A stretch of 64,000 bases of DNA, taken from a virus. Positions 1 to 64,000 of this stretch are shown here, piece by piece. Within the stretch, counting starts at the first letter, position 1. Each line of letters opens with the position of its first letter. The stretch spans positions 1 to 64,000 of the IMG/VR virus record IMGVR_UViG_3300020558_000217. One strand, given 5' to 3'. The notes beneath the pieces are model-generated. The model saw only the letters and a list, made by a program, of their open reading frames with translations, did not search any database and was not told where the DNA came from. The translations under genes were made by a program, and so were the position numbers.

Positions 1-24
1 AATTTCCTCTTAATAAATTTCTAA

Positions 25-1440
25 TTATTTATTGTCGTAATCTTTTGCAATTTTATCGCCATTATCGACATCTAAGTTGATTCTTTTTTGATCTGGATTA
101 ATAACTAAAACATTATCACCATAATCATAAACTTTTGTTTTGCCATCTTCAGCTCTAATTTTTTTATCGGCCATAGCTTTTTTGGCTTCGTCGATTACAT
201 TTTTGATAGTTGCCAATCTAGAAGTTTTTTCTTTAGAGGTTTTAGGATCAGCGCTCTTTCTACCAACGTATTCAATTGTCTTACGATCGCCTTTACGTGG
301 CATATTTTCAATTTGTTTACGTTCAGTTTCTTCTTTCATAGCATGTTTTTTGTGCGCTTTAGCATGACCGCGACTTATATTTGGTCTATGTAAATGCGAA
401 ACAGTATAATCAATATCATGTGGAACGCCAATCGTAGGTATACCAGCTACTTTTGGCTTTTCTTTTTCGCCCTTTGGTTCAGGAGGAGTTGGTGCTGCTG
501 ATGGTGGTGGTGTAGGAACTGGTAGTGGCAATGATTTTTCTTTTGGCTTATCTGCAGGCGCAGGAACAGGCGCAGGAACAGGTTTAGGTTCCTGTGGTTT
601 TGCCTTTATATCAATTGGTGGTAATTCAACAGGTTTTGTTGGTGTTTTTGTTTTAGCGGATTGTTCTTTTTGTCTTTCAAATTCGCTTTTGGTTTCGCCC
701 TTACTTGGCAGCAATCCACCAAAATCCGGATCAAGAACAAGACCTAATGTTGATGCAGCTCTACCACCAACAATTTTTCCTAGTTCGCTGGCATATCTAC
801 CAACTTTCGAAATTGTTCCTTCTGGAGGAGTTATTTTCGGAGCTTTAGTGGTAGTGGTTGTGACAGCAGTTGATGGTTTAACTTCGGGCGGTTCACCAAC
901 AGGCCCAAGTTTAATGTCTTTTTTGGGTTCTGCATAATCAGTAGTCATTTTGTTTAATTTTTCTATTTCTGCCTTTGAAGGAGCAGAAGTTGAAGATCTT
1001 TTAGCTTCTTCTAAAGAATCTTCAGTAACTTTATTATGCATAGTCATGCTACTCTTTTCTTTAGCAAGAGTACGCTGACGAGAAACGTTTTCTGGAGCCT
1101 GAGAATGACCTCCAGCACCAGCTGGTGGTTTAATATGAGGAGTCTGCGTTCTTACTGATTTAAACTGATTGCCTTTATAGTCATCAGTGCCAAGAATTCC
1201 AATGGCTTCGTCGGTTTTCTTTTTCTTACCATCTTCGGCATGAAGTTTGGGTTCACCACCAGTTCCGCTACCAATCAATCCACCAACATCTTCTTCTACT
1301 GGTTTGCTATCTTTGGCGCCATATGAAGATTCGTATTCTTTTGAGACAACCTTACGAATAGAATGTTCAAGGTTTTTCTTGTCGCCTTTGGCAGCTTTGC
1401 CTTCACGAATCTCTCTGATGATGTGTTCTAAACTTTTCAT
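25..1440 (-). CDS. Pro/Lys-rich putative head-associated protein
   Basis: A 471-residue hydrophilic protein with a long Pro/Lys/Thr-rich, probably disordered centre (around residues 190-340) and basic patches. I start it at 1440, two bases after the dps stop, because the residues from there (MKSLEHIIRE) resemble the T4 capsid-targeting leader and a possible prohead-protease site (IIRE). An in-frame ATG 33 bases upstream would overlap dps. It is last in the visible late minus-strand operon; bases 1-24 hold a GAGG sequence that suits the ribosome site of a next gene outside the window. No enzyme motif is visible. Function unknown; an internal head protein is an inference. Confidence 0.6.
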   Translation of the reverse strand: MKSLEHIIREIREGKAAKGDKKNLEHSIRKVVSKEYESSYGAKDSKPVEEDVGGLIGSGTGGEPKLHAEDGKKKKTDEAIGILGTDDYKGNQFKSVRTQTPHIKPPAGAGGHSQAPENVSRQRTLAKEKSSMTMHNKVTEDSLEEAKRSSTSAPSKAEIEKLNKMTTDYAEPKKDIKLGPVGEPPEVKPSTAVTTTTTKAPKITPPEGTISKVGRYASELGKIVGGRAASTLGLVLDPDFGGLLPSKGETKSEFERQKEQSAKTKTPTKPVELPPIDIKAKPQEPKPVPAPVPAPADKPKEKSLPLPVPTPPPSAAPTPPEPKGEKEKPKVAGIPTIGVPHDIDYTVSHLHRPNISRGHAKAHKKHAMKEETERKQIENMPRKGDRKTIEYVGRKSADPKTSKEKTSRLATIKNVIDEAKKAMADKKIRAEDGKTKVYDYGDNVLVINPDQKRINLDVDNGDKIAKDYDNK

Positions 1441-1442
1441 TT

Positions 1443-1889
1443 TTATGCCTTTATGAACGATCTTAGCATCCAACCATGCTTCTGATGAGCAGTGATGCGG
1501 TCTTGTAACATATTTGAAACGCCATAGTGTTTATGTTTTTCGCATAGTTCATATGCAGCTGTAAGAGAAGCAATAACTCTTTCATTATCAGAAGCAAGTT
1601 TGCTAATCATAACTAAACCGTCAGGAATATTTGTTGCTTCTTCAATAGTTGTTAGCTCTAAAAACCTTTTCATTGATCCTGGAGCAAAAGCGTCTAGAGT
1701 TCTTATACCTTCAGCTATTAGATCAACAGCTTCTGATAATTCTTCATAGAGTTTTCCTAGAAATTTATGATACTCTGCAAAATGAGGACCAGTAACATTC
1801 CAATGATAACCTTGGACCTTAACACTGAAAACATAAGTGTCTGCCAATGCAACTTTAATTGCGTCATATGGTTCTATTTTACCGATCAT
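1443..1889 (-). CDS. dps: Dps-like ferritin-family protein
   Basis: A 148-residue four-helix ferritin-like protein. Dps proteins form 12-mers that oxidise and store iron and can shield DNA. The family signature is seen: GYHWNVTGPHF at 27-37, H41, and D56-x3-E60, matching the E. coli Dps ligands H51, H63, D78 and E82. The position of the second-helix Asp (E. coli D67) is Gly45, so the ferroxidase site looks altered. Its start overlaps the stop of the upstream gene by 4 bases (ATGA), so it is expressed with head or structural genes. It may protect the phage DNA or limit iron-driven oxidative damage; the family call is secure, the role is inferred. Confidence 0.85.
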   Translation of the reverse strand: MIGKIEPYDAIKVALADTYVFSVKVQGYHWNVTGPHFAEYHKFLGKLYEELSEAVDLIAEGIRTLDAFAPGSMKRFLELTTIEEATNIPDGLVMISKLASDNERVIASLTAAYELCEKHKHYGVSNMLQDRITAHQKHGWMLRSFIKA

Positions 1890-3649
1890 TTTTTCTTCTT
1901 TCCTGATTCCGATTCATCTTTTACGCTAGTAGTTGTTGGCTTGGAAACATATTTTTCACCAGCAACATTGGTCTGATATTCTTTTCCACCATAAGAAAAC
2001 TGTCCTCCAGCGCCGCCTTTTTCAGAACGAGCAGCTTGGAATGCTTGTCCACGTGAAAAGTACTCTGGTCTTGATGGTGGAGTTGGAGCATCTACTTTAG
2101 GTGCTGGTGGTTTTGGTGTATCATATTTCTGTGGTGTTAGTGTCTGTTTTTCGTAATCAGAAACCGAACGACCAGATGACTTATATGGATTATAACTCTT
2201 TAGTGTTTCTTGTCTTTTCTTTTCGTCCTCACCAGCGCCTGCAGGCGTTGGAGACATAACTGCCATCGCTGCAGTAGCTGCTGGACCGCCAGCTATTCTT
2301 GCTGCAGTTCCTAATCCTTTAGCAACTGTAGGTGCTGCCTTTGATACAACAGATGCTGCTTCTCTACCAGCAGATGTCATACCTTTTACAACTGGGCTGG
2401 TCTGTTTTGATGCAGCCATACCTTTACCAACATTTACACCGCCTTGTGAGAAAGATGTTCCTACTTTTGTTGGTGAAGCAGACATGCTACCACCACCTGA
2501 ACCCATTCTAGCTGATCCTGGTCTTGACCAGGATCTCTCAATAGAGGGCTGAACGCCAGAACTTACCCTGACATTAGGTCTAGCAGACATTGATCCACTT
2601 TGACCTGCCATTCTTCCACCTGTTCTACCAGATGTTTCTGTTGGTCTAGGTGCCTGTCTTTTTACACCAGGAACTTGCTGACCAACAACGGCAGGTGGCT
2701 GAACTGCTGGTGGCATTGCCATAGCAACTTCATAAATTCTTTCTTCACAATTCCACTTGCGTAGTGCCTTATTGATTCTTGAATCCGGATCGTTTGCTGT
2801 CTTGGCAGATGTTAGTCTCTTTTTCATTCCACCCATACGAGCACAGAATGACTTACGACGATTATATGCTTTACTGCCCTTCTTTAACTTTGAAGGTTTA
2901 GTTGTTACTGCTGTTTGTAACTTTGAGCCTGGATTTTCGCGACGATATGCCATAACGCCAGCTTTAGTTAATCCACCTTCTGGATTCTTATATTTTTTGT
3001 CCTGCCAATCTTCCTCTAGTTCGTCCATAGCATCAACAATCTCAATTGCTTCGCGAACCACTCTTTTGATAATTTGCCCAGGAGTTTGTTTTTTATAAAC
3101 ATCAACTAATTCATTAGAACCTACAAATCTTGATGCTGGATCGTTTGAATCTGTTGAATGCGCTTCGGCATCCTCTTCCTTTACAGGAACGCAATTAGGA
3201 ACCTTTTTACCGTTCTTCATCTTCATACCAATCTGTTGATAGCCCTTCCAACATGGATCAGAATCTTCGTTCTGAGACGCCTTTAGTGCGGCATCAGTTG
3301 GAGCACCCTTACTGCCTGGTTTACGCATGCGCTCACCGGAGCCAGCTTTAATTCTAGCACGTTTTGCATGGATATTATCCCAGAGGCCACGTTTTTCGTT
3401 TACTAAATCTTCGTCTAACATTTCAGCAAAACCTCCAGAGATAAATGAATTTACGCGATCAAATGCGAACGAATCTGGATTACCACCAAATGATTCGCTC
3501 CAGCATTGATAGCCTCTACGATATACTTCTTCTAGTATATCGACCGAATAACCTGAATTTTGGGATTTTTTATAAAGAGATAATTTGGCCTTGTCAGTGA
3601 GTACGACAGACTCGCCTAGCTGAGTTTCAAATGAATTAAACTTTTTCAT
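1886..3649 (-). CDS. Phage protein with DUF6321-like basic Cys region, putative virion protein
   Basis: A 587-residue protein of the kind found beside structural genes in T4-like marine phages. Visible blocks: an N-terminal helical part, a basic stretch near 95-120, a DPCWKGYQQIGMKMKNGKK block near 135, a basic block ending in NKALRKWNC near 300 (similar to DUF6321 phage proteins), then a low-complexity Ser/Gly/Pro/Ala half. The N-terminus (MKKFNSFETQLGES) might be a weak capsid-targeting leader. A consensus late promoter lies about 70 bases upstream, so it opens its own late unit with dps and the 25-1440 gene. Function unknown. Confidence 0.6.
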   Translation of the reverse strand: MKKFNSFETQLGESVVLTDKAKLSLYKKSQNSGYSVDILEEVYRRGYQCWSESFGGNPDSFAFDRVNSFISGGFAEMLDEDLVNEKRGLWDNIHAKRARIKAGSGERMRKPGSKGAPTDAALKASQNEDSDPCWKGYQQIGMKMKNGKKVPNCVPVKEEDAEAHSTDSNDPASRFVGSNELVDVYKKQTPGQIIKRVVREAIEIVDAMDELEEDWQDKKYKNPEGGLTKAGVMAYRRENPGSKLQTAVTTKPSKLKKGSKAYNRRKSFCARMGGMKKRLTSAKTANDPDSRINKALRKWNCEERIYEVAMAMPPAVQPPAVVGQQVPGVKRQAPRPTETSGRTGGRMAGQSGSMSARPNVRVSSGVQPSIERSWSRPGSARMGSGGGSMSASPTKVGTSFSQGGVNVGKGMAASKQTSPVVKGMTSAGREAASVVSKAAPTVAKGLGTAARIAGGPAATAAMAVMSPTPAGAGEDEKKRQETLKSYNPYKSSGRSVSDYEKQTLTPQKYDTPKPPAPKVDAPTPPSRPEYFSRGQAFQAARSEKGGAGGQFSYGGKEYQTNVAGEKYVSKPTTTSVKDESESGKKKK

Positions 3650-3719
3650 ATGGAGTTTCCCTTGGGCTTTCCAATTATATGCGAGGTCTGGCGTACCCTT
3701 TTTACTCGCACTGACGTTT

Positions 3720-3727
3720 TATTTATA
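3720..3727 (-). promoter_or_regulatory. T4-type late promoter (TATAAATA)
   Basis: Exact TATAAATA on the minus strand, 71 bases before the start at 3649, in an 85-base gap between two late genes. It matches the T4 late -10 consensus and has no sigma70 -35 partner. Confidence 0.75.
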
Positions 3728-3734
3728 AAAGATC

Positions 3735-5048
3735 TTATCTTGAGATTTCTTCCCAATCCAGCGATGCGTATATATCAGCACCGGCGATATCTGATGCAGC
3801 GACTAATGTAAGCTCATAAGGACTAGAAGTTAGACCATTTCTTTCTAATTGAAACTTGAATAGTGCTTCTTTTAAAATGTCTACAGGCGTAGAACCCTGA
3901 TTAGAACCATTAGTCCATCCGGAAGCCAAAATTCTACCACCAGCGAAACTTGTGCCTGTAATATTATATTCAACAGCAGAATCGTCTCCTGCAGAAACCC
4001 ATGTTCCGCCTGTAGTTGCACCAGAAGCTACTACTCTCCAATTATAATTAGCATTGTTGGTTATTCCTAGTAATGATATAGCGGTAAGAATAATAATAGC
4101 ATCAAGTCTATCAGGAGAGACTTTTAGTCTTATCGAAACGACAGGATAATAAGTGTTGACTACAGTTAAATCTCTTGGAGCGCCAATAGCTGTTCCAACT
4201 GCTTGTTGGACACCTCTTAGTTCATATCCGCCTTCTGAAATTACAGAAGAACATACCTGTTTCAACGTTGTATTGCTTGCAGTTACGCCTGTGTTTTTAA
4301 TTTCATATCTCAAAGGAAGAGATGCAGTGGTCATATATGTTGTGGTAATAAAATTAGCATGATGAAATGAATGGCAGTGAATGAATTTACCGTCAATAAC
4401 GAAACCACATCTTACTGTACCTAGACCAAGCCATTCAATATCAATGAACATAATTTGGGCTTTGGTTAAATCCAAAGTTATGCCAGATGGACTTGAAGCG
4501 ACCTGACCCAACAGAGTGTCCATATTCCAATCAGACTGTGCTACTCTTGTTTCTTGCATTACTCCTGATGATAAAGACCTTTCAACCAAATATGCTGTAT
4601 TACCTGCCACCTCAAGATAAATGCCATTGTTAGCGCCATAATATCCTACACGCTGACGAACATTTGTTTTTGGCTGCATGACAAATGTTTGCAGAATTTG
4701 TAATGATTTGCCAGGTTGATAAGAGAAAACTTTAGTTGTTTCACGAATAATCTCAGCATTGTTGGCCGTTGTTAAATTAAGGTTTATTAGACCTTCGTTA
4801 TTAGAAAAGGCATAAGTTGCACCAGCAGTATTTGAAGTAGACCATAAATTATTATCGCGATAACGATGAGAAGAATCAAAAAGCGTTAGAGGAGTTGAAA
4901 CTCTGGCTCTTCCAAAAGCATCAACTGCAACTCCAGAAGGATTAGCAGCGCCAACCATATTTCCATATTGGTCAGCAATTTGCACAACTTCAAATAAAGT
5001 TTTATTGTCGCTTAAAAACTGATGTGTGTCTTTACGAAACTGTGCCAT
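3735..5048 (-). CDS. Putative virion structural protein (T4-like phage type)
   Basis: A 437-residue protein rich in beta-forming Thr/Ser/Asn/Val stretches. The N-terminal third contains GRARVSTPLTLFDSSHRY, a block I associate with structural proteins of T4-like cyanophages. There are no membrane segments and no enzyme motif. It starts one base into the stop of the nucleotidyltransferase gene (TAATG), so the two are translationally coupled late genes. A fibre, decoration or neck role is possible; the exact one cannot be read from sequence. Confidence 0.6.
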   Translation of the reverse strand: MAQFRKDTHQFLSDNKTLFEVVQIADQYGNMVGAANPSGVAVDAFGRARVSTPLTLFDSSHRYRDNNLWSTSNTAGATYAFSNNEGLINLNLTTANNAEIIRETTKVFSYQPGKSLQILQTFVMQPKTNVRQRVGYYGANNGIYLEVAGNTAYLVERSLSSGVMQETRVAQSDWNMDTLLGQVASSPSGITLDLTKAQIMFIDIEWLGLGTVRCGFVIDGKFIHCHSFHHANFITTTYMTTASLPLRYEIKNTGVTASNTTLKQVCSSVISEGGYELRGVQQAVGTAIGAPRDLTVVNTYYPVVSIRLKVSPDRLDAIIILTAISLLGITNNANYNWRVVASGATTGGTWVSAGDDSAVEYNITGTSFAGGRILASGWTNGSNQGSTPVDILKEALFKFQLERNGLTSSPYELTLVAASDIAGADIYASLDWEEISR

Positions 5049-5956
5049 TACTTTTTCTTTCTGGTCTTTAGTGGATCGCCGTTAGGATCCGCTTCATAGT
5101 AAGATAGGGTTTTATCTCTAAAATTCATCTTATCTGGATCAAACGCCTTAAAACCTAACATCTTAGCCAAAGGATTTTCTGATTGTTTGATGCTATTTTT
5201 TAAATTGCCACGAAAAAACGTTGCATCAACATCATTAGTTGTAACAGAACTATCGACCGCTGGATCACCAGTAACATATCCAAACCCTCTGGCATCAGCA
5301 GTTGTTACTTGTTCTTTTAATTTCTTTGGCTTGGTTGGTTTTGCAGGTGCTTGTGCATTACGAATATCATTCATAAGAGAAGCTGCTTGTTCGTCTGACA
5401 TACGACTTGGCGCTCCTGCTCTGAAGTTCTCAAAATTACCAGAGCGAGCATGTTTTCTTTGACTTGTGCCCGAAACACCTTCAATGCCTTCAGCGTCCGG
5501 ATCTCTACCGCCAGCAGAATGAACAGAAATATTATCAAAATTAAAATAGCCATGTGTTCCTTCTTGACCATTGTATTTTGATAACAGCTGTTGAAACTGA
5601 TCTACTCTATCTTGACCAACAACTAGATGAAGGTTCTTTACGCCTTTTTTGTGTAAATCTGATGCATGATATAATAGACTTGGCGATTCAGGAGAAGAAG
5701 TTGAAACATTTGAGCCAGGAAAAGCTAATTTAGCATGTCTTAGTTTCTGCTCAGCAGTCAATGGGTTTTTATCGCCATCAAAGGAATGTGATAATACTAT
5801 ACTATGACCAGCATCGAAGTTCTTAGCAAGATCCATAACATGATTGACAACACGTTCATGGCCAATCGTTGGAGGATTGGCTCTCATGAATGTCATGACA
5901 TGAGTTGCTTTATCAGCTTCTGCTAGAAAGTAATTACTGAAGTTGAGCTTCTGCAT
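5048..5956 (-). CDS. HxGH-superfamily nucleotidyltransferase-like protein with capsid-targeting-like leader
   Basis: A 302-residue member of the NMNAT/cytidylyltransferase (HIGH) superfamily, which transfers AMP or CMP to a phosphorylated substrate. Seen: FMRANPPTIGH near 23-33 (nucleotide-binding HxGH variant), LHLVVGQDRV near 112, and GVSGTSQRKHA near 160-170, equivalent to the ISSTxxR loop. This is a widespread phage variant of the fold; its substrate is unknown. Residues 1-14 (MQKLNFSNYFLAEA) look like the T4 capsid-targeting leader, with a possible prohead-protease cut after FLAE. It overlaps the upstream gene by 23 bases. The enzyme fold is fairly certain; packaging into the head is inferred. 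Confidence 0.75.
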   Translation of the reverse strand: MQKLNFSNYFLAEADKATHVMTFMRANPPTIGHERVVNHVMDLAKNFDAGHSIVLSHSFDGDKNPLTAEQKLRHAKLAFPGSNVSTSSPESPSLLYHASDLHKKGVKNLHLVVGQDRVDQFQQLLSKYNGQEGTHGYFNFDNISVHSAGGRDPDAEGIEGVSGTSQRKHARSGNFENFRAGAPSRMSDEQAASLMNDIRNAQAPAKPTKPKKLKEQVTTADARGFGYVTGDPAVDSSVTTNDVDATFFRGNLKNSIKQSENPLAKMLGFKAFDPDKMNFRDKTLSYYEADPNGDPLKTRKKK

Positions 5957-7160
5957 TTGCTACCTGCTGTTTTTGGAATGCGCCCTTCAAGAAATTTAGG
6001 CGATTAAATTCTCTTCTATTGTTGAACTTTGAAGCGTTGCCTTTTTTGTCGACAACAACTGTTCCTTCTGGACCAGTATGCTCACCAGCAACACTATGTT
6101 CATATGGAACATTTTTAGCCAGAACATTAGTCAATACATTTTTAGCACTTTGTAAATGATTATGAAGCTGTAACGCTCTATCAAAGTGTTCTCTATTGTT
6201 ACTAATATGAGAAAGCACTTCGCCATGAGCTTGAATCTTTTTCTGCTTAGAAGCGTCTGTCTTAACTTTGTCTAGATCTTTCTGATGACGAGCAGTCAAA
6301 TGATCCATATAACCTTGAACTGAAGGTTCACCGCCAGTTCTAATCATACTATTGACATGTGCTTCTAAATTTTCTCCATGTCCATCCAATGCTTCCAATG
6401 CTTCTGGTTTCATAGAAGAATAGATTCTCTTAGCTTTGTCCATATGATTTAAGAATGCTTTTTGTTCTTCTGGACTATAGTTGGAAGAATTGACATCAAT
6501 TGTCGGATCTATATTATTAACATCTGGATGTTCTTTAAACTTAGCACGTGTTTTAGCATCAAGTGGTTGCGCAGACATACTCCCTAAACCGCCTTTACCG
6601 GCATATTTTGTATGAACAACAACACCAAGTTTCTTATTCATATTTCTACCCTCTGCAGAATCTGCAGGAGCTGAGTATGTTAAGGTATTAGGAGTAACAG
6701 AAGTTTTACCATTTTTAGTAACTGCGTCGCCTTCTGTATGCATTAAATCTCCCTGATATACACCACCTTCGCGTGGCATAATATTAGGAAGATGTTTTAG
6801 AGATTGTTTTAGTTTTTCAACTAATCCTGGAGCATGGCCATGATTGTTTTCAATGTCTTCATCTGTATAATTAATTTTTGGGGTTTTATTGAAAGCCGAT
6901 TTAGAAGCTACGAAAAATTGGCCAGTTTCAGGATGTTGACCAAATACAATAGAAGGAGCTCCATCATATTTTGTAGAAGCATGTAAACTTGATTTCTTAC
7001 CAAGTAACATATCATGCATACCACGGAGATGCTCATCTGCAGTTGCTACGCCTTCGTGACCTCCATGAATGACATAATCTTCAATGTGTCGAAGGTGTTT
7101 TAATGCTTTGCCTTTTACTTCTTCTTGTTCTGCTAAAAATGTTTTAAAATCTATTCTCAT
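5934..7160 (-). CDS. DUF6267-like protein with KxDG nucleotidyltransferase motif and capsid-targeting-like leader
   Basis: A 408-residue phage protein. STKYDGAPSIVFG near 62-74 looks like motif I (KxDG) of covalent nucleotidyltransferases (DNA and RNA ligases, capping enzymes); GPEGTVVVDKKGNASKF near 365-380 resembles motifs IV (EGxV) and V (K-x-F). The middle is a His-rich helical region. The leader MRIDFKTFLAEQ again resembles a capsid-targeting sequence with a FLAE cleavage site. Its start overlaps the upstream stop by 4 bases and it overlaps the nucleotidyltransferase gene downstream. It could be a repair or RNA ligase packaged with the genome, or a ligase-fold protein with a structural role. 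Confidence 0.65.
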   Translation of the reverse strand: MRIDFKTFLAEQEEVKGKALKHLRHIEDYVIHGGHEGVATADEHLRGMHDMLLGKKSSLHASTKYDGAPSIVFGQHPETGQFFVASKSAFNKTPKINYTDEDIENNHGHAPGLVEKLKQSLKHLPNIMPREGGVYQGDLMHTEGDAVTKNGKTSVTPNTLTYSAPADSAEGRNMNKKLGVVVHTKYAGKGGLGSMSAQPLDAKTRAKFKEHPDVNNIDPTIDVNSSNYSPEEQKAFLNHMDKAKRIYSSMKPEALEALDGHGENLEAHVNSMIRTGGEPSVQGYMDHLTARHQKDLDKVKTDASKQKKIQAHGEVLSHISNNREHFDRALQLHNHLQSAKNVLTNVLAKNVPYEHSVAGEHTGPEGTVVVDKKGNASKFNNRREFNRLNFLKGAFQKQQVANAEAQLQ

Positions 7161-8431
7161 ATTCCTGAATCCTGATATCCCATGTGAGAACTTCTATCTA
7201 CGTATGCCTGATAATGTTTAGGAGGAACGTTTTGGCTTGGTCCTTCGCCCCTTACTACTCCAAACTCTCCGGTGTTTACATTTGCCGCTGCAGGTTTAGG
7301 AGTTTTTTTAACTTTAGTTGGCGCTGCTTTTATTTCTGGAGTTGTAGATTTACTTGTTTTGGTTTTTCTACCTTCTCTCAACATAGGAGCTTTGGTGAAA
7401 GAGTTGAACCCTCTACCAGAAAATGTTCTGGTCTTTTTCATGCCAATTTCCATGGCCTTTTCAAAGCCATCAGAGCCTCTTCTTCTGCCCTCTATTACCG
7501 TAGATATTCCGCCTGTGTGAGGTCTCACTCTAAACTCTTCAAAGTTATTTAACACATTATTTGCATGATCTTGAATATCATGAGTCTCGTGATTGACTGT
7601 GCCATTATTATTAACTTGTGTGTGATGTCTTATATGAAGATATTTTGTTTCTGGTGAGATAATATTTTTTATAGATTCTCTTAATTTATCCGAAGAATGT
7701 TTAGCGAGTCCTTCAGTGAATCTTCTGGACATTTCTTTTTGTGTGTTTAATGAGTGTTCATCAATAGAGGCTGCAGTTGGATGATTCTCTTTAGCTAAAC
7801 TTTTATACTCAGCGTCACCTGCTTTACCAGTAGCCAAACCAAGATTTCTAATATGATCGTAATGAGATTCTCTTAAACCTTCAAGATCACCTTTTTTAAG
7901 ACCAGCAATTTTTTCCAGAGCATCTAGACCATTACCTCTTAAGTTTGGATCTTTTTGCTTACCATACTTCATACTAAGACCAATTGGGTCTAGCATCTTA
8001 CCGCCTTGGTCCGAACCTTTTACCATTAAGTCAGCGTCTGAATTGGGATCATCAACACCAGTAAATCTCTCATGATCGCCTTTTTGAGAAGTCCAAGCTA
8101 AATGATGGACGTTTTGGACGCCCCTATTTGCTAATTGCTCTTTTAAATGTTCAGCTGCTTGTTGAGAATGTTTGACAACGTCTTCATACATTCCAGGGGA
8201 TAATTTTTCTAATGCTGTTTTAATTTTGTTATGAACTTCTTGAGGTCTGAAGCCGTCTTCGTCTCTATAATGCTCTAGGAACTTTTTGGGCATTCCTGTT
8301 TGAGGATGAGATCCATGTAAAAGATAAGAACCTGCTAAAATTTCAAAGAGTTTGCCCTTAGCATCTTCAGTGTTTTTTAGTTCAAATTCAGCTTTTCTTC
8401 CTTCAGTCAGGAAATTAGAGAATGATATCAT
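7157..8431 (-). CDS. Putative head-associated protein, possible PD-(D/E)xK nuclease-like
   Basis: A 424-residue protein, first gene of the late operon behind the promoter at 8462. The leader MISFSNFLTEG fits the capsid-targeting pattern with a cut after FLTE. An acidic block DPNSDADLMVK near 126-136, followed by IGLSMKYGK near 150-158, could be the D...(S)xK core of a PD-(D/E)xK nuclease, but this is a weak inference. The C-terminal third (from about 330) is basic and Lys/Pro/Thr-rich and may bind DNA. It overlaps the ligase-like gene by 4 bases. Function unknown. Confidence 0.55.
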   Translation of the reverse strand: MISFSNFLTEGRKAEFELKNTEDAKGKLFEILAGSYLLHGSHPQTGMPKKFLEHYRDEDGFRPQEVHNKIKTALEKLSPGMYEDVVKHSQQAAEHLKEQLANRGVQNVHHLAWTSQKGDHERFTGVDDPNSDADLMVKGSDQGGKMLDPIGLSMKYGKQKDPNLRGNGLDALEKIAGLKKGDLEGLRESHYDHIRNLGLATGKAGDAEYKSLAKENHPTAASIDEHSLNTQKEMSRRFTEGLAKHSSDKLRESIKNIISPETKYLHIRHHTQVNNNGTVNHETHDIQDHANNVLNNFEEFRVRPHTGGISTVIEGRRRGSDGFEKAMEIGMKKTRTFSGRGFNSFTKAPMLREGRKTKTSKSTTPEIKAAPTKVKKTPKPAAANVNTGEFGVVRGEGPSQNVPPKHYQAYVDRSSHMGYQDSGI

Positions 8432-8461
8432 TGTTGACCTCGTATGAAGAATTATTTCTTG

Positions 8462-8469
8462 TATTTATA
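8462..8469 (-). promoter_or_regulatory. T4-type late promoter (TATAAATA)
   Basis: Exact TATAAATA on the minus strand, 31 bases before the start at 8431, directly after the terminator of the replication-region transcript. It should drive the late operon 8431-3735. Confidence 0.8.
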
Positions 8470-8474
8470 AATGC

Positions 8475-8501
8475 AAAAAGGGCGAGCCTTTCGACTCGCC
8501 C
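8475..8501 (-). terminator. Intrinsic terminator of the 9.1-8.6 kb transcript
   Basis: On the minus strand GGGCGAG and CTCGCCC form a 7-bp stem with an 8-base loop, followed by five U. It separates the early/middle genes from the late operon, whose promoter starts 6 bases further on. Confidence 0.85.
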
Positions 8502-8506
8502 CGAAT

Positions 8507-8597
8507 TTCTTCTAGCAACAATATGGTCTGGCGGAACCCCACCGTTTTCTCCAGACTATTCCGTGGCCCTTTCTTTGTTAGGCTCGTGCCGCTTCCA
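8507..8597 (-). ncRNA. Candidate structured RNA in the 3' leader of the terminator
   Basis: Ninety bases without a reading frame between the stop at 8598 and the terminator. On the minus strand ATAGTCTGG pairs with CCAGACCAT around an inner CGGTGG/CCG element, giving a strong hairpin directly before the terminator hairpin. It may be a small RNA or just a stabilised mRNA 3' end; no Rfam family is recognised. Confidence 0.3.
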
Positions 8598-8798
8598 CTA
8601 TGTGGACAACATATTTTTGCTAACATTATTTAGTATAAACGATGGTGTAAAACCCGCGAAACCACCACCTAAATTCAAAAATTTCATAACTTTTTTTGCT
8701 TCTTCACGAGTATCAAAGGTTTTAATAATGTGTTCAGTAGCCTTTTCTTCAATATGAAACTTACCATCTTTTTCAATGATTTTATAGTCAAGCGCCAT
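8598..8798 (-). CDS. Small protein of unknown function
   Basis: A 66-residue protein starting MALDYKIIEKDGKF, with a basic helix (REEAKKVMKFLN) and a Gly-rich loop near the C-terminus. An AAGGAG box 8 bases upstream fixes the start at 8798; longer in-frame starts lack one. The start overlaps the end of the bfd-like gene. No family recognised. Confidence 0.65.
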   Translation of the reverse strand: MALDYKIIEKDGKFHIEEKATEHIIKTFDTREEAKKVMKFLNLGGGFAGFTPSFILNNVSKNMLST

Positions 8799-8973
8799 GA
8801 TTAATCTCCTTGATACATTTACGAATTTCACCCAAGATAAGTTCTTTACAATAAGAACACTCCGGAGTCCAAGCAAGCATATTCAGAACTTGTTGTTCAT
8901 TTGGTTCTGTAGCACAGTTTAGAACAGCCTTTATATCTGCTGTATCTATGTAGTTACAGGAACAAACTATCAT
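8788..8973 (-). CDS. bfd: Bfd-like [2Fe-2S] ferredoxin
   Basis: A 61-residue protein with the four-cysteine pattern of bacterioferritin-associated ferredoxin: C4 and C6 in MIVCSC, C39 and C42 in ECSYC, at nearly the same positions as E. coli Bfd (4, 6, 38, 41). Bfd gives electrons to bacterioferritin so stored ferric iron is reduced and released. Here it sits between replication genes and a terminator, in the unit read from the uvsX promoter. The phage may use it to mobilise host iron early in infection; a role in another Fe-S transfer step is also possible. Confidence 0.75.
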   Translation of the reverse strand: MIVCSCNYIDTADIKAVLNCATEPNEQQVLNMLAWTPECSYCKELILGEIRKCIKEINHGA

Positions 8974-9102
8974 TTATTCTCCTTGTCGTTGCGCCGAAGC
9001 CCGATGGTAATATCTTTCAAAGATATGCAGCCTATCCTCTTCGGAATAACTATCAGGAATTGGTACTCCTTTAACTAACATCCATATTTCCTCTGCCATC
9101 AT
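8974..9102 (-). CDS. Small acidic protein downstream of helicase
   Basis: A 42-residue protein (MMAEEIWMLVKGVPIPDSYS...). I chose the start at 9102, just after the helicase stop at 9119, with AGAAG upstream; a longer frame reaching 9177 would lie inside the helicase gene. It resembles the very small genes next to gp41 in other T4-like phages, but no function is known. Confidence 0.5.
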   Translation of the reverse strand: MMAEEIWMLVKGVPIPDSYSEEDRLHIFERYYHRASAQRQGE

Positions 9103-9118
9103 TAATCTAAACTTCTTA

Positions 9119-10525
9119 TCACTTAAATCCTTCGAACTTGCTTCGATCAAACCTTGATTTTGGCCTTCCACGTTCATTTTCTTCCTCCATGAACTTGCCC
9201 TTATCCATCACTGGGCGATCATCAACCAATCCATCTTGACCAGATTGTTCAACATCGTATAATCGCATTTTGCTACGGTCAATCCCAAGCACAAACCTAC
9301 GATTACTCCCAGGATCAGAATAACGATTCTTGAGCTGTTTAACCATGATCTGGCTGAGACTTTCAAGTTCTTCACTGGAGATGAGTGCAAACATAAAATC
9401 AGCTGTGGCTGGGAGTCCAAAGGATTCCGATGTATCTTCCAGTCCCACGTCTGAGTTCGAATAGCCGCTTCTAGTTGTTTGAGTTGCTGAGACGATAGGG
9501 ACGTCGTACTCAACTGCCAACCCACGGAGCTCTTCTGCGATTGCTTTGACAAGGGTATAAGAATTGACGTTGGCTCCATGCTTGATCCTCGATGACAAAC
9601 AAATATTCAGATAATCAACATAGATAATATCTGGTTCGAAATTTTTCTTAATACGTAGTTCATTCAACAGATGTCTAAAATTAGCAGAACCTGCACAAGC
9701 AGTAGGATATTCCTTGATAATCAACTTACCTGTATACTTTTCTTTCAACCGATTGATCTTAGTGTCATACGACTGCTTGGGCATAAGTTCTAGTTCATCA
9801 ACAGCAGTATCTAGTAGGTTTGCGTCGATACGTTCTGCGATGCGTTCTTCTGCCATTTCGAGTGTGATATACAGGACGTTAAGTCCTTTGGTAAGATTTG
9901 CTGCGGCACAGTGACACATGAATAAGGATTTACCAACGCCAGTACCGGCCAATGCGATGTTGAGAGTTTTGTTAGGGAGACCACCATTTGTGATGACGTT
10001 GAAGTAGTCAAGATCGAAAGGAACTCTCTTCTCTTTACGATGGTAGAATTCGTATCTCTCATCGCTATCAGCCAAAAAGTCATGACCAATATGGGTATCA
10101 AAAGAGACACCGAGAGCGTCAGTAAGAATTGACGGTATACTGCCTTTGGAGATAGATCCATTTTTTTCATCCATAATTTGGATTGACTTCATGATCGCAA
10201 GATATAGTGCTTTATCTTGACAAAACTTTTCAGTTTGATCTAGTAGCCAGTCCAATTTAGTTTGTGAATCATGTTCAAGACTCGATATTATCTCTTTAGC
10301 AATCTTGAACAACTGTTCGTTTAGACCTTCTTTATTAGACAGGTCAATGGCCAAAGCCTCAATAGAAGGAAATGAGTTATACTTCCTAACATAATCATCA
10401 ACTAGGTCAAATACAACCTTTTCATTATAATCCTGAAAGTATTCTGATTTTAGAAATGGGATTACTTTGCGACCATACTCGTCATTGAACAATAAATTTG
10501 ATAGAATTGTTCTTTCAATGCTCAT
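9119..10525 (-). CDS. gp41: Replicative DNA helicase, T4 gp41 type
   Basis: A 468-residue DnaB/gp41-family hexameric helicase that unwinds the fork 5' to 3' and works with primase. The N-terminal helical domain (1-150) is followed by the RecA-like core with Walker A AGTGVGKS at 193-200, a Walker B region (DIIYVDYL) near 300, and a QTTRSGYSN sensor/arginine region near 350. Length matches T4 gp41 (475). It is 9 bases after the uvsX stop, in the same transcript. The loader gp59 and gp32 lie at 45-46 kb. Confidence 0.95.
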   Translation of the reverse strand: MSIERTILSNLLFNDEYGRKVIPFLKSEYFQDYNEKVVFDLVDDYVRKYNSFPSIEALAIDLSNKEGLNEQLFKIAKEIISSLEHDSQTKLDWLLDQTEKFCQDKALYLAIMKSIQIMDEKNGSISKGSIPSILTDALGVSFDTHIGHDFLADSDERYEFYHRKEKRVPFDLDYFNVITNGGLPNKTLNIALAGTGVGKSLFMCHCAAANLTKGLNVLYITLEMAEERIAERIDANLLDTAVDELELMPKQSYDTKINRLKEKYTGKLIIKEYPTACAGSANFRHLLNELRIKKNFEPDIIYVDYLNICLSSRIKHGANVNSYTLVKAIAEELRGLAVEYDVPIVSATQTTRSGYSNSDVGLEDTSESFGLPATADFMFALISSEELESLSQIMVKQLKNRYSDPGSNRRFVLGIDRSKMRLYDVEQSGQDGLVDDRPVMDKGKFMEEENERGRPKSRFDRSKFEGFK

Positions 10526-10534
10526 GAATATTTA

Positions 10535-11587
10535 TTACTCCCCTTCTGCCTCATCATCATAAACTAAAGTTCCTTCAGTGTCAAGCGAATACTTGCGTTT
10601 GATGTATGCAGCAAAATCAGTATCTTTGAATATTGTCATCCAAAATTCTTTACTGTCCACAATATCAGCCGCTCTGAAGTTCTTTCCAGAAACTTCCCCA
10701 GTCGTCCTATCCACGACGGCGTACCACCCAACTTTTGGTTTAGCCACATAACCGCCTTCGAGGGCAATATCGAGAAGACCGCTCCAACGATTAATGCCGC
10801 CTTCATAAGAGACAGTAACTGGGATTTTAGATTTTTCGCGGACGTAACGAGATTTTTCAACGTTGATAACGAAATGATATCCCTGAATCTCTGTGCCATC
10901 TTTATCCTGTTGTCTACCTAGAATCCAAATATTGTCAGCGCCATAATAAGCACCAGTTCCACCACCAACGATATCTTTAGGAAACATACCAATTTCTTTG
11001 TAAGTATGATTAACCGCCACAAGGGGAATATCTTTCAACGTAAGATGAGGAGTGATCATTCGGAATAGAGATTTTAGCTGCTTGGCACGTGACATATCAG
11101 CAACTGATTTTTCGTTCAATGCATCTTCGACTTCTTTCTTAGAAGCAAGATTACCAATAGAATCAATAATAATCAGAACTTGATCATCACGAGTAATTTC
11201 TTTCAGCTGCTTCATAAGATCAAACTTTAGTTCTTCAACATCAGTAATTGGTGTATGAACAACCGAGTCGAGAGGAATCTTGAATTTAGTAAAGTATGAC
11301 TGTGGCGTGCCAAACTCTGAATCATAGAAAAGAATAACACCATCCGGATACTTCTTAAGAAACGAAGATGCCAGAAGTAGAGCAAATCCAGTTTTAAAGT
11401 GCTTCGATGGACCTGCTAGCATTGTCAGTCCAGGAGTAATACCACCATCAATAGATCCTGACAATGCCACATTGATCATAGGCACTGGCGTCTGGATCAT
11501 ATCTTTCTTTGTATAAATCTTGGAATCTGTAAGCGTGGAAGTATAATCTATCGTACTGTTTTTAATCAAACGTTCTTTCAGTGACAT
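10535..11587 (-). CDS. uvsX: UvsX recombinase (RecA family)
   Basis: A 350-residue T4 UvsX homologue that forms filaments on single-stranded DNA and catalyses strand exchange for repair and recombination-dependent replication. Walker A is GPSKHFKT at 59-66, as in T4; Walker B is QVLIIIDSIG near 135-145; HTYKEIGMFPKDIVGGGTG near 193 is the L2/UvsX-typical block. A GGAG box precedes ATG. It has its own sigma70 promoter and is cotranscribed with gp41. Confidence 0.95.
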   Translation of the reverse strand: MSLKERLIKNSTIDYTSTLTDSKIYTKKDMIQTPVPMINVALSGSIDGGITPGLTMLAGPSKHFKTGFALLLASSFLKKYPDGVILFYDSEFGTPQSYFTKFKIPLDSVVHTPITDVEELKFDLMKQLKEITRDDQVLIIIDSIGNLASKKEVEDALNEKSVADMSRAKQLKSLFRMITPHLTLKDIPLVAVNHTYKEIGMFPKDIVGGGTGAYYGADNIWILGRQQDKDGTEIQGYHFVINVEKSRYVREKSKIPVTVSYEGGINRWSGLLDIALEGGYVAKPKVGWYAVVDRTTGEVSGKNFRAADIVDSKEFWMTIFKDTDFAAYIKRKYSLDTEGTLVYDDEAEGE

Positions 11588-11614
11588 GTATTTCTCCGTG
11601 TATATTGTATTTTT

Positions 11615-11643
11615 AGTATACTATGTATTTTTGTATAAGTCAA
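11615..11643 (-). promoter_or_regulatory. Sigma70-type promoter for uvsX-gp41
   Basis: Minus strand TTGACT (11643-11638), 17-base spacer, TATACT (11620-11615), 27 bases before the uvsX start. It overlaps the end of the upstream small gene by four bases. Confidence 0.8.
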
Positions 11644-11900
11644 CTCTTAATATAAGCATCCATCTTTTTTATGAACGCATCAATATTTTTTACTCGATCA
11701 GCGCCATTCCATTTAATAATATCTTTATCAGGATTCTTTTTTAGATTTAATAGAAGTGGCATAATCATCTTACGTAGACCCTCTAGTTTTACTTGAGTAT
11801 TTCCTAGCTGATCTTGTAATTCTAACTCTCCTGCTTTCAATTCGTCTTCTGAAGTAAAACCGAAGTCGAATTCGAAATCATTGTCCTCTAGTTCTGTCAT
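11640..11900 (-). CDS. Small conserved protein between gp43 and uvsX
   Basis: An 86-residue protein with an acidic N-terminus (TELEDNDFEFDFGF) and a helical C-terminal part ending in KMDAYIKS. Proteins of this shape sit beside DNA polymerase or uvsX in T4-like marine phages, so it belongs to the replication set, but its function is not known to me. It overlaps the gp43 stop by 4 bases (ATGA). Confidence 0.7.
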   Translation of the reverse strand: MTELEDNDFEFDFGFTSEDELKAGELELQDQLGNTQVKLEGLRKMIMPLLLNLKKNPDKDIIKWNGADRVKNIDAFIKKMDAYIKS

Positions 11901-14368
11901 GAGAAAAAGTCCTCTAGTGTTGATTTTTGTTCTGTTGACCAGTTAATAACATCAGTGATGGAATTAAGCGGTTCCAAGAACGATTTGTTGAATTGTGTCT
12001 CGCGATCAATATACTTATCTAGATGAATCAATTCCTTTGGAAGTTCGTCAGGAACTGCAATTACTGATTCTTGGAGAGGATTAGGTGTCTTCAAATAAGC
12101 AAATCTAATTTTATCACCATCTGAAATTCTAGGAACATTTTTCAATTTATTCTTATCTAGAATGTGATTGAATATCAATGCGCCTTTGACGTGAATTGGC
12201 GTTCCCTTCTTATAAACTATAGACTTGTCAATATATTTGTACATTCCTTTCACACCACGTGGAAAGGCAACATCCTCAAAAGGCAATGTTAGAAACTCTT
12301 CACGAAACTGCTTAATAAACTCATGAAGCTCTTCTTGAGTGCCATTCATAATTATCGAGAGACATCTTTTAATGTTTTCTCGACACGCCTTCGGAGTGCT
12401 CGAACGTACCGCCTCAATACCCTGGAGTTTGAGTTTGGGTTCAGCATATTGTACGCCTTCAACATTCCAAGCGTTGAGGATATACATTTTCTTGCCACGC
12501 CAAATACCTTTGTTCGCAATTGTTTCCCTCTTCATTTTCATCTTTTGTTGATAGGAGTTCATATAAACCGCAAGTTCATCATAACATCTATCAAGATAAG
12601 GTTGTATCTTTTGTTCGCAGAATTGATCAATCGCATCAACAATTTTCAATTCATCATTAGTATCTAGGTGTGCTACTAGAGCATCCATTTCAACATAGAT
12701 AGAATCAGTATCTGATGCAATAACATAATCAACTTTATCAGTTTTCAATAGCTTATTGATAAATTCGTTTACCTTACGTTCAATCCAACGAATGGATAAC
12801 TGACCGGACATAGTAATTGCTTCGGAATGATCGAAACTGAACCAACGAAAGAACTGATTCGCCAACGCACCGTAAGCTGAGTTTAGCTGAATCTTTTTGG
12901 CCATCTGCATATTATGATAACGAGCAACTAACTTCTCATCTTCTGAGTTAGGATTTTTCTCATAACGCTGCTTGGCTTCGATCATTAATTTCTTATACTT
13001 GGTACGGTCATTATACATACGCTCCATCAATGCAGGTAAGAAACCCTGATGATCTTTGCGATACAAACAGCCATTGGCTGCATGTGAATATTCTTTATTG
13101 AACTTATCAACCTCAAAAGTGCCACGTAACAATTCATCAACTGAAGGAAAAGGAATTTTAGTTACGAATGTTTCTGGGCTGATATTATATTGCATAATAA
13201 GATGAGGATACAGGCTGTTCAAATCAAAAGAAACAACCCATTTACTCAAACCAATCTTAGGTTCCTTAACATGACCGCCAATCAAAGAACCTTCCATAAG
13301 TTGTTTTCTCAAAGAAGGAATAACGATATTCTTTTCTAGGAGATAGTTATGAATAATAATATCCCATGGTCGCACAGTTGTCATAACATCAGGGTAGTTA
13401 ACCTTAGCATCATATGACAACGCCATAGTTTGTTCGAGAAACTTTAACTTATCATCTAAACGATCAACCAGAACACAATCGTGAATATTATACTCGATAA
13501 ACTTTTGGAAGTTGTTCTTATATAGTTCCAAAAGATTACCATATTCTGAATAGTCGATTTTCTTTTCGCCGAGTTCAACTTGTGCAATAAAGTCCAGTTT
13601 ATAGGATTCTTGATTGCCAAACATAAATTTACGATATAGTTGGTAATAATCAAGAACGGATATTCCAGCAGGATTATAAGACTGGTTTTCCTTTCCTCGA
13701 AACTCAACAATCTTTTCATCGAGAATGCGCCATGGCGATAAGCGTTTAGCTTCTCTTTCATTAAAAAGATTTTTAATACGATTAACAGTGTACGGTATAT
13801 CAAAGAACTCAATATTCCAACCTGTTATTATGTCTAGATCTAGCCCTTCCCAACATTCGAGAAACTGTTGAATAAGTTGGTATTCGTCTTTGCACTGGAT
13901 GTAATGTGTATTTGGGTCGTCGCTGTTAAACTCTCCGCAACCAAATACAAAGTTACGATTGCGACTACGCAAAGTAATTGCGGTAATTGGCTTATCAGCT
14001 TTTTGAATATCTGGGAAACCTTCATCGGCAGCACACTCAATATCTATTGTTGCAACGTTAACAAGTTTAGGATCGTAATCGATATCGCCCTTGAATATGT
14101 CAAAAATATACAAGTAAGGAAACGTCGTTAGACCATAAATTTCCATATTAGAAACCTGGTCATAACGACTGATAAAATCCCTAGCTTCAGTGATTGAGTC
14201 GAACTCTAGTTTCTCTACTGGTTTACCATCAAGAGTTTTATATTTACCATTCTGCTTTGCAATAAACAAATATGGTTTGTAATTTACAACATCAGTATAT
14301 CTTAAACCTTTATCAAAACCTCGCACATACATGCGATTTCCACGTTGAAATACATTTGTATAAAACAT
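11897..14368 (-). CDS. gp43: DNA polymerase, family B, T4 gp43 type
   Basis: An 823-residue replicative polymerase with proofreading exonuclease (T4 gp43: 898). The exonuclease site includes D109 and E111 in TIDIECAADEG and the NIEFFDIPY block near 185. Polymerase motifs are DLNSLYPHLI (A), KKIQLNSAYGALAN (B) and ASDTDSIYV (C, catalytic Asp pair), all intact and in order. A GGAGG box precedes ATG. The promoter at 14417-14445 overlaps the ftsH terminator. It heads the gp43-small gene pair. Confidence 0.96.
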   Translation of the reverse strand: MFYTNVFQRGNRMYVRGFDKGLRYTDVVNYKPYLFIAKQNGKYKTLDGKPVEKLEFDSITEARDFISRYDQVSNMEIYGLTTFPYLYIFDIFKGDIDYDPKLVNVATIDIECAADEGFPDIQKADKPITAITLRSRNRNFVFGCGEFNSDDPNTHYIQCKDEYQLIQQFLECWEGLDLDIITGWNIEFFDIPYTVNRIKNLFNEREAKRLSPWRILDEKIVEFRGKENQSYNPAGISVLDYYQLYRKFMFGNQESYKLDFIAQVELGEKKIDYSEYGNLLELYKNNFQKFIEYNIHDCVLVDRLDDKLKFLEQTMALSYDAKVNYPDVMTTVRPWDIIIHNYLLEKNIVIPSLRKQLMEGSLIGGHVKEPKIGLSKWVVSFDLNSLYPHLIMQYNISPETFVTKIPFPSVDELLRGTFEVDKFNKEYSHAANGCLYRKDHQGFLPALMERMYNDRTKYKKLMIEAKQRYEKNPNSEDEKLVARYHNMQMAKKIQLNSAYGALANQFFRWFSFDHSEAITMSGQLSIRWIERKVNEFINKLLKTDKVDYVIASDTDSIYVEMDALVAHLDTNDELKIVDAIDQFCEQKIQPYLDRCYDELAVYMNSYQQKMKMKRETIANKGIWRGKKMYILNAWNVEGVQYAEPKLKLQGIEAVRSSTPKACRENIKRCLSIIMNGTQEELHEFIKQFREEFLTLPFEDVAFPRGVKGMYKYIDKSIVYKKGTPIHVKGALIFNHILDKNKLKNVPRISDGDKIRFAYLKTPNPLQESVIAVPDELPKELIHLDKYIDRETQFNKSFLEPLNSITDVINWSTEQKSTLEDFFS

Positions 14369-14416
14369 TTATCCTCCATAAAACGCATCCGGACATAGTC
14401 CCACAGATGCAACATT

Positions 14417-14445
14417 AGTATATAATAAAAAGCTGAGGGAATCAA
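14417..14445 (-). promoter_or_regulatory. Sigma70-type promoter for gp43
   Basis: Minus strand TTGATT (14445-14440), 17-base spacer, TATACT (14422-14417), 49 bases before the gp43 start. The -35 sits in the loop of the ftsH terminator hairpin and partly inside the ftsH stop codon. Confidence 0.65.
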
Positions 14446-14454
14446 TCCCTCAGC
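14427..14454 (-). terminator. Intrinsic terminator of ftsH
   Basis: GCTGAGGGA and TCCCTCAGC form a 9-bp stem with a 5-base loop, followed by UUUUU. The hairpin begins inside the last ftsH codons, so the stop codon is in the loop. Confidence 0.9.
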
Positions 14455-16232
14455 GGCACCTTTCCATCTAACAGATCTAGAATTTCTTGACCTGATAGTG
14501 TTTCGTATTCAAGCAAACCCTTAGCAAGAGTGTCTAACTGCTTTCTCTTTTTAGTTAGAATACCCTTGGCAGTAGCATATGCAGTATCAATAATTTTCTT
14601 TACTTCAAGATCAATAAGTCGCTGAGTTTCTTCAGAAACCTTTGGTCCATGAAACACATCTGAATTAGGTTCAGTATATGCTACATTACCTAATGGCGAA
14701 AATCCATACTGAGTAACCATAGCACGAGCGATCTTTGATGCCTGTTGAATATCAGCAGCTGCGCCAGAAGTAACATTCTCCTCGCCAAAAACTAACTCTT
14801 CTGCTGCACGGCCACCCATTGCCATTGCAAGATAAGCAATCATTTCCTTATAAGACTGAGAAATCTGATCGCGTTCTGGTAGAGACTGAACCATACCTAA
14901 CGCACGTCCACGAGGAATAATTGTTGCCTTATGAATAGGAACAGAACCTTCCATGTTCAGAGAAACAAGAGCATGTCCGCCTTCATGATAAGCAGTCATT
15001 TTCTTTTCTTCTTCAGACATAAGAAGAGATCTACGTTCTGCGCCCATAAGAATCTTGTCACGAGCATCATCAAATTCTTTTGCTGTAACAATTCTCTTAG
15101 AACGGCGAGCAGCGAGCAATGCTGCTTCATTCACAAGATTGGCCAGATCAGCGCCAGAGAAACCTGGTGTTCCCTTAGCAACAGTTCTAAGATCAACATC
15201 TGCTCCTAGTGGAACTGCTCTACTATGAACCTTTAGAATTTTCTCGCGCCCAACAATATCTGGATTAGATACAGTAACTTGTCGATCAAAACGGCCAGGA
15301 CGAAGCAAGGCAGGATCAAGCACATCCACACGATTTGTCGCAGCGATGATGATGATACCTTCGTTGTCATTAAAGCCATCCATTTCTACTAGTAGAGCGT
15401 TTAAAGTCTGCTCACGTTCATCGTTACCGCCACTAATGCCAGCATTACGATTACGTCCAACAGCATCGATTTCATCAATGAAAATAATGCAAGGAGCATT
15501 CTTCTTTGCCTGTTCAAACATATCACGCACACGAGATGCGCCAACGCCGACAAACATTTCTACGAAGTCAGATCCAGAAAGATGGAAGAAAGGAACACCA
15601 GCTTCACCAGCTACTGCTTTAGCGAGCAGAGTTTTACCAGTTCCTGGAGGACCAACAAGTAGAACGCCCTTGGGAATTTTACCGCCAACTGCTTGGAACT
15701 TATGTGGTGCTGCTAGAAATTCTACAACTTCTTCTAGATCTTCTTTTGCTTCATCTACACCAGCAACGTCATCGAACTTGACATTGATTTCTTCCTCAGA
15801 AAGCATCTTTGCTTTAGACTTGCCCATAGACAATGGACCACGTCCACCAATTCCAGAAGTTCTTCTTGATAACCAAATCCAAATACTAAAGAACAAAAGA
15901 ACAGGTAGTAGATTAATTGCTAGATTAGTGAAGAATCCTGTTTCTTCTGGTGGAGTTGCTGATACTTGTAACTTCTTACCTTTGATCTGTTCCATAAAAT
16001 TACCGACTGATGGAACATATGTACTAAATGTCCTGTTGTCAACAAAATGACCAGTAACTTGATTTCCTGCAATAGTGAGATCATGGACTCTTCCTTCATC
16101 GATTTGAGTAACAAGCTCGCTAAACCCAATTTCTCTTGAGTATGTTTTGTGAGAACTTTCATTCCACATAGAATATAGAAAAATTCCTGTTAATACAAAC
16201 AACACCCAAGGAGTAATTTTTCTCCAATCCAT
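14442..16232 (-). CDS. ftsH: FtsH-type ATP-dependent zinc metalloprotease
   Basis: A full-length (596-residue) membrane AAA+ protease that extracts and degrades misfolded or unassembled membrane proteins. Two membrane segments at about 8-22 and 103-121 flank a periplasmic domain. Walker A GPPGTGKT 194-201, pore FVG 227-229, Walker B IIFIDEID 249-256, [23 protein letters not shown] 298-317, zinc motif HEGGH 416-420 (usually HEAGH), with a downstream Asp in AAADIQQA as likely third ligand. It has its own promoter and terminator and neighbours endolysin, hsp20 and pmoC. A phage-borne FtsH is uncommon; it may maintain energy-coupling membrane complexes such as methane monooxygenase, which is inferred. 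Confidence 0.95.
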
Positions 16233-16263
16233 AATACTATCCTTCTATTATGCCGCACAATCA

Positions 16264-16291
16264 ATTATATAGTTTTTTAGTAAAAAGTCAA
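16264..16291 (-). promoter_or_regulatory. Sigma70-type promoter for ftsH
   Basis: Minus strand TTGACT (16291-16286), 16-base spacer, TATAAT (16269-16264), 32 bases before the ftsH start. The -35 contains the TGA stop codon of the endolysin gene. Confidence 0.8.
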
Positions 16292-16953
16292 ATTCTTGCT
16301 GCTTGAAAATGCATACCATCAGGACGGCGTTCCCAACGACCACCCCAAACCCAACCTTCTGCCTCAAACGCCTGAACGATTAGAGACTTTTCAGTGAAAG
16401 AGTGCTTATTGTATCCTGGCTTTTTACCAAGAGCATTCCAAGGTGCGGCAATGTCAATAGCGACACCAAAGGCATGAGTAGAAAGAGAAGAACCGCCACG
16501 CATGTTACGGATGTTCCAGGTGCCAGAAAAGACATGTAGTTGCTGTGCTTTGATCTTATCATAGTCTCTGCCATTCTCGTCCCACACATATGTTAGAACA
16601 CGAACAAGAGAATCGGCGCAGGACTTATTCATCCATGTTCTGGTAATCTTAATATCGTCCATCCACATGGTATAAGGTAGATTGACCTGAACCATGTGCT
16701 TTCTAAACGCTCCGCCGTAATCTGGTGTGCCGAACTTTGCACGAAGTTCGCGCTGTAGGGGCCATACGTTTTTCTTTAGTTTACCAGCGGTAGGAACCTT
16801 AGCGTCTGCTACTGTATTGATGACATCAACGAACTTTGTTTCGTCAGCTTCTTTAACTGCCACCTCAGTCGTATAAACTTTACCATCAAAAATAAATGTT
16901 TCTTTGCCAGCTTTTCTCGCATCAGCAAATGCTTGTTTGAATGTTTTAGCCAT
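16288..16953 (-). CDS. Endolysin, M15-family D-Ala-D-Ala-type peptidase
   Basis: A 221-residue peptidoglycan peptidase. The M15 zinc site is H160 and D167 in STHAFGVAID and H215 in PDGMHF, with WGGRW before it. The first 35 residues (KTFKQAFADARKAGKETFIF...) are an N-terminal motif common in phage wall proteins. No signal peptide, so release would need a holin; a candidate holin and spanins lie at 24.7-25.6 kb. A GGAG box precedes ATG, which follows the hsp20 terminator. The zinc site is complete, so activity is expected. Confidence 0.88.
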   Translation of the reverse strand: MAKTFKQAFADARKAGKETFIFDGKVYTTEVAVKEADETKFVDVINTVADAKVPTAGKLKKNVWPLQRELRAKFGTPDYGGAFRKHMVQVNLPYTMWMDDIKITRTWMNKSCADSLVRVLTYVWDENGRDYDKIKAQQLHVFSGTWNIRNMRGGSSLSTHAFGVAIDIAAPWNALGKKPGYNKHSFTEKSLIVQAFEAEGWVWGGRWERRPDGMHFQAARI

Positions 16954-16974
16954 AATTAATCTCCTATGATAAAT

Positions 16975-16994
16975 GGGAGGACCGAAGCCCTCCC
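16975..16994 (-). terminator. Hairpin after hsp20
   Basis: GGGAGG and CCTCCC arms enclose a UUCG-type loop on the minus strand, 12 bases past the hsp20 stop. The following tract (AUUUAUC) is only weakly U-rich. Confidence 0.6.
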
Positions 16995-17006
16995 ATATTT
17001 AGAAGA

Positions 17007-17453
17007 TTATTTGATGTCTACCTTTTTAGTTTTCTTTTCTTCTGGAACAACATTCTCTAAGAAGATCTTTAACATACCATTAACATATTCAGCATTCTTC
17101 ACTTCGACTGTGTCAGCAAGAGTAAACTTGCGAGTAAATACACGATCAGCGATACCTTTGTACAGATACTGAACTGGGTTTGTCACGGGATCAACATCAT
17201 CTAAAGAGAATCCACCCTTTACAACAAGAGTGTTATTCGCGAGTTCAATGTCGAGATTGTGTTTTCCGAAACCAGCCACTGCGAGTTCAATAGTATAGTT
17301 ATTATCGTCCACTTTTACAATATTGTAGGGAGGCCAGTTAGTAGCTTTTGCATAAGATTCTTGAGCAGATGCTAGTGTTTTTAGCATACGATCTGCGCCA
17401 ACAAACCACTTGTCGATATTACCTGTGTTGAAAGAAAATACATCATTAGTCAT
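17007..17453 (-). CDS. Hsp20/IbpA-like small heat-shock protein
   Basis: A 148-residue alpha-crystallin-domain chaperone that holds unfolding proteins in solution. The domain spans about 40-135: ALPHA-crystallin strands around YTIELAVAGFGKHNLDIELANN (split here by two strands), VVKGG, and the C-terminal NGMLKIFLE block. Small Hsp20s are common in T4-like phages of marine and freshwater bacteria, where they may help virion assembly or protect host enzymes. It has a GGAG box and its own sigma70 promoter, in a cluster with ftsH and pmoC. Confidence 0.9.
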   Translation of the reverse strand: MTNDVFSFNTGNIDKWFVGADRMLKTLASAQESYAKATNWPPYNIVKVDDNNYTIELAVAGFGKHNLDIELANNTLVVKGGFSLDDVDPVTNPVQYLYKGIADRVFTRKFTLADTVEVKNAEYVNGMLKIFLENVVPEEKKTKKVDIK

Positions 17454-17509
17454 CTTTATTCTCCTTTAGAGCGAGTATAGATTACGTATCCCTTACGGCG
17501 ATACAACAT

Positions 17510-17539
17510 ATTATATAATAGTTGTGAGGGGAAAGTCAA
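17510..17539 (-). promoter_or_regulatory. Sigma70-type promoter for hsp20
   Basis: Minus strand TTGACT (17539-17534), 18-base spacer, TATAAT (17515-17510). The -35 lies in the loop of the hairpin that follows pmoC. Confidence 0.7.
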
Positions 17540-17550
17540 GCTCTCCCCTC
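17526..17550 (-). terminator. Hairpin after pmoC
   Basis: GAGGGGA and TCCCCTC arms form a 7-bp stem 11 bases past the pmoC stop. There is no U-run behind it on the minus strand, so it may end or stabilise the pmoC mRNA rather than act as a strong terminator. Confidence 0.5.
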
Positions 17551-17560
17551 AATTATTTTC

Positions 17561-18322
17561 TTATTCTGTTAGAAGTCTAACGCCTTCACGACCAACTAGA
17601 GCATGAACACGCCCTAGGATCTGTAGAACAACTCCAAATACACCCAATGCCATCCAGCCGAAGAACACGAAGCCCCAATGAAGAGGAGCGACAAATAGTT
17701 CTTCCATGAACCAGAAAGTATGACCCCACTCGTTGAGACCAACGTTTGGAATGATCATAAATGGTCCAATGGCAACAATCAAGAATGCTAGGCTGTATCC
17801 ATGTGAGAAGTATGGAATACGAGTGCGAGCATAAAAGAAAGCACCAACAGCAATGATTGAGTAAATTGGGTATGACATATAGAACTCAATGATATGACTT
17901 GGAGTAAAGTCAGTATCACGAATTACAGTCATGTGCCATGTTCCATCCTGTTCAGTGAAAAAAGATGCGCCCCAGTAAATGGCGACGGCATACACAACAA
18001 GCCACTGAACTAAAGTAACTAGACGGCGCATTTCCTCGCGAGGAGTTACGCTGTCGATGGCTCGATCTCTAGTCTTCCAAAGATAACCAGCAAGTGCTAG
18101 ACCTGATACTAGCTCAAGCGGAATCTCTGTCCAAAGAATAGACATCCAATATGTCTGAAACTCTGGAGCAAATGAATCAAGTCCGGCCCTCCAGCCATAA
18201 ACCTGTTCATAGATACGAACAATGAGATAGAATGTGTTTAATAGGCCAAGGCCAATCCACATACCACGGAGATCGACGACATCTGCCTTTTCTGCAACTG
18301 CAGTAGTAGTTACTGTACTCAT
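17561..18322 (-). CDS. pmoC: Particulate methane monooxygenase subunit C (PmoC)
   Basis: A 253-residue integral membrane protein of the PmoC/AmoC family; pMMO oxidises methane to methanol. Six or so membrane helices are visible. Metal ligands known from M. capsulatus PmoC are all kept: D126, H130 and H143 (Cu C/Zn site; DGTWH and PSH) and N197, H201 and H215 (Cu D site; NEWGH and APLH). No pmoA or pmoB is in the window, so the product would have to join host PmoA/B. The first 25 residues are the variable region. It has its own hybrid early/late promoter, a leader hairpin and a GGAG box. PmoC in large freshwater phages has been reported; amoC is the alternative family name but sequence and context fit methanotrophy. 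Confidence 0.95.
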   Translation of the reverse strand: MSTVTTTAVAEKADVVDLRGMWIGLGLLNTFYLIVRIYEQVYGWRAGLDSFAPEFQTYWMSILWTEIPLELVSGLALAGYLWKTRDRAIDSVTPREEMRRLVTLVQWLVVYAVAIYWGASFFTEQDGTWHMTVIRDTDFTPSHIIEFYMSYPIYSIIAVGAFFYARTRIPYFSHGYSLAFLIVAIGPFMIIPNVGLNEWGHTFWFMEELFVAPLHWGFVFFGWMALGVFGVVLQILGRVHALVGREGVRLLTE

Positions 18323-18340
18323 GTATAATTCTCCATTGAG

Positions 18341-18391
18341 AAAAAAATCAAGTGGTCAGTTTCGCCTTGGTGACGGAAACCGCCACTCTTG
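18341..18391 (-). promoter_or_regulatory. Terminator-like hairpin in the pmoC leader
   Basis: Between promoter and ribosome site the minus strand can form a long hairpin: CAAG-TGG (with a 2-base bulge) pairs with CCACTTG, and inner GTTTC pairs with GAAAC. Seven U follow at 18347-18341, only 19 bases before ATG. It could stop transcription from upstream genes, attenuate pmoC itself, or stabilise the message. Confidence 0.5.
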
Positions 18392-18395
18392 AGTA

Positions 18396-18426
18396 TATTT
18401 ATACTATAACCCTATTTGAAAGTCAA
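18396..18426 (-). promoter_or_regulatory. Combined sigma70 and T4-type late promoter for pmoC
   Basis: Minus strand TTGACT (18426-18421), 17-base spacer, then TATAAATA (18403-18396). The last element fits both a sigma70 -10 (TATAAA) and the exact T4 late consensus, so pmoC could be read early by host polymerase and late by the phage-modified one. Confidence 0.7.
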
Positions 18427-18429
18427 ATA

Positions 18430-18660
18430 CTATTTTCTGAGATCACGATCAGTAGCATCTAACCAGTACTGTTTACCGTCTTTTGGCCAACCCCATGGAT
18501 TTTCTTTATAATTTGGTGGTTCGATGTCGTCATACTCTTCATGACGAATCTTATCTTTGTAATAATGACGGTAACGACGATGATCTTTTATTCTTCCTGG
18601 TTTATCGCTCGGTGCACTAGTAATACCAAAACCTGGATGTTTTTTATAACTTCTAGACAT
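18430..18660 (-). CDS. Small basic protein (MSRSYKKHP type)
   Basis: A 76-residue Lys/Arg/Tyr-rich protein starting MSRSYKKHPGFG, with DHRRYRHYYKDK near 27-38 and an aromatic C-terminal half. Small proteins with this opening are common in bacteria and phages, without a known function. It is the last gene of the long operon from 24.6 kb, 12 bases behind its neighbour. Confidence 0.65.
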   Translation of the reverse strand: MSRSYKKHPGFGITSAPSDKPGRIKDHRRYRHYYKDKIRHEEYDDIEPPNYKENPWGWPKDGKQYWLDATDRDLRK

Positions 18661-18672
18661 TAGATACCTCCA

Positions 18673-18894
18673 TTAATGAAGTTTCTTACCAAAAGTCTCC
18701 TTTGCAACCACATATATTGACATAGTGTATCTGTCCATAATAAAAATAGGAGTCATGTTAGCAGCCTTAAAATCTTCAGCTGCTTCTAAAACTATTCTGA
18801 TGCCAGATTCTTCGTCTTCAGGAATATAATCGACAGCCTGTCTCAATACATCTTCTGGAATTTGAATCATGTTTTCTAAATTAGGTTTCCTCAT
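18673..18894 (-). CDS. Small protein of unknown function
   Basis: A 73-residue protein (MRKPNLENMIQIPEDV...) with alternating helix and strand and the end VVAKETFGKKLH. It overlaps its upstream neighbour by 14 bases. No family recognised. Confidence 0.6.
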   Translation of the reverse strand: MRKPNLENMIQIPEDVLRQAVDYIPEDEESGIRIVLEAAEDFKAANMTPIFIMDRYTMSIYVVAKETFGKKLH

Positions 18895-19231
18895 TTTTAT
18901 CTTTCTTGAAATAAGTCATATATTGTGTAGCATAATCGACGAACGACTTATATCCAAAAAATGTTATATACATTATATTTCTATACCATTCATATACAGG
19001 ATTTCTAGCCAACAAGTCTGACTCTTTTATTTTCTTTCTTCTGGGTCTTTTCTTTAATAAAGACTTATCTTCTATCATAGTCTCAAAAAACTTTATTCTT
19101 CCCTCTATGTAAAGTTTACCCTTCTCCACTTCAGGATCGTTTTTCAAAAGTTTAGAAACTCTCCTTAGATGCTTTCGATTTCTCATTGAATTGTGGAGTT
19201 GTTCAAGTAAGATTTCGTCAAGTTCATTCAT
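18881..19231 (-). CDS. Basic protein of unknown function after agt
   Basis: A 116-residue protein, strongly basic in the middle (KKRPRRKKIK near 68-77), with an aromatic C-terminal half (VYEWYRNIMYITFFGYKSF) that may touch membrane. The start at 19231 overlaps the glycosyltransferase stop by ATGA; a start 39 bases upstream would overlap it more. Its position in the lipid-remodelling pair suggests a link, but nothing in the sequence proves it. Confidence 0.6.
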   Translation of the reverse strand: MNELDEILLEQLHNSMRNRKHLRRVSKLLKNDPEVEKGKLYIEGRIKFFETMIEDKSLLKKRPRRKKIKESDLLARNPVYEWYRNIMYITFFGYKSFVDYATQYMTYFKKDKNEET

Positions 19232-20226
19232 ACCAGATTTTCTACAAACTGATCGGTTGCTGCTTCCCATGAGAAATGCTTTGCTCTTGCTACTGCATCT
19301 TCTCGTTTCAATAGAAAAGCACCTGTGATGGCAACTTCTAGATTATCCTTTGATAGATAACCAGATTTCGTGTCAATGATATATCTGTTCACTTCATTGT
19401 CAAATGCTGCTACAGGCAAACCACATGCCATTCCTTCAAGCACAACAAGACCGAATGTATCTGTCATGGATGGCCATGCAAAGACATCTTGTACCTGTAA
19501 TGTTCTAGCGATTTCTTCTGGTGTTTTTCTACCCAAAAAATAGGCATCTGGATATTTTGCTTTGTATTCTTCTAACTGTGGACCATCACCAATAATAAAC
19601 TTTACGATACTTTCATTCTTTATACTCAGAAATGCTTCTAGGTTTTTCTCGGCTGATACTCTACCGACATAGATAGCCCGAATGACCTTTTCTACTTCCA
19701 TCTTCTTCCAGTTTGGATCGGGTTTGAAAAGATCGGTATCAACACCACGAGACCATAACTTTAGGTTTTTGATACCCAGTGTATCACAGTAATCAACCAT
19801 GGCGGGGGTAGGAACCATAACACAATCGCTGTTTCTATGGAACCAACGAAAATACCGACCAGTAATTCTTGGTGGTATATAAGCATGTTCATATAGATAA
19901 TCTGGATACTTAGTATGGAACGATGTGGTATAGCGTCGTTTATACTTCTTGCAATAATATCTAGCGGCAAGACCTATGCTTCCTTCTGTTGCTATGTGAA
20001 TGTGGTTCGCATTCTTCACATATTCATCAGCGATACCCATAGGCAAAAGTGGCATATAAATGCCCGTTGATGGTTGTAGTGGAACTGTCACCTTGAACAT
20101 ACCAGGATGGACAACTTTTACATCATAACCACGTTTCTCAAGATGCTTGATTGTCGTCTTTAGTGTAGTGACAACTCCATTGATTTGTGGTTCCCAAGCA
20201 TCGGTAAAAATTGTAATGTTTGTCAT
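19228..20226 (-). CDS. agt: Agt-like GT4 glycosyltransferase (predicted glycolipid synthase)
   Basis: A 332-residue GT-B enzyme of family GT4. N-terminal acceptor domain: TDAWEPQINGVVTTL at 7-21, HIATEGSIGLAARYY, SFHTKYPDYLY. C-terminal donor domain: LWSRGVDTDLFKP, YVGRVSAEKNLEAF, GDGP, and DTFGLVVLEGMACGLPVAA with the EX7E-type glutamates. These blocks match alphaproteobacterial Agt, which moves glucose or glucuronic acid to diacylglycerol when phospholipids are replaced. It overlaps the plcP-like gene by 4 bases in the same order as the bacterial plcP-agt operon. A mannosyl- or LPS-glycosyltransferase is the alternative. Confidence 0.75.
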   Translation of the reverse strand: MTNITIFTDAWEPQINGVVTTLKTTIKHLEKRGYDVKVVHPGMFKVTVPLQPSTGIYMPLLPMGIADEYVKNANHIHIATEGSIGLAARYYCKKYKRRYTTSFHTKYPDYLYEHAYIPPRITGRYFRWFHRNSDCVMVPTPAMVDYCDTLGIKNLKLWSRGVDTDLFKPDPNWKKMEVEKVIRAIYVGRVSAEKNLEAFLSIKNESIVKFIIGDGPQLEEYKAKYPDAYFLGRKTPEEIARTLQVQDVFAWPSMTDTFGLVVLEGMACGLPVAAFDNEVNRYIIDTKSGYLSKDNLEVAITGAFLLKREDAVARAKHFSWEAATDQFVENLV

Positions 20227-20966
20227 CGTCTTATAATCTCAAACTTTCCATTATAGTGTTCAACAAGTGCGGTGCAGGATTCTACCCAATCGCCGCAGTT
20301 CATATACTCAACATCATCAAAAGAACATATATTAGCATGATGTATGTGACCGCAAACCACACCATCTACGCATCTCCTTTTGGCAGCATCGGCAACTACC
20401 TTTTCATAGTCACCAATAAAGTTTACTGCTTCCTTGACATTTTGTTTCGCCCATGCCGAAAGAGAGAAACCGTTGATGCCAAAATAATTATATATGTTCT
20501 GTAGATATCTGTTTAGATCAATCATTCTATCATACAACCAACCGCCGATAAGAGCAAGCCACTTGGCGTTTGTTGTAATCAGGTCAAACTGATCACCATG
20601 GATTACAAGATATCTCTTACCATTCTCTCCATTATGAATAGTTTCATTCACCAATTTGATATTACCCATTTCGGTGCCAGCATACTCACGAAGAAACTCG
20701 TCATGATTGCCAGTTACATAATAGACTTCTACTGATTTCTTTGATTGCTTTAGAAAGAACTGAATGACTTCGTTGTGCGCCTGAGGCCAATAGACTTTGT
20801 TTCGCATCATCCATCCGTCAATAATATCACCAACCAAGTAGTATCTATCGGCTTCGGTTTCTTTTAGAAACTCTAATAACTTTTCAGCATTAGAATATTT
20901 TGTACCCAAATGAACATCTGATATAAAGATAGCACGATACTTCTTTTTCTCTTTGTTCTTCAACAC
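20223..20966 (-). CDS. plcP: PlcP-like metallophosphoesterase (predicted phospholipase C)
   Basis: A 247-residue calcineurin-like phosphoesterase. Metal-site motifs are intact: D17/H19 in ISDVHLG, D47 in GDIID, GNHD 86-89, H123 in HGDQFD, CGHIHH 205-210. Blocks AWAKQNVKEAVNFIG and CGDWVESCTALVEH match the alphaproteobacterial group often annotated as UDP-2,3-diacylglucosamine hydrolase but shown in rhizobia to be PlcP, which cuts phospholipids to diacylglycerol under phosphate stress. GTG (20966) or TTG (20963) start behind AAAGGAG. A GATAAATA lies 26 bases upstream and may be a weak late promoter. LpxH activity is the alternative; the agt neighbour favours PlcP. Confidence 0.75.
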   Translation of the reverse strand: MLKNKEKKKYRAIFISDVHLGTKYSNAEKLLEFLKETEADRYYLVGDIIDGWMMRNKVYWPQAHNEVIQFFLKQSKKSVEVYYVTGNHDEFLREYAGTEMGNIKLVNETIHNGENGKRYLVIHGDQFDLITTNAKWLALIGGWLYDRMIDLNRYLQNIYNYFGINGFSLSAWAKQNVKEAVNFIGDYEKVVADAAKRRCVDGVVCGHIHHANICSFDDVEYMNCGDWVESCTALVEHYNGKFEIIRR

Positions 20967-20997
20967 CGCTCCTTTGGTTAGAAGGCAAGACTATTTA

Positions 20998-21363
20998 TCA
21001 TATCATGTCCATCGTAAAAATAGCACGAATGTATTTTTGTGGATCAAATTCAATCCTTCTACGAGCAAATACAACAAATCCAAGGTCATCTCCAGTCATT
21101 ACTTCTCTCATAGATTTGCCCGTCGTGTATACATCGTCGACAACTAATCGTAATGGAACTCCTGGTGTAATGTACTTTTCCAACGCTAAAGCCAATTTAA
21201 CGCCGCCACGAGGAATACCATAAACACTGCCAAAACGAGTACGCTCATGAATGATCCTTGCTAAACAATCCCAATCTCCATCAGTCAAAGCATCGCATTC
21301 AATTTTCCAATTTAACTCATGTCCAGCATGAGATATAAAGTTTCCTTCTTGAAATAAATTCAT
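20998..21363 (-). CDS. Type I phosphoribosyltransferase-like protein
   Basis: A 121-residue short PRTase-fold protein. The PRPP-binding motif LRLVVDDVYTTGKSM is at 76-90, and GIPRGGVKLA near 49-58 is the PPi loop region. Such enzymes join a base to PRPP (nucleotide salvage) or act as regulators. It is shorter than orotate or hypoxanthine PRTases and the substrate hood is not identifiable. It overlaps the upstream gene by 4 bases, 31 bases before the plcP-like gene. Confidence 0.75.
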   Translation of the reverse strand: MNLFQEGNFISHAGHELNWKIECDALTDGDWDCLARIIHERTRFGSVYGIPRGGVKLALALEKYITPGVPLRLVVDDVYTTGKSMREVMTGDDLGFVVFARRRIEFDPQKYIRAIFTMDMI

Positions 21364-21626
21364 TCAATTACCTCTTCTTCAAACATTCTTCCTGGGAGTG
21401 TAGGTCCAGGCGCAGAAGCACTACCTGCCATGCTTCTAGCAATACCATATCCAGTATTGTATCCAGAAGTCGCTCCTTCGCTCCAGCCAGGATTGCTCCA
21501 TGAATATGCTGGAGTAGAAGAAGGAGGACCACCGCTCAAAGAATGATATGGTTGTGCGAAACTATTTGCTGCACTAGCAACCGTGGGGAATACCACCATT
21601 GAGATTATCATCAAAGATTTCATCAT
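21360..21626 (-). CDS. Exported Gly/Ser/Pro-rich small protein
   Basis: An 88-residue protein with a signal peptide (KSLMIISMVVFPTVASA, cut about after residue 19 or 20) and a low-complexity mature part rich in Ser, Gly and Pro, ending EEEVIE. No cysteines. Overlaps both neighbours by 4 bases. Periplasmic or envelope role, unknown function. Confidence 0.6.
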   Translation of the reverse strand: MMKSLMIISMVVFPTVASAANSFAQPYHSLSGGPPSSTPAYSWSNPGWSEGATSGYNTGYGIARSMAGSASAPGPTLPGRMFEEEVIE

Positions 21627-21871
21627 ACATTCTTTTTCCTTTTCTTTTTAAATAGATACCATTGTAGTAGAAAGAATCCTATAAATCTATTAACATAGTC
21701 ATTAAAAGTCAAATCATGTTTGTTAAGACTTTTGCGTAGTTTAGAATTTTCTTCCTCTAATCGTTCAATCGTATATGCTGCCTTTCTTGGAACAGAATGA
21801 CAATGGACGCTATTGTGTTTTTCAACCCAATTGGCCAGTTCATGTAATTGATTCACCAGTTCATCGGACAT
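21623..21871 (-). CDS. Small coiled-coil protein with C-terminal membrane segment
   Basis: An 82-residue protein: helix at 1-20, a leucine-rich coiled coil (RLEEENSKLRKSLN, 37-50), then FIGFFLLQWYLF (62-74) followed by KKKRKK, which suggests a C-terminal anchor. Function unknown. Confidence 0.6.
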   Translation of the reverse strand: MSDELVNQLHELANWVEKHNSVHCHSVPRKAAYTIERLEEENSKLRKSLNKHDLTFNDYVNRFIGFFLLQWYLFKKKRKKNV

Positions 21872-22037
21872 TTCTCAATCTCTTTTCAATTTCTAGATAT
21901 AATTCTAGATTAGGATATATAGAGCCAGAATATAACTGCCTGATTAGTTTTCCTGTAAATTTATTGTTTATACCACGAACTGTCTTGGCGAATAGTTTGA
22001 AATCATATCCATCAAACAAACTTCCAGTATAGATCAT
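21861..22037 (-). CDS. Small protein of unknown function
   Basis: A 58-residue protein (MIYTGSLFDGYDFKLFAK...ends EIEKRLRNVR). Its start overlaps the upstream stop by ATGA and its end overlaps the next start, so it is translationally coupled on both sides. No family recognised. Confidence 0.6.
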   Translation of the reverse strand: MIYTGSLFDGYDFKLFAKTVRGINNKFTGKLIRQLYSGSIYPNLELYLEIEKRLRNVR

Positions 22038-22231
22038 TTTTTGACCTTTCTAGTATAAATTTCTGGTGGTATCTTTTGTGCCACAACTTTCCATACACCA
22101 GTTACATTCTGTTCGGTTTCGACATAATTCGCCACTTCATCTACGGAAGTAAATGAAATAGCGAACTCGTTTCCACTCCTCTTGGAATGAACCACATATT
22201 TACAAGTATCTTCTTTATAGTCAAAGATCAT
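22034..22231 (-). CDS. Small protein of unknown function
   Basis: A 65-residue protein (MIFDYKEDTCKYVVHSKRSG...). The start at 22231 forms ATGA with the upstream stop and has GGAAAGAG in front; an ATG 12 bases earlier is less likely. Beta-rich with a basic tail (YTRKVKK). Function unknown. Confidence 0.6.
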   Translation of the reverse strand: MIFDYKEDTCKYVVHSKRSGNEFAISFTSVDEVANYVETEQNVTGVWKVVAQKIPPEIYTRKVKK

Positions 22232-22413
22232 GTCTCTTTCCATTCAAGCATGTTTTTCATATCATTGAGGCGCTGGTCTCTCATTGCTTCGTCTTTTTCA
22301 GATAGAACCTTTTCTAGAAGGCCAAAAAGGAATAGACAGTTCATCTTGTTTTCAACGTTTTCTTTTGGCACATCGTTGATTATAGCGTTTAGTTTTTCGT
22401 TCTGTAAAATCAT
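22228..22413 (-). CDS. Small helical protein of unknown function
   Basis: A 61-residue helical protein (MILQNEKLNAIINDV...LEWKET) overlapping the acyl-CoA dehydrogenase stop by 4 bases. No family recognised. Confidence 0.6.
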   Translation of the reverse strand: MILQNEKLNAIINDVPKENVENKMNCLFLFGLLEKVLSEKDEAMRDQRLNDMKNMLEWKET

Positions 22414-24068
22414 AGTTCTGCCCTCATCATTGTATCCGAACCGAAACGGATACGCTTTAGTAGAAAACTCGTTTCTGGTAGAATGCGTTCCATAAAATAT
22501 TCTGCGGTATTGTGTCTGTCCTTATCGTCAGTAGCAAGACAGATACGAATATGTGCCATGCCAAGTAATACTAATCCAAACATTTTCATGTAGTCGTAGG
22601 AAGCGCCACCAGCATTATTAGGATTTTTCATGCCATTTTCTACCAACCATTCTGTTGCTTGCTTTAGTTCACTTACTGCCTGTGTCATTGGCTGAACAAT
22701 GTCATTGATCTGCTTATCGTAAGAACTGGTCAAGAATGCTTCGCTATCATTGAAGAACCTTGTAATAGCACGACCCATATCCTTTGGCAACTTACGACCA
22801 ATCAAGTCTAGTGCCTGAATGCCATTAGCGCCTTCATAGATTTGACAGATACGAGCGTCACGAACAATCTGCTCCATACCCCATTCTTTGATGTATCCAT
22901 GACCACCGAAGACCTGTTGCGCTTTTACAGCATTCTCAAAACCATAATCTGTTAGAACGCCTTTGAGAACTGGAGTCATTAGACCAAGACGATCCTGTGC
23001 TTCTTGTGATTTATCATCGCAAAGCATTGCCGCTTCTAGAACAAGAAGTCGTCCAGCTTCATTGATACATTTGATATCCATAAGCATACGGCGAACGTCA
23101 GGATGTTCTATGATAGCAACAGACTTACCTTTGGGATCTGTAATCTTGGCACTTTGAATACGATCTTTGGCATAAGCAAGAGCATTTTGATATGCCAACT
23201 CCGATTGCGATAGACCTTGAACAGCAACACCAAGGCGTGCCTCATTCATCATAATGAACATGGCATTTAGACCCTTGCATCGTTCACCAACAAGATAACC
23301 AATAGCACCATCATAGTTCATCACGCAAGTTGGCGAACCATGAATGCCCATCTTTTCTTCAATAGATCCACAAGACACATTATTTTGTTTCTCTCTCCAA
23401 AGTTTTGGGACCACAAACATACTAATGCCTTTGACGCCTTCTGGATCTCCCTCAATACGAGCAAGAACAAGATGAACGATATTATCTGCTAGATCATGCT
23501 CACCACATGAAATGAAAATCTTTTGGCCTGTGATATAAAATTCATCTTCTAAAAGAGCAGGAGTAGCCTTTGTCTTAATCAAACCAAGATCAGTTCCACA
23601 ATGCGGTTCTGTCAGGTTCATTGTGCCTGTCCATTCACCAGATGCCATCTTGGGAATGAAATGTTGCTTCTGTCCTTCTGTTGCAACTTCTAATAGTGCT
23701 TGAATATTTCCACGAGTAAGGCCGGGCAAAAGAGAGAAAGCTATATTAGACGAGGATACAAACTCGTTTACCGCAGCCGAAAGTGTATATGGTAGACCTT
23801 GGCCACCATATTGTTCAGGAACTGATAAACCAAGCCAACCACCTTCTTTGAATTTCTTCCACGGTTCATGGAAAACTGCTGGTACAATAACATCGTCAAA
23901 TACGCATCTTTCACAACCAAGTTTATCTCCAGACTGATTAGTAGGAGCAATAACTTCTTCGCATAGTTTTGCTGCTTCGGTTAGAATCGGCTCTGTAAGT
24001 TCATTGTCGAACTTTAGAACATCACGAAGAAGAAACGTTGTCGATACTACTGGTGCTGTGTATTTCAT
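22410..24068 (-). CDS. Acyl-CoA dehydrogenase (long FadE/DmdC-like)
   Basis: A 552-residue flavoprotein that makes the alpha-beta double bond in acyl-CoA esters. Seen: SVPEQYGGQGLP near 82, MNLTEPHCGTDLG near 150-162 (FAD/substrate loop), YITGQKIFISCGEHD, ARLGVAVQGLSQSELAYQNA, QVFGGHGYIKEWGMEQIVRD, and QIYEGANGIQALDLIGRKL, with the probable catalytic Glu in YEG. The length and C-terminal extension fit the long ACAD group that includes 3-methylthiopropanoyl-CoA dehydrogenase. It is complete and sits among tiny phage genes, so it is probably an auxiliary metabolic gene. Substrate cannot be read from sequence. Confidence 0.9.
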   Translation of the reverse strand: MKYTAPVVSTTFLLRDVLKFDNELTEPILTEAAKLCEEVIAPTNQSGDKLGCERCVFDDVIVPAVFHEPWKKFKEGGWLGLSVPEQYGGQGLPYTLSAAVNEFVSSSNIAFSLLPGLTRGNIQALLEVATEGQKQHFIPKMASGEWTGTMNLTEPHCGTDLGLIKTKATPALLEDEFYITGQKIFISCGEHDLADNIVHLVLARIEGDPEGVKGISMFVVPKLWREKQNNVSCGSIEEKMGIHGSPTCVMNYDGAIGYLVGERCKGLNAMFIMMNEARLGVAVQGLSQSELAYQNALAYAKDRIQSAKITDPKGKSVAIIEHPDVRRMLMDIKCINEAGRLLVLEAAMLCDDKSQEAQDRLGLMTPVLKGVLTDYGFENAVKAQQVFGGHGYIKEWGMEQIVRDARICQIYEGANGIQALDLIGRKLPKDMGRAITRFFNDSEAFLTSSYDKQINDIVQPMTQAVSELKQATEWLVENGMKNPNNAGGASYDYMKMFGLVLLGMAHIRICLATDDKDRHNTAEYFMERILPETSFLLKRIRFGSDTMMRAEL

Positions 24069-24112
24069 TATGATAATCCTTCCAAAAAATCTTTATGATC
24101 TTCGGATCCCAC

Positions 24113-24346
24113 TCATTCTTTTATATTATCATGCTTATGCATAAGGTCATAGTAAAATTGATAAGCATCTTTATGAACCCATTCCTCTACGCCATTAGCC
24201 TGAGTTGTTAGATAAACTAAATCTGTCAAATCTGTTTTTTCATTATTTCTTTCGATACTAAACATAATAGTATGTTCCGGATTATTGAAATCTGGCTTTT
24301 CACGTCTTACAAAAATGAATTCACTTTCTGGTTTCGTCTTTGTCAT
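24113..24346 (-). CDS. Small protein of unknown function
   Basis: A 77-residue protein (MTKTKPESEFIFVRREKPDF...) with charged helical C-terminal half. It overlaps the upstream gene by 26 bases and is 44 bases before the acyl-CoA dehydrogenase. No family recognised. Confidence 0.6.
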   Translation of the reverse strand: MTKTKPESEFIFVRREKPDFNNPEHTIMFSIERNNEKTDLTDLVYLTTQANGVEEWVHKDAYQFYYDLMHKHDNIKE

Positions 24347-24485
24347 TTTCTTCCTGCTCCAACTTGTTCATCAACTTTAGATATCTCTCGGACATCATTC
24401 CATCAAACTTCTTGTCATGGGAGTAATGAACCATCCACGACAAGTCTGCCTCAATCAGTGATTTTAGTTTTTCCCACTTATCCAT
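24321..24485 (-). CDS. Small helical protein of unknown function
   Basis: A 54-residue protein (MDKWEKLKSLIEADLSWMVH...ends DKDETRK). ATG overlaps the upstream TGA (TGATG), so it is coupled. Strongly helical and charged. No family recognised. Confidence 0.55.
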   Translation of the reverse strand: MDKWEKLKSLIEADLSWMVHYSHDKKFDGMMSERYLKLMNKLEQEENDKDETRK

Positions 24486-24625
24486 CACATACCAAACTGC
24501 TTCTTTACAATAGCAACTGCCGCTTCAAATGCTTCGTCTAATTGAGCGTCAGTAGGTCCATCGCCTAGAATCTTACGCATTTCCTCGACTGCCGCTGCCT
24601 TGGTTTCTTCAGTAATCTTGAACAT
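24485..24625 (-). CDS. Small acidic helical protein, first gene of the 24.6-18.4 kb operon
   Basis: A 46-residue protein (MFKITEETKAAAVEEMRKIL...KKQFGM) with GGGAG upstream of ATG. It opens a series of sixteen overlapping or closely spaced minus-strand genes ending at 18430. No family recognised; no clear promoter was found in the 44 bases to the divergent spanin gene. Confidence 0.55.
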   Translation of the reverse strand: MFKITEETKAAAVEEMRKILGDGPTDAQLDEAFEAAVAIVKKQFGM

Positions 24626-24637
24626 ATCATTCTCCCT

Positions 24638-24645
24638 TATAAATA
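24638..24645 (+). promoter_or_regulatory. T4-type late promoter (TATAAATA) for spanins
   Basis: Exact TATAAATA 25 bases before the i-spanin start, as expected for late lysis genes. Confidence 0.8.
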
Positions 24646-24669
24646 TTCCGTAAAAGCACGGAGATTGTC

Positions 24670-25044
24670 ATGAATATACTACTATCATTAATATCATCTG
24701 GTGCCATCAAATGGCTGTCTATACTTATATTAGTTGGTGGACTGGTTTCTGGTCTTTACATGAAACATCGTCAGATTGTAGATCTTGAAAAACAAGTAGC
24801 TCTTCAACAGTATAATATAAATCAACTTGAACAAAATGTCAAGGATAAAGAACTATTCATAGAGAATCTGAGCATTATCTCTAAAAATAAGGATGAAATA
24901 ATATCTTCGCTGAACAAACAGAAAGAAGAATTAGACAGTAAATTAAAAGAAATTGAATCTGCGATTGACGTGGAAGTTGGGAAGGGTAACGATCGTTCAT
25001 CTTCGGATATCCTCAAGAATACAATTAGAGAGTTGAGCAAATGA
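24670..25044 (+). CDS. Inner-membrane spanin (Rz-like)
   Basis: A 124-residue type II membrane protein: one N-terminal membrane segment (about 14-31, IKWLSILILVGGLVSGLYM) followed by a long periplasmic coiled coil (37-100). With the lipoprotein next to it, this is the Rz/Rz1 layout; spanins fuse inner and outer membrane in the last step of lysis of Gram-negative hosts. It overlaps the o-spanin gene by 4 bases. Confidence 0.8.
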   Translation: MNILLSLISSGAIKWLSILILVGGLVSGLYMKHRQIVDLEKQVALQQYNINQLEQNVKDKELFIENLSIISKNKDEIISSLNKQKEELDSKLKEIESAIDVEVGKGNDRSSSDILKNTIRELSK

Positions 25045-25322
25045 AAAAGATTATTCTATTGGTAGCAGTAATACTACTGGCTTCTTGTAATGACACGAAG
25101 CAGGTTGTGACGACATATCGTCATATGGTTGTGCATCCTGACGAGGCAATGTATTACTGCCCTGTTGTGAAACATTTTCCGAACTGGAACACTCTGACGG
25201 ATAGTCAAGTGGCAAAATTAATTGTTCAGCTACATAAGAACAATTTAACATGTAAAAGCTCCATAGAAAGCATTCGTAAGTTTCTAGATGATGCAGATAA
25301 ATCAATAAAAAAGGGCGGATAA
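25041..25322 (+). CDS. Outer-membrane spanin lipoprotein (Rz1-like)
   Basis: A 93-residue lipoprotein: signal MKKIILLVAVILLASC with lipobox LLASC (Cys16 to be lipidated). The mature part has four more Cys and a helical tail. Pairing by ATGA overlap with an Rz-like gene and a late promoter supports the o-spanin call. It is longer than Rz1 and not proline-rich, so some doubt remains. Confidence 0.75.
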   Translation: MKKIILLVAVILLASCNDTKQVVTTYRHMVVHPDEAMYYCPVVKHFPNWNTLTDSQVAKLIVQLHKNNLTCKSSIESIRKFLDDADKSIKKGG

Positions 25323-25329
25323 ACCGCCC
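25313..25329. terminator. Bidirectional terminator between spanins and holin
   Basis: GGGCGG and CCGCCC arms with a 5-base loop. On the minus strand it is followed by six U, so it ends the holin transcript; it also overlaps the o-spanin stop. Confidence 0.8.
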
Positions 25330-25335
25330 AATTCA

Positions 25336-25569
25336 TTATTCAGCTGGTGGTGGTGTTTCCAAAGCAGTCTTTACAGTAGTTGCCTGTGTGACCATTCGCA
25401 TTACAATCATTACAATCGCACTAACTGCAGTGGCAGCAGGAACTACGTAATTTTCCGGAACGCCCCAACCAAGTAGCAATGCATTCCAATCAATTGCTCC
25501 AACTTTCTCTGTGACCAAAGGTAGAACGCCTACCAATAGAGCCATCAGATATGTCTTATATCCACTCAT
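25336..25569 (-). CDS. Putative holin
   Basis: A 77-residue protein with two hydrophobic segments (about 5-18 and 42-59) separated by a short loop and a polar C-terminus (TALETPPPAE). Size, topology and convergence with the spanin pair suggest a holin that releases the endolysin at 16.3 kb. No holin family can be named from sequence; an alternative is another small membrane protein. Confidence 0.6.
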   Translation of the reverse strand: MSGYKTYLMALLVGVLPLVTEKVGAIDWNALLLGWGVPENYVVPAATAVSAIVMIVMRMVTQATTVKTALETPPPAE

Positions 25570-25608
25570 GATAATCTCCTTTCGAAAGAATTGCTCATAA
25601 GAGCGATA

Positions 25609-25616
25609 TATTTATT
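25609..25616 (-). promoter_or_regulatory. Late-promoter variant (AATAAATA) for holin
   Basis: Minus strand AATAAATA, one base from the T4 late consensus, 40 bases before the holin start. It overlaps the end of the upstream small gene. Confidence 0.45.
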
Positions 25617-25773
25617 TTACTTCCAACACAGGTTTACCATGCAAACTCAGAGTTTTGAGATAAAGTAGATAATCCGTTGCCTCTTTATGCGTATTGAAGG
25701 TCGCGACTTTATCAACAATAAAGCCACGGTCATCGATGATTGAGTATACTATTCGAGTTATGCTCTGTTTCAT
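25612..25773 (-). CDS. Small protein of unknown function
   Basis: A 53-residue protein (MKQSITRIVYSIIDDRGFIV...HGKPVLEVK) with a perfect GGAGG before ATG. Beta-alpha-beta pattern. Too short for a family call. An AATAAATA at 25802-25809 may be its late promoter. Confidence 0.6.
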   Translation of the reverse strand: MKQSITRIVYSIIDDRGFIVDKVATFNTHKEATDYLLYLKTLSLHGKPVLEVK

Positions 25774-25854
25774 TGTATCCTCCTACGTAAAAAAAGCATC
25801 TTATTTATTACAAATGTCTATGTTTCGACTTTGTATAGTGGATCATTAGAGTTT

Positions 25855-26973
25855 TCATAGGTCACGCTTTCCTTTCCAAAAAGCAACGATAACAGGAAAA
25901 CGAAGTTTACCGTCTTCCGTTTTGTTCTGATACCTCACGGTAACGTCCGTGCCGATATAATCATTAGCATTATACAGCAAGTCCTTGAGCATGTCAAATG
26001 AGCCACGCACTCCCGAAAACTGTGTCGTTCCATCTTTCAAACGGATTTCCACACGCTTGGCAGCACCTGCCCAGTTACCTTTTCCTTCTTCGATGGAAAC
26101 GATTTCAAATTCCTCGTCCTCAAATTCCTTATGCTTGATAAGGTTCTTGGAACGCTTACCTTCATACAGCGAGTCAGGAACACGAAGCATCTGGCCTTCG
26201 TATCCAATTTCAAGATAATGACCAAGCATTGTTTTGAGGTCATGTTCGTCATCCACAACATGCACATCGACGGTTATTACAGGGGGATTTAAAAGACTTT
26301 CGCCGAACATTTGAACAATGAAATCCGACCGCTCATGGAAAGTTCCATCCATAATCACATCGTAGACATGATACTGGATCATCTGCTTAGACTCTTCCAA
26401 ATCAGCGGCAGTTGGCTTTGTCTTCCGTGCCAGTGAAATGATCTTTTCAAAGTTGTCTTTTAGATCGTGATTATACAGTTCACCATCCAGAACCACATCA
26501 GGATATTTCTGAAAGAATGGTTCTAATGCTTCACGAATATGCGGAGCAGAGATAATAGGCTTGCCATTGCGTGACTGCATACCATCTTTAGAAACGAGGC
26601 AGCGAACACCATCAAGTTTCGGCTGTGAATAATACGGGAACTTGTTATGCTTCTTGGCATCATACTTGTCGGCCAGCATACACTCATAGAACAAATCATC
26701 CTTCGACTTAGCAGCAGTAACGCTAGTATAATACTTGCCTTGAAACTGCTTCTTTACATAATGAGCATTTACTTCATTAGCAACCTGCATAGCAACATCG
26801 GTCGCATTAGCACGACCGACATTCTTTTCGGTAGGATACTGCCAGCCCGAAACTACAATCTTGCCACCATTGATACCAGAATGTGTCCGATACTTCTCGC
26901 TGTCATGTTCGATCCACCAAACACGGGTCTTACCTTTAGTGTCAATCTTGTATAGTTTCGGAAGGCTAATCAT
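25855..26973 (-). CDS. ATP-dependent DNA ligase
   Basis: A 372-residue ligase that seals nicks with ATP. Residues about 1-75 look like a WGR-type domain (RVWWIEHDSEKYRTHSG...). The core has motif I QPKLDGVR near 120 (catalytic Lys), motif III DGELYNH, motif IV YEGQMLRV, motif V LIKHKEF, then an OB fold. ATG at 26973 has GGAG 9 bases upstream; the in-frame TTG at 26979 is less likely. The WGR-plus-ligase layout differs from T4 gp30 but is known in phages and bacteria. Confidence 0.9.
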   Translation of the reverse strand: MISLPKLYKIDTKGKTRVWWIEHDSEKYRTHSGINGGKIVVSGWQYPTEKNVGRANATDVAMQVANEVNAHYVKKQFQGKYYTSVTAAKSKDDLFYECMLADKYDAKKHNKFPYYSQPKLDGVRCLVSKDGMQSRNGKPIISAPHIREALEPFFQKYPDVVLDGELYNHDLKDNFEKIISLARKTKPTAADLEESKQMIQYHVYDVIMDGTFHERSDFIVQMFGESLLNPPVITVDVHVVDDEHDLKTMLGHYLEIGYEGQMLRVPDSLYEGKRSKNLIKHKEFEDEEFEIVSIEEGKGNWAGAAKRVEIRLKDGTTQFSGVRGSFDMLKDLLYNANDYIGTDVTVRYQNKTEDGKLRFPVIVAFWKGKRDL

Positions 26974-27104
26974 TACCAAAATCTCCTCACAAACAACGGC
27001 CCAAATCTGTAACTTCTATATGGATTTCCACTGTTGAACCTTTCCACGATATGAAACGCCCAGTGTTTAGGATTCCATATCCAGTGGATTTCAATCTTCA
27101 ACAT
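26973..27104 (-). CDS. Small aromatic-basic protein before ligase
   Basis: A 43-residue protein (MLKIEIHWIWNPKHWAFHIV...PLFVRRFW), rich in Trp, His and Arg. Its stop overlaps the ligase start (TAATG). Function unknown. Confidence 0.5.
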   Translation of the reverse strand: MLKIEIHWIWNPKHWAFHIVERFNSGNPYRSYRFGPLFVRRFW

Positions 27105-27105
27105 C

Positions 27106-27303
27106 TCAACTCCGTTCGATCATATCAAGCAGATCTTCCAGAAACTGGATCTCGTTCATCATTTGCTGTTCCATAGAATCAGCAGCATAACCCCATTCAG
27201 CCATCTTTGCAAGATAATCACGAAGACCTTCTAGTCGCTCGTAAAGGTTTTCTTTAACTTGAACCAGTGCTTCGTCAGCGTTTTTGCTCAGAAACTCGGT
27301 CAT
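27106..27303 (-). CDS. Small helical protein of unknown function
   Basis: A 65-residue acidic, all-helical protein (MTEFLSKNADEALVQVKENL...). ATG overlaps the upstream TAA (TAATG). Function unknown. Confidence 0.6.
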   Translation of the reverse strand: MTEFLSKNADEALVQVKENLYERLEGLRDYLAKMAEWGYAADSMEQQMMNEIQFLEDLLDMIERS

Positions 27304-27422
27304 TATTCTACTCCATAATGCTTGCGGATGTTTTTACGGTTATACTTTTTCTTGCTCTTTACGATACGCTGTTTGTATTTGCCTGAGCGTAACTCTAAGG
27401 CCATTGGATTTATTTGTTTCAT
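27303..27422 (-). CDS. Very basic 39-residue protein
   Basis: MKQINPMALELRSGKYKQRI then KSKKKYNRKNIRKHY: about one third Lys or Arg. GAGG lies before ATG. Similar short basic proteins occur in T4-like phages near early genes. It may bind nucleic acid. First gene of the ligase unit behind the promoter at 27453-27480. Confidence 0.6.
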   Translation of the reverse strand: MKQINPMALELRSGKYKQRIVKSKKKYNRKNIRKHYGVE

Positions 27423-27452
27423 CGAAGTATCCTCTTTCAACCCTCAACAATG

Positions 27453-27480
27453 ATTATACTGGGTTTGGCGAGAAAGTAAA
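27453..27480 (-). promoter_or_regulatory. Sigma70-type promoter for the ligase unit
   Basis: Minus strand TTTACT (27480-27475), 16-base spacer, TATAAT (27458-27453). It diverges from the plus-strand early promoter 56 bases away. Confidence 0.7.
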
Positions 27481-27535
27481 GCGATATTTTTGGAGAGATT
27501 GATAGTAAACTTGATCTCTATGGTTAAGTTCGAGC

Positions 27536-27563
27536 TTGCTTTTTACGTAGGATATGGTATACT
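27536..27563 (+). promoter_or_regulatory. Early promoter (first of the plus-strand early region)
   Basis: TTGCTT, 16-base spacer, TATACT. Carries the GCTTGC-TTTTT core shared with other early promoters of this window. Confidence 0.75.
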
Positions 27564-27590
27564 AAGAATATGATGATGAGGAGAAACCCG

Positions 27591-27881
27591 ATGTCTGGTA
27601 TCGAAATCCTGCTGAGCGATCGTAATGGCGTTTATATTCCCAAGATCTTCTCTGAGGATTTTGGTGGTTGGGGAGTCCTGCATGAAGATGTAGTAGATCT
27701 CGCTGATCCGGAGAACGAATTCTATTGGGATACCTGGTCTAATGTTCTAGATTATGCTCAGCATACTGATTCTAAAGGTAATGTCTGGCGCCTGTGGCAG
27801 GATGGCGATCTGTTTGCCTACTGCGAAGAACTGATGACTGAAGAGGAATATAAGAATTTCTTCGGAGAGGAGAGAGAATGA
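27591..27881 (+). CDS. Early protein of unknown function
   Basis: A 96-residue acidic, Trp-rich protein (MSGIEILLSDRNGVYIPKIF...). The start at 27591 has GGAG 8 bases upstream; ATGs just before lack one. Overlaps the next gene by ATGA. No family recognised. Confidence 0.65.
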   Translation: MSGIEILLSDRNGVYIPKIFSEDFGGWGVLHEDVVDLADPENEFYWDTWSNVLDYAQHTDSKGNVWRLWQDGDLFAYCEELMTEEEYKNFFGEERE

Positions 27882-28069
27882 TGAAATATCAAATCGAAGT
27901 GAACGTAAAGAAAGAAGGCCAATATATTTGGCGCCCACTCTCTTCATCTGAGGGCCAGTCCTACGTGTTCGAAACTTTCGACGAAGCCGAGAATATGGCA
28001 GATTGGCTATATCCTCACATGTTGTATGGCGAGTTTGTGAGAGTCTCTGAGATAGAAAAAGAGGCTTGA
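27878..28069 (+). CDS. Early protein of unknown function
   Basis: A 63-residue protein (MMKYQIEVNVKKEGQYIWRP...) with a beta-beta-alpha pattern. Its TGA stop lies inside the -35 of the next promoter. No family recognised. Confidence 0.65.
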   Translation: MMKYQIEVNVKKEGQYIWRPLSSSEGQSYVFETFDEAENMADWLYPHMLYGEFVRVSEIEKEA

Positions 28070-28094
28070 CTTTTTACAAGAGCAGCGGTATACT
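28066..28094 (+). promoter_or_regulatory. Early promoter for the AAA+ ATPase gene
   Basis: TTGACT, 17-base spacer, TATACT, 26 bases before ATG. The -35 contains the stop codon of the preceding gene. Confidence 0.85.
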
Positions 28095-28119
28095 ATTTCT
28101 ATAAGTTGAGGAGAGAACT

Positions 28120-28926
28120 ATGGCTCGTGCCCGTAAAAATGACAATGTTATTCCGCTGCCGAATTGTAACGAGAGCGAAGATCAGATCGAGGCTCGTATC
28201 GCCGAGCGATTTGATATTCTCGAAATGCTCGCCGATAGCTGTATTGCTGGCGACTCTCGTGCGCTGATTGTCTCTGGTCCAGCTGGTCTCGGTAAGTCCT
28301 ATACTATCGAGAAGAAACTCGAGCAGTGGGATCCGTCGGGTAATAGCTATGCTATCACGAAAGGTTATGTCCGTGCGACTGGCCTTGTTAAACTGTTGTA
28401 TGCTTACCGCGAAGCTGGCCAAGTTTTGGTGTTTGACGACGCTGACGCTATTTTCTTTGATGACATCAGTCTTAATCTCCTCAAGGCTGTTTGTGATACG
28501 ACAGAGCGTCGCGTCGTCTCTTGGCTTTCCGAGGGCAAACTGCTTGATGAAGATACTGGCGAACTCGTCCCCAGGTCTTTCGTGTTCGAGGGATCCATTA
28601 TCTTCATCTCTAACTACGACTTCGATGCTATGATCGATCGTGGTCACAAACTAGCGCCGCATCTTCAGGCGATGGTTTCTCGTGCCCATTATCTGGATCT
28701 CGCGATGAAGACTCGCCAGGACTATCTCGTTCGTATTCGTCAGGTAGTTGCGCAGGGATTGCTCTCGCATCTCGATTTCGATCAGCAGGTAGATGTGCTT
28801 ACGTTTATCGAAGCGTATGCCGAGAACCTTCGCGAGTTGTCTCTGCGTATGGCTCTGAAGGTTGCTTCTATCCGTAAGACTAGCAATAACTGGCAGAAGG
28901 TAGCGAAAGTTACCTGTTGTAAGTAA
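28120..28926 (+). CDS. AAA+ ATPase
   Basis: A 268-residue AAA+ protein. Walker A GPAGLGKS near 53-60, Walker B VLVFDDAD near 102-109, sensor 1 IIFISNYDF near 162-170; the C-terminal helical lid follows (200-268). It resembles ATPases of large phages annotated only as AAA family; the substrate is unknown. Possible roles are loading or remodelling replication or recombination complexes. It has a strong early promoter and GAGGAG ribosome site, and many CGT codons, unlike the late genes. Confidence 0.8.
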   Translation: MARARKNDNVIPLPNCNESEDQIEARIAERFDILEMLADSCIAGDSRALIVSGPAGLGKSYTIEKKLEQWDPSGNSYAITKGYVRATGLVKLLYAYREAGQVLVFDDADAIFFDDISLNLLKAVCDTTERRVVSWLSEGKLLDEDTGELVPRSFVFEGSIIFISNYDFDAMIDRGHKLAPHLQAMVSRAHYLDLAMKTRQDYLVRIRQVVAQGLLSHLDFDQQVDVLTFIEAYAENLRELSLRMALKVASIRKTSNNWQKVAKVTCCK

Positions 28927-28970
28927 TGAAAATTATAACAAACTGAAACGTCCAAAGGAGGAAAAACGTA

Positions 28971-29408
28971 GTGGACTGTTATATCTGCGATATTGATGGA
29001 ACTATAGCTAACACAGAGCATCGTATTCACTATATCACCAATGGCCATAAGGATTGGGATAAGTGGCATGCGAATGCGCACAAGGATGAGCCTATCGAGG
29101 AGGTAGTTAGCATTCTTGATATGGCCTCTGCCGCTGGTATTAAGATTGTTCTGTGTACTGCTCGTGACGAGAAGTGTCGGCCAGAGACTATCGAATGGCT
29201 AAACGCCAATGATATTCCTTATGATGCTCTCTATATGCGTAAGCTAGGCGATCGCCGTAATGACGATATCGTTAAGTTCGAATTACTCGAGCAGATCTAC
29301 GAAGCGGGATATAAACCTATCCTCGTATTAGAAGATCGCGATCGCGTAGTTAAGATGTGGCGAGCCGCTGGGCTTCGTTGTCTACAGGTTGCTCCGGGCG
29401 ATTTTTAA
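28971..29408 (+). CDS. HAD-superfamily phosphatase, polynucleotide 3'-phosphatase-like
   Basis: A 145-residue HAD protein like the phosphatase half of T4 Pnk (PseT). Motif I DIDGT (7-11), motif II LCTAR (59-63), motif III region with K95-type lysine (DDIVKFELL), motif IV EDR (121-123). It would remove 3'-phosphates from nicked DNA or RNA; the kinase half is missing. GTG start behind AAAGGAGG. Confidence 0.8.
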   Translation: MDCYICDIDGTIANTEHRIHYITNGHKDWDKWHANAHKDEPIEEVVSILDMASAAGIKIVLCTARDEKCRPETIEWLNANDIPYDALYMRKLGDRRNDDIVKFELLEQIYEAGYKPILVLEDRDRVVKMWRAAGLRCLQVAPGDF

Positions 29409-29420
29409 TTTGTCGCCCGG
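29394..29420 (+). terminator. Terminator-like hairpin overlapping the next promoter
   Basis: CCGGGCGA and TCGCCCGG form an 8-bp stem with an 11-base U-rich loop that holds the phosphatase stop codon. The 3' arm overlaps the -35 of the next promoter; only a short U tract follows. Confidence 0.6.
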
Positions 29421-29438
29421 ACATTTTCATAGTATAAT
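29410..29438 (+). promoter_or_regulatory. Promoter for the SWIM-like gene
   Basis: TTGTCG, 17-base spacer, TATAAT, 23 bases before ATG at 29462. The -35 is weak and part of the hairpin arm. Confidence 0.55.
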
Positions 29439-29461
29439 GTATTCTTATTCGGGAGTCAACC

Positions 29462-29839
29462 ATGCGTCTTACTGTTCGAATCAAGGATCCTCGTTGGGAC
29501 GCCAGAGATAGATATGCTGCTGGCGTAGTCAAAGAGTATACAGATTATACTGGCGATGTCGTTCCTAGATTTCCCTGGCTGGACGACAATTGGTTTGTTA
29601 TGACTACAGGAGATAAAGATGCCCCATTTAGAATACTACATAAAGATAATATTATTTGTGGCTGGCTGGGTATTACTAGTCGCTCTAATGACACCAGTAA
29701 TACAATGGTCGTTATTCCTAGGGGTGACAAATCCTATACTGTCACTCTTTGCGATGATGGTAGCCTCGCTTGTAATTGTACTGGATACGGTTATCGTAAT
29801 ACTTGCTCTCATGTCAGAGAAGTAGAGGAGGCTGCATAA
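29462..29839 (+). CDS. SWIM-like zinc-finger protein
   Basis: A 125-residue protein with CNC...NTCSH near 104-117, the CxCx(n)CxH pattern of SWIM zinc fingers, which bind DNA or protein. The N-terminal part has RYAAGVVKEYTDY and WFVMTTGDKDAPFR. Early gene; function unknown. Confidence 0.65.
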   Translation: MRLTVRIKDPRWDARDRYAAGVVKEYTDYTGDVVPRFPWLDDNWFVMTTGDKDAPFRILHKDNIICGWLGITSRSNDTSNTMVVIPRGDKSYTVTLCDDGSLACNCTGYGYRNTCSHVREVEEAA

Positions 29840-30051
29840 TGAGCCTTAAATTAGACGCCATTGCTTATCGTAACAGAGCTGACTATCGTTTGCGTAGGCT
29901 AGAACAGATTATATTAATTCTTGATAAATCAACAAGAGGATGTAACATTCTTCTTAAGGATAAAGAAAAGTATAGAGATAATCTAGACGAAATTAGAACA
30001 GAGATATATAATATTGAGCATGGGCTCGATAAGGGAGATAACAATGAATAA
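29839..30051 (+). CDS. Small helical protein
   Basis: A 70-residue charged helical, likely coiled-coil protein (MSLKLDAIAYRNRADYRLRR...). The start at 29839 overlaps the upstream TAA (TAATG) and follows GAGGAGG. No family recognised. Confidence 0.6.
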   Translation: MSLKLDAIAYRNRADYRLRRLEQIILILDKSTRGCNILLKDKEKYRDNLDEIRTEIYNIEHGLDKGDNNE

Positions 30052-30205
30052 GACACCAACAGCTGCTACATATTGGCAGATTGTAGATTCAAAAACCAAT
30101 GGCCTAGTAATGGAATGTAAGACAAAGGAACAGGCTCAGCAAGAACTAAAGTTATTCTGGGCCGATGGTAAGAAGTCATATATTATTGTAGAACACATTA
30201 GGTAA
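30044..30205 (+). CDS. Small protein of unknown function
   Basis: A 53-residue protein (MNKTPTAATYWQIVDSKTNG...) with a beta-beta-alpha-beta pattern similar in shape to other small early proteins here. AAGGGAG precedes ATG. No family recognised. Confidence 0.6.
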   Translation: MNKTPTAATYWQIVDSKTNGLVMECKTKEQAQQELKLFWADGKKSYIIVEHIR

Positions 30206-30208
30206 TAA

Positions 30209-30436
30209 ATGCCAGCTAGAATCACTAAGACGTCACCATTCACAGATAGATTACATACAATGGAGTTTGACCTATACGATCAAGATGAGTTTGAGTTACG
30301 TCTATTGGCTTGGCGTCGAGGGGATAAACTGATACAGGAGGCGTTCCCAGAACTATCTAGCGACGCCAGAGAGTTTATTAAAACTGGAGTTACGCCAGCA
30401 GAGTGGGACAAATATATGGGAGGGGATGATGACTAA
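30209..30436 (+). CDS. Small acidic protein of unknown function
   Basis: A 75-residue protein (MPARITKTSPFTDRLHTMEF...GGDDD). Acidic helical C-terminal half with PAEWDKYMGGDDD. Overlaps the next small gene by 8 bases. Confidence 0.6.
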   Translation: MPARITKTSPFTDRLHTMEFDLYDQDEFELRLLAWRRGDKLIQEAFPELSSDAREFIKTGVTPAEWDKYMGGDDD

Positions 30437-30524
30437 GTTAGTAGGCGTGATCGTTGGCGTCGCAGCGACCATTATAGTCTCTGAGATGGTATATCATATG
30501 ATTAGAGTATTCCTAATGGCATGA
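30429..30524 (+). CDS. Single-pass membrane microprotein
   Basis: A 31-residue protein (MTKLVGVIVGVAATIIVSEM...) that is mostly one hydrophobic helix. GGAGGGG lies 5 bases before ATG, inside the preceding gene. Typical of T4-like early membrane peptides; function unknown. Confidence 0.5.
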   Translation: MTKLVGVIVGVAATIIVSEMVYHMIRVFLMA

Positions 30525-30528
30525 CCTA

Positions 30529-30556
30529 CCCGCTGACCAACTTAATGACCAGCGGG
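30529..30556. terminator. Hairpin at the convergent boundary
   Basis: CCCGCTG and CAGCGGG form a 7-bp stem with a 14-base loop, between the plus-strand genes ending at 30524 and the minus-strand genes ending at 30592. No U-run; it lies in a cluster of TGACCAAC repeats. Confidence 0.4.
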
Positions 30557-30591
30557 TTGACCAACTTGAATACCTATTAGGGGGAAGTAGT

Positions 30592-30909
30592 TTATTCTAC
30601 TTCCTCTTTTTGTTCATAGTAGCTATCGATATGACCACCAACTCGGTCGTCTTCGGCGAGATAGAATACATAGTCACCCATCTCGTGGCGGTATTCTTTA
30701 TATACATACTCAAACCCGCCATAATACTGCATATTACGATCGTAGCTTTTCTTAACTGCAATTGCGCTACGATTGATAAAGATCGGAGCATAAGATGCTC
30801 TAGGATCAAGACCAATCTTAGTTTCGTTTAGAAATACCTCTTCCATATTTTCATTTACATAGTTCTGAACCTGTTCCGAGATATCTTCGATAAAGTATTG
30901 AATGTCCAT
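30592..30909 (-). CDS. Early protein of unknown function
   Basis: A 105-residue acidic, Tyr-rich protein (MDIQYFIEDISEQVQNYVNE...). It is the last gene of the minus-strand early unit from 32136. The ribosome site AGGAGA lies in the repeated GGTCAGGAGATAGGTC leader. No family recognised. Confidence 0.6.
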   Translation of the reverse strand: MDIQYFIEDISEQVQNYVNENMEEVFLNETKIGLDPRASYAPIFINRSAIAVKKSYDRNMQYYGGFEYVYKEYRHEMGDYVFYLAEDDRVGGHIDSYYEQKEEVE

Positions 30910-30924
30910 GACCTATCTCCTGAC

Positions 30925-31056
30925 CTACTTTGTGATGTAACGGTAATACTCTAACACATGAGCCACGTGATAGTTATAGTATAGTTCTTGTTCGGCGGCT
31001 ATTACGCCTAGCAGTTCCAGGGTACGCCTACTACTTGGCGTGATTTTAATTATCAC
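30925..31056 (-). CDS. Small protein with GTG start
   Basis: A 43-residue protein (starts VIIKITPSSRRTLELLGVIA, ends EYYRYITK). The start GTG sits in the same AGGAGATAGGTC leader as its neighbours' ATG, which supports translation. The TAG stop belongs to the next leader repeat. Function unknown. Confidence 0.55.
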   Translation of the reverse strand: MIIKITPSSRRTLELLGVIAAEQELYYNYHVAHVLEYYRYITK

Positions 31057-31086
31057 GACCTATCTCCTGACCTATCGAGTGACCAA

Positions 31087-31371
31087 CTAGGCGACCAACG
31101 CCGATACCGCCGCGACAACCCATTTCTTATTACCGCCGATATGCCAATCATAATCGTCGGTCGGCGTCGTTCCCGTCTTATAGTTATAAATGGTAGCTAC
31201 TTCACCGTTTGCGAACTTAATAATCCACTCGGAATTAACTTTACCATCGCCGGAGCCATTAATCGGCTGACCAAACACTTCAACTAGGCGAGCGTAATTA
31301 GTATTAACATACCCCATAAGAGCAGTCATAGCAGAATCACGGTAGTTATTAGTAACACGGTAGTTTTTCAT
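31087..31371 (-). CDS. Conserved-looking phage protein of unknown function
   Basis: A 94-residue protein. The central block EWIIKFANGEVATIYNYKTG followed by YDWHIGG is a pattern I associate with small phage proteins of other hosts. N-terminus YRVTNNYRDSAMTALMGY. Function unknown. Confidence 0.65.
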   Translation of the reverse strand: MKNYRVTNNYRDSAMTALMGYVNTNYARLVEVFGQPINGSGDGKVNSEWIIKFANGEVATIYNYKTGTTPTDDYDWHIGGNKKWVVAAVSALVA

Positions 31372-31414
31372 GACCTATCTCCTGACCTAGCGTCTGACCT
31401 ATCGAGCGACCAAC

Positions 31415-31642
31415 TTAGTAATCACAGACCAGTTTACCTTCCGTATCAATAAAGATATAGACGTAATCCGTCAGAAGATCGCCATCTTCTTTGGATTTGA
31501 CCATATAACGGACCTCACCATTAATAGTAGATTCATATTTCACAGCGTAGATATCTTTGCTAGTTTCATTATACCCGCGATCTTCTAGCATAGCAACTAT
31601 ATTATCACGAGTAAATTTCGTGCAGTCGATATGATAGCGCAT
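31415..31642 (-). CDS. Early protein of unknown function
   Basis: A 75-residue protein (MRYHIDCTKFTRDNIVAMLE...) with an alpha-beta pattern. Start overlaps the upstream TAA by one base. No family recognised. Confidence 0.6.
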   Translation of the reverse strand: MRYHIDCTKFTRDNIVAMLEDRGYNETSKDIYAVKYESTINGEVRYMVKSKEDGDLLTDYVYIFIDTEGKLVCDY

Positions 31643-31896
31643 TAGTAGAGTTCCTCGGTGATATCAGCAATTTCTGCCGCCCGATCAACATTAAACGGAC
31701 GCCCACGACGAATTAATTCCGCCTCGCTTTCCTTAGTTTCATTTACAACTACCGGACCGGAATAACCCCAATTCCAGTAGATCAGATAATGAAGTTGATC
31801 GTCCGAGAATTCAGAAAGACCAACACTATTATCGTTCTCGTATTTGTTAGCGAGAACTTCAGTGGCGTCGAGCCATTCTTTATTGATCGTATCCAT
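31642..31896 (-). CDS. Early acidic protein of unknown function
   Basis: An 84-residue protein (MDTINKEWLDATEVLANKYE...) with a WNWGYSGPVVVNETKESEAE block and a helical C-terminus. GGAG precedes ATG. No family recognised. Confidence 0.6.
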   Translation of the reverse strand: MDTINKEWLDATEVLANKYENDNSVGLSEFSDDQLHYLIYWNWGYSGPVVVNETKESEAELIRRGRPFNVDRAAEIADITEELY

Positions 31897-31911
31897 TATT
31901 ATTCTCCTTTA

Positions 31912-32136
31912 TTAGGCGAGGCGATTAAGGTTATACATACGCCCACCGAATTCGTCCTCGCCGTGAGAGATAGTAATATTCTCGCCGTCAATAATAATAG
32001 CGAATTCGCCGTTATAACCGATAAGCGGATTTTCGCTTTCGCAACCAGCCCAGGTCTGGCGCTCAACGGCGTCTAGCGGCTTAAACTCGGTCTTAGCGAT
32101 AAGAGAGAACAGTTCAGCTTGAGTCGGGTAGTTCAT
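31912..32136 (-). CDS. Early protein of unknown function, first of its unit
   Basis: A 74-residue protein (MNYPTQAELFSLIAKTEFKP...) with a beta-rich second half. AAGGAG precedes ATG and the promoter at 32169-32196 is 33 bases upstream. No family recognised. Confidence 0.6.
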   Translation of the reverse strand: MNYPTQAELFSLIAKTEFKPLDAVERQTWAGCESENPLIGYNGEFAIIIDGENITISHGEDEFGGRMYNLNRLA

Positions 32137-32168
32137 AGTTTTCTCCTTAGTTTCAACCTTATATTCTT

Positions 32169-32196
32169 ATATTACCCTAAACCTAGAAAAAAGCAA
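32169..32196 (-). promoter_or_regulatory. Early promoter, minus strand
   Basis: TTGCTT (32196-32191), 16-base spacer, TAATAT (32174-32169). The box CAGATACCGCTTGC overlaps the -35, the same box as in the divergent promoter at 32286. Confidence 0.75.
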
Positions 32197-32240
32197 GCGG
32201 TATCTGAGCCATACGGGCACTTTTTTTTTAAAAAAAATTG

Positions 32241-32260
32241 GTTTACTTTCGAACGTAAAC
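32241..32260. promoter_or_regulatory. 20-bp palindrome between divergent early promoters
   Basis: GTTTAC and GTAAAC arms around TTCGAA, with a single mismatched pair. The same GTTTAC/GTAAAC dyad occurs at 33553 and 35009, each time 25-41 bases before an early -35. Looks like an operator for a dimeric regulator. Confidence 0.55.
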
Positions 32261-32285
32261 TTGATCGCTACAGCCCAGATACCGC

Positions 32286-32313
32286 TTGCCTTTTTTCTCG
32301 AAACGGGTATACT
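32286..32313 (+). promoter_or_regulatory. Early promoter, plus strand
   Basis: TTGCCT, 16-base spacer, TATACT; upstream box GCTACAGCCCAGATACCGC. Drives 32341 onward. Confidence 0.8.
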
Positions 32314-32340
32314 AAAAACTATAAACTGAAAGGAACTAAA

Positions 32341-32553
32341 ATGGCTCTAATTAATATCAAAGGGGATACGTATATCAACACGGATTATATTGTATTAATA
32401 ACCCCTGTTGAACATAACCAAACGAGTAACGTATATTATTATAAAATCCTAATTGATCACCAATTCGAGGAAGTATATATTCCTTTTTCGACTAAAGACG
32501 AGGCAATAACTGATAAACATCGCCTGATTAATCTTATGGCAGGAGAGAAATAA
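32341..32553 (+). CDS. Early protein of unknown function
   Basis: A 70-residue protein (MALINIKGDTYINTDYIVLI...), beta-rich, ending in a helix (LINLMAGEK). AAGGA precedes ATG. No family recognised. Confidence 0.6.
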   Translation: MALINIKGDTYINTDYIVLITPVEHNQTSNVYYYKILIDHQFEEVYIPFSTKDEAITDKHRLINLMAGEK

Positions 32554-32554
32554 A

Positions 32555-32662
32555 ATGGATAGAATTACACTTATTCCGTGTGAAAAGGCTGAAGCGGTTA
32601 GAGACGCCTATACTAAAATTATGAAAGACTCCGGGTATCATATTATGAAGGTAAAAGAATAA
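32555..32662 (+). CDS. Small protein of unknown function
   Basis: A 35-residue protein (MDRITLIPCEKAEAVRDAYT...) with AGGAG 9 bases upstream and a 1-base stop/start overlap with the next gene (TAATG). No family recognised. Confidence 0.5.
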   Translation: MDRITLIPCEKAEAVRDAYTKIMKDSGYHIMKVKE

Positions 32663-32820
32663 TGACCTACGTTCTAATCGCTCTTTTATATTATAAGGCG
32701 GCAATTACGGCGGAGTTTAATTCGCTAGACAAATGTAAGGCGGCTGGTGAAGCCCTTATTCGTGTATACCCGGATAAGTATCACCAGTCTATGATTCATT
32801 ACGTTTGTGTGGAGAAATAA
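32662..32820 (+). CDS. Small protein, possibly exported
   Basis: A 52-residue protein (MTYVLIALLYYKAAITAEFN...) with a short hydrophobic N-terminus and two Cys. Coupled to the previous gene. Function unknown. Confidence 0.5.
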   Translation: MTYVLIALLYYKAAITAEFNSLDKCKAAGEALIRVYPDKYHQSMIHYVCVEK

Positions 32821-32821
32821 A

Positions 32822-33043
32822 ATGACTATAATATGGAAAGCCGAATTAGATAACAAATATGATTGTAAGGTAGTTAGAATAAGAGATTACGTCGGTCTAT
32901 TAACCGTAATTGATATTGATACTAAAGAAAAAATAATAGACGAGGAGGTTGATCTAACCTATAACGCTATAGTTGGCGCTGATATAATGGATATTAGTCT
33001 CTGGGAAGAGAAAATATTAAGCGTAATTGATGGGGGTTTTTAA
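32822..33043 (+). CDS. Early protein of unknown function
   Basis: A 73-residue acidic protein (MTIIWKAELDNKYDCKVVRI...). The start at 32822 has GGAG 8 bases upstream; an earlier ATG is inside the preceding gene. No family recognised. Confidence 0.6.
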   Translation: MTIIWKAELDNKYDCKVVRIRDYVGLLTVIDIDTKEKIIDEEVDLTYNAIVGADIMDISLWEEKILSVIDGGF

Positions 33044-33194
33044 TCCCGTTTTAGAAATCGATGCGTTATTCGGTCCGAGTAATCTCGTTAATGCGAGTTA
33101 ATGTGTGCTGATGCTCGTTGGTGTGTGTCGGTGTTGAACTTTATTATCAACCACACAACATCAGCAATTCTTAGTGAATTACTTTATTAATTAA
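33044..33194. other. Convergent intergenic gap
   Basis: 151 bases between convergent genes. Two small dyads (CTCG/CGAG near 33088; GTTGA/TCAAC near 33133) could end transcription from both sides. Runs of GT-rich sequence; no reading frame with a ribosome site. Confidence 0.4.
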
Positions 33195-33401
33195 TTACCT
33201 CCGAATTCTATTATATCGGGGGCAATTTTTATAATAGTTTAAAGGTTTATTATTATAAATTTCTAATTCGGTCGCTAAAACGGGGATCATCATTTCATTT
33301 TCTCCGTGATATATTAAACCTATCGGGCCGAATTTATTAACCCATGAATTAATAAAAGCCCAATTATTTGAACCTTTAAAGGGGAAATAAATCGCTTTCA
33401 T
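33195..33401 (-). CDS. Small protein of unknown function
   Basis: A 68-residue protein (MKAIYFPFKGSNNWAFINSW...) with a basic C-terminus. AAGGAG fixes the start at 33401. Own promoter at 33427-33455. No family recognised. Confidence 0.6.
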   Translation of the reverse strand: MKAIYFPFKGSNNWAFINSWVNKFGPIGLIYHGENEMMIPVLATELEIYNNKPLNYYKNCPRYNRIRR

Positions 33402-33426
33402 GGAGTTCTCCTTCAGTTTAGACCTT

Positions 33427-33455
33427 ATATTACCCCAAAGGCAATAAAAAGTCAA
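33427..33455 (-). promoter_or_regulatory. Early promoter, minus strand
   Basis: TTGACT (33455-33450), 17-base spacer, TAATAT (33432-33427), 25 bases before the start at 33401. Divergent from the promoter at 33490. Confidence 0.75.
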
Positions 33456-33489
33456 TAGAAATATTTGATCGTTACAGCACAGTTTCCGC

Positions 33490-33518
33490 TTGACTTTTTC
33501 TTCGGGATCAGGTATAGT
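33490..33518 (+). promoter_or_regulatory. Early promoter, plus strand
   Basis: TTGACT, 17-base spacer, TATAGT, with the box CGTTACAGCACAGTTTCCGC upstream. The next real gene is at 33659, behind a second promoter. Confidence 0.65.
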
Positions 33519-33552
33519 ATTAGGGAAGGCGGGAGGGAGGAGGCCACCAGCA

Positions 33553-33564
33553 GTTTACGTAAAC
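33553..33564. promoter_or_regulatory. GTTTACGTAAAC palindrome
   Basis: Perfect 12-bp palindrome 32 bases before the -35 at 33597 and 34 bases after the -10 at 33513. Matches the dyads at 32241 and 35009. Confidence 0.55.
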
Positions 33565-33596
33565 GAAAAAAAGATCAGTTTACTATTACTTTTCGC

Positions 33597-33625
33597 TTGA
33601 CGAATTCTCAGAGAGTGGGTATAAT
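33597..33625 (+). promoter_or_regulatory. Early promoter
   Basis: TTGACG, 17-base spacer, TATAAT, 33 bases before ATG at 33659; CGCTTGAC core present. Confidence 0.75.
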
Positions 33626-33658
33626 CATATATGTAAGGTTGAAATAAAGGATTCGAAG

Positions 33659-33835
33659 ATGACTGTAGCTGAACTGATCGCTAAACTCCAAACTCTCCCC
33701 CAGGACTACGAAGTCGAAATGGGTATGAACCAGGAGTATCAGGAAGCGGTTACTGAGGATATGGTTGTTATAGAGGAATATCGTGGTCGTCGATATGTTA
33801 TTATTGATGACTGTGCTCGTTACAGAGGAGAATAA
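33659..33835 (+). CDS. Small acidic protein of unknown function
   Basis: A 58-residue protein. MTVAELIAKLQTLPQDYEVE is an opening common in small bacterial and phage proteins; the rest is beta-rich and acidic. Function unknown. Confidence 0.6.
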   Translation: MTVAELIAKLQTLPQDYEVEMGMNQEYQEAVTEDMVVIEEYRGRRYVIIDDCARYRGE

Positions 33836-33836
33836 T

Positions 33837-33953
33837 ATGAGACTCAATAGACTTGACACTGATACGCTGGTCCAATTGACTGCTCTGGGTATTGTGACGT
33901 TTGGATTAGCATTAGGGCTGGCACTGATTGCTTATCTCGATGGAGGAATGTGA
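33837..33953 (+). CDS. Membrane microprotein
   Basis: A 38-residue protein with one hydrophobic helix (LTALGIVTFGLALGLALIAY). GAGGAG before ATG. Function unknown. Confidence 0.5.
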   Translation: MRLNRLDTDTLVQLTALGIVTFGLALGLALIAYLDGGM

Positions 33954-33954
33954 T

Positions 33955-34080
33955 ATGGTAGTATATGTTAATCATCTGATGATATACGCTGATCTCGGTG
34001 TGTTTGGTCATGTTGTGGCATATGCTGCTAATAGTGATCATCAATCTTATTGGGTTGTTCCTGGAACGTTGGAGGATTGA
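33955..34080 (+). CDS. Small protein of unknown function
   Basis: A 41-residue protein (MVVYVNHLMIYADLGVFGHV...) one base behind its neighbour, with GGAGG in the preceding gene. Function unknown. Confidence 0.5.
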   Translation: MVVYVNHLMIYADLGVFGHVVAYAANSDHQSYWVVPGTLED

Positions 34081-34081
34081 T

Positions 34082-34243
34082 ATGATTAAGACGTATGATC
34101 TCTATCTTTATTTCAACGGGTATTCGAAAGAGTATCATAATATATCTCGCGTGGCAGTCAAGTACTATATTGACTGGTATAAAGAGAGTGCTGCATTCTT
34201 CGGGTATGACGTGCAGGATCATGAATCGTTGGTAAGTAACTGA
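34082..34243 (+). CDS. Small aromatic protein of unknown function
   Basis: A 53-residue Tyr-rich protein (MIKTYDLYLYFNGYSKEYHN...). The start at 34082 has GGAGG upstream; longer frames begin inside other genes. Function unknown. Confidence 0.55.
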   Translation: MIKTYDLYLYFNGYSKEYHNISRVAVKYYIDWYKESAAFFGYDVQDHESLVSN

Positions 34244-34290
34244 AAACACTAGGTAAAGTCATTTTTCTTCAGAAATTTGACTTTAGGGGC

Positions 34291-34319
34291 TTGACGAATA
34301 TCGAAATCCGAGGTATACT
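34291..34319 (+). promoter_or_regulatory. Early promoter
   Basis: TTGACG, 17-base spacer, TATACT, 26 bases before the start at 34345. Confidence 0.8.
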
Positions 34320-34344
34320 GGTAATATAGTGAGACAGGAGATAG

Positions 34345-34842
34345 ATGATGGCTACGAAGACTGAAATCGTGATTCGCATTATGAAGGATAACCAGGGCAA
34401 GGCGATGGCCGATGTCCTCCCGTTGCTGATGGCTGAGTTCGGCTGGACTGAGAAGAACGCTCGTGCAGCGTATGCTCTCCGTGTTAAGGCTGATCCTTCG
34501 CTCGGCACTGTCCAGAAGGCTGCTCGTGCTGCTGCTCCGGCCAAGGCTGCTAAGGGACCGAAGCTGGTTAAGGTGCCGAAGCCCAAGGTGCAGGGCGATA
34601 AGCCGAAGGTTACTGACAAGACTGTCGAGGAACTGCAGGATATCCGTAACAAGAATCTTGCTCGTCTCAAGGCTGTCGGTCGTAAGTATATGAAGGGACA
34701 GTATGCCGAGCCGGAAGCAGCTGGTGTTCCGAACTTCGATGCGGATGAAGCTCGCCAGTATGTCGAGGATGTCACGAATGATCTCGAGTCCTTCAAGTCT
34801 CCTCGCTTTCTGAATATGGACCAGGTTAAGGCCCTGGTCTAA
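34345..34842 (+). CDS. Histone-like Lys/Ala/Pro-rich protein with helical N-terminal domain
   Basis: A 165-residue protein. Residues 1-50 form a helical domain (IVIRIMKDNQGKAMADVLPL..., FGWTEKNARAAYALR) like small phage proteins with a helix-turn-helix-like shape. A Lys/Ala/Pro linker (58-92) resembles histone H1 tails; the C-terminal 70 residues are helical. Likely binds DNA. Codons are GC-rich compared with neighbours, as in a strongly expressed early gene. Confidence 0.6.
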   Translation: MMATKTEIVIRIMKDNQGKAMADVLPLLMAEFGWTEKNARAAYALRVKADPSLGTVQKAARAAAPAKAAKGPKLVKVPKPKVQGDKPKVTDKTVEELQDIRNKNLARLKAVGRKYMKGQYAEPEAAGVPNFDADEARQYVEDVTNDLESFKSPRFLNMDQVKALV

Positions 34843-34890
34843 TCTCTCCGAGTGCTGGCCCTTGATCCAGTGGCTCAGAGTTGGGTGGAT

Positions 34891-34928
34891 TGTCAGTGAC
34901 TGGGTCGACGAGAGCCGACGATCCACCC
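34891..34928. terminator. Hairpin after the histone-like gene
   Basis: GGGTGGAT and ATCCACCC arms pair over a 30-base structured loop, followed on plus by a U-rich tract at 34939-34945. A smaller CTGG/CCAG hairpin lies upstream near 34853-34872. Confidence 0.6.
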
Positions 34929-34956
34929 ATTATACTCTATTTTTAAAAAAAGTCAA
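34929..34956 (-). promoter_or_regulatory. Antisense sigma70-type promoter
   Basis: Minus strand TTGACT (34956-34951), 16-base spacer, TATAAT (34934-34929). No minus-strand gene with a credible start follows; the transcript would begin at the hairpin 34928-34891 and run antisense to the histone-like gene. Confidence 0.6.
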
Positions 34957-35008
34957 TATTTAAGTCGTTTACGTTCGTCCATCGTTGTCTCCGCGGAGCT
35001 CCAGGTGG

Positions 35009-35022
35009 CGTTTACGTAAACG
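35009..35022. promoter_or_regulatory. CGTTTACGTAAACG palindrome
   Basis: Perfect 14-bp palindrome 41 bases before the -35 at 35064; a half-site CGTTTACGT lies at about 34965. Third copy of the GTTTAC/GTAAAC dyad. Confidence 0.55.
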
Positions 35023-35063
35023 ACATTTTTTTAAAATATTTGGCGTTACAGCACAGATATCGC

Positions 35064-35091
35064 TTGCCTTTTCCCGAGAATAGGGTATACT
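35064..35091 (+). promoter_or_regulatory. Early promoter
   Basis: TTGCCT, 16-base spacer, TATACT, with the box CGTTACAGCACAGATATCGC directly upstream; 26 bases before ATG at 35118. Confidence 0.85.
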
Positions 35092-35117
35092 GGTAATATG
35101 GTGATGGAGGATTAATC

Positions 35118-35318
35118 ATGGAAGTCTACGTTCTGCTCGGACACATCGAATATGAAGATACGATGCTCCTGGGCGTTTATCACACGCAAGAGGATGCTGA
35201 GTTTCACAAGGAAGTGTATATCAACAAACAGGGTATACTCGCATTCGATAGCTACTCGATCGAAAGTCGAGTGATCGGTGCTCGTGCCTTTGGTGAATAT
35301 GATCAGGAGGCTGTATAA
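35118..35318 (+). CDS. Small phage protein (MxVYVLxGxIEYE type)
   Basis: A 66-residue protein. MEVYVLLGHIEYEDTMLLGV followed by a helix is a pattern I associate with small phage proteins that report or bind something unknown. GGAGG before ATG; overlaps the next ATG by one base. Function unknown. Confidence 0.65.
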   Translation: MEVYVLLGHIEYEDTMLLGVYHTQEDAEFHKEVYINKQGILAFDSYSIESRVIGARAFGEYDQEAV

Positions 35319-35440
35319 TGTATAATATCCCAGTTCACATCATTGCCCAGATCAACAACTGGGCTGAGCATCAGCTGATTTGGCACGGTGTTTGTGTGTG
35401 GTTATATTCCGATCTTATCTCTAATGCGGAGAACCGTTAA
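35318..35440 (+). CDS. Small protein of unknown function
   Basis: A 40-residue Trp-containing helical protein (MYNIPVHIIAQINNWAEHQL...) with AGGAGG upstream and 1-base overlaps on both sides. Function unknown. Confidence 0.5.
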   Translation: MYNIPVHIIAQINNWAEHQLIWHGVCVWLYSDLISNAENR

Positions 35441-35604
35441 TGGCTCAGGACAAGTTTCGTAAGATCATAACTGGATCTAAAGCATACGTAGCCCGTGTCG
35501 CGAAAGAGTGGCAGTTCTATGGCTATGTTGTAGTTAAGTCCAAGCTGTGGAGCGATGGTAAGTATACTATCGTCATGGAGAAGCGGCCCGAGTCAGTTTT
35601 TTAA
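35440..35604 (+). CDS. Small basic protein of unknown function
   Basis: A 54-residue protein (MAQDKFRKIITGSKAYVARV...), basic, beta-rich C-terminal half. GGAG in the preceding gene. Function unknown. Confidence 0.5.
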   Translation: MAQDKFRKIITGSKAYVARVAKEWQFYGYVVVKSKLWSDGKYTIVMEKRPESVF

Positions 35605-35613
35605 AAATATCGC

Positions 35614-35642
35614 TTGCCTTTTTTCCGGATCCGGGGTATACT
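35614..35642 (+). promoter_or_regulatory. Early promoter
   Basis: TTGCCT, 17-base spacer, TATACT; ATATCGCTTGCCTTTTTT core as in other early promoters. Confidence 0.8.
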
Positions 35643-35679
35643 GAGAATAGTTGATAACGCTAGTCGCTGGAGAACTGAG

Positions 35680-35763
35680 ATGGCTGACTTCGACTTTGCT
35701 GTATTTACCCGTGAGACCGAAATCATATGGCTTGGACATATCCTGTGGGAGCACTACCTATGA
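35680..35763 (+). CDS. 27-residue microprotein
   Basis: MADFDFAVFTRETEIIWLGH then ILWEHYL. GGAG 7 bases before ATG, and ATGA coupling to the next gene. Short but with good translation signals. Confidence 0.45.
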   Translation: MADFDFAVFTRETEIIWLGHILWEHYL

Positions 35764-35945
35764 CAGCGATCGCGACTGAGGACCAAATCGAACGTATCGT
35801 CGAACGTCAAATGGACAAACTCGACCTACAGTATACCAAGGGTATGCTGACCAACGACGAGTATAACCAAGAGGTGCTTGAGCTTGACCGTTGGGCGAGA
35901 GATCAACATCGACTATCTCGAGCTCGGCAGTATAGAGAATGGTAG
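35760..35945 (+). CDS. Small charged helical protein
   Basis: A 61-residue helical protein (MTAIATEDQIERIVERQMDK...). The start at 35760 forms ATGA with the previous stop and has GGGAG upstream; a start 33 bases earlier is in a different context. Function unknown. Confidence 0.55.
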   Translation: MTAIATEDQIERIVERQMDKLDLQYTKGMLTNDEYNQEVLELDRWARDQHRLSRARQYREW

Positions 35946-36023
35946 CCCATGTGAATCACTATTCTCTCTGGAGAGCTCTCATGCACTCTCAGAAAAATAA
36001 TATCGCCACCGAGAAGATTTTGC

Positions 36024-36052
36024 TTGACATTGGGCGCTTTTGGTGGTATGAT
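36024..36052 (+). promoter_or_regulatory. Early promoter
   Basis: TTGACA, 17-base spacer, TATGAT; GCTTGAC core. 39 bases before ATG at 36092. Confidence 0.7.
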
Positions 36053-36091
36053 GGATACGATGGGTTTCAAACGGATCACTAGGAGATGAAG

Positions 36092-36196
36092 ATGGAATAT
36101 ATGGCTCTGTTCGTGCTTGGTATTGCCTATGGATTTTGGATCCAGTTGTATGTGGATGTGATTCGGTATCGTCGAAAGATGTTTTCACGTAAGTAG
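36092..36196 (+). CDS. Membrane microprotein
   Basis: A 34-residue protein with one hydrophobic helix (MALFVLGIAYGFWIQLYV) and a basic tail (RYRRKMFSRK). AGGAG 6 bases before ATG. Function unknown. Confidence 0.5.
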   Translation: MEYMALFVLGIAYGFWIQLYVDVIRYRRKMFSRK

Positions 36197-36384
36197 GAAG
36201 ACATCGAAAAAACGGTCGCACCTTTAGAAAAATCGGGTTTTTGTGGGCGGGGGACCCTAAGCGTTGCATTTATTCCACACACAACCACACGCCTTAAAGT
36301 TCGTCCATAGACTCTCTAAAGGTCACGATGACTTCTAAAAAAATCCGCAACAAAATTTTCACACTTTTAAAGTTCGAGGATAAC

Positions 36385-36606
36385 ATGTCAGTAATCAAGT
36401 GTAAAGTTACTCAGCCATATATTGAACGTTCTCTGTCTGGCGATTTCACATGGCATGTGTATAATGAAAAGACAGGGCATATCGTGGCCTCTACCTATAA
36501 TGAGGAAATGGCGGGAACCATTCTCTTTGCTATAATAGAATCTGGTTATTATAAAGATGAATATGCAATTACCGAATCATGGAAATCACCGGAGCCATTG
36601 GTATGA
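36385..36606 (+). CDS. Early protein of unknown function
   Basis: A 73-residue protein (MSVIKCKVTQPYIERSLSGD...). GAGG 5 bases before 36385 makes this the likely start; an in-frame ATG at 36328 would add 19 basic residues. The gap 36197-36327 before it holds a G/C-rich GGG...CCC dyad near 36235 and no promoter I can call. Function unknown. Confidence 0.55.
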   Translation: MSVIKCKVTQPYIERSLSGDFTWHVYNEKTGHIVASTYNEEMAGTILFAIIESGYYKDEYAITESWKSPEPLV

Positions 36607-36716
36607 TTGATTTTCTCTGGACCTATGTCTTATGGCCACTGGGTCTCCTGTTGGTTGCGCTTTTGTTCGCTTCGGTGTTCTTTGGTAAAAATGACGATGA
36701 TAGGAATGTGGGGTAA
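36603..36716 (+). CDS. Membrane microprotein
   Basis: A 37-residue protein with a long hydrophobic helix (YVLWPLGLLLVALLFASVFF) and an acidic tail. ATGA overlap with the gene before. Function unknown. Confidence 0.5.
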   Translation: MIDFLWTYVLWPLGLLLVALLFASVFFGKNDDDRNVG

Positions 36717-36718
36717 TT

Positions 36719-36988
36719 ATGACCAACGAAGAACTTGTGGAACGTCTTCGTAGTGAGACATGTTCTAAGGCTGATATAGAAGAAGCTGCTAATCGAATAG
36801 AAAAGATGAACTACTTTCTTCGACACAATGCTTTTGCCGAAAAGCAATTTGGTGTATACTTCATTTGTGGTGCAGCAGGCGAGAAAGATAAGAATGGTGT
36901 TCCTGAAGAGGTGTATATCTGTCCTGCTTATGGATCAGATGTATCATATGTGTTTACTCGTGGCGGAACATTCGCACCGGAGTGGTAA
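36719..36988 (+). CDS. Early protein, paralogue of 38259-38510
   Basis: An 89-residue protein: helical N-terminus (NEELVERLRSETCSKADIEE) and a C-terminal block FICGAAGEKDKNGVPEEVYI then CPAYG. The same block, YLCGEKGDKNELGLPEEVVI then CPAFG, is in the gene at 38259. Unknown function. Confidence 0.6.
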   Translation: MTNEELVERLRSETCSKADIEEAANRIEKMNYFLRHNAFAEKQFGVYFICGAAGEKDKNGVPEEVYICPAYGSDVSYVFTRGGTFAPEW

Positions 36989-37198
36989 ATGACTGATAAT
37001 ACAAATTCAAAACTATTCAAAGAGTTTCATAAACAATATGAACATGCGGATTTTGTAGATGAGCTCCTAAAGCATTTACGTCAAGGATTACGATATCTCG
37101 ATATGCGCCAAACTCATTATATGGACTTCCCCATGGATAAGGAAATGTATACGTTTTTGATCGATCTGATAGAAGAGAAATATGGAAATGAACATTGA
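36989..37198 (+). CDS. Small helical protein of unknown function
   Basis: A 69-residue helical, charged protein (MTDNTNSKLFKEFHKQYEHA...), directly after the preceding stop. Function unknown. Confidence 0.55.
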   Translation: MTDNTNSKLFKEFHKQYEHADFVDELLKHLRQGLRYLDMRQTHYMDFPMDKEMYTFLIDLIEEKYGNEH

Positions 37199-37210
37199 TA
37201 TATATTGTTA

Positions 37211-37318
37211 ATGTATCATTGCTCGCTAGATCCAATCGTGAGTATTGGTGCTGTGAATATGTTATCACTTACATCGGCTCCGCTGATTGCCCTGCTAGTG
37301 ACTCCGAATTACGTATAG
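37211..37318 (+). CDS. Possible 35-residue hydrophobic peptide
   Basis: MYHCSLDPIVSIGAVNMLSL then a hydrophobic stretch. No clear ribosome site; it fills a 129-base gap. Weak call. Confidence 0.25.
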   Translation: MYHCSLDPIVSIGAVNMLSLTSAPLIALLVTPNYV

Positions 37319-37327
37319 GTGAAATAG

Positions 37328-37540
37328 ATGGTTGCTCTTAAATTTATGATCATATGCTTGGTGGCTTTGACAGTGGGTTTGTTCATTGGGTTTAATATCG
37401 AAATGTTTTCAGGTCCCACTCCATCTGAAGTTTATATGAAGGCATGTCGTGATGCTGGTGGTATTCCAGTTATCGTGGCAAGAGGATCTAATGTCTGTAT
37501 CAATCCTGGTGCTGTCATAAAGGATATGGGTAATGACTGA
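37328..37540 (+). CDS. Small membrane-anchored or exported protein
   Basis: A 70-residue protein with an N-terminal hydrophobic segment (MIICLVALTVGLFIGFNI) and a mature part with two Cys (CRDAGGIPVIV...NVC), which could form a disulfide outside the cytoplasm. Overlaps the next gene by 8 bases. Confidence 0.55.
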   Translation: MVALKFMIICLVALTVGLFIGFNIEMFSGPTPSEVYMKACRDAGGIPVIVARGSNVCINPGAVIKDMGND

Positions 37541-37721
37541 TTATACTAAACTCAGCGATGAAGAACTTTCAGTTCAGTTTGAAATTCTCTGGGCCAGGTA
37601 TATGTATTACCAGGCTGCTGAAGGTAATTGGAATCAAGAAACAGAGGCTCGTGGTAGAGCTACTAAGCAATACTGGGAATGTTTAGCAGAATGCAAGGAA
37701 CGTGGGCTTGAGGTGTATTAG
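37533..37721 (+). CDS. Small helical protein of unknown function
   Basis: A 62-residue acidic helical protein (MTDYTKLSDEELSVQFEILW...). Function unknown. Confidence 0.6.
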   Translation: MTDYTKLSDEELSVQFEILWARYMYYQAAEGNWNQETEARGRATKQYWECLAECKERGLEVY

Positions 37722-37974
37722 AAAATATAACATAAGCTCAATGCTTAATCCTCTGATCGCCATGCCGAAAGGAGCGAAGATACTCAAACTTGCGAATAAA
37801 AAGTCAAACCCCTTTATTTGGGCAGAGGTGGATACTTCGAAACCGATTGTAAAAAGATTAGTTCGAACTTTTGAGACTGACCAAGAATTGCCAGATGAGC
37901 CAGGTCTCTACTTGGGCACTGTGGAGGTTCTTGGTATGATCTTTCATTGTTTCGATGGTGGAGAGCGAATGTAG
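37702..37974 (+). CDS. DUF7352-like protein
   Basis: A 90-residue protein. IRKYNISS...IAMPKGAKILKL, FIWAEVD, and a C-terminal strand pair match the DUF7352 pattern (KY...MPKGAKIL...LWALVD). That fit supports a GTG (37702) or TTG (37708) start behind AAGGA rather than the later ATG at 37741. Function unknown; common in phages. Confidence 0.6.
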   Translation: MGLRCIRKYNISSMLNPLIAMPKGAKILKLANKKSNPFIWAEVDTSKPIVKRLVRTFETDQELPDEPGLYLGTVEVLGMIFHCFDGGERM

Positions 37975-37984
37975 ACCGTCTCTA

Positions 37985-37992
37985 TATAAATA
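37985..37992 (+). promoter_or_regulatory. T4-type late promoter (TATAAATA)
   Basis: Exact TATAAATA 27 bases before the start at 38019. It begins a set of small genes (38-39.5 kb) that may be late. Confidence 0.75.
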
Positions 37993-38018
37993 CCTTGTCT
38001 TAGTATAAGGAGATAATT

Positions 38019-38246
38019 ATGACTGTTAGTAAAAAAGAAATTGTAGAACGTATTGATGCTCTAAAGAAATGGCAAGAACTTAATTCGGAAAAAATTAATT
38101 CTGAACCGTTCGTTGAAGGATATAATTCTGCTGTTAACTCTGAAATTCTATTTCTTACTGAGCAATTAGGAGCTATACTAGAAGTATCTGAAGATGTGGT
38201 AGAAACGAAACGTCCTTCTAGATCGAGAAAGACTCCTACTCAATAA
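38019..38246 (+). CDS. Helical protein with basic tail
   Basis: A 75-residue protein: coiled-coil N-terminal part (KKEIVERIDALKKWQELNSE) and a basic C-terminus (KRPSRSRKTPTQ). AAGGAG before ATG. Behind a late promoter, so perhaps a virion or assembly protein. Function unknown. Confidence 0.6.
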   Translation: MTVSKKEIVERIDALKKWQELNSEKINSEPFVEGYNSAVNSEILFLTEQLGAILEVSEDVVETKRPSRSRKTPTQ

Positions 38247-38258
38247 AAAGGATTGATT

Positions 38259-38510
38259 ATGAGCGAAAAATTGACAAATGATGAAAGAAAAAAATACATA
38301 GACCATATTGAAACGCTTCAAGAAGAAAATGCATTCATGAAAAAGGTTCTAAAACACATTTTTCCCGAAAAATCTGATGCATACTATCTTTGCGGAGAAA
38401 AAGGTGATAAAAATGAGCTTGGGCTTCCGGAAGAAGTTGTAATTTGTCCTGCGTTTGGTAAACAAGAACTAGTTACATACAAAAGGCAAGAAGGAGAAAC
38501 CAATGGCTAA
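38259..38510 (+). CDS. Paralogue of the 36719-36988 protein
   Basis: An 83-residue protein with an N-terminal coiled coil and the C-terminal LCGEKGDKNELGLPEEVVIC block shared with 36719-36988. ATG at 38259 has AAGGA 6 bases upstream. Function unknown. Confidence 0.6.
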   Translation: MSEKLTNDERKKYIDHIETLQEENAFMKKVLKHIFPEKSDAYYLCGEKGDKNELGLPEEVVICPAFGKQELVTYKRQEGETNG

Positions 38511-38691
38511 GGAAAAAAAGTATACTCAGTCGAAGGTTTTTGAGTTTAAACCCGCTGAAAACATCACCGAAGCCGAAATTATTGAATTATCCGAGCTAAT
38601 TCGCATCGGAGTAAGCGGAGAGATCCTAGATAAGGCCTCTCCAAACCTAAAAAAGCACTTTTTTGAGGTAAAAGACAAAAAAGCTGCGTAA
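38503..38691 (+). CDS. Small basic protein of unknown function
   Basis: A 62-residue protein (MAKEKKYTQSKVFEFKPAEN...) with a helical acidic centre and Lys-rich end. AAGGAG in the previous gene; overlaps it by 8 bases. Confidence 0.6.
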   Translation: MAKEKKYTQSKVFEFKPAENITEAEIIELSELIRIGVSGEILDKASPNLKKHFFEVKDKKAA

Positions 38692-38708
38692 TTAGTGGAG
38701 TATTTGTA

Positions 38709-38864
38709 ATGAAATTGATTGCTGCGATCGTTTATATGTGCATTGCTGGTGTTTGCACCGAACAGCACGTCGAAATCGAGCCCAAAGCATGCAAAATTGG
38801 CACTCTTCATGGTAAAGTAATGGGAACTGACGCCAAATTTGGTGTTCGATGCCAGGGATCATAG
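38709..38864 (+). CDS. Small Cys-containing exported protein
   Basis: A 51-residue protein with a short hydrophobic N-terminus (MKLIAAIVYMCIAGVCT) that may be a signal peptide, then a Cys-containing mature part. GGAG before ATG. Function unknown. Confidence 0.5.
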   Translation: MKLIAAIVYMCIAGVCTEQHVEIEPKACKIGTLHGKVMGTDAKFGVRCQGS

Positions 38865-38866
38865 TC

Positions 38867-39187
38867 ATGAGTGCTAAAATTATCCCCTTTCCTAAAACGC
38901 AAAAGCAGTTAGAAGTAGAAACTATGAAAGACTTTGTTAATAAAGCAAAGACTGTGATTGCTCAATCTATTGCTGAAGACATGAAGCGTTATGATGTCCC
39001 TAATGTTTTTGGTGTTCCGGTTGAAGATCCAAAAACTCGTGGCCAATACCAGAATATTTTAAAACAGTTTTTAGATCCTGAAGATTATATGGATATTCTT
39101 TGTGGAATTATGGACCGAGATCATTATGATGCGCTTGAGCGTCCTCTTCAAAAGATTATCGATGCATACTATTCGTTCCCAAAATGA
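38867..39187 (+). CDS. Phage protein of unknown function
   Basis: A 106-residue protein (MSAKIIPFPKTQKQLEVETM...), mostly helical, with DPEDYMDILCGIMDRDHYD. The IIPFP opening is common in alphaproteobacterial proteins. Start set at 38867, just after the previous stop; overlaps the next gene by ATGA. Confidence 0.6.
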   Translation: MSAKIIPFPKTQKQLEVETMKDFVNKAKTVIAQSIAEDMKRYDVPNVFGVPVEDPKTRGQYQNILKQFLDPEDYMDILCGIMDRDHYDALERPLQKIIDAYYSFPK

Positions 39188-39366
39188 GTGAAAGAAAAAG
39201 AGTTTTTCTAGAAACTCTGTTCATTTTTGGGTTTATAACAATTCCCTATTTGGATGCAATATATATAACACCAGGTATTAAAGAATCTGGTATTCGTATG
39301 GAAATCCAGTGCCACGATGACCCTAAAAATTGTTGGATTCAAAACAAGGACAAACGACATGCATGA
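39184..39366 (+). CDS. Small membrane-anchored protein
   Basis: A 60-residue protein with a basic start, a hydrophobic segment (LETLFIFGFITIPYLDAIYI) and a polar end with two Cys (CHDDPKNC). Function unknown. Confidence 0.5.
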   Translation: MSERKRVFLETLFIFGFITIPYLDAIYITPGIKESGIRMEIQCHDDPKNCWIQNKDKRHA

Positions 39367-39571
39367 TTGGCAGTATACTAATCAGTTTTTTCTCGAAGGC
39401 AGAAATCATTATGATTCGGGTGGATCAATTAAAGATTGTCCATATAACTATTTAATAGTAGATCAGAGTAACGAAAAACTCGTGCAGTCTGAACATTATC
39501 GAGAAAGAGAGTGGTATGCTGGGTTCCATCAAGCATTTTTAGATTCTCTCGAAGCCAAAAAAATCGCTTGA
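39359..39571 (+). CDS. Ribosome modulation factor (RMF)-like protein
   Basis: A 70-residue protein that fits the RMF/CrpP pattern: FFLEGRNHYDSGG, then DCPY, then EWYAGFHQAFLDS. RMF pairs 70S ribosomes into inactive 100S dimers in slow-growing bacteria. The start at 39359 has AAGGA 8 bases upstream. A phage copy could tune or silence host ribosomes, or act as a decoy; the family match is by motif only. Its stop lies in the next -35. Confidence 0.5.
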   Translation: MHDWQYTNQFFLEGRNHYDSGGSIKDCPYNYLIVDQSNEKLVQSEHYREREWYAGFHQAFLDSLEAKKIA

Positions 39572-39596
39572 CTTTTTAAAAATACCGAGCTATACT
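39568..39596 (+). promoter_or_regulatory. Early promoter for the DUF932 gene
   Basis: TTGACT, 17-base spacer, TATACT; the -35 contains the TGA of the RMF-like gene. ATCGCTTGACTTTTT core. Confidence 0.85.
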
Positions 39597-39630
39597 ATGT
39601 TTATGATGGTTGATGTGAAGGAGATGTGTT

Positions 39631-40608
39631 ATGGCTCACGAAATTGAATTTGTTGATGGTATCGCTCAAATGGCATATGCTGGGGCTGTTCCTTGGCATG
39701 GTCTAGGCGTAAAGGTTCCGGCTGATCTTACGCCGGAACAGATGCTCGAGGCTGCTGGTTTGGACTGGGTGGTGCAGAAGTTTCCGACTTTTGCTATTCT
39801 CGACGAAAATGATCCGGATAGCGTAATCGAGACAAAGCAGTCTGCTCTTGTTCGTATGAAGGATAAGAAGCTGCTCGATGTCGTCTCTGACGATTGGAAC
39901 CCTGTTCAGAACGCCGAGGCTTTCGACTTCTTCAACGAATTCGTTATGGCTGGCGATATGGAGATGCATACTGCTGGCTCTCTGAAGGGCGGACAGATCG
40001 TTTGGGGTCTTGCCAAGGTTAAGGAGTCATTTGAACTCTTTAAGGGCGATCAGATCGATTCCTATCTTCTGTTCTCTAATTTCCATAAGTATGGGTTTTC
40101 TACAGACGTTCGGTTCACTCCGATCCGTGTAGTTTGTAATAATACTCTTACCTTGTCTCTCAGCTCGTCGGTAGAACGGATGGCTAAGATTTCTCACCGT
40201 AAGCAGTTTAATCCTGCTAACGTAAAGGATATGCTTGGTATTGCTACCGATAAGCTGCAGAAGTATAAGGAGATGGCTCAGTTTCTTGGGTCTAAGAAGG
40301 CTAAGACCGAGTCAATTGTCGAATACTTTGAGCGTATCTTTCCGCTTGCTGGTGCGACTACCGAAGATAAGGCAGAAGGTAAGCGTTCGAAGAATGCCAA
40401 TATTGCTCTTGGTATTCTTGATACGCAGCCTGGTAGCGAGTATGCTCAGGGAAGCTGGTGGCAGCCGTTTAATGCTGTTACTTTTATGACCGATCATGTT
40501 CTCGGTCGTTCAGCTGACACTCGTCTCCAGTCTGCTTGGTATGGTTACAACAAGGGTCTAAAGACAAAGGCTCTTGAACTCGCTGTTGAGATGGCCGAAG
40601 CCGCTTGA
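39631..40608 (+). CDS. DUF932 phage/plasmid protein
   Basis: A 325-residue protein of the DUF932 (TIGR03299) family, found in phages and plasmids. Typical blocks: AVPWHGLGVKVP (19-30), SDDWNPVQNAEAF, RFTPIRVVCNNTL near 165, and WWQPFNAVTFMTDH near 283. Function unknown; often highly expressed. GGAG before ATG; GC-rich codons compared with late genes. Its stop TGA lies inside the next -35. Confidence 0.9.
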   Translation: MAHEIEFVDGIAQMAYAGAVPWHGLGVKVPADLTPEQMLEAAGLDWVVQKFPTFAILDENDPDSVIETKQSALVRMKDKKLLDVVSDDWNPVQNAEAFDFFNEFVMAGDMEMHTAGSLKGGQIVWGLAKVKESFELFKGDQIDSYLLFSNFHKYGFSTDVRFTPIRVVCNNTLTLSLSSSVERMAKISHRKQFNPANVKDMLGIATDKLQKYKEMAQFLGSKKAKTESIVEYFERIFPLAGATTEDKAEGKRSKNANIALGILDTQPGSEYAQGSWWQPFNAVTFMTDHVLGRSADTRLQSAWYGYNKGLKTKALELAVEMAEAA

Positions 40609-40633
40609 CTTTTAATAAAAACTAAGTTATAAT
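40605..40633 (+). promoter_or_regulatory. Early promoter
   Basis: TTGACT, 17-base spacer, TATAAT; -35 contains the TGA stop of the DUF932 gene. Drives 40656 onward. Confidence 0.85.
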
Positions 40634-40655
40634 TCTATATAACTTGGAGGATAAC

Positions 40656-41786
40656 ATGGCTCGTCGCGCTGCTCTTATTAAACGTAAACCGAAGATTACT
40701 CGCACGACTCGTTCGGAGCAGTATATCATTAATAAGAAGCATCTGGGCGACGAGCCAATTTTCACGAAGCCTCTTACAAAGGTAGATTACATCTACGCTC
40801 TGAATTGGTATAACTATATGTGCACCAATACAGAGGCCAAAGAATATATTGTAGAATATCTTAAAAATCTTGGCCGTGTGCTCGAGGCTAAACAGTTCAA
40901 GTCTGTTCCTGACAATCTTGTGCCGACAACTGTGGCATGGATTTGTCGTATGTTGTCTAAAGGATATAAACTTCCTACTGATACCGCTGAATATATCAAT
41001 CAACGCATCAAAGAAACATATAAATACATTCAGGAACCCAAGGAAGAAAGTAGTAAGCCGACGGTTTCTATTCAAGATCGCATGCGCGAGCGTACACACG
41101 ATATTCTCGGTGAAATTGAGGGAATGATAGACGACTACATCTACAATAATGTAGAATTTTCTCTTTATGAGTGGCTGCAGTCTAATAACATTCCTGCCGC
41201 CTATGCTACTTCTATCATCTCCAAATTTACCCCAGTCTTAGACGAATTGCTGCAAGCATATGAGGGTAAATGTGAACAACTCAAAGAAGGTTATCGTCAT
41301 CTCAAGAAAACCGAGATCAAAAATCTCGTCACATTCTACAATACTCTCATCGAAGATGCAGAGAGATATTGTTCGAACACGAAAAAAGTTAAGAAAGCTC
41401 GTAAGCCAAGAACGATCTCGGTCGAAAAGAAAGTCAAGAATCTCAAGTTCCAAAAGGAAGATGCAACTTACAAACTTGCTTCGGTTAGTCCAGAGAAAAT
41501 TATTGGTGCGCAGGAATTGTGGACGTTTAATTCGAAATACAAAACTGTCACGGTATTGCGTGCGATCGATCGTGGCGGGTTACAAATTAAGGGAACTAGC
41601 ATTACAAACTTTGACGAAGTTAATTCTATTACGAGATCTTTGGGGCGTAAAGACCCGAACGAAGTGGTCAAGCGCATACTTGAGGGTGGAAAACTTGTTC
41701 TCCGAAAAGTCCTTGACGATTTCAAGACGGAAAAGCCTCTTGCGTATCGCATCAACGAAAACACTATCCTGTTGAGGATTATATAA
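40656..41786 (+). CDS. Large basic early protein of unknown function
   Basis: A 376-residue protein. The N-terminus is very basic (ARRAALIKRKPKITRTTRS); the middle is helical; a Lys-rich linker (KKVKKARKPRTISVEKKVKN) precedes a C-terminal alpha-beta domain from about 285 (GAQELWTFNSKYKTVTVLRA...) similar to proteins of other T4-like phages. GGAGG fixes the start. Likely nucleic-acid binding; function unknown. Confidence 0.65.
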   Translation: MARRAALIKRKPKITRTTRSEQYIINKKHLGDEPIFTKPLTKVDYIYALNWYNYMCTNTEAKEYIVEYLKNLGRVLEAKQFKSVPDNLVPTTVAWICRMLSKGYKLPTDTAEYINQRIKETYKYIQEPKEESSKPTVSIQDRMRERTHDILGEIEGMIDDYIYNNVEFSLYEWLQSNNIPAAYATSIISKFTPVLDELLQAYEGKCEQLKEGYRHLKKTEIKNLVTFYNTLIEDAERYCSNTKKVKKARKPRTISVEKKVKNLKFQKEDATYKLASVSPEKIIGAQELWTFNSKYKTVTVLRAIDRGGLQIKGTSITNFDEVNSITRSLGRKDPNEVVKRILEGGKLVLRKVLDDFKTEKPLAYRINENTILLRII

Positions 41787-41974
41787 TGAGCGATCTTAAC
41801 GAAGACAAAGTCTATGACTTGATTGTTGTAGCAAGATTCCTGCTATGGTATCAGAAGGAAAATCCTGATGCTGTGTGGGGAGGAGAAAAGATTGAAGAAG
41901 TAATTGATTCTTTCTCCAGTTTAACTGGATTCGATATTGCTTTGTTACAGAATATCGCATCCTTTCAAAAGTAA
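41786..41974 (+). CDS. Small acidic protein of unknown function
   Basis: A 62-residue helical protein (MSDLNEDKVYDLIVVARFLL...) overlapping the previous stop by one base. No family recognised. Confidence 0.6.
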   Translation: MSDLNEDKVYDLIVVARFLLWYQKENPDAVWGGEKIEEVIDSFSSLTGFDIALLQNIASFQK

Positions 41975-41985
41975 AGGAAAATAAG

Positions 41986-42180
41986 ATGAACAAGATTATC
42001 TTATCAACCGTTGCTGCCATGCTTATGGGTGGTAGTGCATTTGCTGGCGACGTTATTGCGCCTCCAGTTTCAAAGTATGTAGAAGAAACTCCTCTGCCTC
42101 CAAAGCGTCCTACCAATTTTGGTAAGACTGACAATCAGAAGGTTGCACAGAAGGTTCAGGAAGTAACCACAAGGAAGTAA
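41986..42180 (+). CDS. Exported small protein
   Basis: A 64-residue protein with a clear signal peptide (MNKIILSTVAAMLMGGSAFA, cut after A20) and a Pro/Lys-rich mature part (PPVSKYVEETPLPPKRP). Periplasmic; function unknown. Confidence 0.65.
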   Translation: MNKIILSTVAAMLMGGSAFAGDVIAPPVSKYVEETPLPPKRPTNFGKTDNQKVAQKVQEVTTRK

Positions 42181-42182
42181 TT

Positions 42183-42533
42183 ATGAAGAATATCATGTAT
42201 AGCGTGATGGTTGCTTCAATGTTATCTGGCTCTGCTGCTAGAGCAGAGCCAGAATTGAAGTGCTATGAAAATAAAGATTTCATGAAGATGATCGACGATA
42301 AGAATCTTTCTACCATTTATAATGGTTTCAAGGATGATAACCGAGTTTCTGAGATCATGATGTCGAAGGAAAGATATATCTACGTTGTAGAATATGACAA
42401 GGCGACTGATGGTAATGCTTTTGCTGCCAAGCAATATTGCGTTACAACAATACTAAAAAACGTAACATTCAATGAATCTGCTATTGAATATCTTTACCAG
42501 CTTCTGGAAAAAGTGAGAGGACAAAAGACATGA
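42183..42533 (+). CDS. Exported protein with two Cys
   Basis: A 116-residue protein with signal peptide (MKNIMYSVMVASMLSGSAAR then A, cut near 21), mature part with Cys near 26 and 82. Alpha-beta mature domain, periplasmic; an envelope-modifying or exclusion role is possible but not shown. Confidence 0.6.
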   Translation: MKNIMYSVMVASMLSGSAARAEPELKCYENKDFMKMIDDKNLSTIYNGFKDDNRVSEIMMSKERYIYVVEYDKATDGNAFAAKQYCVTTILKNVTFNESAIEYLYQLLEKVRGQKT

Positions 42534-42814
42534 GTATTCTTGGACCAGATGGTGGTTTAACTTTTAGTGTTACAGGTAAACAGAATAAAGATCCAATCAC
42601 TGACATTCGAATGGTAATGTTTCCTAAGATGATGGTTCATCCAGAAACTAAACAGATGGTAATGGTTCCTATGCAGGATCTTCAATATCAACGTCAGGGT
42701 TCTACAGAATGGTTTTCAGTGGCCATTCACGAAACTGATAAACACGATTTTAACCCGGAGTATAAAAATGAAGAAGTATCTACTAGTAATTCTAGCGGGG
42801 TTATCCTTTCTTAG
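42530..42814 (+). CDS. Beta-rich small protein of unknown function
   Basis: A 94-residue protein (MSILGPDGGLTFSVTGKQNK...) with Met-rich strands. Overlaps the previous gene by 4 bases and the next by 47. No family recognised. Confidence 0.55.
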   Translation: MSILGPDGGLTFSVTGKQNKDPITDIRMVMFPKMMVHPETKQMVMVPMQDLQYQRQGSTEWFSVAIHETDKHDFNPEYKNEEVSTSNSSGVILS

Positions 42815-42890
42815 TTTGGTTGGCTGTTCAGTACTCGGAACAGTCGTCAAGTGCTCTGTACGGGATAGTAGTAATAGACCGTGCCAGTGA
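42768..42890 (+). CDS. Small lipoprotein
   Basis: A 40-residue lipoprotein: signal MKKYLLVILAGLSFLSLVGC with lipobox LVGC (Cys20), mature peptide of 20 residues with two more Cys. GGAG before ATG; it is embedded out of frame in the end of the preceding gene. It could be a second Rz1-like or an envelope-blocking peptide. Confidence 0.55.
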   Translation: MKKYLLVILAGLSFLSLVGCSVLGTVVKCSVRDSSNRPCQ

Positions 42891-42907
42891 AGGGCCAGAG
42901 GGAATAC

Positions 42908-43222
42908 ATGGACCGGAAATCGAAGATTTTGAAAATTCTGTTGACAAGTAGCGTTTTTACGCTATACTATATGAATATGGCAATGGCAGCGGATGATATA
43001 TCATGTGATAAGAAGACTAGCGATAGCCATATCATCCACTGTAAAACAAAAAAGGTGATGGATGTTTCGTTGGTTTCTATTAACGGCGGTGAGTGTAACT
43101 CTCCTGCATTCCACTGGCATGGTAGCGGTGAGTTTTCCATTCCAGGAACTAAAGAATGTGGCTACGTTGGAGCAGTCACATTATCAATCGACGGTCACAA
43201 TAAAACCTTCGCCCCATTATAA
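42908..43222 (+). CDS. Exported Cys-rich protein
   Basis: A 104-residue protein. The start at 42908 has GAGGGA upstream; signal peptide up to MAMA, then a mature 80-residue part with four Cys (two likely disulfides) and many His and Gly. Its TAA is part of the late promoter of the tmRNA. Function unknown. Confidence 0.55.
   Translation: MDRKSKILKILLTSSVFTLYYMNMAMAADDISCDKKTSDSHIIHCKTKKVMDVSLVSINGGECNSPAFHWHGSGEFSIPGTKECGYVGAVTLSIDGHNKTFAPL
42941..42968 (+). promoter_or_regulatory. Internal sigma70-type promoter
   Basis: TTGACA, 16-base spacer, TATACT inside the 42908 gene. It could supply early transcripts of the tmRNA 260 bases downstream; it may also be chance. Confidence 0.45.
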
Positions 43223-43225
43223 ATA
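43218..43225 (+). promoter_or_regulatory. T4-type late promoter for tmRNA
   Basis: Exact TATAAATA ending about 5 bases before the expected 5' end of the tmRNA acceptor piece; overlaps the stop codon of the preceding gene. Confidence 0.7.
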
Positions 43226-43230
43226 GAATT

Positions 43231-43560
43231 GCCGAGGTCGTTGAGAGACGAAACATAGGTTTCTTGGACGTGGGTGCGATTCCCACCGCCTCCACCATAG
43301 ATACATTAGGAAAGACAATGTTTTAGAAAAGTTCTAGCACCAAGTGAGTTCTAAAACATAAGAAGATCATTGCTTCAGCTTGCCGACTAGACTAGTGTAT
43401 CTATGATGGGGGCGAACAGGTTCGACGGGATACAGTAAGGTCGTAAGGAGACCAAAGGCAAGTATAGGTGCTAACGATAACTTTGCACCATTTGACTTCG
43501 CTCTAGCAGCGTAAGTTCATTGGGTTCTGCAAGTCTTACCTCGAAACAGAAAAGACTTGC
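43231..43560 (+). ncRNA. ssrA: Circularly permuted two-piece tmRNA
   Basis: tmRNA rescues stalled ribosomes and tags the nascent protein for proteolysis. Permuted order is seen. The acceptor piece (about 43231-43297) has the T arm GTGGG-TGCGATT-CCCAC and ends CGCCTCC-ACCA with encoded CCA. An excised spacer (43298-43407) holds the 8-bp TAGATACA/TGTATCTA extension and an 11-bp stem (43318-43328 with 43349-43359). The coding piece starts GGGGGCG at 43408, pairing with CGCCTCC as the acceptor stem, then GGTTCGACGGG. The tag frame is 43470-43514: ANDNFAPFDFALAA then TAA, matching alphaproteobacterial ANDN...AA tags. A 9-bp hairpin ends at 43560. Confidence 0.93.
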
Positions 43561-43585
43561 CTTTCTGATTATACCATAGTATAAT
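43557..43585 (+). promoter_or_regulatory. Sigma70-type promoter for tRNA-Arg
   Basis: TTGCCT, 17-base spacer, TATAAT, 9 bases before the tRNA. The -35 overlaps the last hairpin of the tmRNA coding piece. Confidence 0.75.
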
Positions 43586-43594
43586 ACTAATAAT

Positions 43595-43671
43595 GGCTCC
43601 GTAGCTCAGCAGGATAGAGCAACAGACTTCTAATCTGTGGGTCGAACGTTCGAATCGTTCCGGAGTCGCCA
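43595..43671 (+). tRNA. tRNA-Arg (anticodon UCU)
   Basis: A 77-base tRNA with encoded CCA. Acceptor GGCTCCG/CGGAGTC (one G-U), D stem GCTC/GAGC, anticodon stem ACAGA/TCTGT around CTTCTAA with anticodon TCT, T arm GAACG-TTCGAAT-CGTTC. It reads AGA/AGG, which late genes here use for most Arg and which should be rare in a GC-rich methanotroph. Confidence 0.97.
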
Positions 43672-43689
43672 TTTCTTAGGAGAACTAAA

Positions 43690-43800
43690 ATGTCAAGACA
43701 CAATCATTGGTTTTGGAATAGTTCTTTCGTCAATGTTGTCCATCAAAAATTACTACACTTAACTTCATACATCTGGAAGAAGCAGAATCACAACCACTAA
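43690..43800 (+). CDS. 36-residue His-rich microprotein
   Basis: MSRHNHWFWNSSFVNVVHQK...KKQNHNH. AGGAG before ATG. Seven His and three Trp in 36 residues; metal binding is possible. Function unknown. Confidence 0.45.
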   Translation: MSRHNHWFWNSSFVNVVHQKLLHLTSYIWKKQNHNH

Positions 43801-43816
43801 AATCGGAGATTATATT

Positions 43817-44011
43817 ATGGCTTATAGAGACGAACCTGGAATTGTCTATTATGTGACATGTCTGTTGATCTTTGGTTTTGCACTATATGGTTGGATTTCG
43901 AATATCCTTATCCTTTGGAATTCGTTTGATTCTCCTCTGACAGCTAAGATGATTGTTCGTATTGCTGGTATTTTTGTAACTCCTCTAGGAATTATTCTAG
44001 GATATATCTAA
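43817..44011 (+). CDS. Two-pass membrane protein
   Basis: A 64-residue protein with two hydrophobic helices (about 10-32 and 46-64). Could be a second holin-like or an early membrane protein. Function unknown. Confidence 0.55.
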   Translation: MAYRDEPGIVYYVTCLLIFGFALYGWISNILILWNSFDSPLTAKMIVRIAGIFVTPLGIILGYI

Positions 44012-44023
44012 AAGGAATGTGGC

Positions 44024-44221
44024 TTGAAAAACTCTCGTCCTTCTTCGCTTTCGCAGATTTATAATCTGAAACATGCATTTGAATATGAACTGAATAATGT
44101 GTTAGCCTTTGAAGATAGACAGGAGTTTTTTAGAGTCATAAATTACTTTGAACAGAGAATTTCAGAATTGAAAGAAGAAGAAAAGCAATGCTTAAGAATT
44201 CAGTCTTCGTTGAAGAAGTAG
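44024..44221 (+). CDS. Small helical protein with TTG start
   Basis: A 65-residue helical protein (KNSRPSSLSQIYNLKHAFEY...). TTG at 44024 has AAGGA 7 bases upstream. It overlaps the gp33-like gene by 34 bases. Function unknown. Confidence 0.5.
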   Translation: MKNSRPSSLSQIYNLKHAFEYELNNVLAFEDRQEFFRVINYFEQRISELKEEEKQCLRIQSSLKK

Positions 44222-44406
44222 AAAAACTGTGTCGAGATAAGAATATCGAATATATTGATGCTGTTGTCTTTTGGTGCGAAAAAAATAATCTAGAAATAGA
44301 GACTGCTGCTTATTGGATAAAAAAAGATCCAGTTATGAGATCTAAAATTCAACTAGAAGCCGAAAACCTTAATGTGCTTAAACGAGGAGCAAGATTGCCC
44401 ATATAA
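44188..44406 (+). CDS. gp33: Late transcription coactivator, gp33-like
   Basis: A 72-residue protein whose IEYIDAVVFWCEKNNLEIET block and following IQLEAENLNVLKRGA match the core of T4 gp33 (SYLEATTAFLEENSI...). In T4, gp33 bridges RNA polymerase, the sliding clamp and gp55 at late promoters. Order gp33-(zincin)-gp59-gp32 is nearly that of T4 (33-59-32), which supports the call. TATAAATA promoters in this window need such a factor. Confidence 0.75.
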   Translation: MLKNSVFVEEVEKLCRDKNIEYIDAVVFWCEKNNLEIETAAYWIKKDPVMRSKIQLEAENLNVLKRGARLPI

Positions 44407-44409
44407 ATA
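44402..44409 (+). promoter_or_regulatory. T4-type late promoter (TATAAATA)
   Basis: Exact TATAAATA spanning the gp33 stop, 29 bases before the zincin start. Confidence 0.7.
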
Positions 44410-44437
44410 TTAGGTTCAGCCATTGTTGGAGGCGTCT

Positions 44438-44941
44438 ATGCGTATAAAAACAATCGGTCGACCATCGCATGTATCCTTGGGGATAGTTAAAAAGGCAGCT
44501 TATTTTTATGGTAAATATCTAATCGGGGGTGGAAAGCTATTTAATAATATCCGTTTGACTGTTCAGTTTGAACACTTCAATAAAAATGACGGAGATTATG
44601 CATACTGCGATTGGACAGACGACAATAACAGTTGCAGAGAGTTTTTAATAGGTATTGACCATGCTTTGAGCAAAAAAGAAACTTTGCTTGCTCTTGCTCA
44701 TGAAATGGTTCATCTTAAGCAATATGCGAGAGGTGAAATGAAAGATATCTGGCGTCCGGTTAGAATGGTAAAGTGGCAGGGCGAAAGATACTTGCATGAA
44801 GAAATGGATTACTGGGAGTGCCCCTGGGAAATTGAAGCGTATGGTCGTGAAAAGGGTCTATACTTCAAATTTCTAACATATTTACAGTATGGAGAGCCTG
44901 AAGAATTATGTCAGCGTTCGAAGCATATAAAGAGTACATAG
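44438..44941 (+). CDS. Zincin-like metallopeptidase (HExxH)
   Basis: A 167-residue protein with LLALAHEMVHLKQYARGE near 87-104 (HEMVH zinc motif) and WECPWEIEAYG near 128-138, whose Glu may be the third ligand. SprT-like or minimal-gluzincin fold; such proteins occur in T4-like phages beside gp59. TGGAGG before the start at 44438. Substrate unknown. Confidence 0.75.
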   Translation: MRIKTIGRPSHVSLGIVKKAAYFYGKYLIGGGKLFNNIRLTVQFEHFNKNDGDYAYCDWTDDNNSCREFLIGIDHALSKKETLLALAHEMVHLKQYARGEMKDIWRPVRMVKWQGERYLHEEMDYWECPWEIEAYGREKGLYFKFLTYLQYGEPEELCQRSKHIKST

Positions 44942-45483
44942 CCCTTAAAAATCATTTCACCAAAGCTGATTATGACTACATTAAATACAACGGAAAGACA
45001 GGAATAAAACATGCTTCCTTTGAGAAGCGAAAAGACAAGATTTTCTTTGAGAAACTTTCAAAGATTGAGAATTATCACGAGTTTCTTATTGCTAATCTTA
45101 GTAATAATCCTAAACTCTGGATTCGTGATCTAGCGTATTCAGAATCCGCTCAATTAACATATCAAAATTGGAAAAAGAGAAATCAGTCTCTTACATACAA
45201 TTTTAAAAACGATTTCAAAAAAATATTAGAAGAACCAGGAGGGCAGCAACATCCAGCCGCCCTTCGATTATATCTTGGTAACCAGATCAGTTTGGAGTCT
45301 CTTTGTATCTTTATTAAAATGACAAAGGCGATCGATCAATGGGACTCTAAACTTGAATATGACCCGATATGGGAAGATATCCGATTGAGGGTTGTAAAAT
45401 ATACTTCATTCATCAAATTTGATTATGAGAAAGTTAAGCAGACAATGCTTGACATTATGAATGATATGGAGTATACTAAATAA
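44908..45483 (+). CDS. gp59: Helicase loader, gp59
   Basis: A 191-residue homologue of T4 gp59 (217), which loads gp41 onto gp32-coated forks. The opening FEAYKEYIALKNHFTKADYD, then KRKDKIFFEKLSK, is characteristic. All-helical. Overlaps the zincin gene by 34 bases and is next to gp32 as in T4. Confidence 0.9.
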   Translation: MSAFEAYKEYIALKNHFTKADYDYIKYNGKTGIKHASFEKRKDKIFFEKLSKIENYHEFLIANLSNNPKLWIRDLAYSESAQLTYQNWKKRNQSLTYNFKNDFKKILEEPGGQQHPAALRLYLGNQISLESLCIFIKMTKAIDQWDSKLEYDPIWEDIRLRVVKYTSFIKFDYEKVKQTMLDIMNDMEYTK

Positions 45484-45544
45484 TGGCGGGCGATACAAAT
45501 GCCCAACATACAATTGTTATACACTGTAATACGGAGAAATATAC

Positions 45545-46450
45545 ATGGTAGATTTTAAGTCCCTCAAAGCAGCTTCAGGTAAGAAGTCTCTAGAATCCCT
45601 AACATCAGAGCTTAATAAGCTATCAGGCGGCGAAGGCAAGGGTGCCGATGATCGTTTCTGGGCGCCAACAGTCGATAAGGCTGGTAATGGTTATGCTGTT
45701 ATTAGGTTTCTTCCTCCACCAGCTAACGAAGACGTTCCTTTCGTTCGTATCTTTGATCATGGTTTCCAGGGTCCAGGTGGATGGTATATTGAGAATTCTC
45801 TGACCACTCTTGGTAAGAATGACCCAGTTTCAGAATATAATTCTAAGTTGTGGAACTCCGGTATTGAGGCCAACAAGGAAATTGCTCGTAAGCAGAAGCG
45901 TCGCCTTCACTTCATCAGCAATATCTACGTTGTCAGCGATTCTGGCAATCCTGCTAATGAGGGTAAAGTTTTTCTTTACAAGTACGGTAAGAAGATCTTT
46001 GACAAGCTCAAGGAAGCGATGGAGCCACAGTTTGCGGATGAAGAGGCTGTAAATCCTTTTGATCTTTGGGCTGGTGCTAACTTCAAGTTGAAGATTCGTA
46101 ATCTCGAGGGTTATCGCAATTACGATAAGTCTGAGTTTGATAAACCAAGTCCACTTCTTAAGGATGACGAAGAGCTAGAAAAGGTTTGGAAGAGCGAACA
46201 TTCACTTCAGGAATTTCTTGCTCCATCTAACTTCAAATCTTATGAAGAACTTCAGACTCGTTTGTCTAAGGTTCTTGCTGAAGACTCTGCTCCTGCAAAG
46301 CGTAAGGCAGCGGAGAACACTGAAGTTCCATGGCAGGAAGAAGAGTCTGCTCCTACCTTTAAGGCGACTCATGCGCCAAAGTATTCATCTGATGATGAAG
46401 ATGATGATGATGAGTCATTGGAGTTTTTTAAGAAACTTGCTAACGACTAA
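45545..46450 (+). CDS. gp32: Single-stranded DNA-binding protein, gp32
   Basis: A 301-residue homologue of T4 gp32. N-terminal cooperativity (B) region, OB-fold core (ADDRFWAPTVDKAGNGYAVI..., NPANEGKVFLYKYGKKIFD), and the acidic C-terminal tail (SSDDEDDDDESLEFFKKLAN) that contacts gp59 and other partners. The core has no Cys, so the T4 zinc finger is absent, as in related marine phages. Terminator directly after. Confidence 0.95.
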   Translation: MVDFKSLKAASGKKSLESLTSELNKLSGGEGKGADDRFWAPTVDKAGNGYAVIRFLPPPANEDVPFVRIFDHGFQGPGGWYIENSLTTLGKNDPVSEYNSKLWNSGIEANKEIARKQKRRLHFISNIYVVSDSGNPANEGKVFLYKYGKKIFDKLKEAMEPQFADEEAVNPFDLWAGANFKLKIRNLEGYRNYDKSEFDKPSPLLKDDEELEKVWKSEHSLQEFLAPSNFKSYEELQTRLSKVLAEDSAPAKRKAAENTEVPWQEEESAPTFKATHAPKYSSDDEDDDDESLEFFKKLAND

Positions 46451-46458
46451 AATGAAGA

Positions 46459-46483
46459 GGGAGCCAAATTGGCTCCCTTTTTT
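46459..46483 (+). terminator. Intrinsic terminator after gp32
   Basis: GGGAGCC and GGCTCCC form a perfect 7-bp stem with a 5-base loop and are followed by six or more U. It also ends next to the convergent tail-hydrolase gene. Confidence 0.9.
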
Positions 46484-46484
46484 A

Positions 46485-48491
46485 TTAACCCCAAGACATA
46501 TTCTTTTTATAATTTTTCATCTCTTCATAATGATTACCGCCAAGCATACTAGCCCAATCTGGCCATTCAATATCTCCTGGCATATTATAAGCAAACCCTG
46601 ATTGATTTGTAGCAGTCATTCTATTTGGTTCTACATTAACTTGAGGATTAAAGAAAGAACCTTGAGCTTCTTGTATTGTTTGTTCTGTTGCTTGAGATGT
46701 TACTGCTGCTTGATTGAGCATTTGAGCGTTTAATGCAGGCATCGATGGCGTTGAAACTAATTCAGATTGAATAGCAGATGTAATCATTGGTAGAAGCATA
46801 CCAACTATACCACCAATTCCTCCTCCCATCATTCCTGGCATCATACCCATCATTTGACCCATCATATTTGCGCCAGCTGGAGGAGCTGAGATACCCGAAG
46901 ATATGGGTGCTTGTGCTACTGGTTCTGCAGCCGCCATAGGTGATGCTGCAGGAGGTGCCATAGATGTCGTAGTTCCTACTGCTGGTGTTGCACCTTGTAA
47001 TGCTCTTTGTTCTGGGGTTCCTGCTACTTGATACGTATCTGGAACCGATGGCGCACCACCTTTTGGTATTTCAGCATGTAAATGGTTATTATGACCAGCT
47101 GCTGCGTATGGTCCGCTTTCTCTCCAATAAACTTTATATCCAAGTCTAGTCAATTGTTCGGCTAATTGATCGAACTTGGCTCCCATAACAGGATCTCTCG
47201 CTTCAACATTACCTTCTCCGAAATTGATGTCAATTGCTCTACCTTCATAATGAGCTTTGCCTTTATGAACTGGTTTTACACCACCAAATTGTGGATGTTC
47301 AGAAATGCGCATTCCCATTTTTTCTAGAGCATGTCCAAGAGCTACTACGTCTCCTGCAGGCAAAGAAGCGCCAACTTGTTCGCCATGGCCATGACCTTCA
47401 TGAGCTACGCCGCTAATTGGCCCATGGCCGCCTTCTTTACCTATACGTTCTGTACGAGGATCGTTGGCAGAAGGAATGACTTCAGGCGTTGATACTGGGG
47501 TGGCTGTTGGAGTGGATGTTGGGGTGGTGCCACCAGAAGGCGTAGAAGTTGTTTTATTGTCTTGCGGCGAACTTTTAGCTAACGCTGCAGCATTAGCCAT
47601 CCTTTGGCCTAAATGTTGATGCGTTGATCTTTCGTAACCATAATCGATTGCTCTTGCTGCTTCTATTGCTGTAGAAGCAGATTTAAGCATTTGACCAGCA
47701 CGTTTTTCAGTATTCATTAATTCCCATTGAACGAACTCTAACTGTTGTTTAAAGTTAGATTGTCTAATAGGAATTCCCATTACTTGTTGGAACTTAGCTT
47801 GTCTATCTGGATGCCATTGAGCAATTCCGTATGCTTGACCGTTATCACCCACAGCATTAGTTCTTAAACTTTTTCCTGATTCTACTTGGAGATTGCCGAC
47901 AATGCCAGCTGCCTGTTCTTTTGACCAACCTTTTGATTGGAAGAAAGACATTGCTTCTGAAGAGCTTCCAGATTCACCAACCCCTGGACCTATTGCACCG
48001 CCACCACCAGCGGTTGAAAGCGCTGCCATTCCTCCACCAGCAACTGCAGCGCCAATACCTAATGTGGCTAATTGTTTTGCGAAATCCGAACTTAGATTAG
48101 TAATACTTCCTAGCAAACCACTGCTGCTAGTATTCATGATATTGCGATTTAGACTTTCAATATCACCACTAAGAGTACGAGTGTTTCTGGTTACATTACT
48201 AATTTCAGTGCGCATAGAATTTTGAATTTCTAAAGACTCTCTGAATAGAGAATTTAGGCTATCAATTTTATTGCCTGTTTGCTGAGACTCTGAAACCATC
48301 TCTTCAAGCACATTATGAAGATCCGCAATATCTTCTCTTTGTGATTTGAAGGTTGTAGAAATATCTTTGACAATTCTACTTAAATTGGCATTACTAGCAT
48401 TGGCTGCTTGACGAAACTCGCCTGCAGTCTCCATGCCGGCATTTCTAATGCCTCTAGTTATCGCCGATAATTCTTCTGCTTCTATGGCCAT
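46485..48491 (-). CDS. Tail-associated peptidoglycan hydrolase with lysozyme-like and M15-like domains
   Basis: A 668-residue protein. 1-130 is a coiled-coil stalk with a hydrophobic segment near 145-165. A phage-tail-lysozyme-like domain follows (about 185-310: SFFQSKGWSKEQAAGIVGNL..., GDNGQAYGIAQWHPDRQAKF). After a Thr/Pro linker and His/Gly region, an M15-like peptidase domain lies at about 385-480 (HYEGRAIDINFG, and HNNHLHAEI as zinc-site ends). The C-terminus is Met/Pro/Gly-rich. Encoded after hub genes, it probably opens the cell wall at entry, replacing the lysozyme of T4 gp5. Confidence 0.85.
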   Translation of the reverse strand: MAIEAEELSAITRGIRNAGMETAGEFRQAANASNANLSRIVKDISTTFKSQREDIADLHNVLEEMVSESQQTGNKIDSLNSLFRESLEIQNSMRTEISNVTRNTRTLSGDIESLNRNIMNTSSSGLLGSITNLSSDFAKQLATLGIGAAVAGGGMAALSTAGGGGAIGPGVGESGSSSEAMSFFQSKGWSKEQAAGIVGNLQVESGKSLRTNAVGDNGQAYGIAQWHPDRQAKFQQVMGIPIRQSNFKQQLEFVQWELMNTEKRAGQMLKSASTAIEAARAIDYGYERSTHQHLGQRMANAAALAKSSPQDNKTTSTPSGGTTPTSTPTATPVSTPEVIPSANDPRTERIGKEGGHGPISGVAHEGHGHGEQVGASLPAGDVVALGHALEKMGMRISEHPQFGGVKPVHKGKAHYEGRAIDINFGEGNVEARDPVMGAKFDQLAEQLTRLGYKVYWRESGPYAAAGHNNHLHAEIPKGGAPSVPDTYQVAGTPEQRALQGATPAVGTTTSMAPPAASPMAAAEPVAQAPISSGISAPPAGANMMGQMMGMMPGMMGGGIGGIVGMLLPMITSAIQSELVSTPSMPALNAQMLNQAAVTSQATEQTIQEAQGSFFNPQVNVEPNRMTATNQSGFAYNMPGDIEWPDWASMLGGNHYEEMKNYKKNMSWG

Positions 48492-48494
48492 TTG

Positions 48495-48677
48495 TTATCC
48501 GTTAGTTTTCTTTTTAGCTTCTTCTACTTCTTTCAAGTAGTTGACTAGCATTTGAACATATATGTCTCTCTCAAAGGGCATCATAGATTCTATTTCACTA
48601 ATTGAGTATTTATGGTGCTGAGCCAAAGAAAATACAGTCGCATAATAGTTAGATAGCGTATTATGACTCAGCGCCAC
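48495..48677 (-). CDS. Small baseplate-assembly protein, gp51-like by position
   Basis: A 60-residue helical protein (ISEIESMMPFERDIYVQMLV near 25-44) that overlaps the gp26-like gene by 10 bases. The MPFERDIY block with a helical tail is typical of small proteins paired with gp26 or tail chaperones. gp51-like is an inference from position. Confidence 0.5.
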   Translation of the reverse strand: MALSHNTLSNYYATVFSLAQHHKYSISEIESMMPFERDIYVQMLVNYLKEVEEAKKKTNG

Positions 48678-49378
48678 GTAAAAAAATCATTTAACGAAGA
48701 CAACACGATTTCCCGATCGTTCCCAAGTTCGTTTTGGTATAAAATCTTATATTCCATTCTGGGAACATTTAATAGAAAGTTTTGAACTTGTTCAAATGTC
48801 TTGATATTTAAATTTTCAAGAAACTCGTTCAATTCTTCTCTTTTATAATCTTTACATTCATAAATCTGATCTTCAAAATAGATAGATTCGATACATCTGA
48901 TAATTAGCTCAAACATATAATCTTTTTCTAGATTTAGAAAATCTTTGTCATCGTATAACGCAGCTGAAGGATATTTCATGATTATCCCTGACTGCGGAGT
49001 TATCTTAATCTTGTTTTCCATTTTTTTGGGATAGTTGACTTTAACTTCTTCTAAATTGATTTCGAAGTCATATACTTTTTTATCCTCTGAATCTCTATAT
49101 GATACCTTTACTATGTTATCAACTGATACTGATCTTAATTTTAAGAAAATGTATTCAAGATCAAATAATGCTAGTTTGCTAACATCTAATTTTGGGTCAA
49201 CGGAACAATTATTGACTACCTGTTTAATAGCAGAAAGGATGTCAGCTGAATTATCGCTTTCCTTTGCCATCAACAATAATTTTTCTTCTTTGACTAAAAA
49301 AGGTCTAAACTGAAAGTCTTTTTTCAGAGATGGTACATTTATTTTATATACAGGATAATCAATTTTCGGTAATGACAT
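48668..49378 (-). CDS. gp26: Baseplate hub assembly protein, gp26-like
   Basis: A 236-residue protein matching phage gp26: LPKIDYPVYKINVPSLKK, FQFRPFLVKEEKLLLMAKES near 23-42, and a helical C-terminal domain. gp26 takes part in assembling the hub in T4. It lies between tube-associated and tail-hydrolase genes, in the same late unit. Confidence 0.8.
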   Translation of the reverse strand: MSLPKIDYPVYKINVPSLKKDFQFRPFLVKEEKLLLMAKESDNSADILSAIKQVVNNCSVDPKLDVSKLALFDLEYIFLKLRSVSVDNIVKVSYRDSEDKKVYDFEINLEEVKVNYPKKMENKIKITPQSGIIMKYPSAALYDDKDFLNLEKDYMFELIIRCIESIYFEDQIYECKDYKREELNEFLENLNIKTFEQVQNFLLNVPRMEYKILYQNELGNDREIVLSSLNDFFTWR

Positions 49379-49393
49379 TAATATACTCCATTA

Positions 49394-50059
49394 TTAAATT
49401 GTCACAGAGCTCCTTGCAGTCCCTGATGATAGATTAGTTCTTTGTTGTGAATTAGTTGGCTGTATTGAAGAGTTTTCTATTGTATATTCTGTGTAAGCAA
49501 TAGAGACATTGATTTTTAGAAGATTTGAATCGCCCCAAGAGAGAGGAAATTCTCTGATAGCTGTAGGAAAGGCGTCAAAAAGATTTATTTTTTGAACTAT
49601 GTTACCATAATGGTCGTAAATGAAAATAACCATAGTGGTGGCATAGTTTTCTTTATAATCTGCAGTATAATTTGGCGTAGAATTATTTGCAGTTGAACCG
49701 TTATATTGAAAAATAGCTCTAGTCCATTGATACCAATATTGCCAAAATTCGCAATAATGATCGCCAAGCATAGAAATAGATACTTCTTGAAATTGAGCGC
49801 TTATTGGCATTTTTTGAGTTGGACCTATACCAAATCGATTAATATCCGCTGTCATTATAGAAATACCAGGAGCTCTTACTTGATCTATTCTGAACTCCAT
49901 GTTTTTAGCAATTTTATAAATGGCTGTAGGAGTGCCCTGATTACTAAGAACAGCGTTTGACAAAACTCGAGGAGTTTGTATCAAAACTGAGAATGCATTA
50001 TTGTCTAGATAGCCAAAATCTCTTAAATTTGTTTGATAGGCGTTTATGTTAAATGGCAT
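49394..50059 (-). CDS. gp54: Tail-tube-fold baseplate protein, gp54-like
   Basis: A 221-residue protein with a tail-tube (gp19-like) fold: FSVLIQTPRVLSN at the start, then MSISAQFQEV-type strands, and INLFDAFPTAIREFPLSWGD near 160 as in tube proteins. Since a gp48 candidate is at 51152, this is best seen as gp54, the tube initiator; gp19 itself is less likely here. Confidence 0.65.
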   Translation of the reverse strand: MPFNINAYQTNLRDFGYLDNNAFSVLIQTPRVLSNAVLSNQGTPTAIYKIAKNMEFRIDQVRAPGISIMTADINRFGIGPTQKMPISAQFQEVSISMLGDHYCEFWQYWYQWTRAIFQYNGSTANNSTPNYTADYKENYATTMVIFIYDHYGNIVQKINLFDAFPTAIREFPLSWGDSNLLKINVSIAYTEYTIENSSIQPTNSQQRTNLSSGTARSSVTI

Positions 50060-50067
50060 TTTTCTTC

Positions 50068-50643
50068 CTAGTAAGGTGGTGAACCAGCATATCTTCTATT
50101 ACTATTAATTTTCCATCTTTGAAGCGGTAACACAGCAGCCTTTTCCCAGTCAGAAGGGTCAACTTCATGAAAAGAACTTCTAACGTGCGAAAAAAGATAT
50201 CTTTTTATGCAACCTTCAACGCCTTTTAATTGATTAGAGTAACCTTTTAAAAACTCATAAGATATACTTAATCTCTTATTCTTATTATATTTATTTTCAT
50301 CGGTCAAATCTATCAGAGAATTTAATATTTTAATTCTGGCCAAAGGAGGTAGGTAATGAAGATTGATTCCTAAAAAACCATCTAGATACATTTCAACTGG
50401 TAGGGTCAGTGGAAACATATCGTAAAACGGTAAAGTGTTTTTGTATTTGGGATCATAAAGATAAAGAAACATTCCGCCTATAAAAGGCATAGATGATTTT
50501 CTAAAAATTTTATTAGGATCAGCTTTTGTTTTATTTGCCTTCAGATCTTCGACAGAGGAAGAAAACCAATCTTGGGCTGTAGTTGATTTGTCTGCTATAG
50601 CCCTGGAACTGGCTTTCAGAAGATCATTAAAAGTATTTGGCAT
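50068..50643 (-). CDS. Conserved T4-like phage protein next to gp4
   Basis: A 191-residue protein with FIGGMFLYLYDPKYKNTLPF then YDMFPLTLPVEM and GFLGINLHYLPPLARIKILN near 85-110, a block I associate with T4-like marine phages. It overlaps the gp4 stop. By position it could be the DNA-end protector gp2 or a related head-completion protein; that is not certain. Confidence 0.6.
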   Translation of the reverse strand: MPNTFNDLLKASSRAIADKSTTAQDWFSSSVEDLKANKTKADPNKIFRKSSMPFIGGMFLYLYDPKYKNTLPFYDMFPLTLPVEMYLDGFLGINLHYLPPLARIKILNSLIDLTDENKYNKNKRLSISYEFLKGYSNQLKGVEGCIKRYLFSHVRSSFHEVDPSDWEKAAVLPLQRWKINSNRRYAGSPPY

Positions 50644-51089
50644 TAAAACATGAGTCCTAGCTCTTTTTCAGTTATGATTTCAAATTCATAACCTCTGTCT
50701 CTACAAAATTCTCTGGCAGCTTTCCATTTTGCTGAATTTACACCCCAAGTCATAACTTCATTAACATATTTCCGAGACTTTCTTTTACCTTCAGTAATAG
50801 TTGGAGGTAAAGTCTGGGCATAAGGTTTTATTTCAATTACTATAGTTTTGGTACCTTCTTTAGTTTTTTTCCTGACTACAAAATCAGGATAATACCTATG
50901 GACTCTATTGTCCACTGGAGATCTATAAGGAATTATAGTCTCTTCGCTCTGCCACCAAATAACGTCTGGATCTTTATCCAGCCTAGCCATATACACAAAT
51001 TCCCATCTACTTCTGTAGACAATATTTGAAGAATCGCCTTTGTATTTATCAGGGTTTATGGGTTTAAAGTAACCTTTATATGTTGCCAT
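50643..51089 (-). CDS. gp4: Head completion nuclease, gp4 (50/65)
   Basis: A 148-residue protein of the T4 gp4 family: FKPINPDKYKGDSSNIVYRS, WEFVYMARLD, ETIIPYRSPVDNRVHRYYPD, then IVIEIKPYAQ. The D-xn-ExK (YPDFVV...IEIK) shows a PD-(D/E)xK nuclease core. gp4 completes and trims the packaged head before tail joining. First gene of the minus late unit down to 46485. Confidence 0.9.
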   Translation of the reverse strand: MATYKGYFKPINPDKYKGDSSNIVYRSRWEFVYMARLDKDPDVIWWQSEETIIPYRSPVDNRVHRYYPDFVVRKKTKEGTKTIVIEIKPYAQTLPPTITEGKRKSRKYVNEVMTWGVNSAKWKAAREFCRDRGYEFEIITEKELGLMF

Positions 51090-51103
51090 CTTGATACAGT
51101 TTA

Positions 51104-51111
51104 AATAAATA
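51104..51111 (+). promoter_or_regulatory. Late-promoter variant (AATAAATA) for the gp48 unit
   Basis: AATAAATA, one base off the T4 consensus, 40 bases before the gp48 start. Confidence 0.5.
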
Positions 51112-51125
51112 AAGTAAAGTAGTAA

Positions 51126-51133
51126 TATTTATT
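51126..51133 (-). promoter_or_regulatory. Late-promoter variant (AATAAATA) for the gp4 unit
   Basis: Minus strand AATAAATA, 37 bases before the gp4 start. The two divergent late promoters overlap in their transcribed leaders. Confidence 0.5.
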
Positions 51134-51151
51134 ACAAGATTAAGGGATACT

Positions 51152-51913
51152 ATGGCTCTAACACAGAACTTTCCGCAGCCGCCCGGAAGATTTAACAGAC
51201 AATCAAGAACATTTCCTGAAGACTTAATTCAGTCTAATAGAGGATTTTACACGAATATCAGTCTTGTTAATTATGAATACAGTCTAGTATCAAACGGTTT
51301 AGGAGCTATCTCTTATGGTGGCGGATTCAAACTACCAATCCCTAGAAGATTAAATGATAATGAAGTTATTTTATGGGAAGAATGGAGCGGCATTAATGCA
51401 ATTCAACAAGGATTAACTACACTTGGTTCTTATCTACCTGGAGCTAATCAATTAAATACTCTTGCTAATGCTGGTCTTGCTGGCATAGAAATAGGTGGAA
51501 TGTTTGGCACCGGCGTGCCAGGTATTTCTCAAGGAGGAGAAACTGTTAGTCCATTTATGTATATGATGTATAAAAGGCCCGGATTCAAAGAATTCACGTT
51601 AAGCTGGACTTTGGCGCCAAATACCGAAAGCGAATCTGATACATTATTGAGTATAATAAAAGAATGTAAAAAGGCTGCATTACCTAGTATTGGTAGTGCT
51701 TGGGGGTTACAAAAGTATCCTAAAATCGCTCTGGTCTCATTTAAGCCAGAAAAGTATCTGTTTAAACTGAAGCCATGTGCGATCATTTCAGTGCAAGTAG
51801 ATTATAATGGTTCTGGTACTCCATCTTTCTTTAAAAGCGGCGCACCAACAATAATAAATCTAACATTACAATTGAAAGAAATCCAACTTTGGACTTCTGA
51901 AGAAATTACATAA
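51152..51913 (+). CDS. gp48: Baseplate tail-tube cap, gp48
   Basis: A 253-residue protein with a gp48-like block PFMYMMYKRPGFKEFTLSWT followed by LAPNTESESDTLLSIIKECK. gp48 sits on the hub and, with gp54, starts tube polymerisation. It opens the plus-strand baseplate run. Confidence 0.8.
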   Translation: MALTQNFPQPPGRFNRQSRTFPEDLIQSNRGFYTNISLVNYEYSLVSNGLGAISYGGGFKLPIPRRLNDNEVILWEEWSGINAIQQGLTTLGSYLPGANQLNTLANAGLAGIEIGGMFGTGVPGISQGGETVSPFMYMMYKRPGFKEFTLSWTLAPNTESESDTLLSIIKECKKAALPSIGSAWGLQKYPKIALVSFKPEKYLFKLKPCAIISVQVDYNGSGTPSFFKSGAPTIINLTLQLKEIQLWTSEEIT

Positions 51914-51924
51914 AAGAGCAAGAA

Positions 51925-52800
51925 ATGCCACAAAGATATTTCGACAAATTTCCTGTAATCACCTATGCCAATAATCAGGCTATAGATATTACTAGACGTG
52001 TCACAGTTTTAGATAAAATTGAAAACATACCATTTGTGTATTATCCTTATGAGATTACTGATAACGAGAGACCAGATCAACTAAGTGCTAGATATTACGA
52101 AGATCAGTATAAAAGCTGGATCATTTACATTGTTAATAAAATAGTAGATCCATATTATGAGTGGTATTTACACGAAAGAGAAATGGTTGATTTTCTAGAT
52201 AAGAAATATGGTTCGTATTATAACGCTCAAACTAAAGTCAAACATTATATGAACAATTGGGCGGACAGCGATCAAATAACAATTGGTGGATACAATGCGT
52301 TGACCGTTGGACAACAAAGGTATTGGGAGCCTGTAATCGGTACCAATGGCAAAACTATGTCATATAAAAGAAAACAAATAGACTGGAAAACTAATACAAA
52401 TAAAATTGTACAATATAATGTTAGTAATACCTCATTTATCAAAGACGAAATTTGTTATATCAATTTTGATACTGAAAACTATGGTAGAGGTCAGGTATTA
52501 TCAGTATCTAATAATTTAGTTTCTATATGTCATGTCAGTGGAGTCTATAAAAATAGCGCAGAAGTTTCTATAACTTCAAACAGCTATATCTATGGTTCTG
52601 AAAGTTCAGTGAATACAGTCTTTACTACTTCAACTGTAGTTTCTTCAAATATACCTGTGGATGAAGAAATATATTGGAAGCCAATTACTTATTTGCAATA
52701 TGAAGAGGATAAAAATGAATTTAATAAAACTATCAGAATTTTGGATAGTAGATTGAAACAAGTAGCAGTTGACAACTTAACAGATTTATTGAGCGAATAA
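51925..52800 (+). CDS. gp53: Baseplate wedge protein, gp53
   Basis: A 291-residue protein whose first 130 residues match gp53: RYFDKFPVITYANNQAIDIT, PFVYYPYEITDNERPDQLSA, YYEDQYKSWIIYIVNKIVDPY, YEWYLHE. gp53 joins wedges together. The C-terminal half is longer than in T4 (196 residues). Confidence 0.88.
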   Translation: MPQRYFDKFPVITYANNQAIDITRRVTVLDKIENIPFVYYPYEITDNERPDQLSARYYEDQYKSWIIYIVNKIVDPYYEWYLHEREMVDFLDKKYGSYYNAQTKVKHYMNNWADSDQITIGGYNALTVGQQRYWEPVIGTNGKTMSYKRKQIDWKTNTNKIVQYNVSNTSFIKDEICYINFDTENYGRGQVLSVSNNLVSICHVSGVYKNSAEVSITSNSYIYGSESSVNTVFTTSTVVSSNIPVDEEIYWKPITYLQYEEDKNEFNKTIRILDSRLKQVAVDNLTDLLSE

Positions 52801-52801
52801 C

Positions 52802-54058
52802 ATGGCTGCTGGCGATATTAAGATATCCAATGTTAAAATAGGAAATATGGAACTAACCAAGGACAAAAAGGTCTCATTGGTTGGATTCAACGTATATGAA
52901 GATATATTGAACCCATATGGTCCTGTTGGAGAGGTCAGAGTTATGGACCCATCCGATTCATTGGGCCAAAACAGAATCAACGGTTCTTATGATCAGGACG
53001 TTGAAATAAGATTTTCAGGAGATGATAGTATTTTTAGTGCCGGTGGCGGTGGCAATTTCAAATTCAAAATGTTCCAAAATAAAAATCTTAACGACCAATC
53101 ACAAAACAATTTCGGTTCAGGTCACCACAAACAATATGATATTAGGTGTGTTTCTCCAGAATTTTTAAATGCTCAGGGTAATCATATTGAAAAAAGTTTC
53201 AAAGGCAAAACAAGCGAAGTTGTTGAACATATCCTTAAAGAAGGATTTAAGACCAAAAGAAAAATAGAAAAAGCTGACACTAAAGGAAATCGTAGAATTG
53301 TTATTCCTAAAATGCATCCTTTAGATGCATTGAAAAAAATGAACACGGAACATGTTTCAGAGAAATATGAATCTTCTACATTTGCTCTTTTTCAACAGGG
53401 AGACAGTAATGGTGAACACAAATATGTATTCAAAACATTTGAAGAATTATTCGAGAAGTCTCCAGTAGTCAAATTAAGACAAACTACAAATCTAAATTTT
53501 TCTAAGGCAAATCAACAAGACAGACAAAATTCTATAATGTGGTTTAAACCATCAAAGAACTTTGATGCTGGCCCAAGAGCATTGGATAAAACCGAAGAGT
53601 ATGCTGTAGATTTAACAACTCATAAGGTTGTTGCAACAAACACACAAAAACGAAATAAATTTAAGTTTGCTGACAATCAAGGAGTTTATGACAGTTCTCC
53701 TTCTTATGCTAAATCTGCTCCTGTAAGATATATACATGATAAAGCGAATAACAAAGATAAACATACAACTTCTGAGGCCAAAACAAAAAGAGCAGCATTT
53801 TTGGCTCATTTAGCGCAGAACTCAGCAGAATTAGAAGTTTACTATAACCCTAAAATTACTTTAGGATCTATGGTTGAACTGGACATACCTAAGAAATCTA
53901 ATAGCAATTGGGAAGAAGGTGAATCTCAGTTTAATGGAAAATGTCTAGTGGTTGCTATAAGAACAAAGTATAGGGTTGCGGCAGAACCACCAAACTGCAC
54001 AATGATATTAAGAGTTGTTAAGGCGTCGTTCAAACGTGGCGGTGGAGGTCAGGGATAA
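52802..54058 (+). CDS. Baseplate central hub protein, gp27-like
   Basis: A 418-residue protein with GDIKISNVKIGNMELTKDKK at the start and beta-rich halves, in the place of T4 gp27 (391) directly before the gp5-like OB-fold gene. gp27 is the trimeric hub that holds the spike. Sequence similarity to T4 is not visible by eye; call from position, size and fold type. Confidence 0.7.
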   Translation: MAAGDIKISNVKIGNMELTKDKKVSLVGFNVYEDILNPYGPVGEVRVMDPSDSLGQNRINGSYDQDVEIRFSGDDSIFSAGGGGNFKFKMFQNKNLNDQSQNNFGSGHHKQYDIRCVSPEFLNAQGNHIEKSFKGKTSEVVEHILKEGFKTKRKIEKADTKGNRRIVIPKMHPLDALKKMNTEHVSEKYESSTFALFQQGDSNGEHKYVFKTFEELFEKSPVVKLRQTTNLNFSKANQQDRQNSIMWFKPSKNFDAGPRALDKTEEYAVDLTTHKVVATNTQKRNKFKFADNQGVYDSSPSYAKSAPVRYIHDKANNKDKHTTSEAKTKRAAFLAHLAQNSAELEVYYNPKITLGSMVELDIPKKSNSNWEEGESQFNGKCLVVAIRTKYRVAAEPPNCTMILRVVKASFKRGGGGQG

Positions 54059-54465
54059 TGTTTTATATTGCAGAAGTTAGAAATTTTGAAGATGATCCTA
54101 CTAAATCAGGTCGTGTTAAAGTCAGAATTTATAACGAACATAATGATGAACAAGCAATCAAAGACGAAGAACTTCCATGGGCTATGGTAGTACAACCTAT
54201 AACATCAGCTGCAACGTCAAGAATTGGAGTTTCGCCTTCAGGATTAAAAGTGGGCTCTAGAGTATTAGTTACATATTTACCTCATGATACTGCTATGCAA
54301 TATCCTATTGTTCTTGGTTCTTTGGCTCGTGGTGATATGCCAGAGGGTCACGAAGATAGTAATGGCGGCGTAGGTCAACAATCACAAGAAGCTCAAAGAA
54401 ATTCTGGAGGTAAAATTAAGAAACCTGGTATTGATAATCCTGCTTGGACAAGGAAAAGTAATTAA
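54058..54465 (+). CDS. Spike OB-fold protein (gp5 N-terminal domain)
   Basis: A 135-residue protein: FYIAEVRNFEDDPTKSGRVK, ELPWAMVVQPIT, SRVLVTYLPHD, PIVLGSLARGD are the OB-fold strands of gp5/VgrG. Only this domain is present; the lysozyme and beta-helix parts of T4 gp5 are not fused. Overlaps gp27-like by one base. Confidence 0.85.
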   Translation: MFYIAEVRNFEDDPTKSGRVKVRIYNEHNDEQAIKDEELPWAMVVQPITSAATSRIGVSPSGLKVGSRVLVTYLPHDTAMQYPIVLGSLARGDMPEGHEDSNGGVGQQSQEAQRNSGGKIKKPGIDNPAWTRKSN

Positions 54466-55940
54466 TGGCAGAAAAGGCTTTTGAGAACAATAACAAAACA
54501 GTTAGTCCGAATCATCAGACATTAGGTGGTAAAAAACCTAAGATTAATGCTGAAGTAAAATATGCTGACGCTCCTGCAGTAAAGCCAGATGATTCTAAAA
54601 CATTATCTGACGCTCGAGATAAATTTGCTCCAAATGCGGATAAGCCAACTTCTGCTTCGGCTGATAAAGGTCAAACTGATCTACCTCAATTGATGAAAAA
54701 GGTTGATCCGCAAGGAAAAGCGCAAGTTTTGCCTCAAATGTATCAGCAATTAATGCAGATGTCAAATATTTTAGGCATGGGCAGCGGCATGATGGGCGGC
54801 ATGGGCGCTGGTGGTTCAGGACAAAATACACCACAAGGTATTCTACAAAATAGTGACCCAATACCTGCAGGTATAGTTACTGTAATTAACGATTCGTTTA
54901 CTGGCGCTCTTGCAATTTTGTCTCTCAGATATGGGTTTGAGAGAGTCATTTTGGTATTTACTACTTTATTAGATAAAGGCGGTATAGATAGAATTGATGA
55001 TAGGTTTCAGGATATCGTTAAGAATGGTATAGCAAATTTAATTAAAGTTGCTTTGTATTATGGGCCATTGAATATTCCTGTTTCAGTTTATGATGAAACA
55101 ATTTATGGCGACATTGTACCAGAACCTTTAGTTTCTTTAAGTAATGTGCCAGATGGATACAATAAACAATATTATGAAATTGCTGACGATCCATATCCCG
55201 GATACATAGAATGGTTATCACCAGACAAAACTGAAAAAGTTTATACCAGGAGACCGCCTGGTTCGTTTGTTTACACAACGCCAAATGAAGAGACATATTC
55301 AGTTTCTGAATTAGAAATCGCTGCCGATCTTAAGCCATACATTCAGATACAAATACCACAGCCATTATTGACGACTGATATATTAAATGAGATATTGGCC
55401 AAACAAGTTGTCAATGTAGAGGAAAATATTACCAACAATAATATTGGTAACAACTCAAGTCAAAATAATAATAGCAGTGGTGGTGGGAATATGGGAGGTC
55501 AATTGCAATCTCTTATGCAAATGTTGCTCTCACAACAGCTACCAAAATCTGTATTGAATCAAGGCGATGTACAAAAAACAATGAATCAATTTACTAAAGA
55601 TATGTCATTCAATAATCAGTTGTTTGAATTAGGTAACCAAGCTATGGGCGGAGGAATGGGCGGCGGTCTCGGTTCTCTAGGTAACATGGGTGGTATTTCA
55701 AATATCATGAGCGGTTTCAATTCCGGTGGCGGTGGTATTTCAGGAGTGCTCGGTAATCTTGGTGGTGGTAATTTATTAGGAAGTTTTGGTGGTTTTGGTG
55801 GTGGATCAGGCGGAGGTGGCGGAGGTGCTGGTAGTGGATTCCCTGGCGCTTCTGGTGGCGGATTTTATACTGGTGGAGATGTTACTGATACTGGTAAGAA
55901 AAATATTGCTCAGATGTTAACATTATTAGGTATAAGTTAA
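54465..55940 (+). CDS. Gly-rich hub-associated structural protein
   Basis: A 491-residue protein between the two gp5-like parts. N-terminal disordered 1-100, Met/Gly-rich stretch, a folded core at about 140-330 (GIVTVINDSFTGALAILSLR..., PPGSFVYTTPNEETYSVSEL), Asn/Gly-rich linkers and a poly-Gly C-terminus ending AQMLTLLGIS. Unrecognised; position suggests it sits in or on the hub or spike. Confidence 0.6.
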   Translation: MAEKAFENNNKTVSPNHQTLGGKKPKINAEVKYADAPAVKPDDSKTLSDARDKFAPNADKPTSASADKGQTDLPQLMKKVDPQGKAQVLPQMYQQLMQMSNILGMGSGMMGGMGAGGSGQNTPQGILQNSDPIPAGIVTVINDSFTGALAILSLRYGFERVILVFTTLLDKGGIDRIDDRFQDIVKNGIANLIKVALYYGPLNIPVSVYDETIYGDIVPEPLVSLSNVPDGYNKQYYEIADDPYPGYIEWLSPDKTEKVYTRRPPGSFVYTTPNEETYSVSELEIAADLKPYIQIQIPQPLLTTDILNEILAKQVVNVEENITNNNIGNNSSQNNNSSGGGNMGGQLQSLMQMLLSQQLPKSVLNQGDVQKTMNQFTKDMSFNNQLFELGNQAMGGGMGGGLGSLGNMGGISNIMSGFNSGGGGISGVLGNLGGGNLLGSFGGFGGGSGGGGGGAGSGFPGASGGGFYTGGDVTDTGKKNIAQMLTLLGIS

Positions 55941-56758
55941 TGGTAGATCATAATAAAAAAGTTCCAAAATCAGCACTAGACGAAAACGAGATTGAACCAA
56001 AATATGGTTATGTTCATGGAGAATGGGACGCACTTGGCGGACACCATTTAGTATATCGTAATCCAGAAGAACACGAAAAATCATATTCAGAGTCATTAAC
56101 TCCCAGTGGAAGTTACCAGATAACTCATCATGATCAAAAGAAAAAAGAGATACACACAGCAGTAAATCCTGGAGAACATAGAGCTTATGTTGGTGGTGGT
56201 AAATCAATTCAAGTAGACGGTCATTTCGATCACAATGGTGAAAAAACTGGTAGAATGGAACACGGTGATGATTTTGGTCAAACTACTGGTAAAAATTACT
56301 ATAGAGGAACTGGCAAAAAAGAATTCAAAATGTCTGGAGATTCCAGATATAATGGTGTTCAAAAAGGTTCGGCTCCTGTTCATTGTAATGTTGATGCAGG
56401 AACAAATAGAAATAGAGTGAAAGGCGATAGGTTTCACGCCACAGAAGGCGATTATGTTTCTATGGGCGAGAAGAAAAAAATTGAAGTCTTTCAAAAAGAC
56501 GTTTCAATGTATGCAGGTGCCAATCATGATGTATTCGTTAAAGAAAAAGGTAAAATAGAAACAGGTAGCACGATGTTAGTGCAGACCGGATCTACAGCTA
56601 CTGTAAATTCTGCCTCTGACGCTCTTGTTAAAGCAGCAACAGAAATTACAGTGGATGCTGGTTCTAAGATAACTTTAAAAGTCGGTGGTTCTAGTATTGT
56701 CATTGAAAGCGGTTCTATTACTATCAAGTCCGCAAGTATTAAGTTTGAACAAGGTTAA
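55940..56758 (+). CDS. Spike beta-helix protein (gp5 C-terminal-like)
   Basis: A 272-residue protein. The last 100 residues show repeats of the gp5/VgrG beta-helix type (STMLVQTGSTATVNSASDAL, ATEITVDAGSKITLKVGGSS, SIVIESGSITIKSASIKFEQ). The N-terminal 150 are His/Lys/Gly-rich strands. It would form the membrane-piercing needle, tipped by the PAAR protein that follows. Confidence 0.8.
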   Translation: MVDHNKKVPKSALDENEIEPKYGYVHGEWDALGGHHLVYRNPEEHEKSYSESLTPSGSYQITHHDQKKKEIHTAVNPGEHRAYVGGGKSIQVDGHFDHNGEKTGRMEHGDDFGQTTGKNYYRGTGKKEFKMSGDSRYNGVQKGSAPVHCNVDAGTNRNRVKGDRFHATEGDYVSMGEKKKIEVFQKDVSMYAGANHDVFVKEKGKIETGSTMLVQTGSTATVNSASDALVKAATEITVDAGSKITLKVGGSSIVIESGSITIKSASIKFEQG

Positions 56759-56766
56759 ATAGTTAG

Positions 56767-57054
56767 ATGGCTCAAGCACATAGACAAGACGATCAGAGAT
56801 CTTGTGGGGCTACTACAATAGTTAGTGGTCAAAGTTTTGTTACTATTGACGGTAAATTATGGGCTGTAGAGAATGATCAAAATACTCATGGCGCTGGCGG
56901 TTTGATTGCTAGTAAATCGTATATTACGATTGGTGGTAAAAAGATTATAGTTGTGAATGATAGTGCTAATCAAGATAATTTATGTCCAACGGCTGGAGGA
57001 GAACATTGTAATCCAAAGGCTTCATCCGGAAGTAGCTTAGTAGACGTAGGATAA
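56767..57054 (+). CDS. PAAR spike tip (gp5.4-like)
   Basis: A 95-residue PAAR-repeat protein (VSGQSFVTIDGKLWAVENDQ, SKSYITIGGKKIIVVNDSAN) with His and Cys residues (H5, C13, C85 or near, H29) that can bind iron at the tip. It caps the beta-helix spike. Confidence 0.88.
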   Translation: MAQAHRQDDQRSCGATTIVSGQSFVTIDGKLWAVENDQNTHGAGGLIASKSYITIGGKKIIVVNDSANQDNLCPTAGGEHCNPKASSGSSLVDVG

Positions 57055-57056
57055 AA

Positions 57057-57485
57057 ATGGCATTAACAAGAGCAGATACCTTCACAGGTTCTAAAAAACA
57101 AATTGAATATTTTTCAGACTTTTTGACTAGTTTTGCAAAAACACCAATTGGAAATCAATTGGCTAGAGTAACAAACGAACAAGCTGTCGTGCAGTCTTTG
57201 AAAAATCTTATAAGAACAAATTTGGGCGAAAGATTGTTTCAGCCTACAGTTGGTTCTGACGTTATGGCAACTTTATTTGAGTTGAACACAGACGAGGCTA
57301 GGGATTCATTAGAATTATTCATCAATAACACTGTTGAGAACAATGAACCTAGAGTCAATCTAGTACAAACCATAGTGAATACCGATAATATTAATGAAAA
57401 TCAAATTGAGATAACTTTGATTTATAACTTAATAAATAATCCAACAGAGTTAACTCTTAATTTAGTACTAAAAAGAGTCCGATAA
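57057..57485 (+). CDS. gp25: Baseplate wedge protein, gp25
   Basis: A 142-residue gp25 homologue (T4: 132) with TPIGNQLARVTNEQAVVQSL, RTNLGERLFQP and the EPR core motif in ENNEPRVNL. gp25 joins gp6-gp53 and starts the sheath. Three bases behind the PAAR gene. Confidence 0.93.
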   Translation: MALTRADTFTGSKKQIEYFSDFLTSFAKTPIGNQLARVTNEQAVVQSLKNLIRTNLGERLFQPTVGSDVMATLFELNTDEARDSLELFINNTVENNEPRVNLVQTIVNTDNINENQIEITLIYNLINNPTELTLNLVLKRVR

Positions 57486-59300
57486 ATGGCAAATAGTTCA
57501 CTCAATCTTTCGTCTCTAGATTTTGACACCCTTAAAGATAATTTTAAGGAATTTCTAAAAACACAATCAGCATTCAAAGATTATAATTTTGATGGTTCGA
57601 ATATTAACGTTCTCCTAGACGTTATGTCTTATAATTCATATTTAAATTCGTTTTATTTAAATATGATTGCATCAGAGATGTTCTTAGATTCAGCTCAAAA
57701 AATAGACTCTGTTATTTCTCATGCAAAAGAATTAAATTACACGCCCAGAAGTTCTCATTCTGCTGTTGCTAATATCACTTTTACTGTGGAAACTAGCGGA
57801 TTTACATCAAATAAATTAACGATTCCCAAAGGGACCAGATTCACTGGTTTTAATTCTAACGGAACATATACCTTCGTTACAGATCTTTCACAGACTTTTG
57901 TTTCTTCTAATAATACTTATTTGGTAGAAAACATCCAAATAAATGAAGGCACATATTTTACTGATTCTTTTGTTTTAGATTACGAAATTGAAAATCAAAG
58001 ATTTATACTTTCTAACGAAAACATTGATATTGAAAGTATTACAGTAAATGTCTCGGAAAATGGAGTTAATACTGATTACACTTTTGCAACCACTTTGTTT
58101 GGTTTAAGTGACGCCTCTACCGTTTATTTTATTCAGGCAGTCGAAGGCGGTAGATATGAAATTAGATTTGGTGATGGATTATTTGGAAAAAAACCAATAA
58201 ACGGAGCTACGGTTGTTGTTGAATATATTGTAACAAATGGTTCAGATGGTAATGGTGTTGAAAATTTTGCATTAACAGATAATCTTGGTCCTGGTAATGG
58301 CGGCGAAGCTACTGCTTCGGAAATCACAGTTATTACTAGTTCTATACAAGGCGCAAATCAAGAAACTATAGAAGACATAAAATTTAATGCTCCTAGATAT
58401 TTTGCCGCTCAACAAAGAGCAGTTTCTATAGATGATTATTACTCACTAGTGCGTGCCAAATTTGGTGGAGCTGTTGACGATGTTATTATCTATGGTGGGC
58501 AAGATTTAGAACCAAAACTATACGGAAGAGTTATTGTTTCAGTAAAACCAACCGCATCTGTTACTGCATCTTCATTATTAAAAAATGATATCGTAAATTA
58601 TTTACAAGATTTTATCGCTCTACCAAATAGAGTCATAGTAACTGATCCTGATTATTTTTATATTGATGTATCTTCTACAGTTCAATTTAATTCTAAACTG
58701 ACAACAAAATATTCTACTGAAATTAAAAGTATGATATTGGATGGTATTATTAATTTTAGTAGAGATCATTTAGAAAAATTTGGCAACGATTTTAGATATA
58801 GCAGATTCGTTACTCGTATCGATTCATTAGATCAGAGTATAACAAGTAATGATACACGAGTAAAAATAATCAAAAGATTGACCCCTAAATTATTATTTGC
58901 TACTTCTTTTGATGTCCGTTTCAATAATGGAGCTGAACAAGAAGGTTTATATGATGGTGTAGCATATCCAGATCAAAGAGTTTTAACTAGCACAGGATTT
59001 TCATACGTTGACGAAGAAGATAATATCTATCCTAACTGTTATTTAGAAGACGACGCTCTTGGTAATGTATTAGTATATACGTTTTTGAAAGGTATCAAAA
59101 CTATCTTAAAAACAAATATTGGAATCATAAATTATGAAACTGGTGCAGTATCGATAACCAATCTTAAAACTTCTTATTATAATAGTTACATAGAGTTATC
59201 TTTAACTACTAAAAATAAAGATATCATTGCATCTAAAAACATGGTTCTTTTAATTGACCCTGTTGACGTTAACATAGACATCATAGAAACAATAAGATAA
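57486..59300 (+). CDS. gp6: Baseplate wedge protein, gp6
   Basis: A 604-residue homologue of T4 gp6 (660) and of Baseplate_J proteins: LDFDTLKDNFKEFLKTQSAF, SNINVLLDVMSYNSYLNSFY, FAAQQRAVSIDDYYSLVRAK. gp6 forms the inner ring of the baseplate. Arg codons are almost all AGA. Confidence 0.95.
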   Translation: MANSSLNLSSLDFDTLKDNFKEFLKTQSAFKDYNFDGSNINVLLDVMSYNSYLNSFYLNMIASEMFLDSAQKIDSVISHAKELNYTPRSSHSAVANITFTVETSGFTSNKLTIPKGTRFTGFNSNGTYTFVTDLSQTFVSSNNTYLVENIQINEGTYFTDSFVLDYEIENQRFILSNENIDIESITVNVSENGVNTDYTFATTLFGLSDASTVYFIQAVEGGRYEIRFGDGLFGKKPINGATVVVEYIVTNGSDGNGVENFALTDNLGPGNGGEATASEITVITSSIQGANQETIEDIKFNAPRYFAAQQRAVSIDDYYSLVRAKFGGAVDDVIIYGGQDLEPKLYGRVIVSVKPTASVTASSLLKNDIVNYLQDFIALPNRVIVTDPDYFYIDVSSTVQFNSKLTTKYSTEIKSMILDGIINFSRDHLEKFGNDFRYSRFVTRIDSLDQSITSNDTRVKIIKRLTPKLLFATSFDVRFNNGAEQEGLYDGVAYPDQRVLTSTGFSYVDEEDNIYPNCYLEDDALGNVLVYTFLKGIKTILKTNIGIINYETGAVSITNLKTSYYNSYIELSLTTKNKDIIASKNMVLLIDPVDVNIDIIETIR

Positions 59301-59301
59301 A

Positions 59302-62300
59302 ATGGATCCAAAAATAGAAAAAACGATATCTAATTTCGTTCAGAATCAGTTTCCGCAATTCTATCAAGAGGAAGGCGAAAATTTTATTCTGTTTGTCAAA
59401 ACATATTTTGAATGGATGGAAACTGAAGGTCAGCCTATCAGAGAGGCTAGACAATTATTTGAATATAGAGATATTGATACAACTATTGAAAGATTTTTAG
59501 AATATTTTCAGAAAAAATATTTATACGGAATACCATTCAACATTATTGCCAATAAAAGATTTTTGTTAAAACATATACTTAATGTATATCGTTCTAAAGG
59601 TACAATACAAGGTTATAAACTATTATTCAGATTGATATATAATGAAGACGTAGACGTTTATCTGCCCGGTAAAGATGTTCTTAGGGTATCTGATGGTAAA
59701 TGGGTGGAACCAAAATATTTGGAATTATCTTGGAGTCCAATTTTAGATTCGTTAATTGGTAAAACAATATATGGAGTATCTTCTGGAACTTCGGCTGTAG
59801 TTGAACGAATTGTAAAAGAACGTTTTAACAAAGACGAAATATATGTAATGTATATTAATGATGTTGGTCCCAAAGGCGGAGATTTCATCGTTTCTGAAAA
59901 AATTGTTGATAACCAATTCAAATCTAATTCTGAATTGGTTAGTTTATCGCCTACAGTTTTGGGTTCTTTGGACAGACTTGATGTTTTCAATAGTGGTAAC
60001 TCGTTTAATGTTGGCGACGTTCTTAAAATTGCATACAAAGATTTAGATACAAATGAAATAGATTCATTTGGCGATCAAGGTTTGATTGTAGTTACTTCAC
60101 TATTTCGTGGATTCGGATCGCTCAACTTTAACATCAGAAATGGTGGTTTCGGGTTTACTGCTAATGCTGCTATTTTCTTATATAAAAACATACTAGATCA
60201 AACTGGTCAGGGCGCAAGTTTTAATATTAAAATAGCCGACGTTAGAAGATTAACATATAATACAGATCTATTTTTAGATTTTATGGATCTTCAATTAGAC
60301 GAAATATACGGTTTCAGTAAATATCAAAACGCAAATTCGGCTTCTACACTGGACGAATGTTTTTCCTACGATACAAATGATTTTGGTAGAATAGCGGCGC
60401 TAACAAACGTTTTAACTGGTAATGGTTATATTGCTCCTGCTAATGTTTTTATTCGTTCTACTTATAGATCTAAAAATATTCCGGGAAGATTGACTTGGTA
60501 CAACAGTAACGATTTTATTAACGCTTACTCCACGGACGTCTATGTTAATACCTCATTTATCAGTAATAACGTTATTCTTATAGCAAACGCTGTTAAACAT
60601 TATGATACAAACGCATACGTAGATTATATTGTACCAGCAGGAAATACTGCTATTAATGGTTTGACTGCTAATACAAGATATTATGTGAAAACTACTAATA
60701 CGTTAGGTATTACATTAAGCGCCACTCAAGGCGGAACGACTTTAAATATTAATACAGCTGTCACTAGTAATACCACTGAAAGACATTCTTTCATAACAAA
60801 GGCTCTTACAAAAAGTTTTTTTGCTAACACTACCTCTGTAAATAATGCAAGCTATTCTATCCTAGTAACAGATGCTAATACTTATTTTTACCCAGACGAT
60901 TATGTATATTATCTTGTCCCTGCAGGCAATACTGGGTTACTTGGTATTACACCAAATAGTTTTTATTATGTAGAAAGCTCGAACTCTACAGCTATAACAT
61001 TGAGCGATACATTCACAGGCAATTCAGATCCAATTGAAATTGCAACAGATGTTATATTGGCTGGAGAAACGCATTATCTATTAAATGACACTACTAGAAA
61101 TATTTACCCATACGTAAACGGTTATTCTACACAAGTTTATGCTAATACATTTTCAATTAATAATACTAGTTATGCAATCAAAATAGCAAACGCTGATATA
61201 TATTTTTCTGTTAATGATAGAGTTTATTATGACGTTCCTGTTGGTAATACCGCCATAGCTAATTTAAGAGCAAATTCTGTTGTTTACATCAAAACTTCTA
61301 ATTCGTCAGCAATTACTCTGAGTAACACTGCTGGCGGTCCAGTAATGCAAATTTACACCAGTTCTTCTGGAGCAGCAGAAACACATACTATTAAAACTGC
61401 TAAATTTAGTAAATATTTCGCAAATGATGACGTTATATATCTACAATCAGACAGCACAAATGCTAATACTTTGGAATTGGCAGTTATTAGAAATATAATA
61501 AGCGATGTATCGATACAGCTGTACGGGTTCACTAACAGCAGCTCTACGAGTAATTCTCTTTATGGAAGAGCTGTTGTTATTATGCCTTCTCAGTTTGATG
61601 TTTCAGAGTTTACAGGCAGAAATAAAATTACAGGTAATTCTGATATTTTCAGTATTCTTTCTTATACATATAGTACCTTAGATTATACCAATTTAGCTAA
61701 TATTATGAAAAGGCTAGATGGTACCATAAATGGTATAAATGATAATATCGAAGCTCTAAATTCTAGTGGTAATAATATTGTAGAAAATGTTTCAGCGATC
61801 AATTCTGGTAAGGCTTATGTTGAAGGCGAATCAGTACGAGCTTATCGTTATGGTATTTTGCAAGTACCCACTGTTGCAAAAGGTGGAACAGGTTATGTCA
61901 ATGGTGACACAATCATATTCAGCGGCGGTGTTACTGAAACACCTGCCAGAGGCTCAATTCTGACAAATTCTCAAGGCAATGTAGTTTCTGTTAATACAGC
62001 AGAAGGAGCTTGGTATGGCGGTGTAGGTTATAATTCACTACCAGAAATAAGTATTAGATCAGCGAATAATTTAGCAAATGGCGCCGTTTTAACCACAAAT
62101 TATATCCCATTTGATACAGCCAATGAAATCAGAGGATTAGTGAGAAAAAGCGGAATAGGTAGAGGATTGGGTTATTGGGCGACTACTGATGGACTTTTGA
62201 ATTCGGATAAGGTCATTCAAGATAGTTATTATTATCAGGATTATTCTTATGAATTGAGAACTGCACTTAGTCTAGAAACATACAAAGACGTATTTTACTC

Positions 62301-62622
62301 TACTTTTCACACAGCAGGTTCGGCTCTGTTTGGTAAATATGAATTACAACCTTTTGTGATGGCAAGTAACATAGAGTTAAATATCGATACTCTCGCTAAT
62401 ACGGCTTGGCCGCTTTGGCTAACTTGTGATATCGCAGACCCAAGAATTAGAGCGGACGTGTATCTTGAAGAACTCGCCAACGGGTATCCGCTCCCTGGCG
62501 TTATACTTACTGTAGACCAATTCACATTTTCTAATAATTATTTTGGATGTGATATAAATACAGTATACGCTGACAGCACAGAAATAACTTCTGACAGATT
62601 CTCAGAAGATTTACCAACATAA
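59302..62622 (+). CDS. gp7: Baseplate wedge protein, gp7, with internal repeats
   Basis: A 1106-residue gp7-like wedge protein (T4: 1032). The N-terminal part (ENFILFVKTYFEWMETEGQP, RYKSKGTIQGYKLLFRLIY-type block near 95-110) is typical. Between about 410 and 700 there are three copies of a ~100-residue unit with VPxGNTxIxxLxxNxxYYVxTSN and ITLS cores (near 60631, 60914 and 61230), probably an inserted beta-domain array. C-terminal: PLWLTCDIADPRIRADVYLE. Confidence 0.9.
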   Translation: MDPKIEKTISNFVQNQFPQFYQEEGENFILFVKTYFEWMETEGQPIREARQLFEYRDIDTTIERFLEYFQKKYLYGIPFNIIANKRFLLKHILNVYRSKGTIQGYKLLFRLIYNEDVDVYLPGKDVLRVSDGKWVEPKYLELSWSPILDSLIGKTIYGVSSGTSAVVERIVKERFNKDEIYVMYINDVGPKGGDFIVSEKIVDNQFKSNSELVSLSPTVLGSLDRLDVFNSGNSFNVGDVLKIAYKDLDTNEIDSFGDQGLIVVTSLFRGFGSLNFNIRNGGFGFTANAAIFLYKNILDQTGQGASFNIKIADVRRLTYNTDLFLDFMDLQLDEIYGFSKYQNANSASTLDECFSYDTNDFGRIAALTNVLTGNGYIAPANVFIRSTYRSKNIPGRLTWYNSNDFINAYSTDVYVNTSFISNNVILIANAVKHYDTNAYVDYIVPAGNTAINGLTANTRYYVKTTNTLGITLSATQGGTTLNINTAVTSNTTERHSFITKALTKSFFANTTSVNNASYSILVTDANTYFYPDDYVYYLVPAGNTGLLGITPNSFYYVESSNSTAITLSDTFTGNSDPIEIATDVILAGETHYLLNDTTRNIYPYVNGYSTQVYANTFSINNTSYAIKIANADIYFSVNDRVYYDVPVGNTAIANLRANSVVYIKTSNSSAITLSNTAGGPVMQIYTSSSGAAETHTIKTAKFSKYFANDDVIYLQSDSTNANTLELAVIRNIISDVSIQLYGFTNSSSTSNSLYGRAVVIMPSQFDVSEFTGRNKITGNSDIFSILSYTYSTLDYTNLANIMKRLDGTINGINDNIEALNSSGNNIVENVSAINSGKAYVEGESVRAYRYGILQVPTVAKGGTGYVNGDTIIFSGGVTETPARGSILTNSQGNVVSVNTAEGAWYGGVGYNSLPEISIRSANNLANGAVLTTNYIPFDTANEIRGLVRKSGIGRGLGYWATTDGLLNSDKVIQDSYYYQDYSYELRTALSLETYKDVFYSTFHTAGSALFGKYELQPFVMASNIELNIDTLANTAWPLWLTCDIADPRIRADVYLEELANGYPLPGVILTVDQFTFSNNYFGCDINTVYADSTEITSDRFSEDLPT

Positions 62623-62643
62623 TTTAGTCATAGGGGATTTAAA

Positions 62644-63228
62644 TTGGCAAGACAAGTAGTAAACGTCGGAAACGACCCAAATGATGGAACTGGAACTCCT
62701 CTTAGAGATGCCATGGTTATCATTAATGATAATTTTTTGGAGCTTTATACTAATCCGGTTGTGAATACTTCAATAACAGTCGGCAATTCTTCAGTAAACA
62801 CTGTTGTGAACTCTACATCTATAGTTTTCGGTAATAACTCTTCTGTCATTAGGATTGGAAACACTTCAATCAATGCTATCGCCAACAGTTCAGGATTCTT
62901 TACAGGGAATGGAACTGTCACAGCAAATTCTATCAGTGTTTCCTCTAATACTATAAATGTTGGATCGTTCACAGCTGCAGCTAATGGGTACACATTTTTA
63001 CCAAACGGTTTCAAATTAAATTATGGTTATGTATTTTGTAATTCTAGCGTAGGCAATGCTACTTTTTCGTCAGCGTTTGCGACAGCGTGTTATGTAGTTA
63101 CGGCCACTTCTAATACAGCAGCAGTTACATATGAACCTGCTGTAGTCGGAACTAATACTACCGTGGCTATTATCAGAACATCAAATACAACAGCCGTAAA
63201 CGTTTATTATATGGCTATAGGAAGATAA
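62644..63228 (+). CDS. Fibre-type baseplate protein
   Basis: A 194-residue protein with TTG start behind GGGG. The N-terminal VNVGNDPNDGTGTPLRDAMV then INDNFLELYTN is a phage fibre and wedge attachment motif; 40-100 is a Asn/Ser/Thr-rich repeat (GNSSVNTVVNSTSIVFGNNS) that looks like a beta-helix; a beta-rich knob follows. It may be a short fibre or a receptor-contact protein. Confidence 0.65.
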   Translation: MARQVVNVGNDPNDGTGTPLRDAMVIINDNFLELYTNPVVNTSITVGNSSVNTVVNSTSIVFGNNSSVIRIGNTSINAIANSSGFFTGNGTVTANSISVSSNTINVGSFTAAANGYTFLPNGFKLNYGYVFCNSSVGNATFSSAFATACYVVTATSNTAAVTYEPAVVGTNTTVAIIRTSNTTAVNVYYMAIGR

Positions 63229-63237
63229 GGCGAATAA

Positions 63238-64000
63238 ATGACAGGAGTATTACAACCTTCTTATAGAAAGGCTCTAATTGATGAAATGTTTGATAACATA
63301 AGATCAAACACTTCATATTATTATGCAGTCGCCTCTAATCCTATATTAAGAGTTGGGCCCCTTCCTAATACTACCCCAGACGACTATAATACTAAATTTG
63401 AAACTGATTGGTTAATGTTATTTGGTAAAAAATTATCAATAACCAATTTTGCTCCATTAGTTGATAATAATCTATGGGCGAATGGTTTTGTCTACAAAAT
63501 GTATGATAATAACGATGTAGATTTATATTCAAACAATAAATTTTATGTTATAAGTCCTCCAGAATTTGATGGTGGAACTTATAACATCTTTAAATGTATG
63601 GACAATGCCAATAATTCTCCTTCTACAGTAAAACCAGCAATAGTACAAGTAACTTCTTTTCAAACTGATGATGGTTATGTTTGGAGATATGTAACTTCTA
63701 TTCCATATAGACTTTATAAAATGTTTGCTACAGACACATATGCACCAGTTTATGCAAACAGTGTTACTACTTTATATGCTAATCAATACTGCGGCGTCGA
63801 AAAGGTAGTCATTACTAATACTGGCTCTGGATACGTAGGATACCATGATGGAACTATCTTATCAGCTAACAGCACAGTTATTCAGGTAGGCAATACAGCA
63901 AGTAATGCTTCGGGTATCTATAACAACAGCGCAATTTATATCTATAATGTCACTTTAACAACTTCTCAAATATTTCAAATATCAGATTATGTATCTAACA
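63238..64000 (+). CDS. gp8: Baseplate wedge protein, gp8 (partial)
   Basis: The first 254 codons of a gp8-like wedge protein (T4: 334), cut by the window end. SYYYAVASNPILRVGPLPN near 26-44, LPNTTPDDYNT, FYVISPPEFDGGTYNIFKCM near 115, and DDGYVWRYVTSIP match gp8. It joins gp7 and gp10 in T4. Confidence 0.85.
   Translation, partial: MTGVLQPSYRKALIDEMFDNIRSNTSYYYAVASNPILRVGPLPNTTPDDYNTKFETDWLMLFGKKLSITNFAPLVDNNLWANGFVYKMYDNNDVDLYSNNKFYVISPPEFDGGTYNIFKCMDNANNSPSTVKPAIVQVTSFQTDDGYVWRYVTSIPYRLYKMFATDTYAPVYANSVTTLYANQYCGVEKVVITNTGSGYVGYHDGTILSANSTVIQVGNTASNASGIYNNSAIYIYNVTLTTSQIFQISDYVSN

Follow-up and report, generated by a model that had tools for sequence, protein, structure and literature searches.

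The plcP-agt gene pair has been described in the methanotroph Methylosinus trichosporium OB3b, where it is genetically required for glucuronosyl-diacylglycerol and aids growth under phosphate limitation; the pair is present in every type II methanotroph (PMC9239053). The second enzyme, Agt, was studied by mutagenesis in SAR11 (GTcp of Pelagibacter HTCC7211), which identified His104 and Asp256 as catalytic residues, the latter being unusual, as other GT4 enzymes have Glu at that place. In GTcp, diacylglycerol is bound by Arg163 and Trp320, while the UDP-sugar residues are Gly16, Gly82, Gly85, Arg190, Lys195, Thr257, Phe258, Gly259 and Glu264 (PMC8231724). On the phage side, pmoC-phages of freshwater lakes were described by Chen et al. 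2020 (PMC7674155).

No description of the plcP-agt pair in phages was found in the open-licence literature searched; the author of a preliminary description of the DNA analysed here also knew of no phage version. Viral surveys list 'lpxH' genes (PMC9611531, PMC10653327), some of which may encode PlcP.

The plcP-agt locus and its phage

The window, i.e. the whole stretch of 64,000 nucleotides that was analysed, belongs to a virus record of 105.6 kb (IMGVR_UViG_3300020558_000217). The following features are all located on its minus strand:

17561..18322, minus strand: pmoC, particulate methane monooxygenase subunit C (Pfam AmoC, E 1e-108)
18881..19231, minus strand: third gene, 116 aa, of no known family (no Pfam match), with an ATGA overlapping the agt stop
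19228..20226, minus strand: agt, GT4 glycosyltransferase, predicted diacylglycerol glycosyltransferase (intact ORF, 332 aa; Pfam Glyco_transf_4/Glycos_transf_1, E 7e-18 / 6e-17)
20223..20226, minus strand: ATGA stop/start overlap of plcP and agt in the sequence (4 bp), putative translational coupling
20223..20966, minus strand: plcP-like metallophosphoesterase, predicted Mn-dependent phospholipase C (intact ORF, 247 aa from GTG; Pfam Metallophos, E 9e-14)
20992..20999, minus strand: GATAAATA, T4-type late-promoter-like -10 element, 33 nt upstream of the esterase GTG

The preliminary description had proposed two overlapping ORFs encoding a PlcP-type esterase and an Agt-type GT4 transferase, joined by ATGA in the order of the bacterial operon. 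Pfam, tree, genome-wide best matches and residue checks (see below) bore out the first part of this proposal, and the order and overlap are those of most of the 37 bacterial loci with both proteins. The ATGA overlap is also common to 29 of the 48 distinct phage pairs. The esterase start may be either GTG 20966 or TTG 20963, which are equally likely; the TTG is better spaced from AAAGGAG than the GTG and lines up with the ATG of a relative.

The preliminary description had not included the third gene, whose ORF was first listed as 129 aa, overlapping agt. As its homologues match from residue 14 of this longer ORF, an ATG within ATGA, the true start is probably 19231. Homologues of this gene directly follow agt in part of the clade, and plcP, agt and the third gene form a three-gene unit.

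The genes surrounding this unit include T4-like replication genes (UvsX, DnaB-like helicase, DNA polymerase, gp32 and DNA ligase) as well as genes for FtsH, HSP20, acyl-CoA dehydrogenase and PmoC, identified with Pfam. The 105.6-kb record is a fragment in which the T4-type major capsid protein gp23 is absent; gp23 is encoded in 11 of the 13 module-carrying records tested, near-complete relatives included. The window phage is T4-like and bears a stand-alone pmoC, i.e. it is a pmoC-phage. Its PmoC shares 83% identity with that of Methylocystis silviterrae, therefore its host is probably a type II methanotroph. Among 22 records carrying the phage plcP/agt family, pmoC was found in 9, including those of 162 and 165 kb, and it is missing from the more distant ones, so the pair is not confined to phages of methanotrophs.

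Three other proteins encoded nearby on the minus strand deserve mention. The acyl-CoA dehydrogenase (22410-24068, 552 aa) is full-length, and a partial one was reported for related Lake Mendota phages by Chen et al. (PMC7674155). FtsH protease, encoded near pmoC and HSP20, is also full-length (14442-16232, 596 aa) and exceeds the FtsH family cut-off. Directly upstream of plcP, positions 20998-21363 encode a 121-aa protein with a phosphoribosyltransferase-like VVDDVYTTGKS motif and no Pfam match.

Identity of the two enzymes

The metal-ligand motifs of the window esterase (D16xH18, GD46, GN86H87D88, H122 and GH206xH208) are invariant in 18 phage homologues, and the two-metal motif set of calcineurin-like metallophosphoesterases is complete. 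The preliminary description had set PlcP and Agt against LpxH and the LPS transferases, and in our tree, which included LpxH of E. coli and Pseudomonas, the esterase did not cluster with LpxH. Every phage sequence is placed among the bacterial PlcPs, and a branch with a support of 100 sets LpxH apart from them. Against two LpxH models the window esterase scored 51.2 bits (cut-off 190.35) and 55.9 bits (cut-off 134), much like bacterial PlcPs (about 40-43 bits), whereas the true LpxH of the same Pseudomonas genomes scored about 330 bits. PlcP was the sole significant esterase match in the genomes of Methylocystis, Bradyrhizobium, Pseudomonas and Methylobacterium, at 51-55% identity, and overall identity to bacterial PlcP amounts to 50-55%. 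The family cut-offs, the tree split and the genome-wide matches rule out LpxH as the identity of this protein. Its gene adjoins that of a predicted diacylglycerol glycosyltransferase, a trait that is common, though not universal, for bacterial PlcP.

Predicted structures of the two proteins (pLDDT 81 and 89) show the expected LpxH-type phosphoesterase and GT-B folds. The solved fold nearest to the AlphaFold model of the esterase is LpxH, and matches of the glycosyltransferase model include MshA, BshA and PimA; the models fit both folds but fail to tell PlcP from LpxH. On the strength of the sequence comparisons it is near certain that the esterase is a PlcP-type metallophosphoesterase, with the enzymatic activity predicted from this assignment.

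In annotated records phage relatives of PlcP are labelled LpxH (Mosig, S-SRM01). The protein encoded by L116 (MT647606.1, 6010-6747) is annotated as UDP-2,3-diacylglucosamine hydrolase/diphosphatase, yet falls on the PlcP side of the tree. The same class of annotation was given to that of L117 (MW015081.1, 4995-5699), which is placed on the PlcP side as well, on a very long branch.

The window transferase keeps all 13 of the checked residues essential in GTcp, including Asp256, His104 and Trp320; nine of them have the identical residue number, while Arg160 corresponds to R163 of GTcp. These residues are nearly invariant across 36 phage and 30 bacterial sequences. In a Methylocystis genome the top match to the window transferase is the gene that immediately follows plcP (E 2e-63, with 7e-6 for the second-best GT4), and identity to bacterial Agt is about 36-45%. 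As regards the LPS enzymes, the window transferase groups with plcP-linked Agt, apart from WaaG and WaaB of E. coli, and the phage Agts form a single clade (SH-aLRT 97). The root separating all Agts from other GT4 enzymes is weak (SH-aLRT 39), hence the Agt identity is based mainly on the genome-wide best matches and the residues. These make it near certain that the window GT4 is Agt, for which transfer of a sugar to diacylglycerol is predicted.

Spread, linkage to pstS and regulation

The preliminary description had called for a search for the pair in other phage genomes, and this proved fruitful. In IMG/VR the esterase is encoded at 62 loci and the glycosyltransferase at 61, from which 48 distinct phage protein pairs were obtained, 45 of them adjacent. 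With a profile scan, genes for PlcP relatives were detected in at least 594 viral stretches. Among 175 distinct viral plcP loci, agt is found in 106 and a GT2 transferase in 29; another 38 gave no match to agt, the two GT2 probes, pstS or the dehydrogenase, in some cases because the contigs were cut. These 38 loci, together with the layout of L046 (5974-7816), in which plcP is followed by a 356-aa gene that looks by eye like an amidinotransferase (no Pfam match) and no glycosyltransferase, indicate that not every phage PlcP would take part in a lipid swap. In L060 (5279-6717) plcP overlaps by ATGA with a gene for a GT2 glycosyltransferase, which is present in place of Agt. One presumed phage locus (L118, MT836169.1, 'Bacteriophage sp.') with plcP followed by a glycosyltransferase gene was rejected as a bacterial contig, because inspection of its neighbours showed tyrosyl-tRNA synthetase, polyphosphate kinase and exopolyphosphatase.

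The dN/dS ratio of the phage pair is about 0.03-0.18, and its GC content (0.38-0.40) matches that of the phage (Methylocystis, 0.64). So many distinct pairs and so low a ratio show that the arrangement is not due to chance. Recent theft of the genes from a host was ruled out by the low identity to bacterial copies, the phage-like GC content and the single clade of phage Agts. The low dN/dS, the GC content and the identities given above rather indicate that phages have long had these genes and that purifying selection acts on them. Together with the number of distinct pairs, the single Agt clade and the many stretches with PlcP relatives, they show a wide and ancient occurrence in T4-like phages.

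The suggestion of the preliminary description that the pair serves phosphate supply gains independent support from pstS, which lies next to plcP(-agt) in several phages. In some phages the module is extended to pstS-plcP-agt-nucleotide-sugar dehydrogenase. Such a row is present in a 218-kb T4-like phage (L411, 4956-8424), where the successive junctions are a gap of about 2 bp, an overlap and a gap of about 10 bp. UDP-glucuronate is a known donor for Agt, and the dehydrogenase might supply it; this suggestion is tentative, as the protein is short and scores below the cut-off of its model. A 188-kb phage (L261) has the order pstS-porin-plcP-agt-DNA polymerase, its porin matching Porin_5 and, below the cut-off, a phosphate-selective porin. 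The order is plcP-agt-pstS in L277, pstS lies upstream of plcP-agt in L305, and L271 (2969-5462) carries pstS-plcP-GT2, with a GT2 glycosyltransferase replacing Agt. In the cultured pelagiphage Mosig (Pelagibacter phage) a divergent pstS lies beside plcP. Overall, pstS is flanked by plcP or agt in 13 of the 74 distinct phage loci that contain it. No pstS was detected in the searched records of the window phage and its pmoC-phage relatives. The phoH gene was present in 9 of 19 pmoC-phage records, but as it is common in T4-like phages, we did not count it as evidence.

Upstream of plcP, within 100 bp, NATAAATA was found in 19 of 40 phage loci (related loci among these are not independent, and the bacterial contig L118 is included), while random windows of the same loci gave a mean of 0.68 and, over 500 draws, never more than 4. 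The motif usually lies 32-36 nt from plcP in the core clade. We take NATAAATA to resemble the T4 late promoter TATAAATA, and its enrichment suggests that plcP-agt is expressed late in infection. TATAAATA itself occurs about 75 nt upstream of pmoC (window 18396-18403, minus strand), which suggests that pmoC too is under a T4-type late promoter. The PHO-box-like sites that the preliminary description had thought worth looking for were not found upstream of the window plcP, where the best match covered 8 of 14 positions; relatives gave scattered weak matches only, the best of them, 11 of 14, in one relative. Control of the phage pair by a PHO box was thus rejected for the upstream regions searched.

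Possible roles of lipid remodelling during infection

Enzyme identities, operon order, conservation, purifying selection, spread among phages and, in some of them, linkage to pstS are established at the level of sequence. Based on these observations, we suggest, with a probability of roughly 0.7, that the phage pair is a two-step membrane lipid remodelling unit that would supply phosphate; its activity, late expression and phosphate benefit are predicted. PlcP would cut the phosphorylated head group off host phospholipids, leaving diacylglycerol, to which Agt would transfer glucose, galactose or glucuronic acid, the donor being a UDP-sugar. Host membranes would thus stay whole as glycolipid, while the phosphorus of their phospholipids would be freed as phosphorylated head groups, to be broken down by host enzymes and drawn into viral nucleotide synthesis. 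The ATGA overlap may couple both enzymes, so that bilayer-destabilising diacylglycerol would not build up, and with a late-type promoter the pair would be switched on while the phage replicates and assembles, without a need for the host PhoB system.

Lipid remodelling as such is very probable for the phage pair, and phosphate supply as its main benefit is probable. With about 2e7 phospholipids in a cell of the size of E. coli and 3.4e5 phosphates in each 170-kb genome, complete replacement could cover the phosphate of roughly 60 genomes; methanotrophs that have intracytoplasmic membranes hold more phospholipid than such a cell. A point against phosphate supply is that the products of PlcP are phosphoethanolamine, glycerol phosphate and similar compounds instead of free phosphate, and the analysis identified no phage phosphatase acting on these head groups. 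Further points against it are that pstS was not detected in the searched records of the window phage and its pmoC-phage relatives, that no PHO box was found upstream of the window plcP, and that some phage plcP loci lack a glycosyltransferase gene.

The main alternative assumes the same lipid swap, with phosphate release as a by-product and the altered surface or membrane as the benefit, either because fewer receptors or a changed charge would block superinfection, or because the new membrane would suit pMMO activity or late assembly. The late-type promoter motif would fit a role once DNA synthesis is under way, and the window pair lies near other membrane-protein genes (pmoC, ftsH). Moreover, an effect of lipid composition on phage attachment is reported for Ruegeria and proposed for Pseudomonas (PMC9938194, PMC9804370). 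On the other hand, the repeated linkage of plcP(-agt) with pstS points to phosphorus, and the substrates of PlcP and Agt are inner-membrane lipid precursors. We therefore consider a surface or membrane benefit unlikely, though it is the strongest competitor of phosphate supply.

It is far less probable that PlcP weakens the membrane as a lysis factor, with Agt limiting or timing the damage. Phospholipase C yields diacylglycerol, which destabilises bilayers, and the late-type motif upstream of plcP would suit such a function, but a coupled and conserved Agt would cancel the damage, most phage plcP genes are paired with a glycosyltransferase gene, some are linked to pstS, and the same operon is non-lytic in bacteria. 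DNA- and virion-modifying glycosyltransferases are common in T4-like phages, yet the idea that the targets of this GT4 are phage DNA or virion proteins, in the manner of the T4 alpha-glucosyltransferase (also named agt), its linkage to plcP being incidental, is hardly credible given residues and best matches that identify a diacylglycerol transferase, a plcP coupling kept over 48 distinct pairs, and the GT2 transferases adjoining plcP in other phages, as if plcP needed some lipid glycosyltransferase. An equally negligible chance is left to an LpxH-like lipid A enzyme acting with a GT4 LPS transferase on lipopolysaccharide, which would agree with the annotation of phage copies and with the nearest solved fold but is refuted in sequence by PlcP-like scores (51-56 bits), by the tree split, by genomes in which PlcP alone was matched and by the diacylglycerol-transferase residues of the GT.

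Phosphate supply from membrane lipid would matter beyond this phage. Phage production in lakes and oceans is considered to be limited by phosphate, and the known phage phosphate genes act on uptake; our finding points to phages drawing on the intracellular phospholipid pool. We are inclined to think that in many aquatic T4-like phages an ancient, phage-adapted plcP-agt module makes the membrane of the infected cell a phosphate reserve for viral DNA and leaves glycolipid-rich host membranes, and that much viral 'lpxH' is in fact plcP. This would account, in a way open to testing, for a gene that hundreds of viral contigs contain and that the annotated phage records encountered in this analysis assign to LpxH, an enzyme of lipid A synthesis. 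It also predicts glucosyl- or glucuronosyl-diacylglycerol as the lipid signature of infected cells and would tie phages of methane oxidisers to phosphorus cycling.

The window phage resembles the pmoC-phages of PMC7674155 in being a myovirus relative with a stand-alone pmoC, HSP20, acyl-CoA dehydrogenase and alphaproteobacterial methanotroph hosts; the main text of that paper mentions neither PlcP and Agt nor glycosyltransferases, phosphoesterases, lipids or phosphate. LpxH (UDP-2,3-diacylglucosamine diphosphatase) has the metallophosphoesterase fold and metal motifs in common with the window esterase but is only about 24% identical to it and forms a separate clade, and the esterase remains below the LpxH family cut-offs. 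GTcp (PMC8231724) and the window Agt are alike in length (334 versus 332 aa), in the GRVxxEKN and xPSxTDTFG motifs and in Asp256/His104/Arg163/Trp320; they differ in that the phage protein, whose activity is predicted, has W for the first F of FPSxTDTFG.

Gene order, ATGA overlap, families and catalytic residues are shared with the plcP-agt operon of type II methanotrophs and rhizobia (Methylosinus trichosporium OB3b; Agrobacterium Agt atu2297). In contrast to these operons, with which identity is 50-55% for PlcP and about 36-45% for Agt, the copy analysed here is borne by a phage and preceded by a T4-type late promoter motif, no PHO box having been found, and the phage Agts belong to a separate clade. 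With the phage-borne phosphate genes pstS and phoH, also of T4-like phages, the pair would share the acquisition of phosphorus by the phage. However, unlike them, plcP-agt would target not uptake from outside but phosphorus that is already within the cell, in its membrane lipid.
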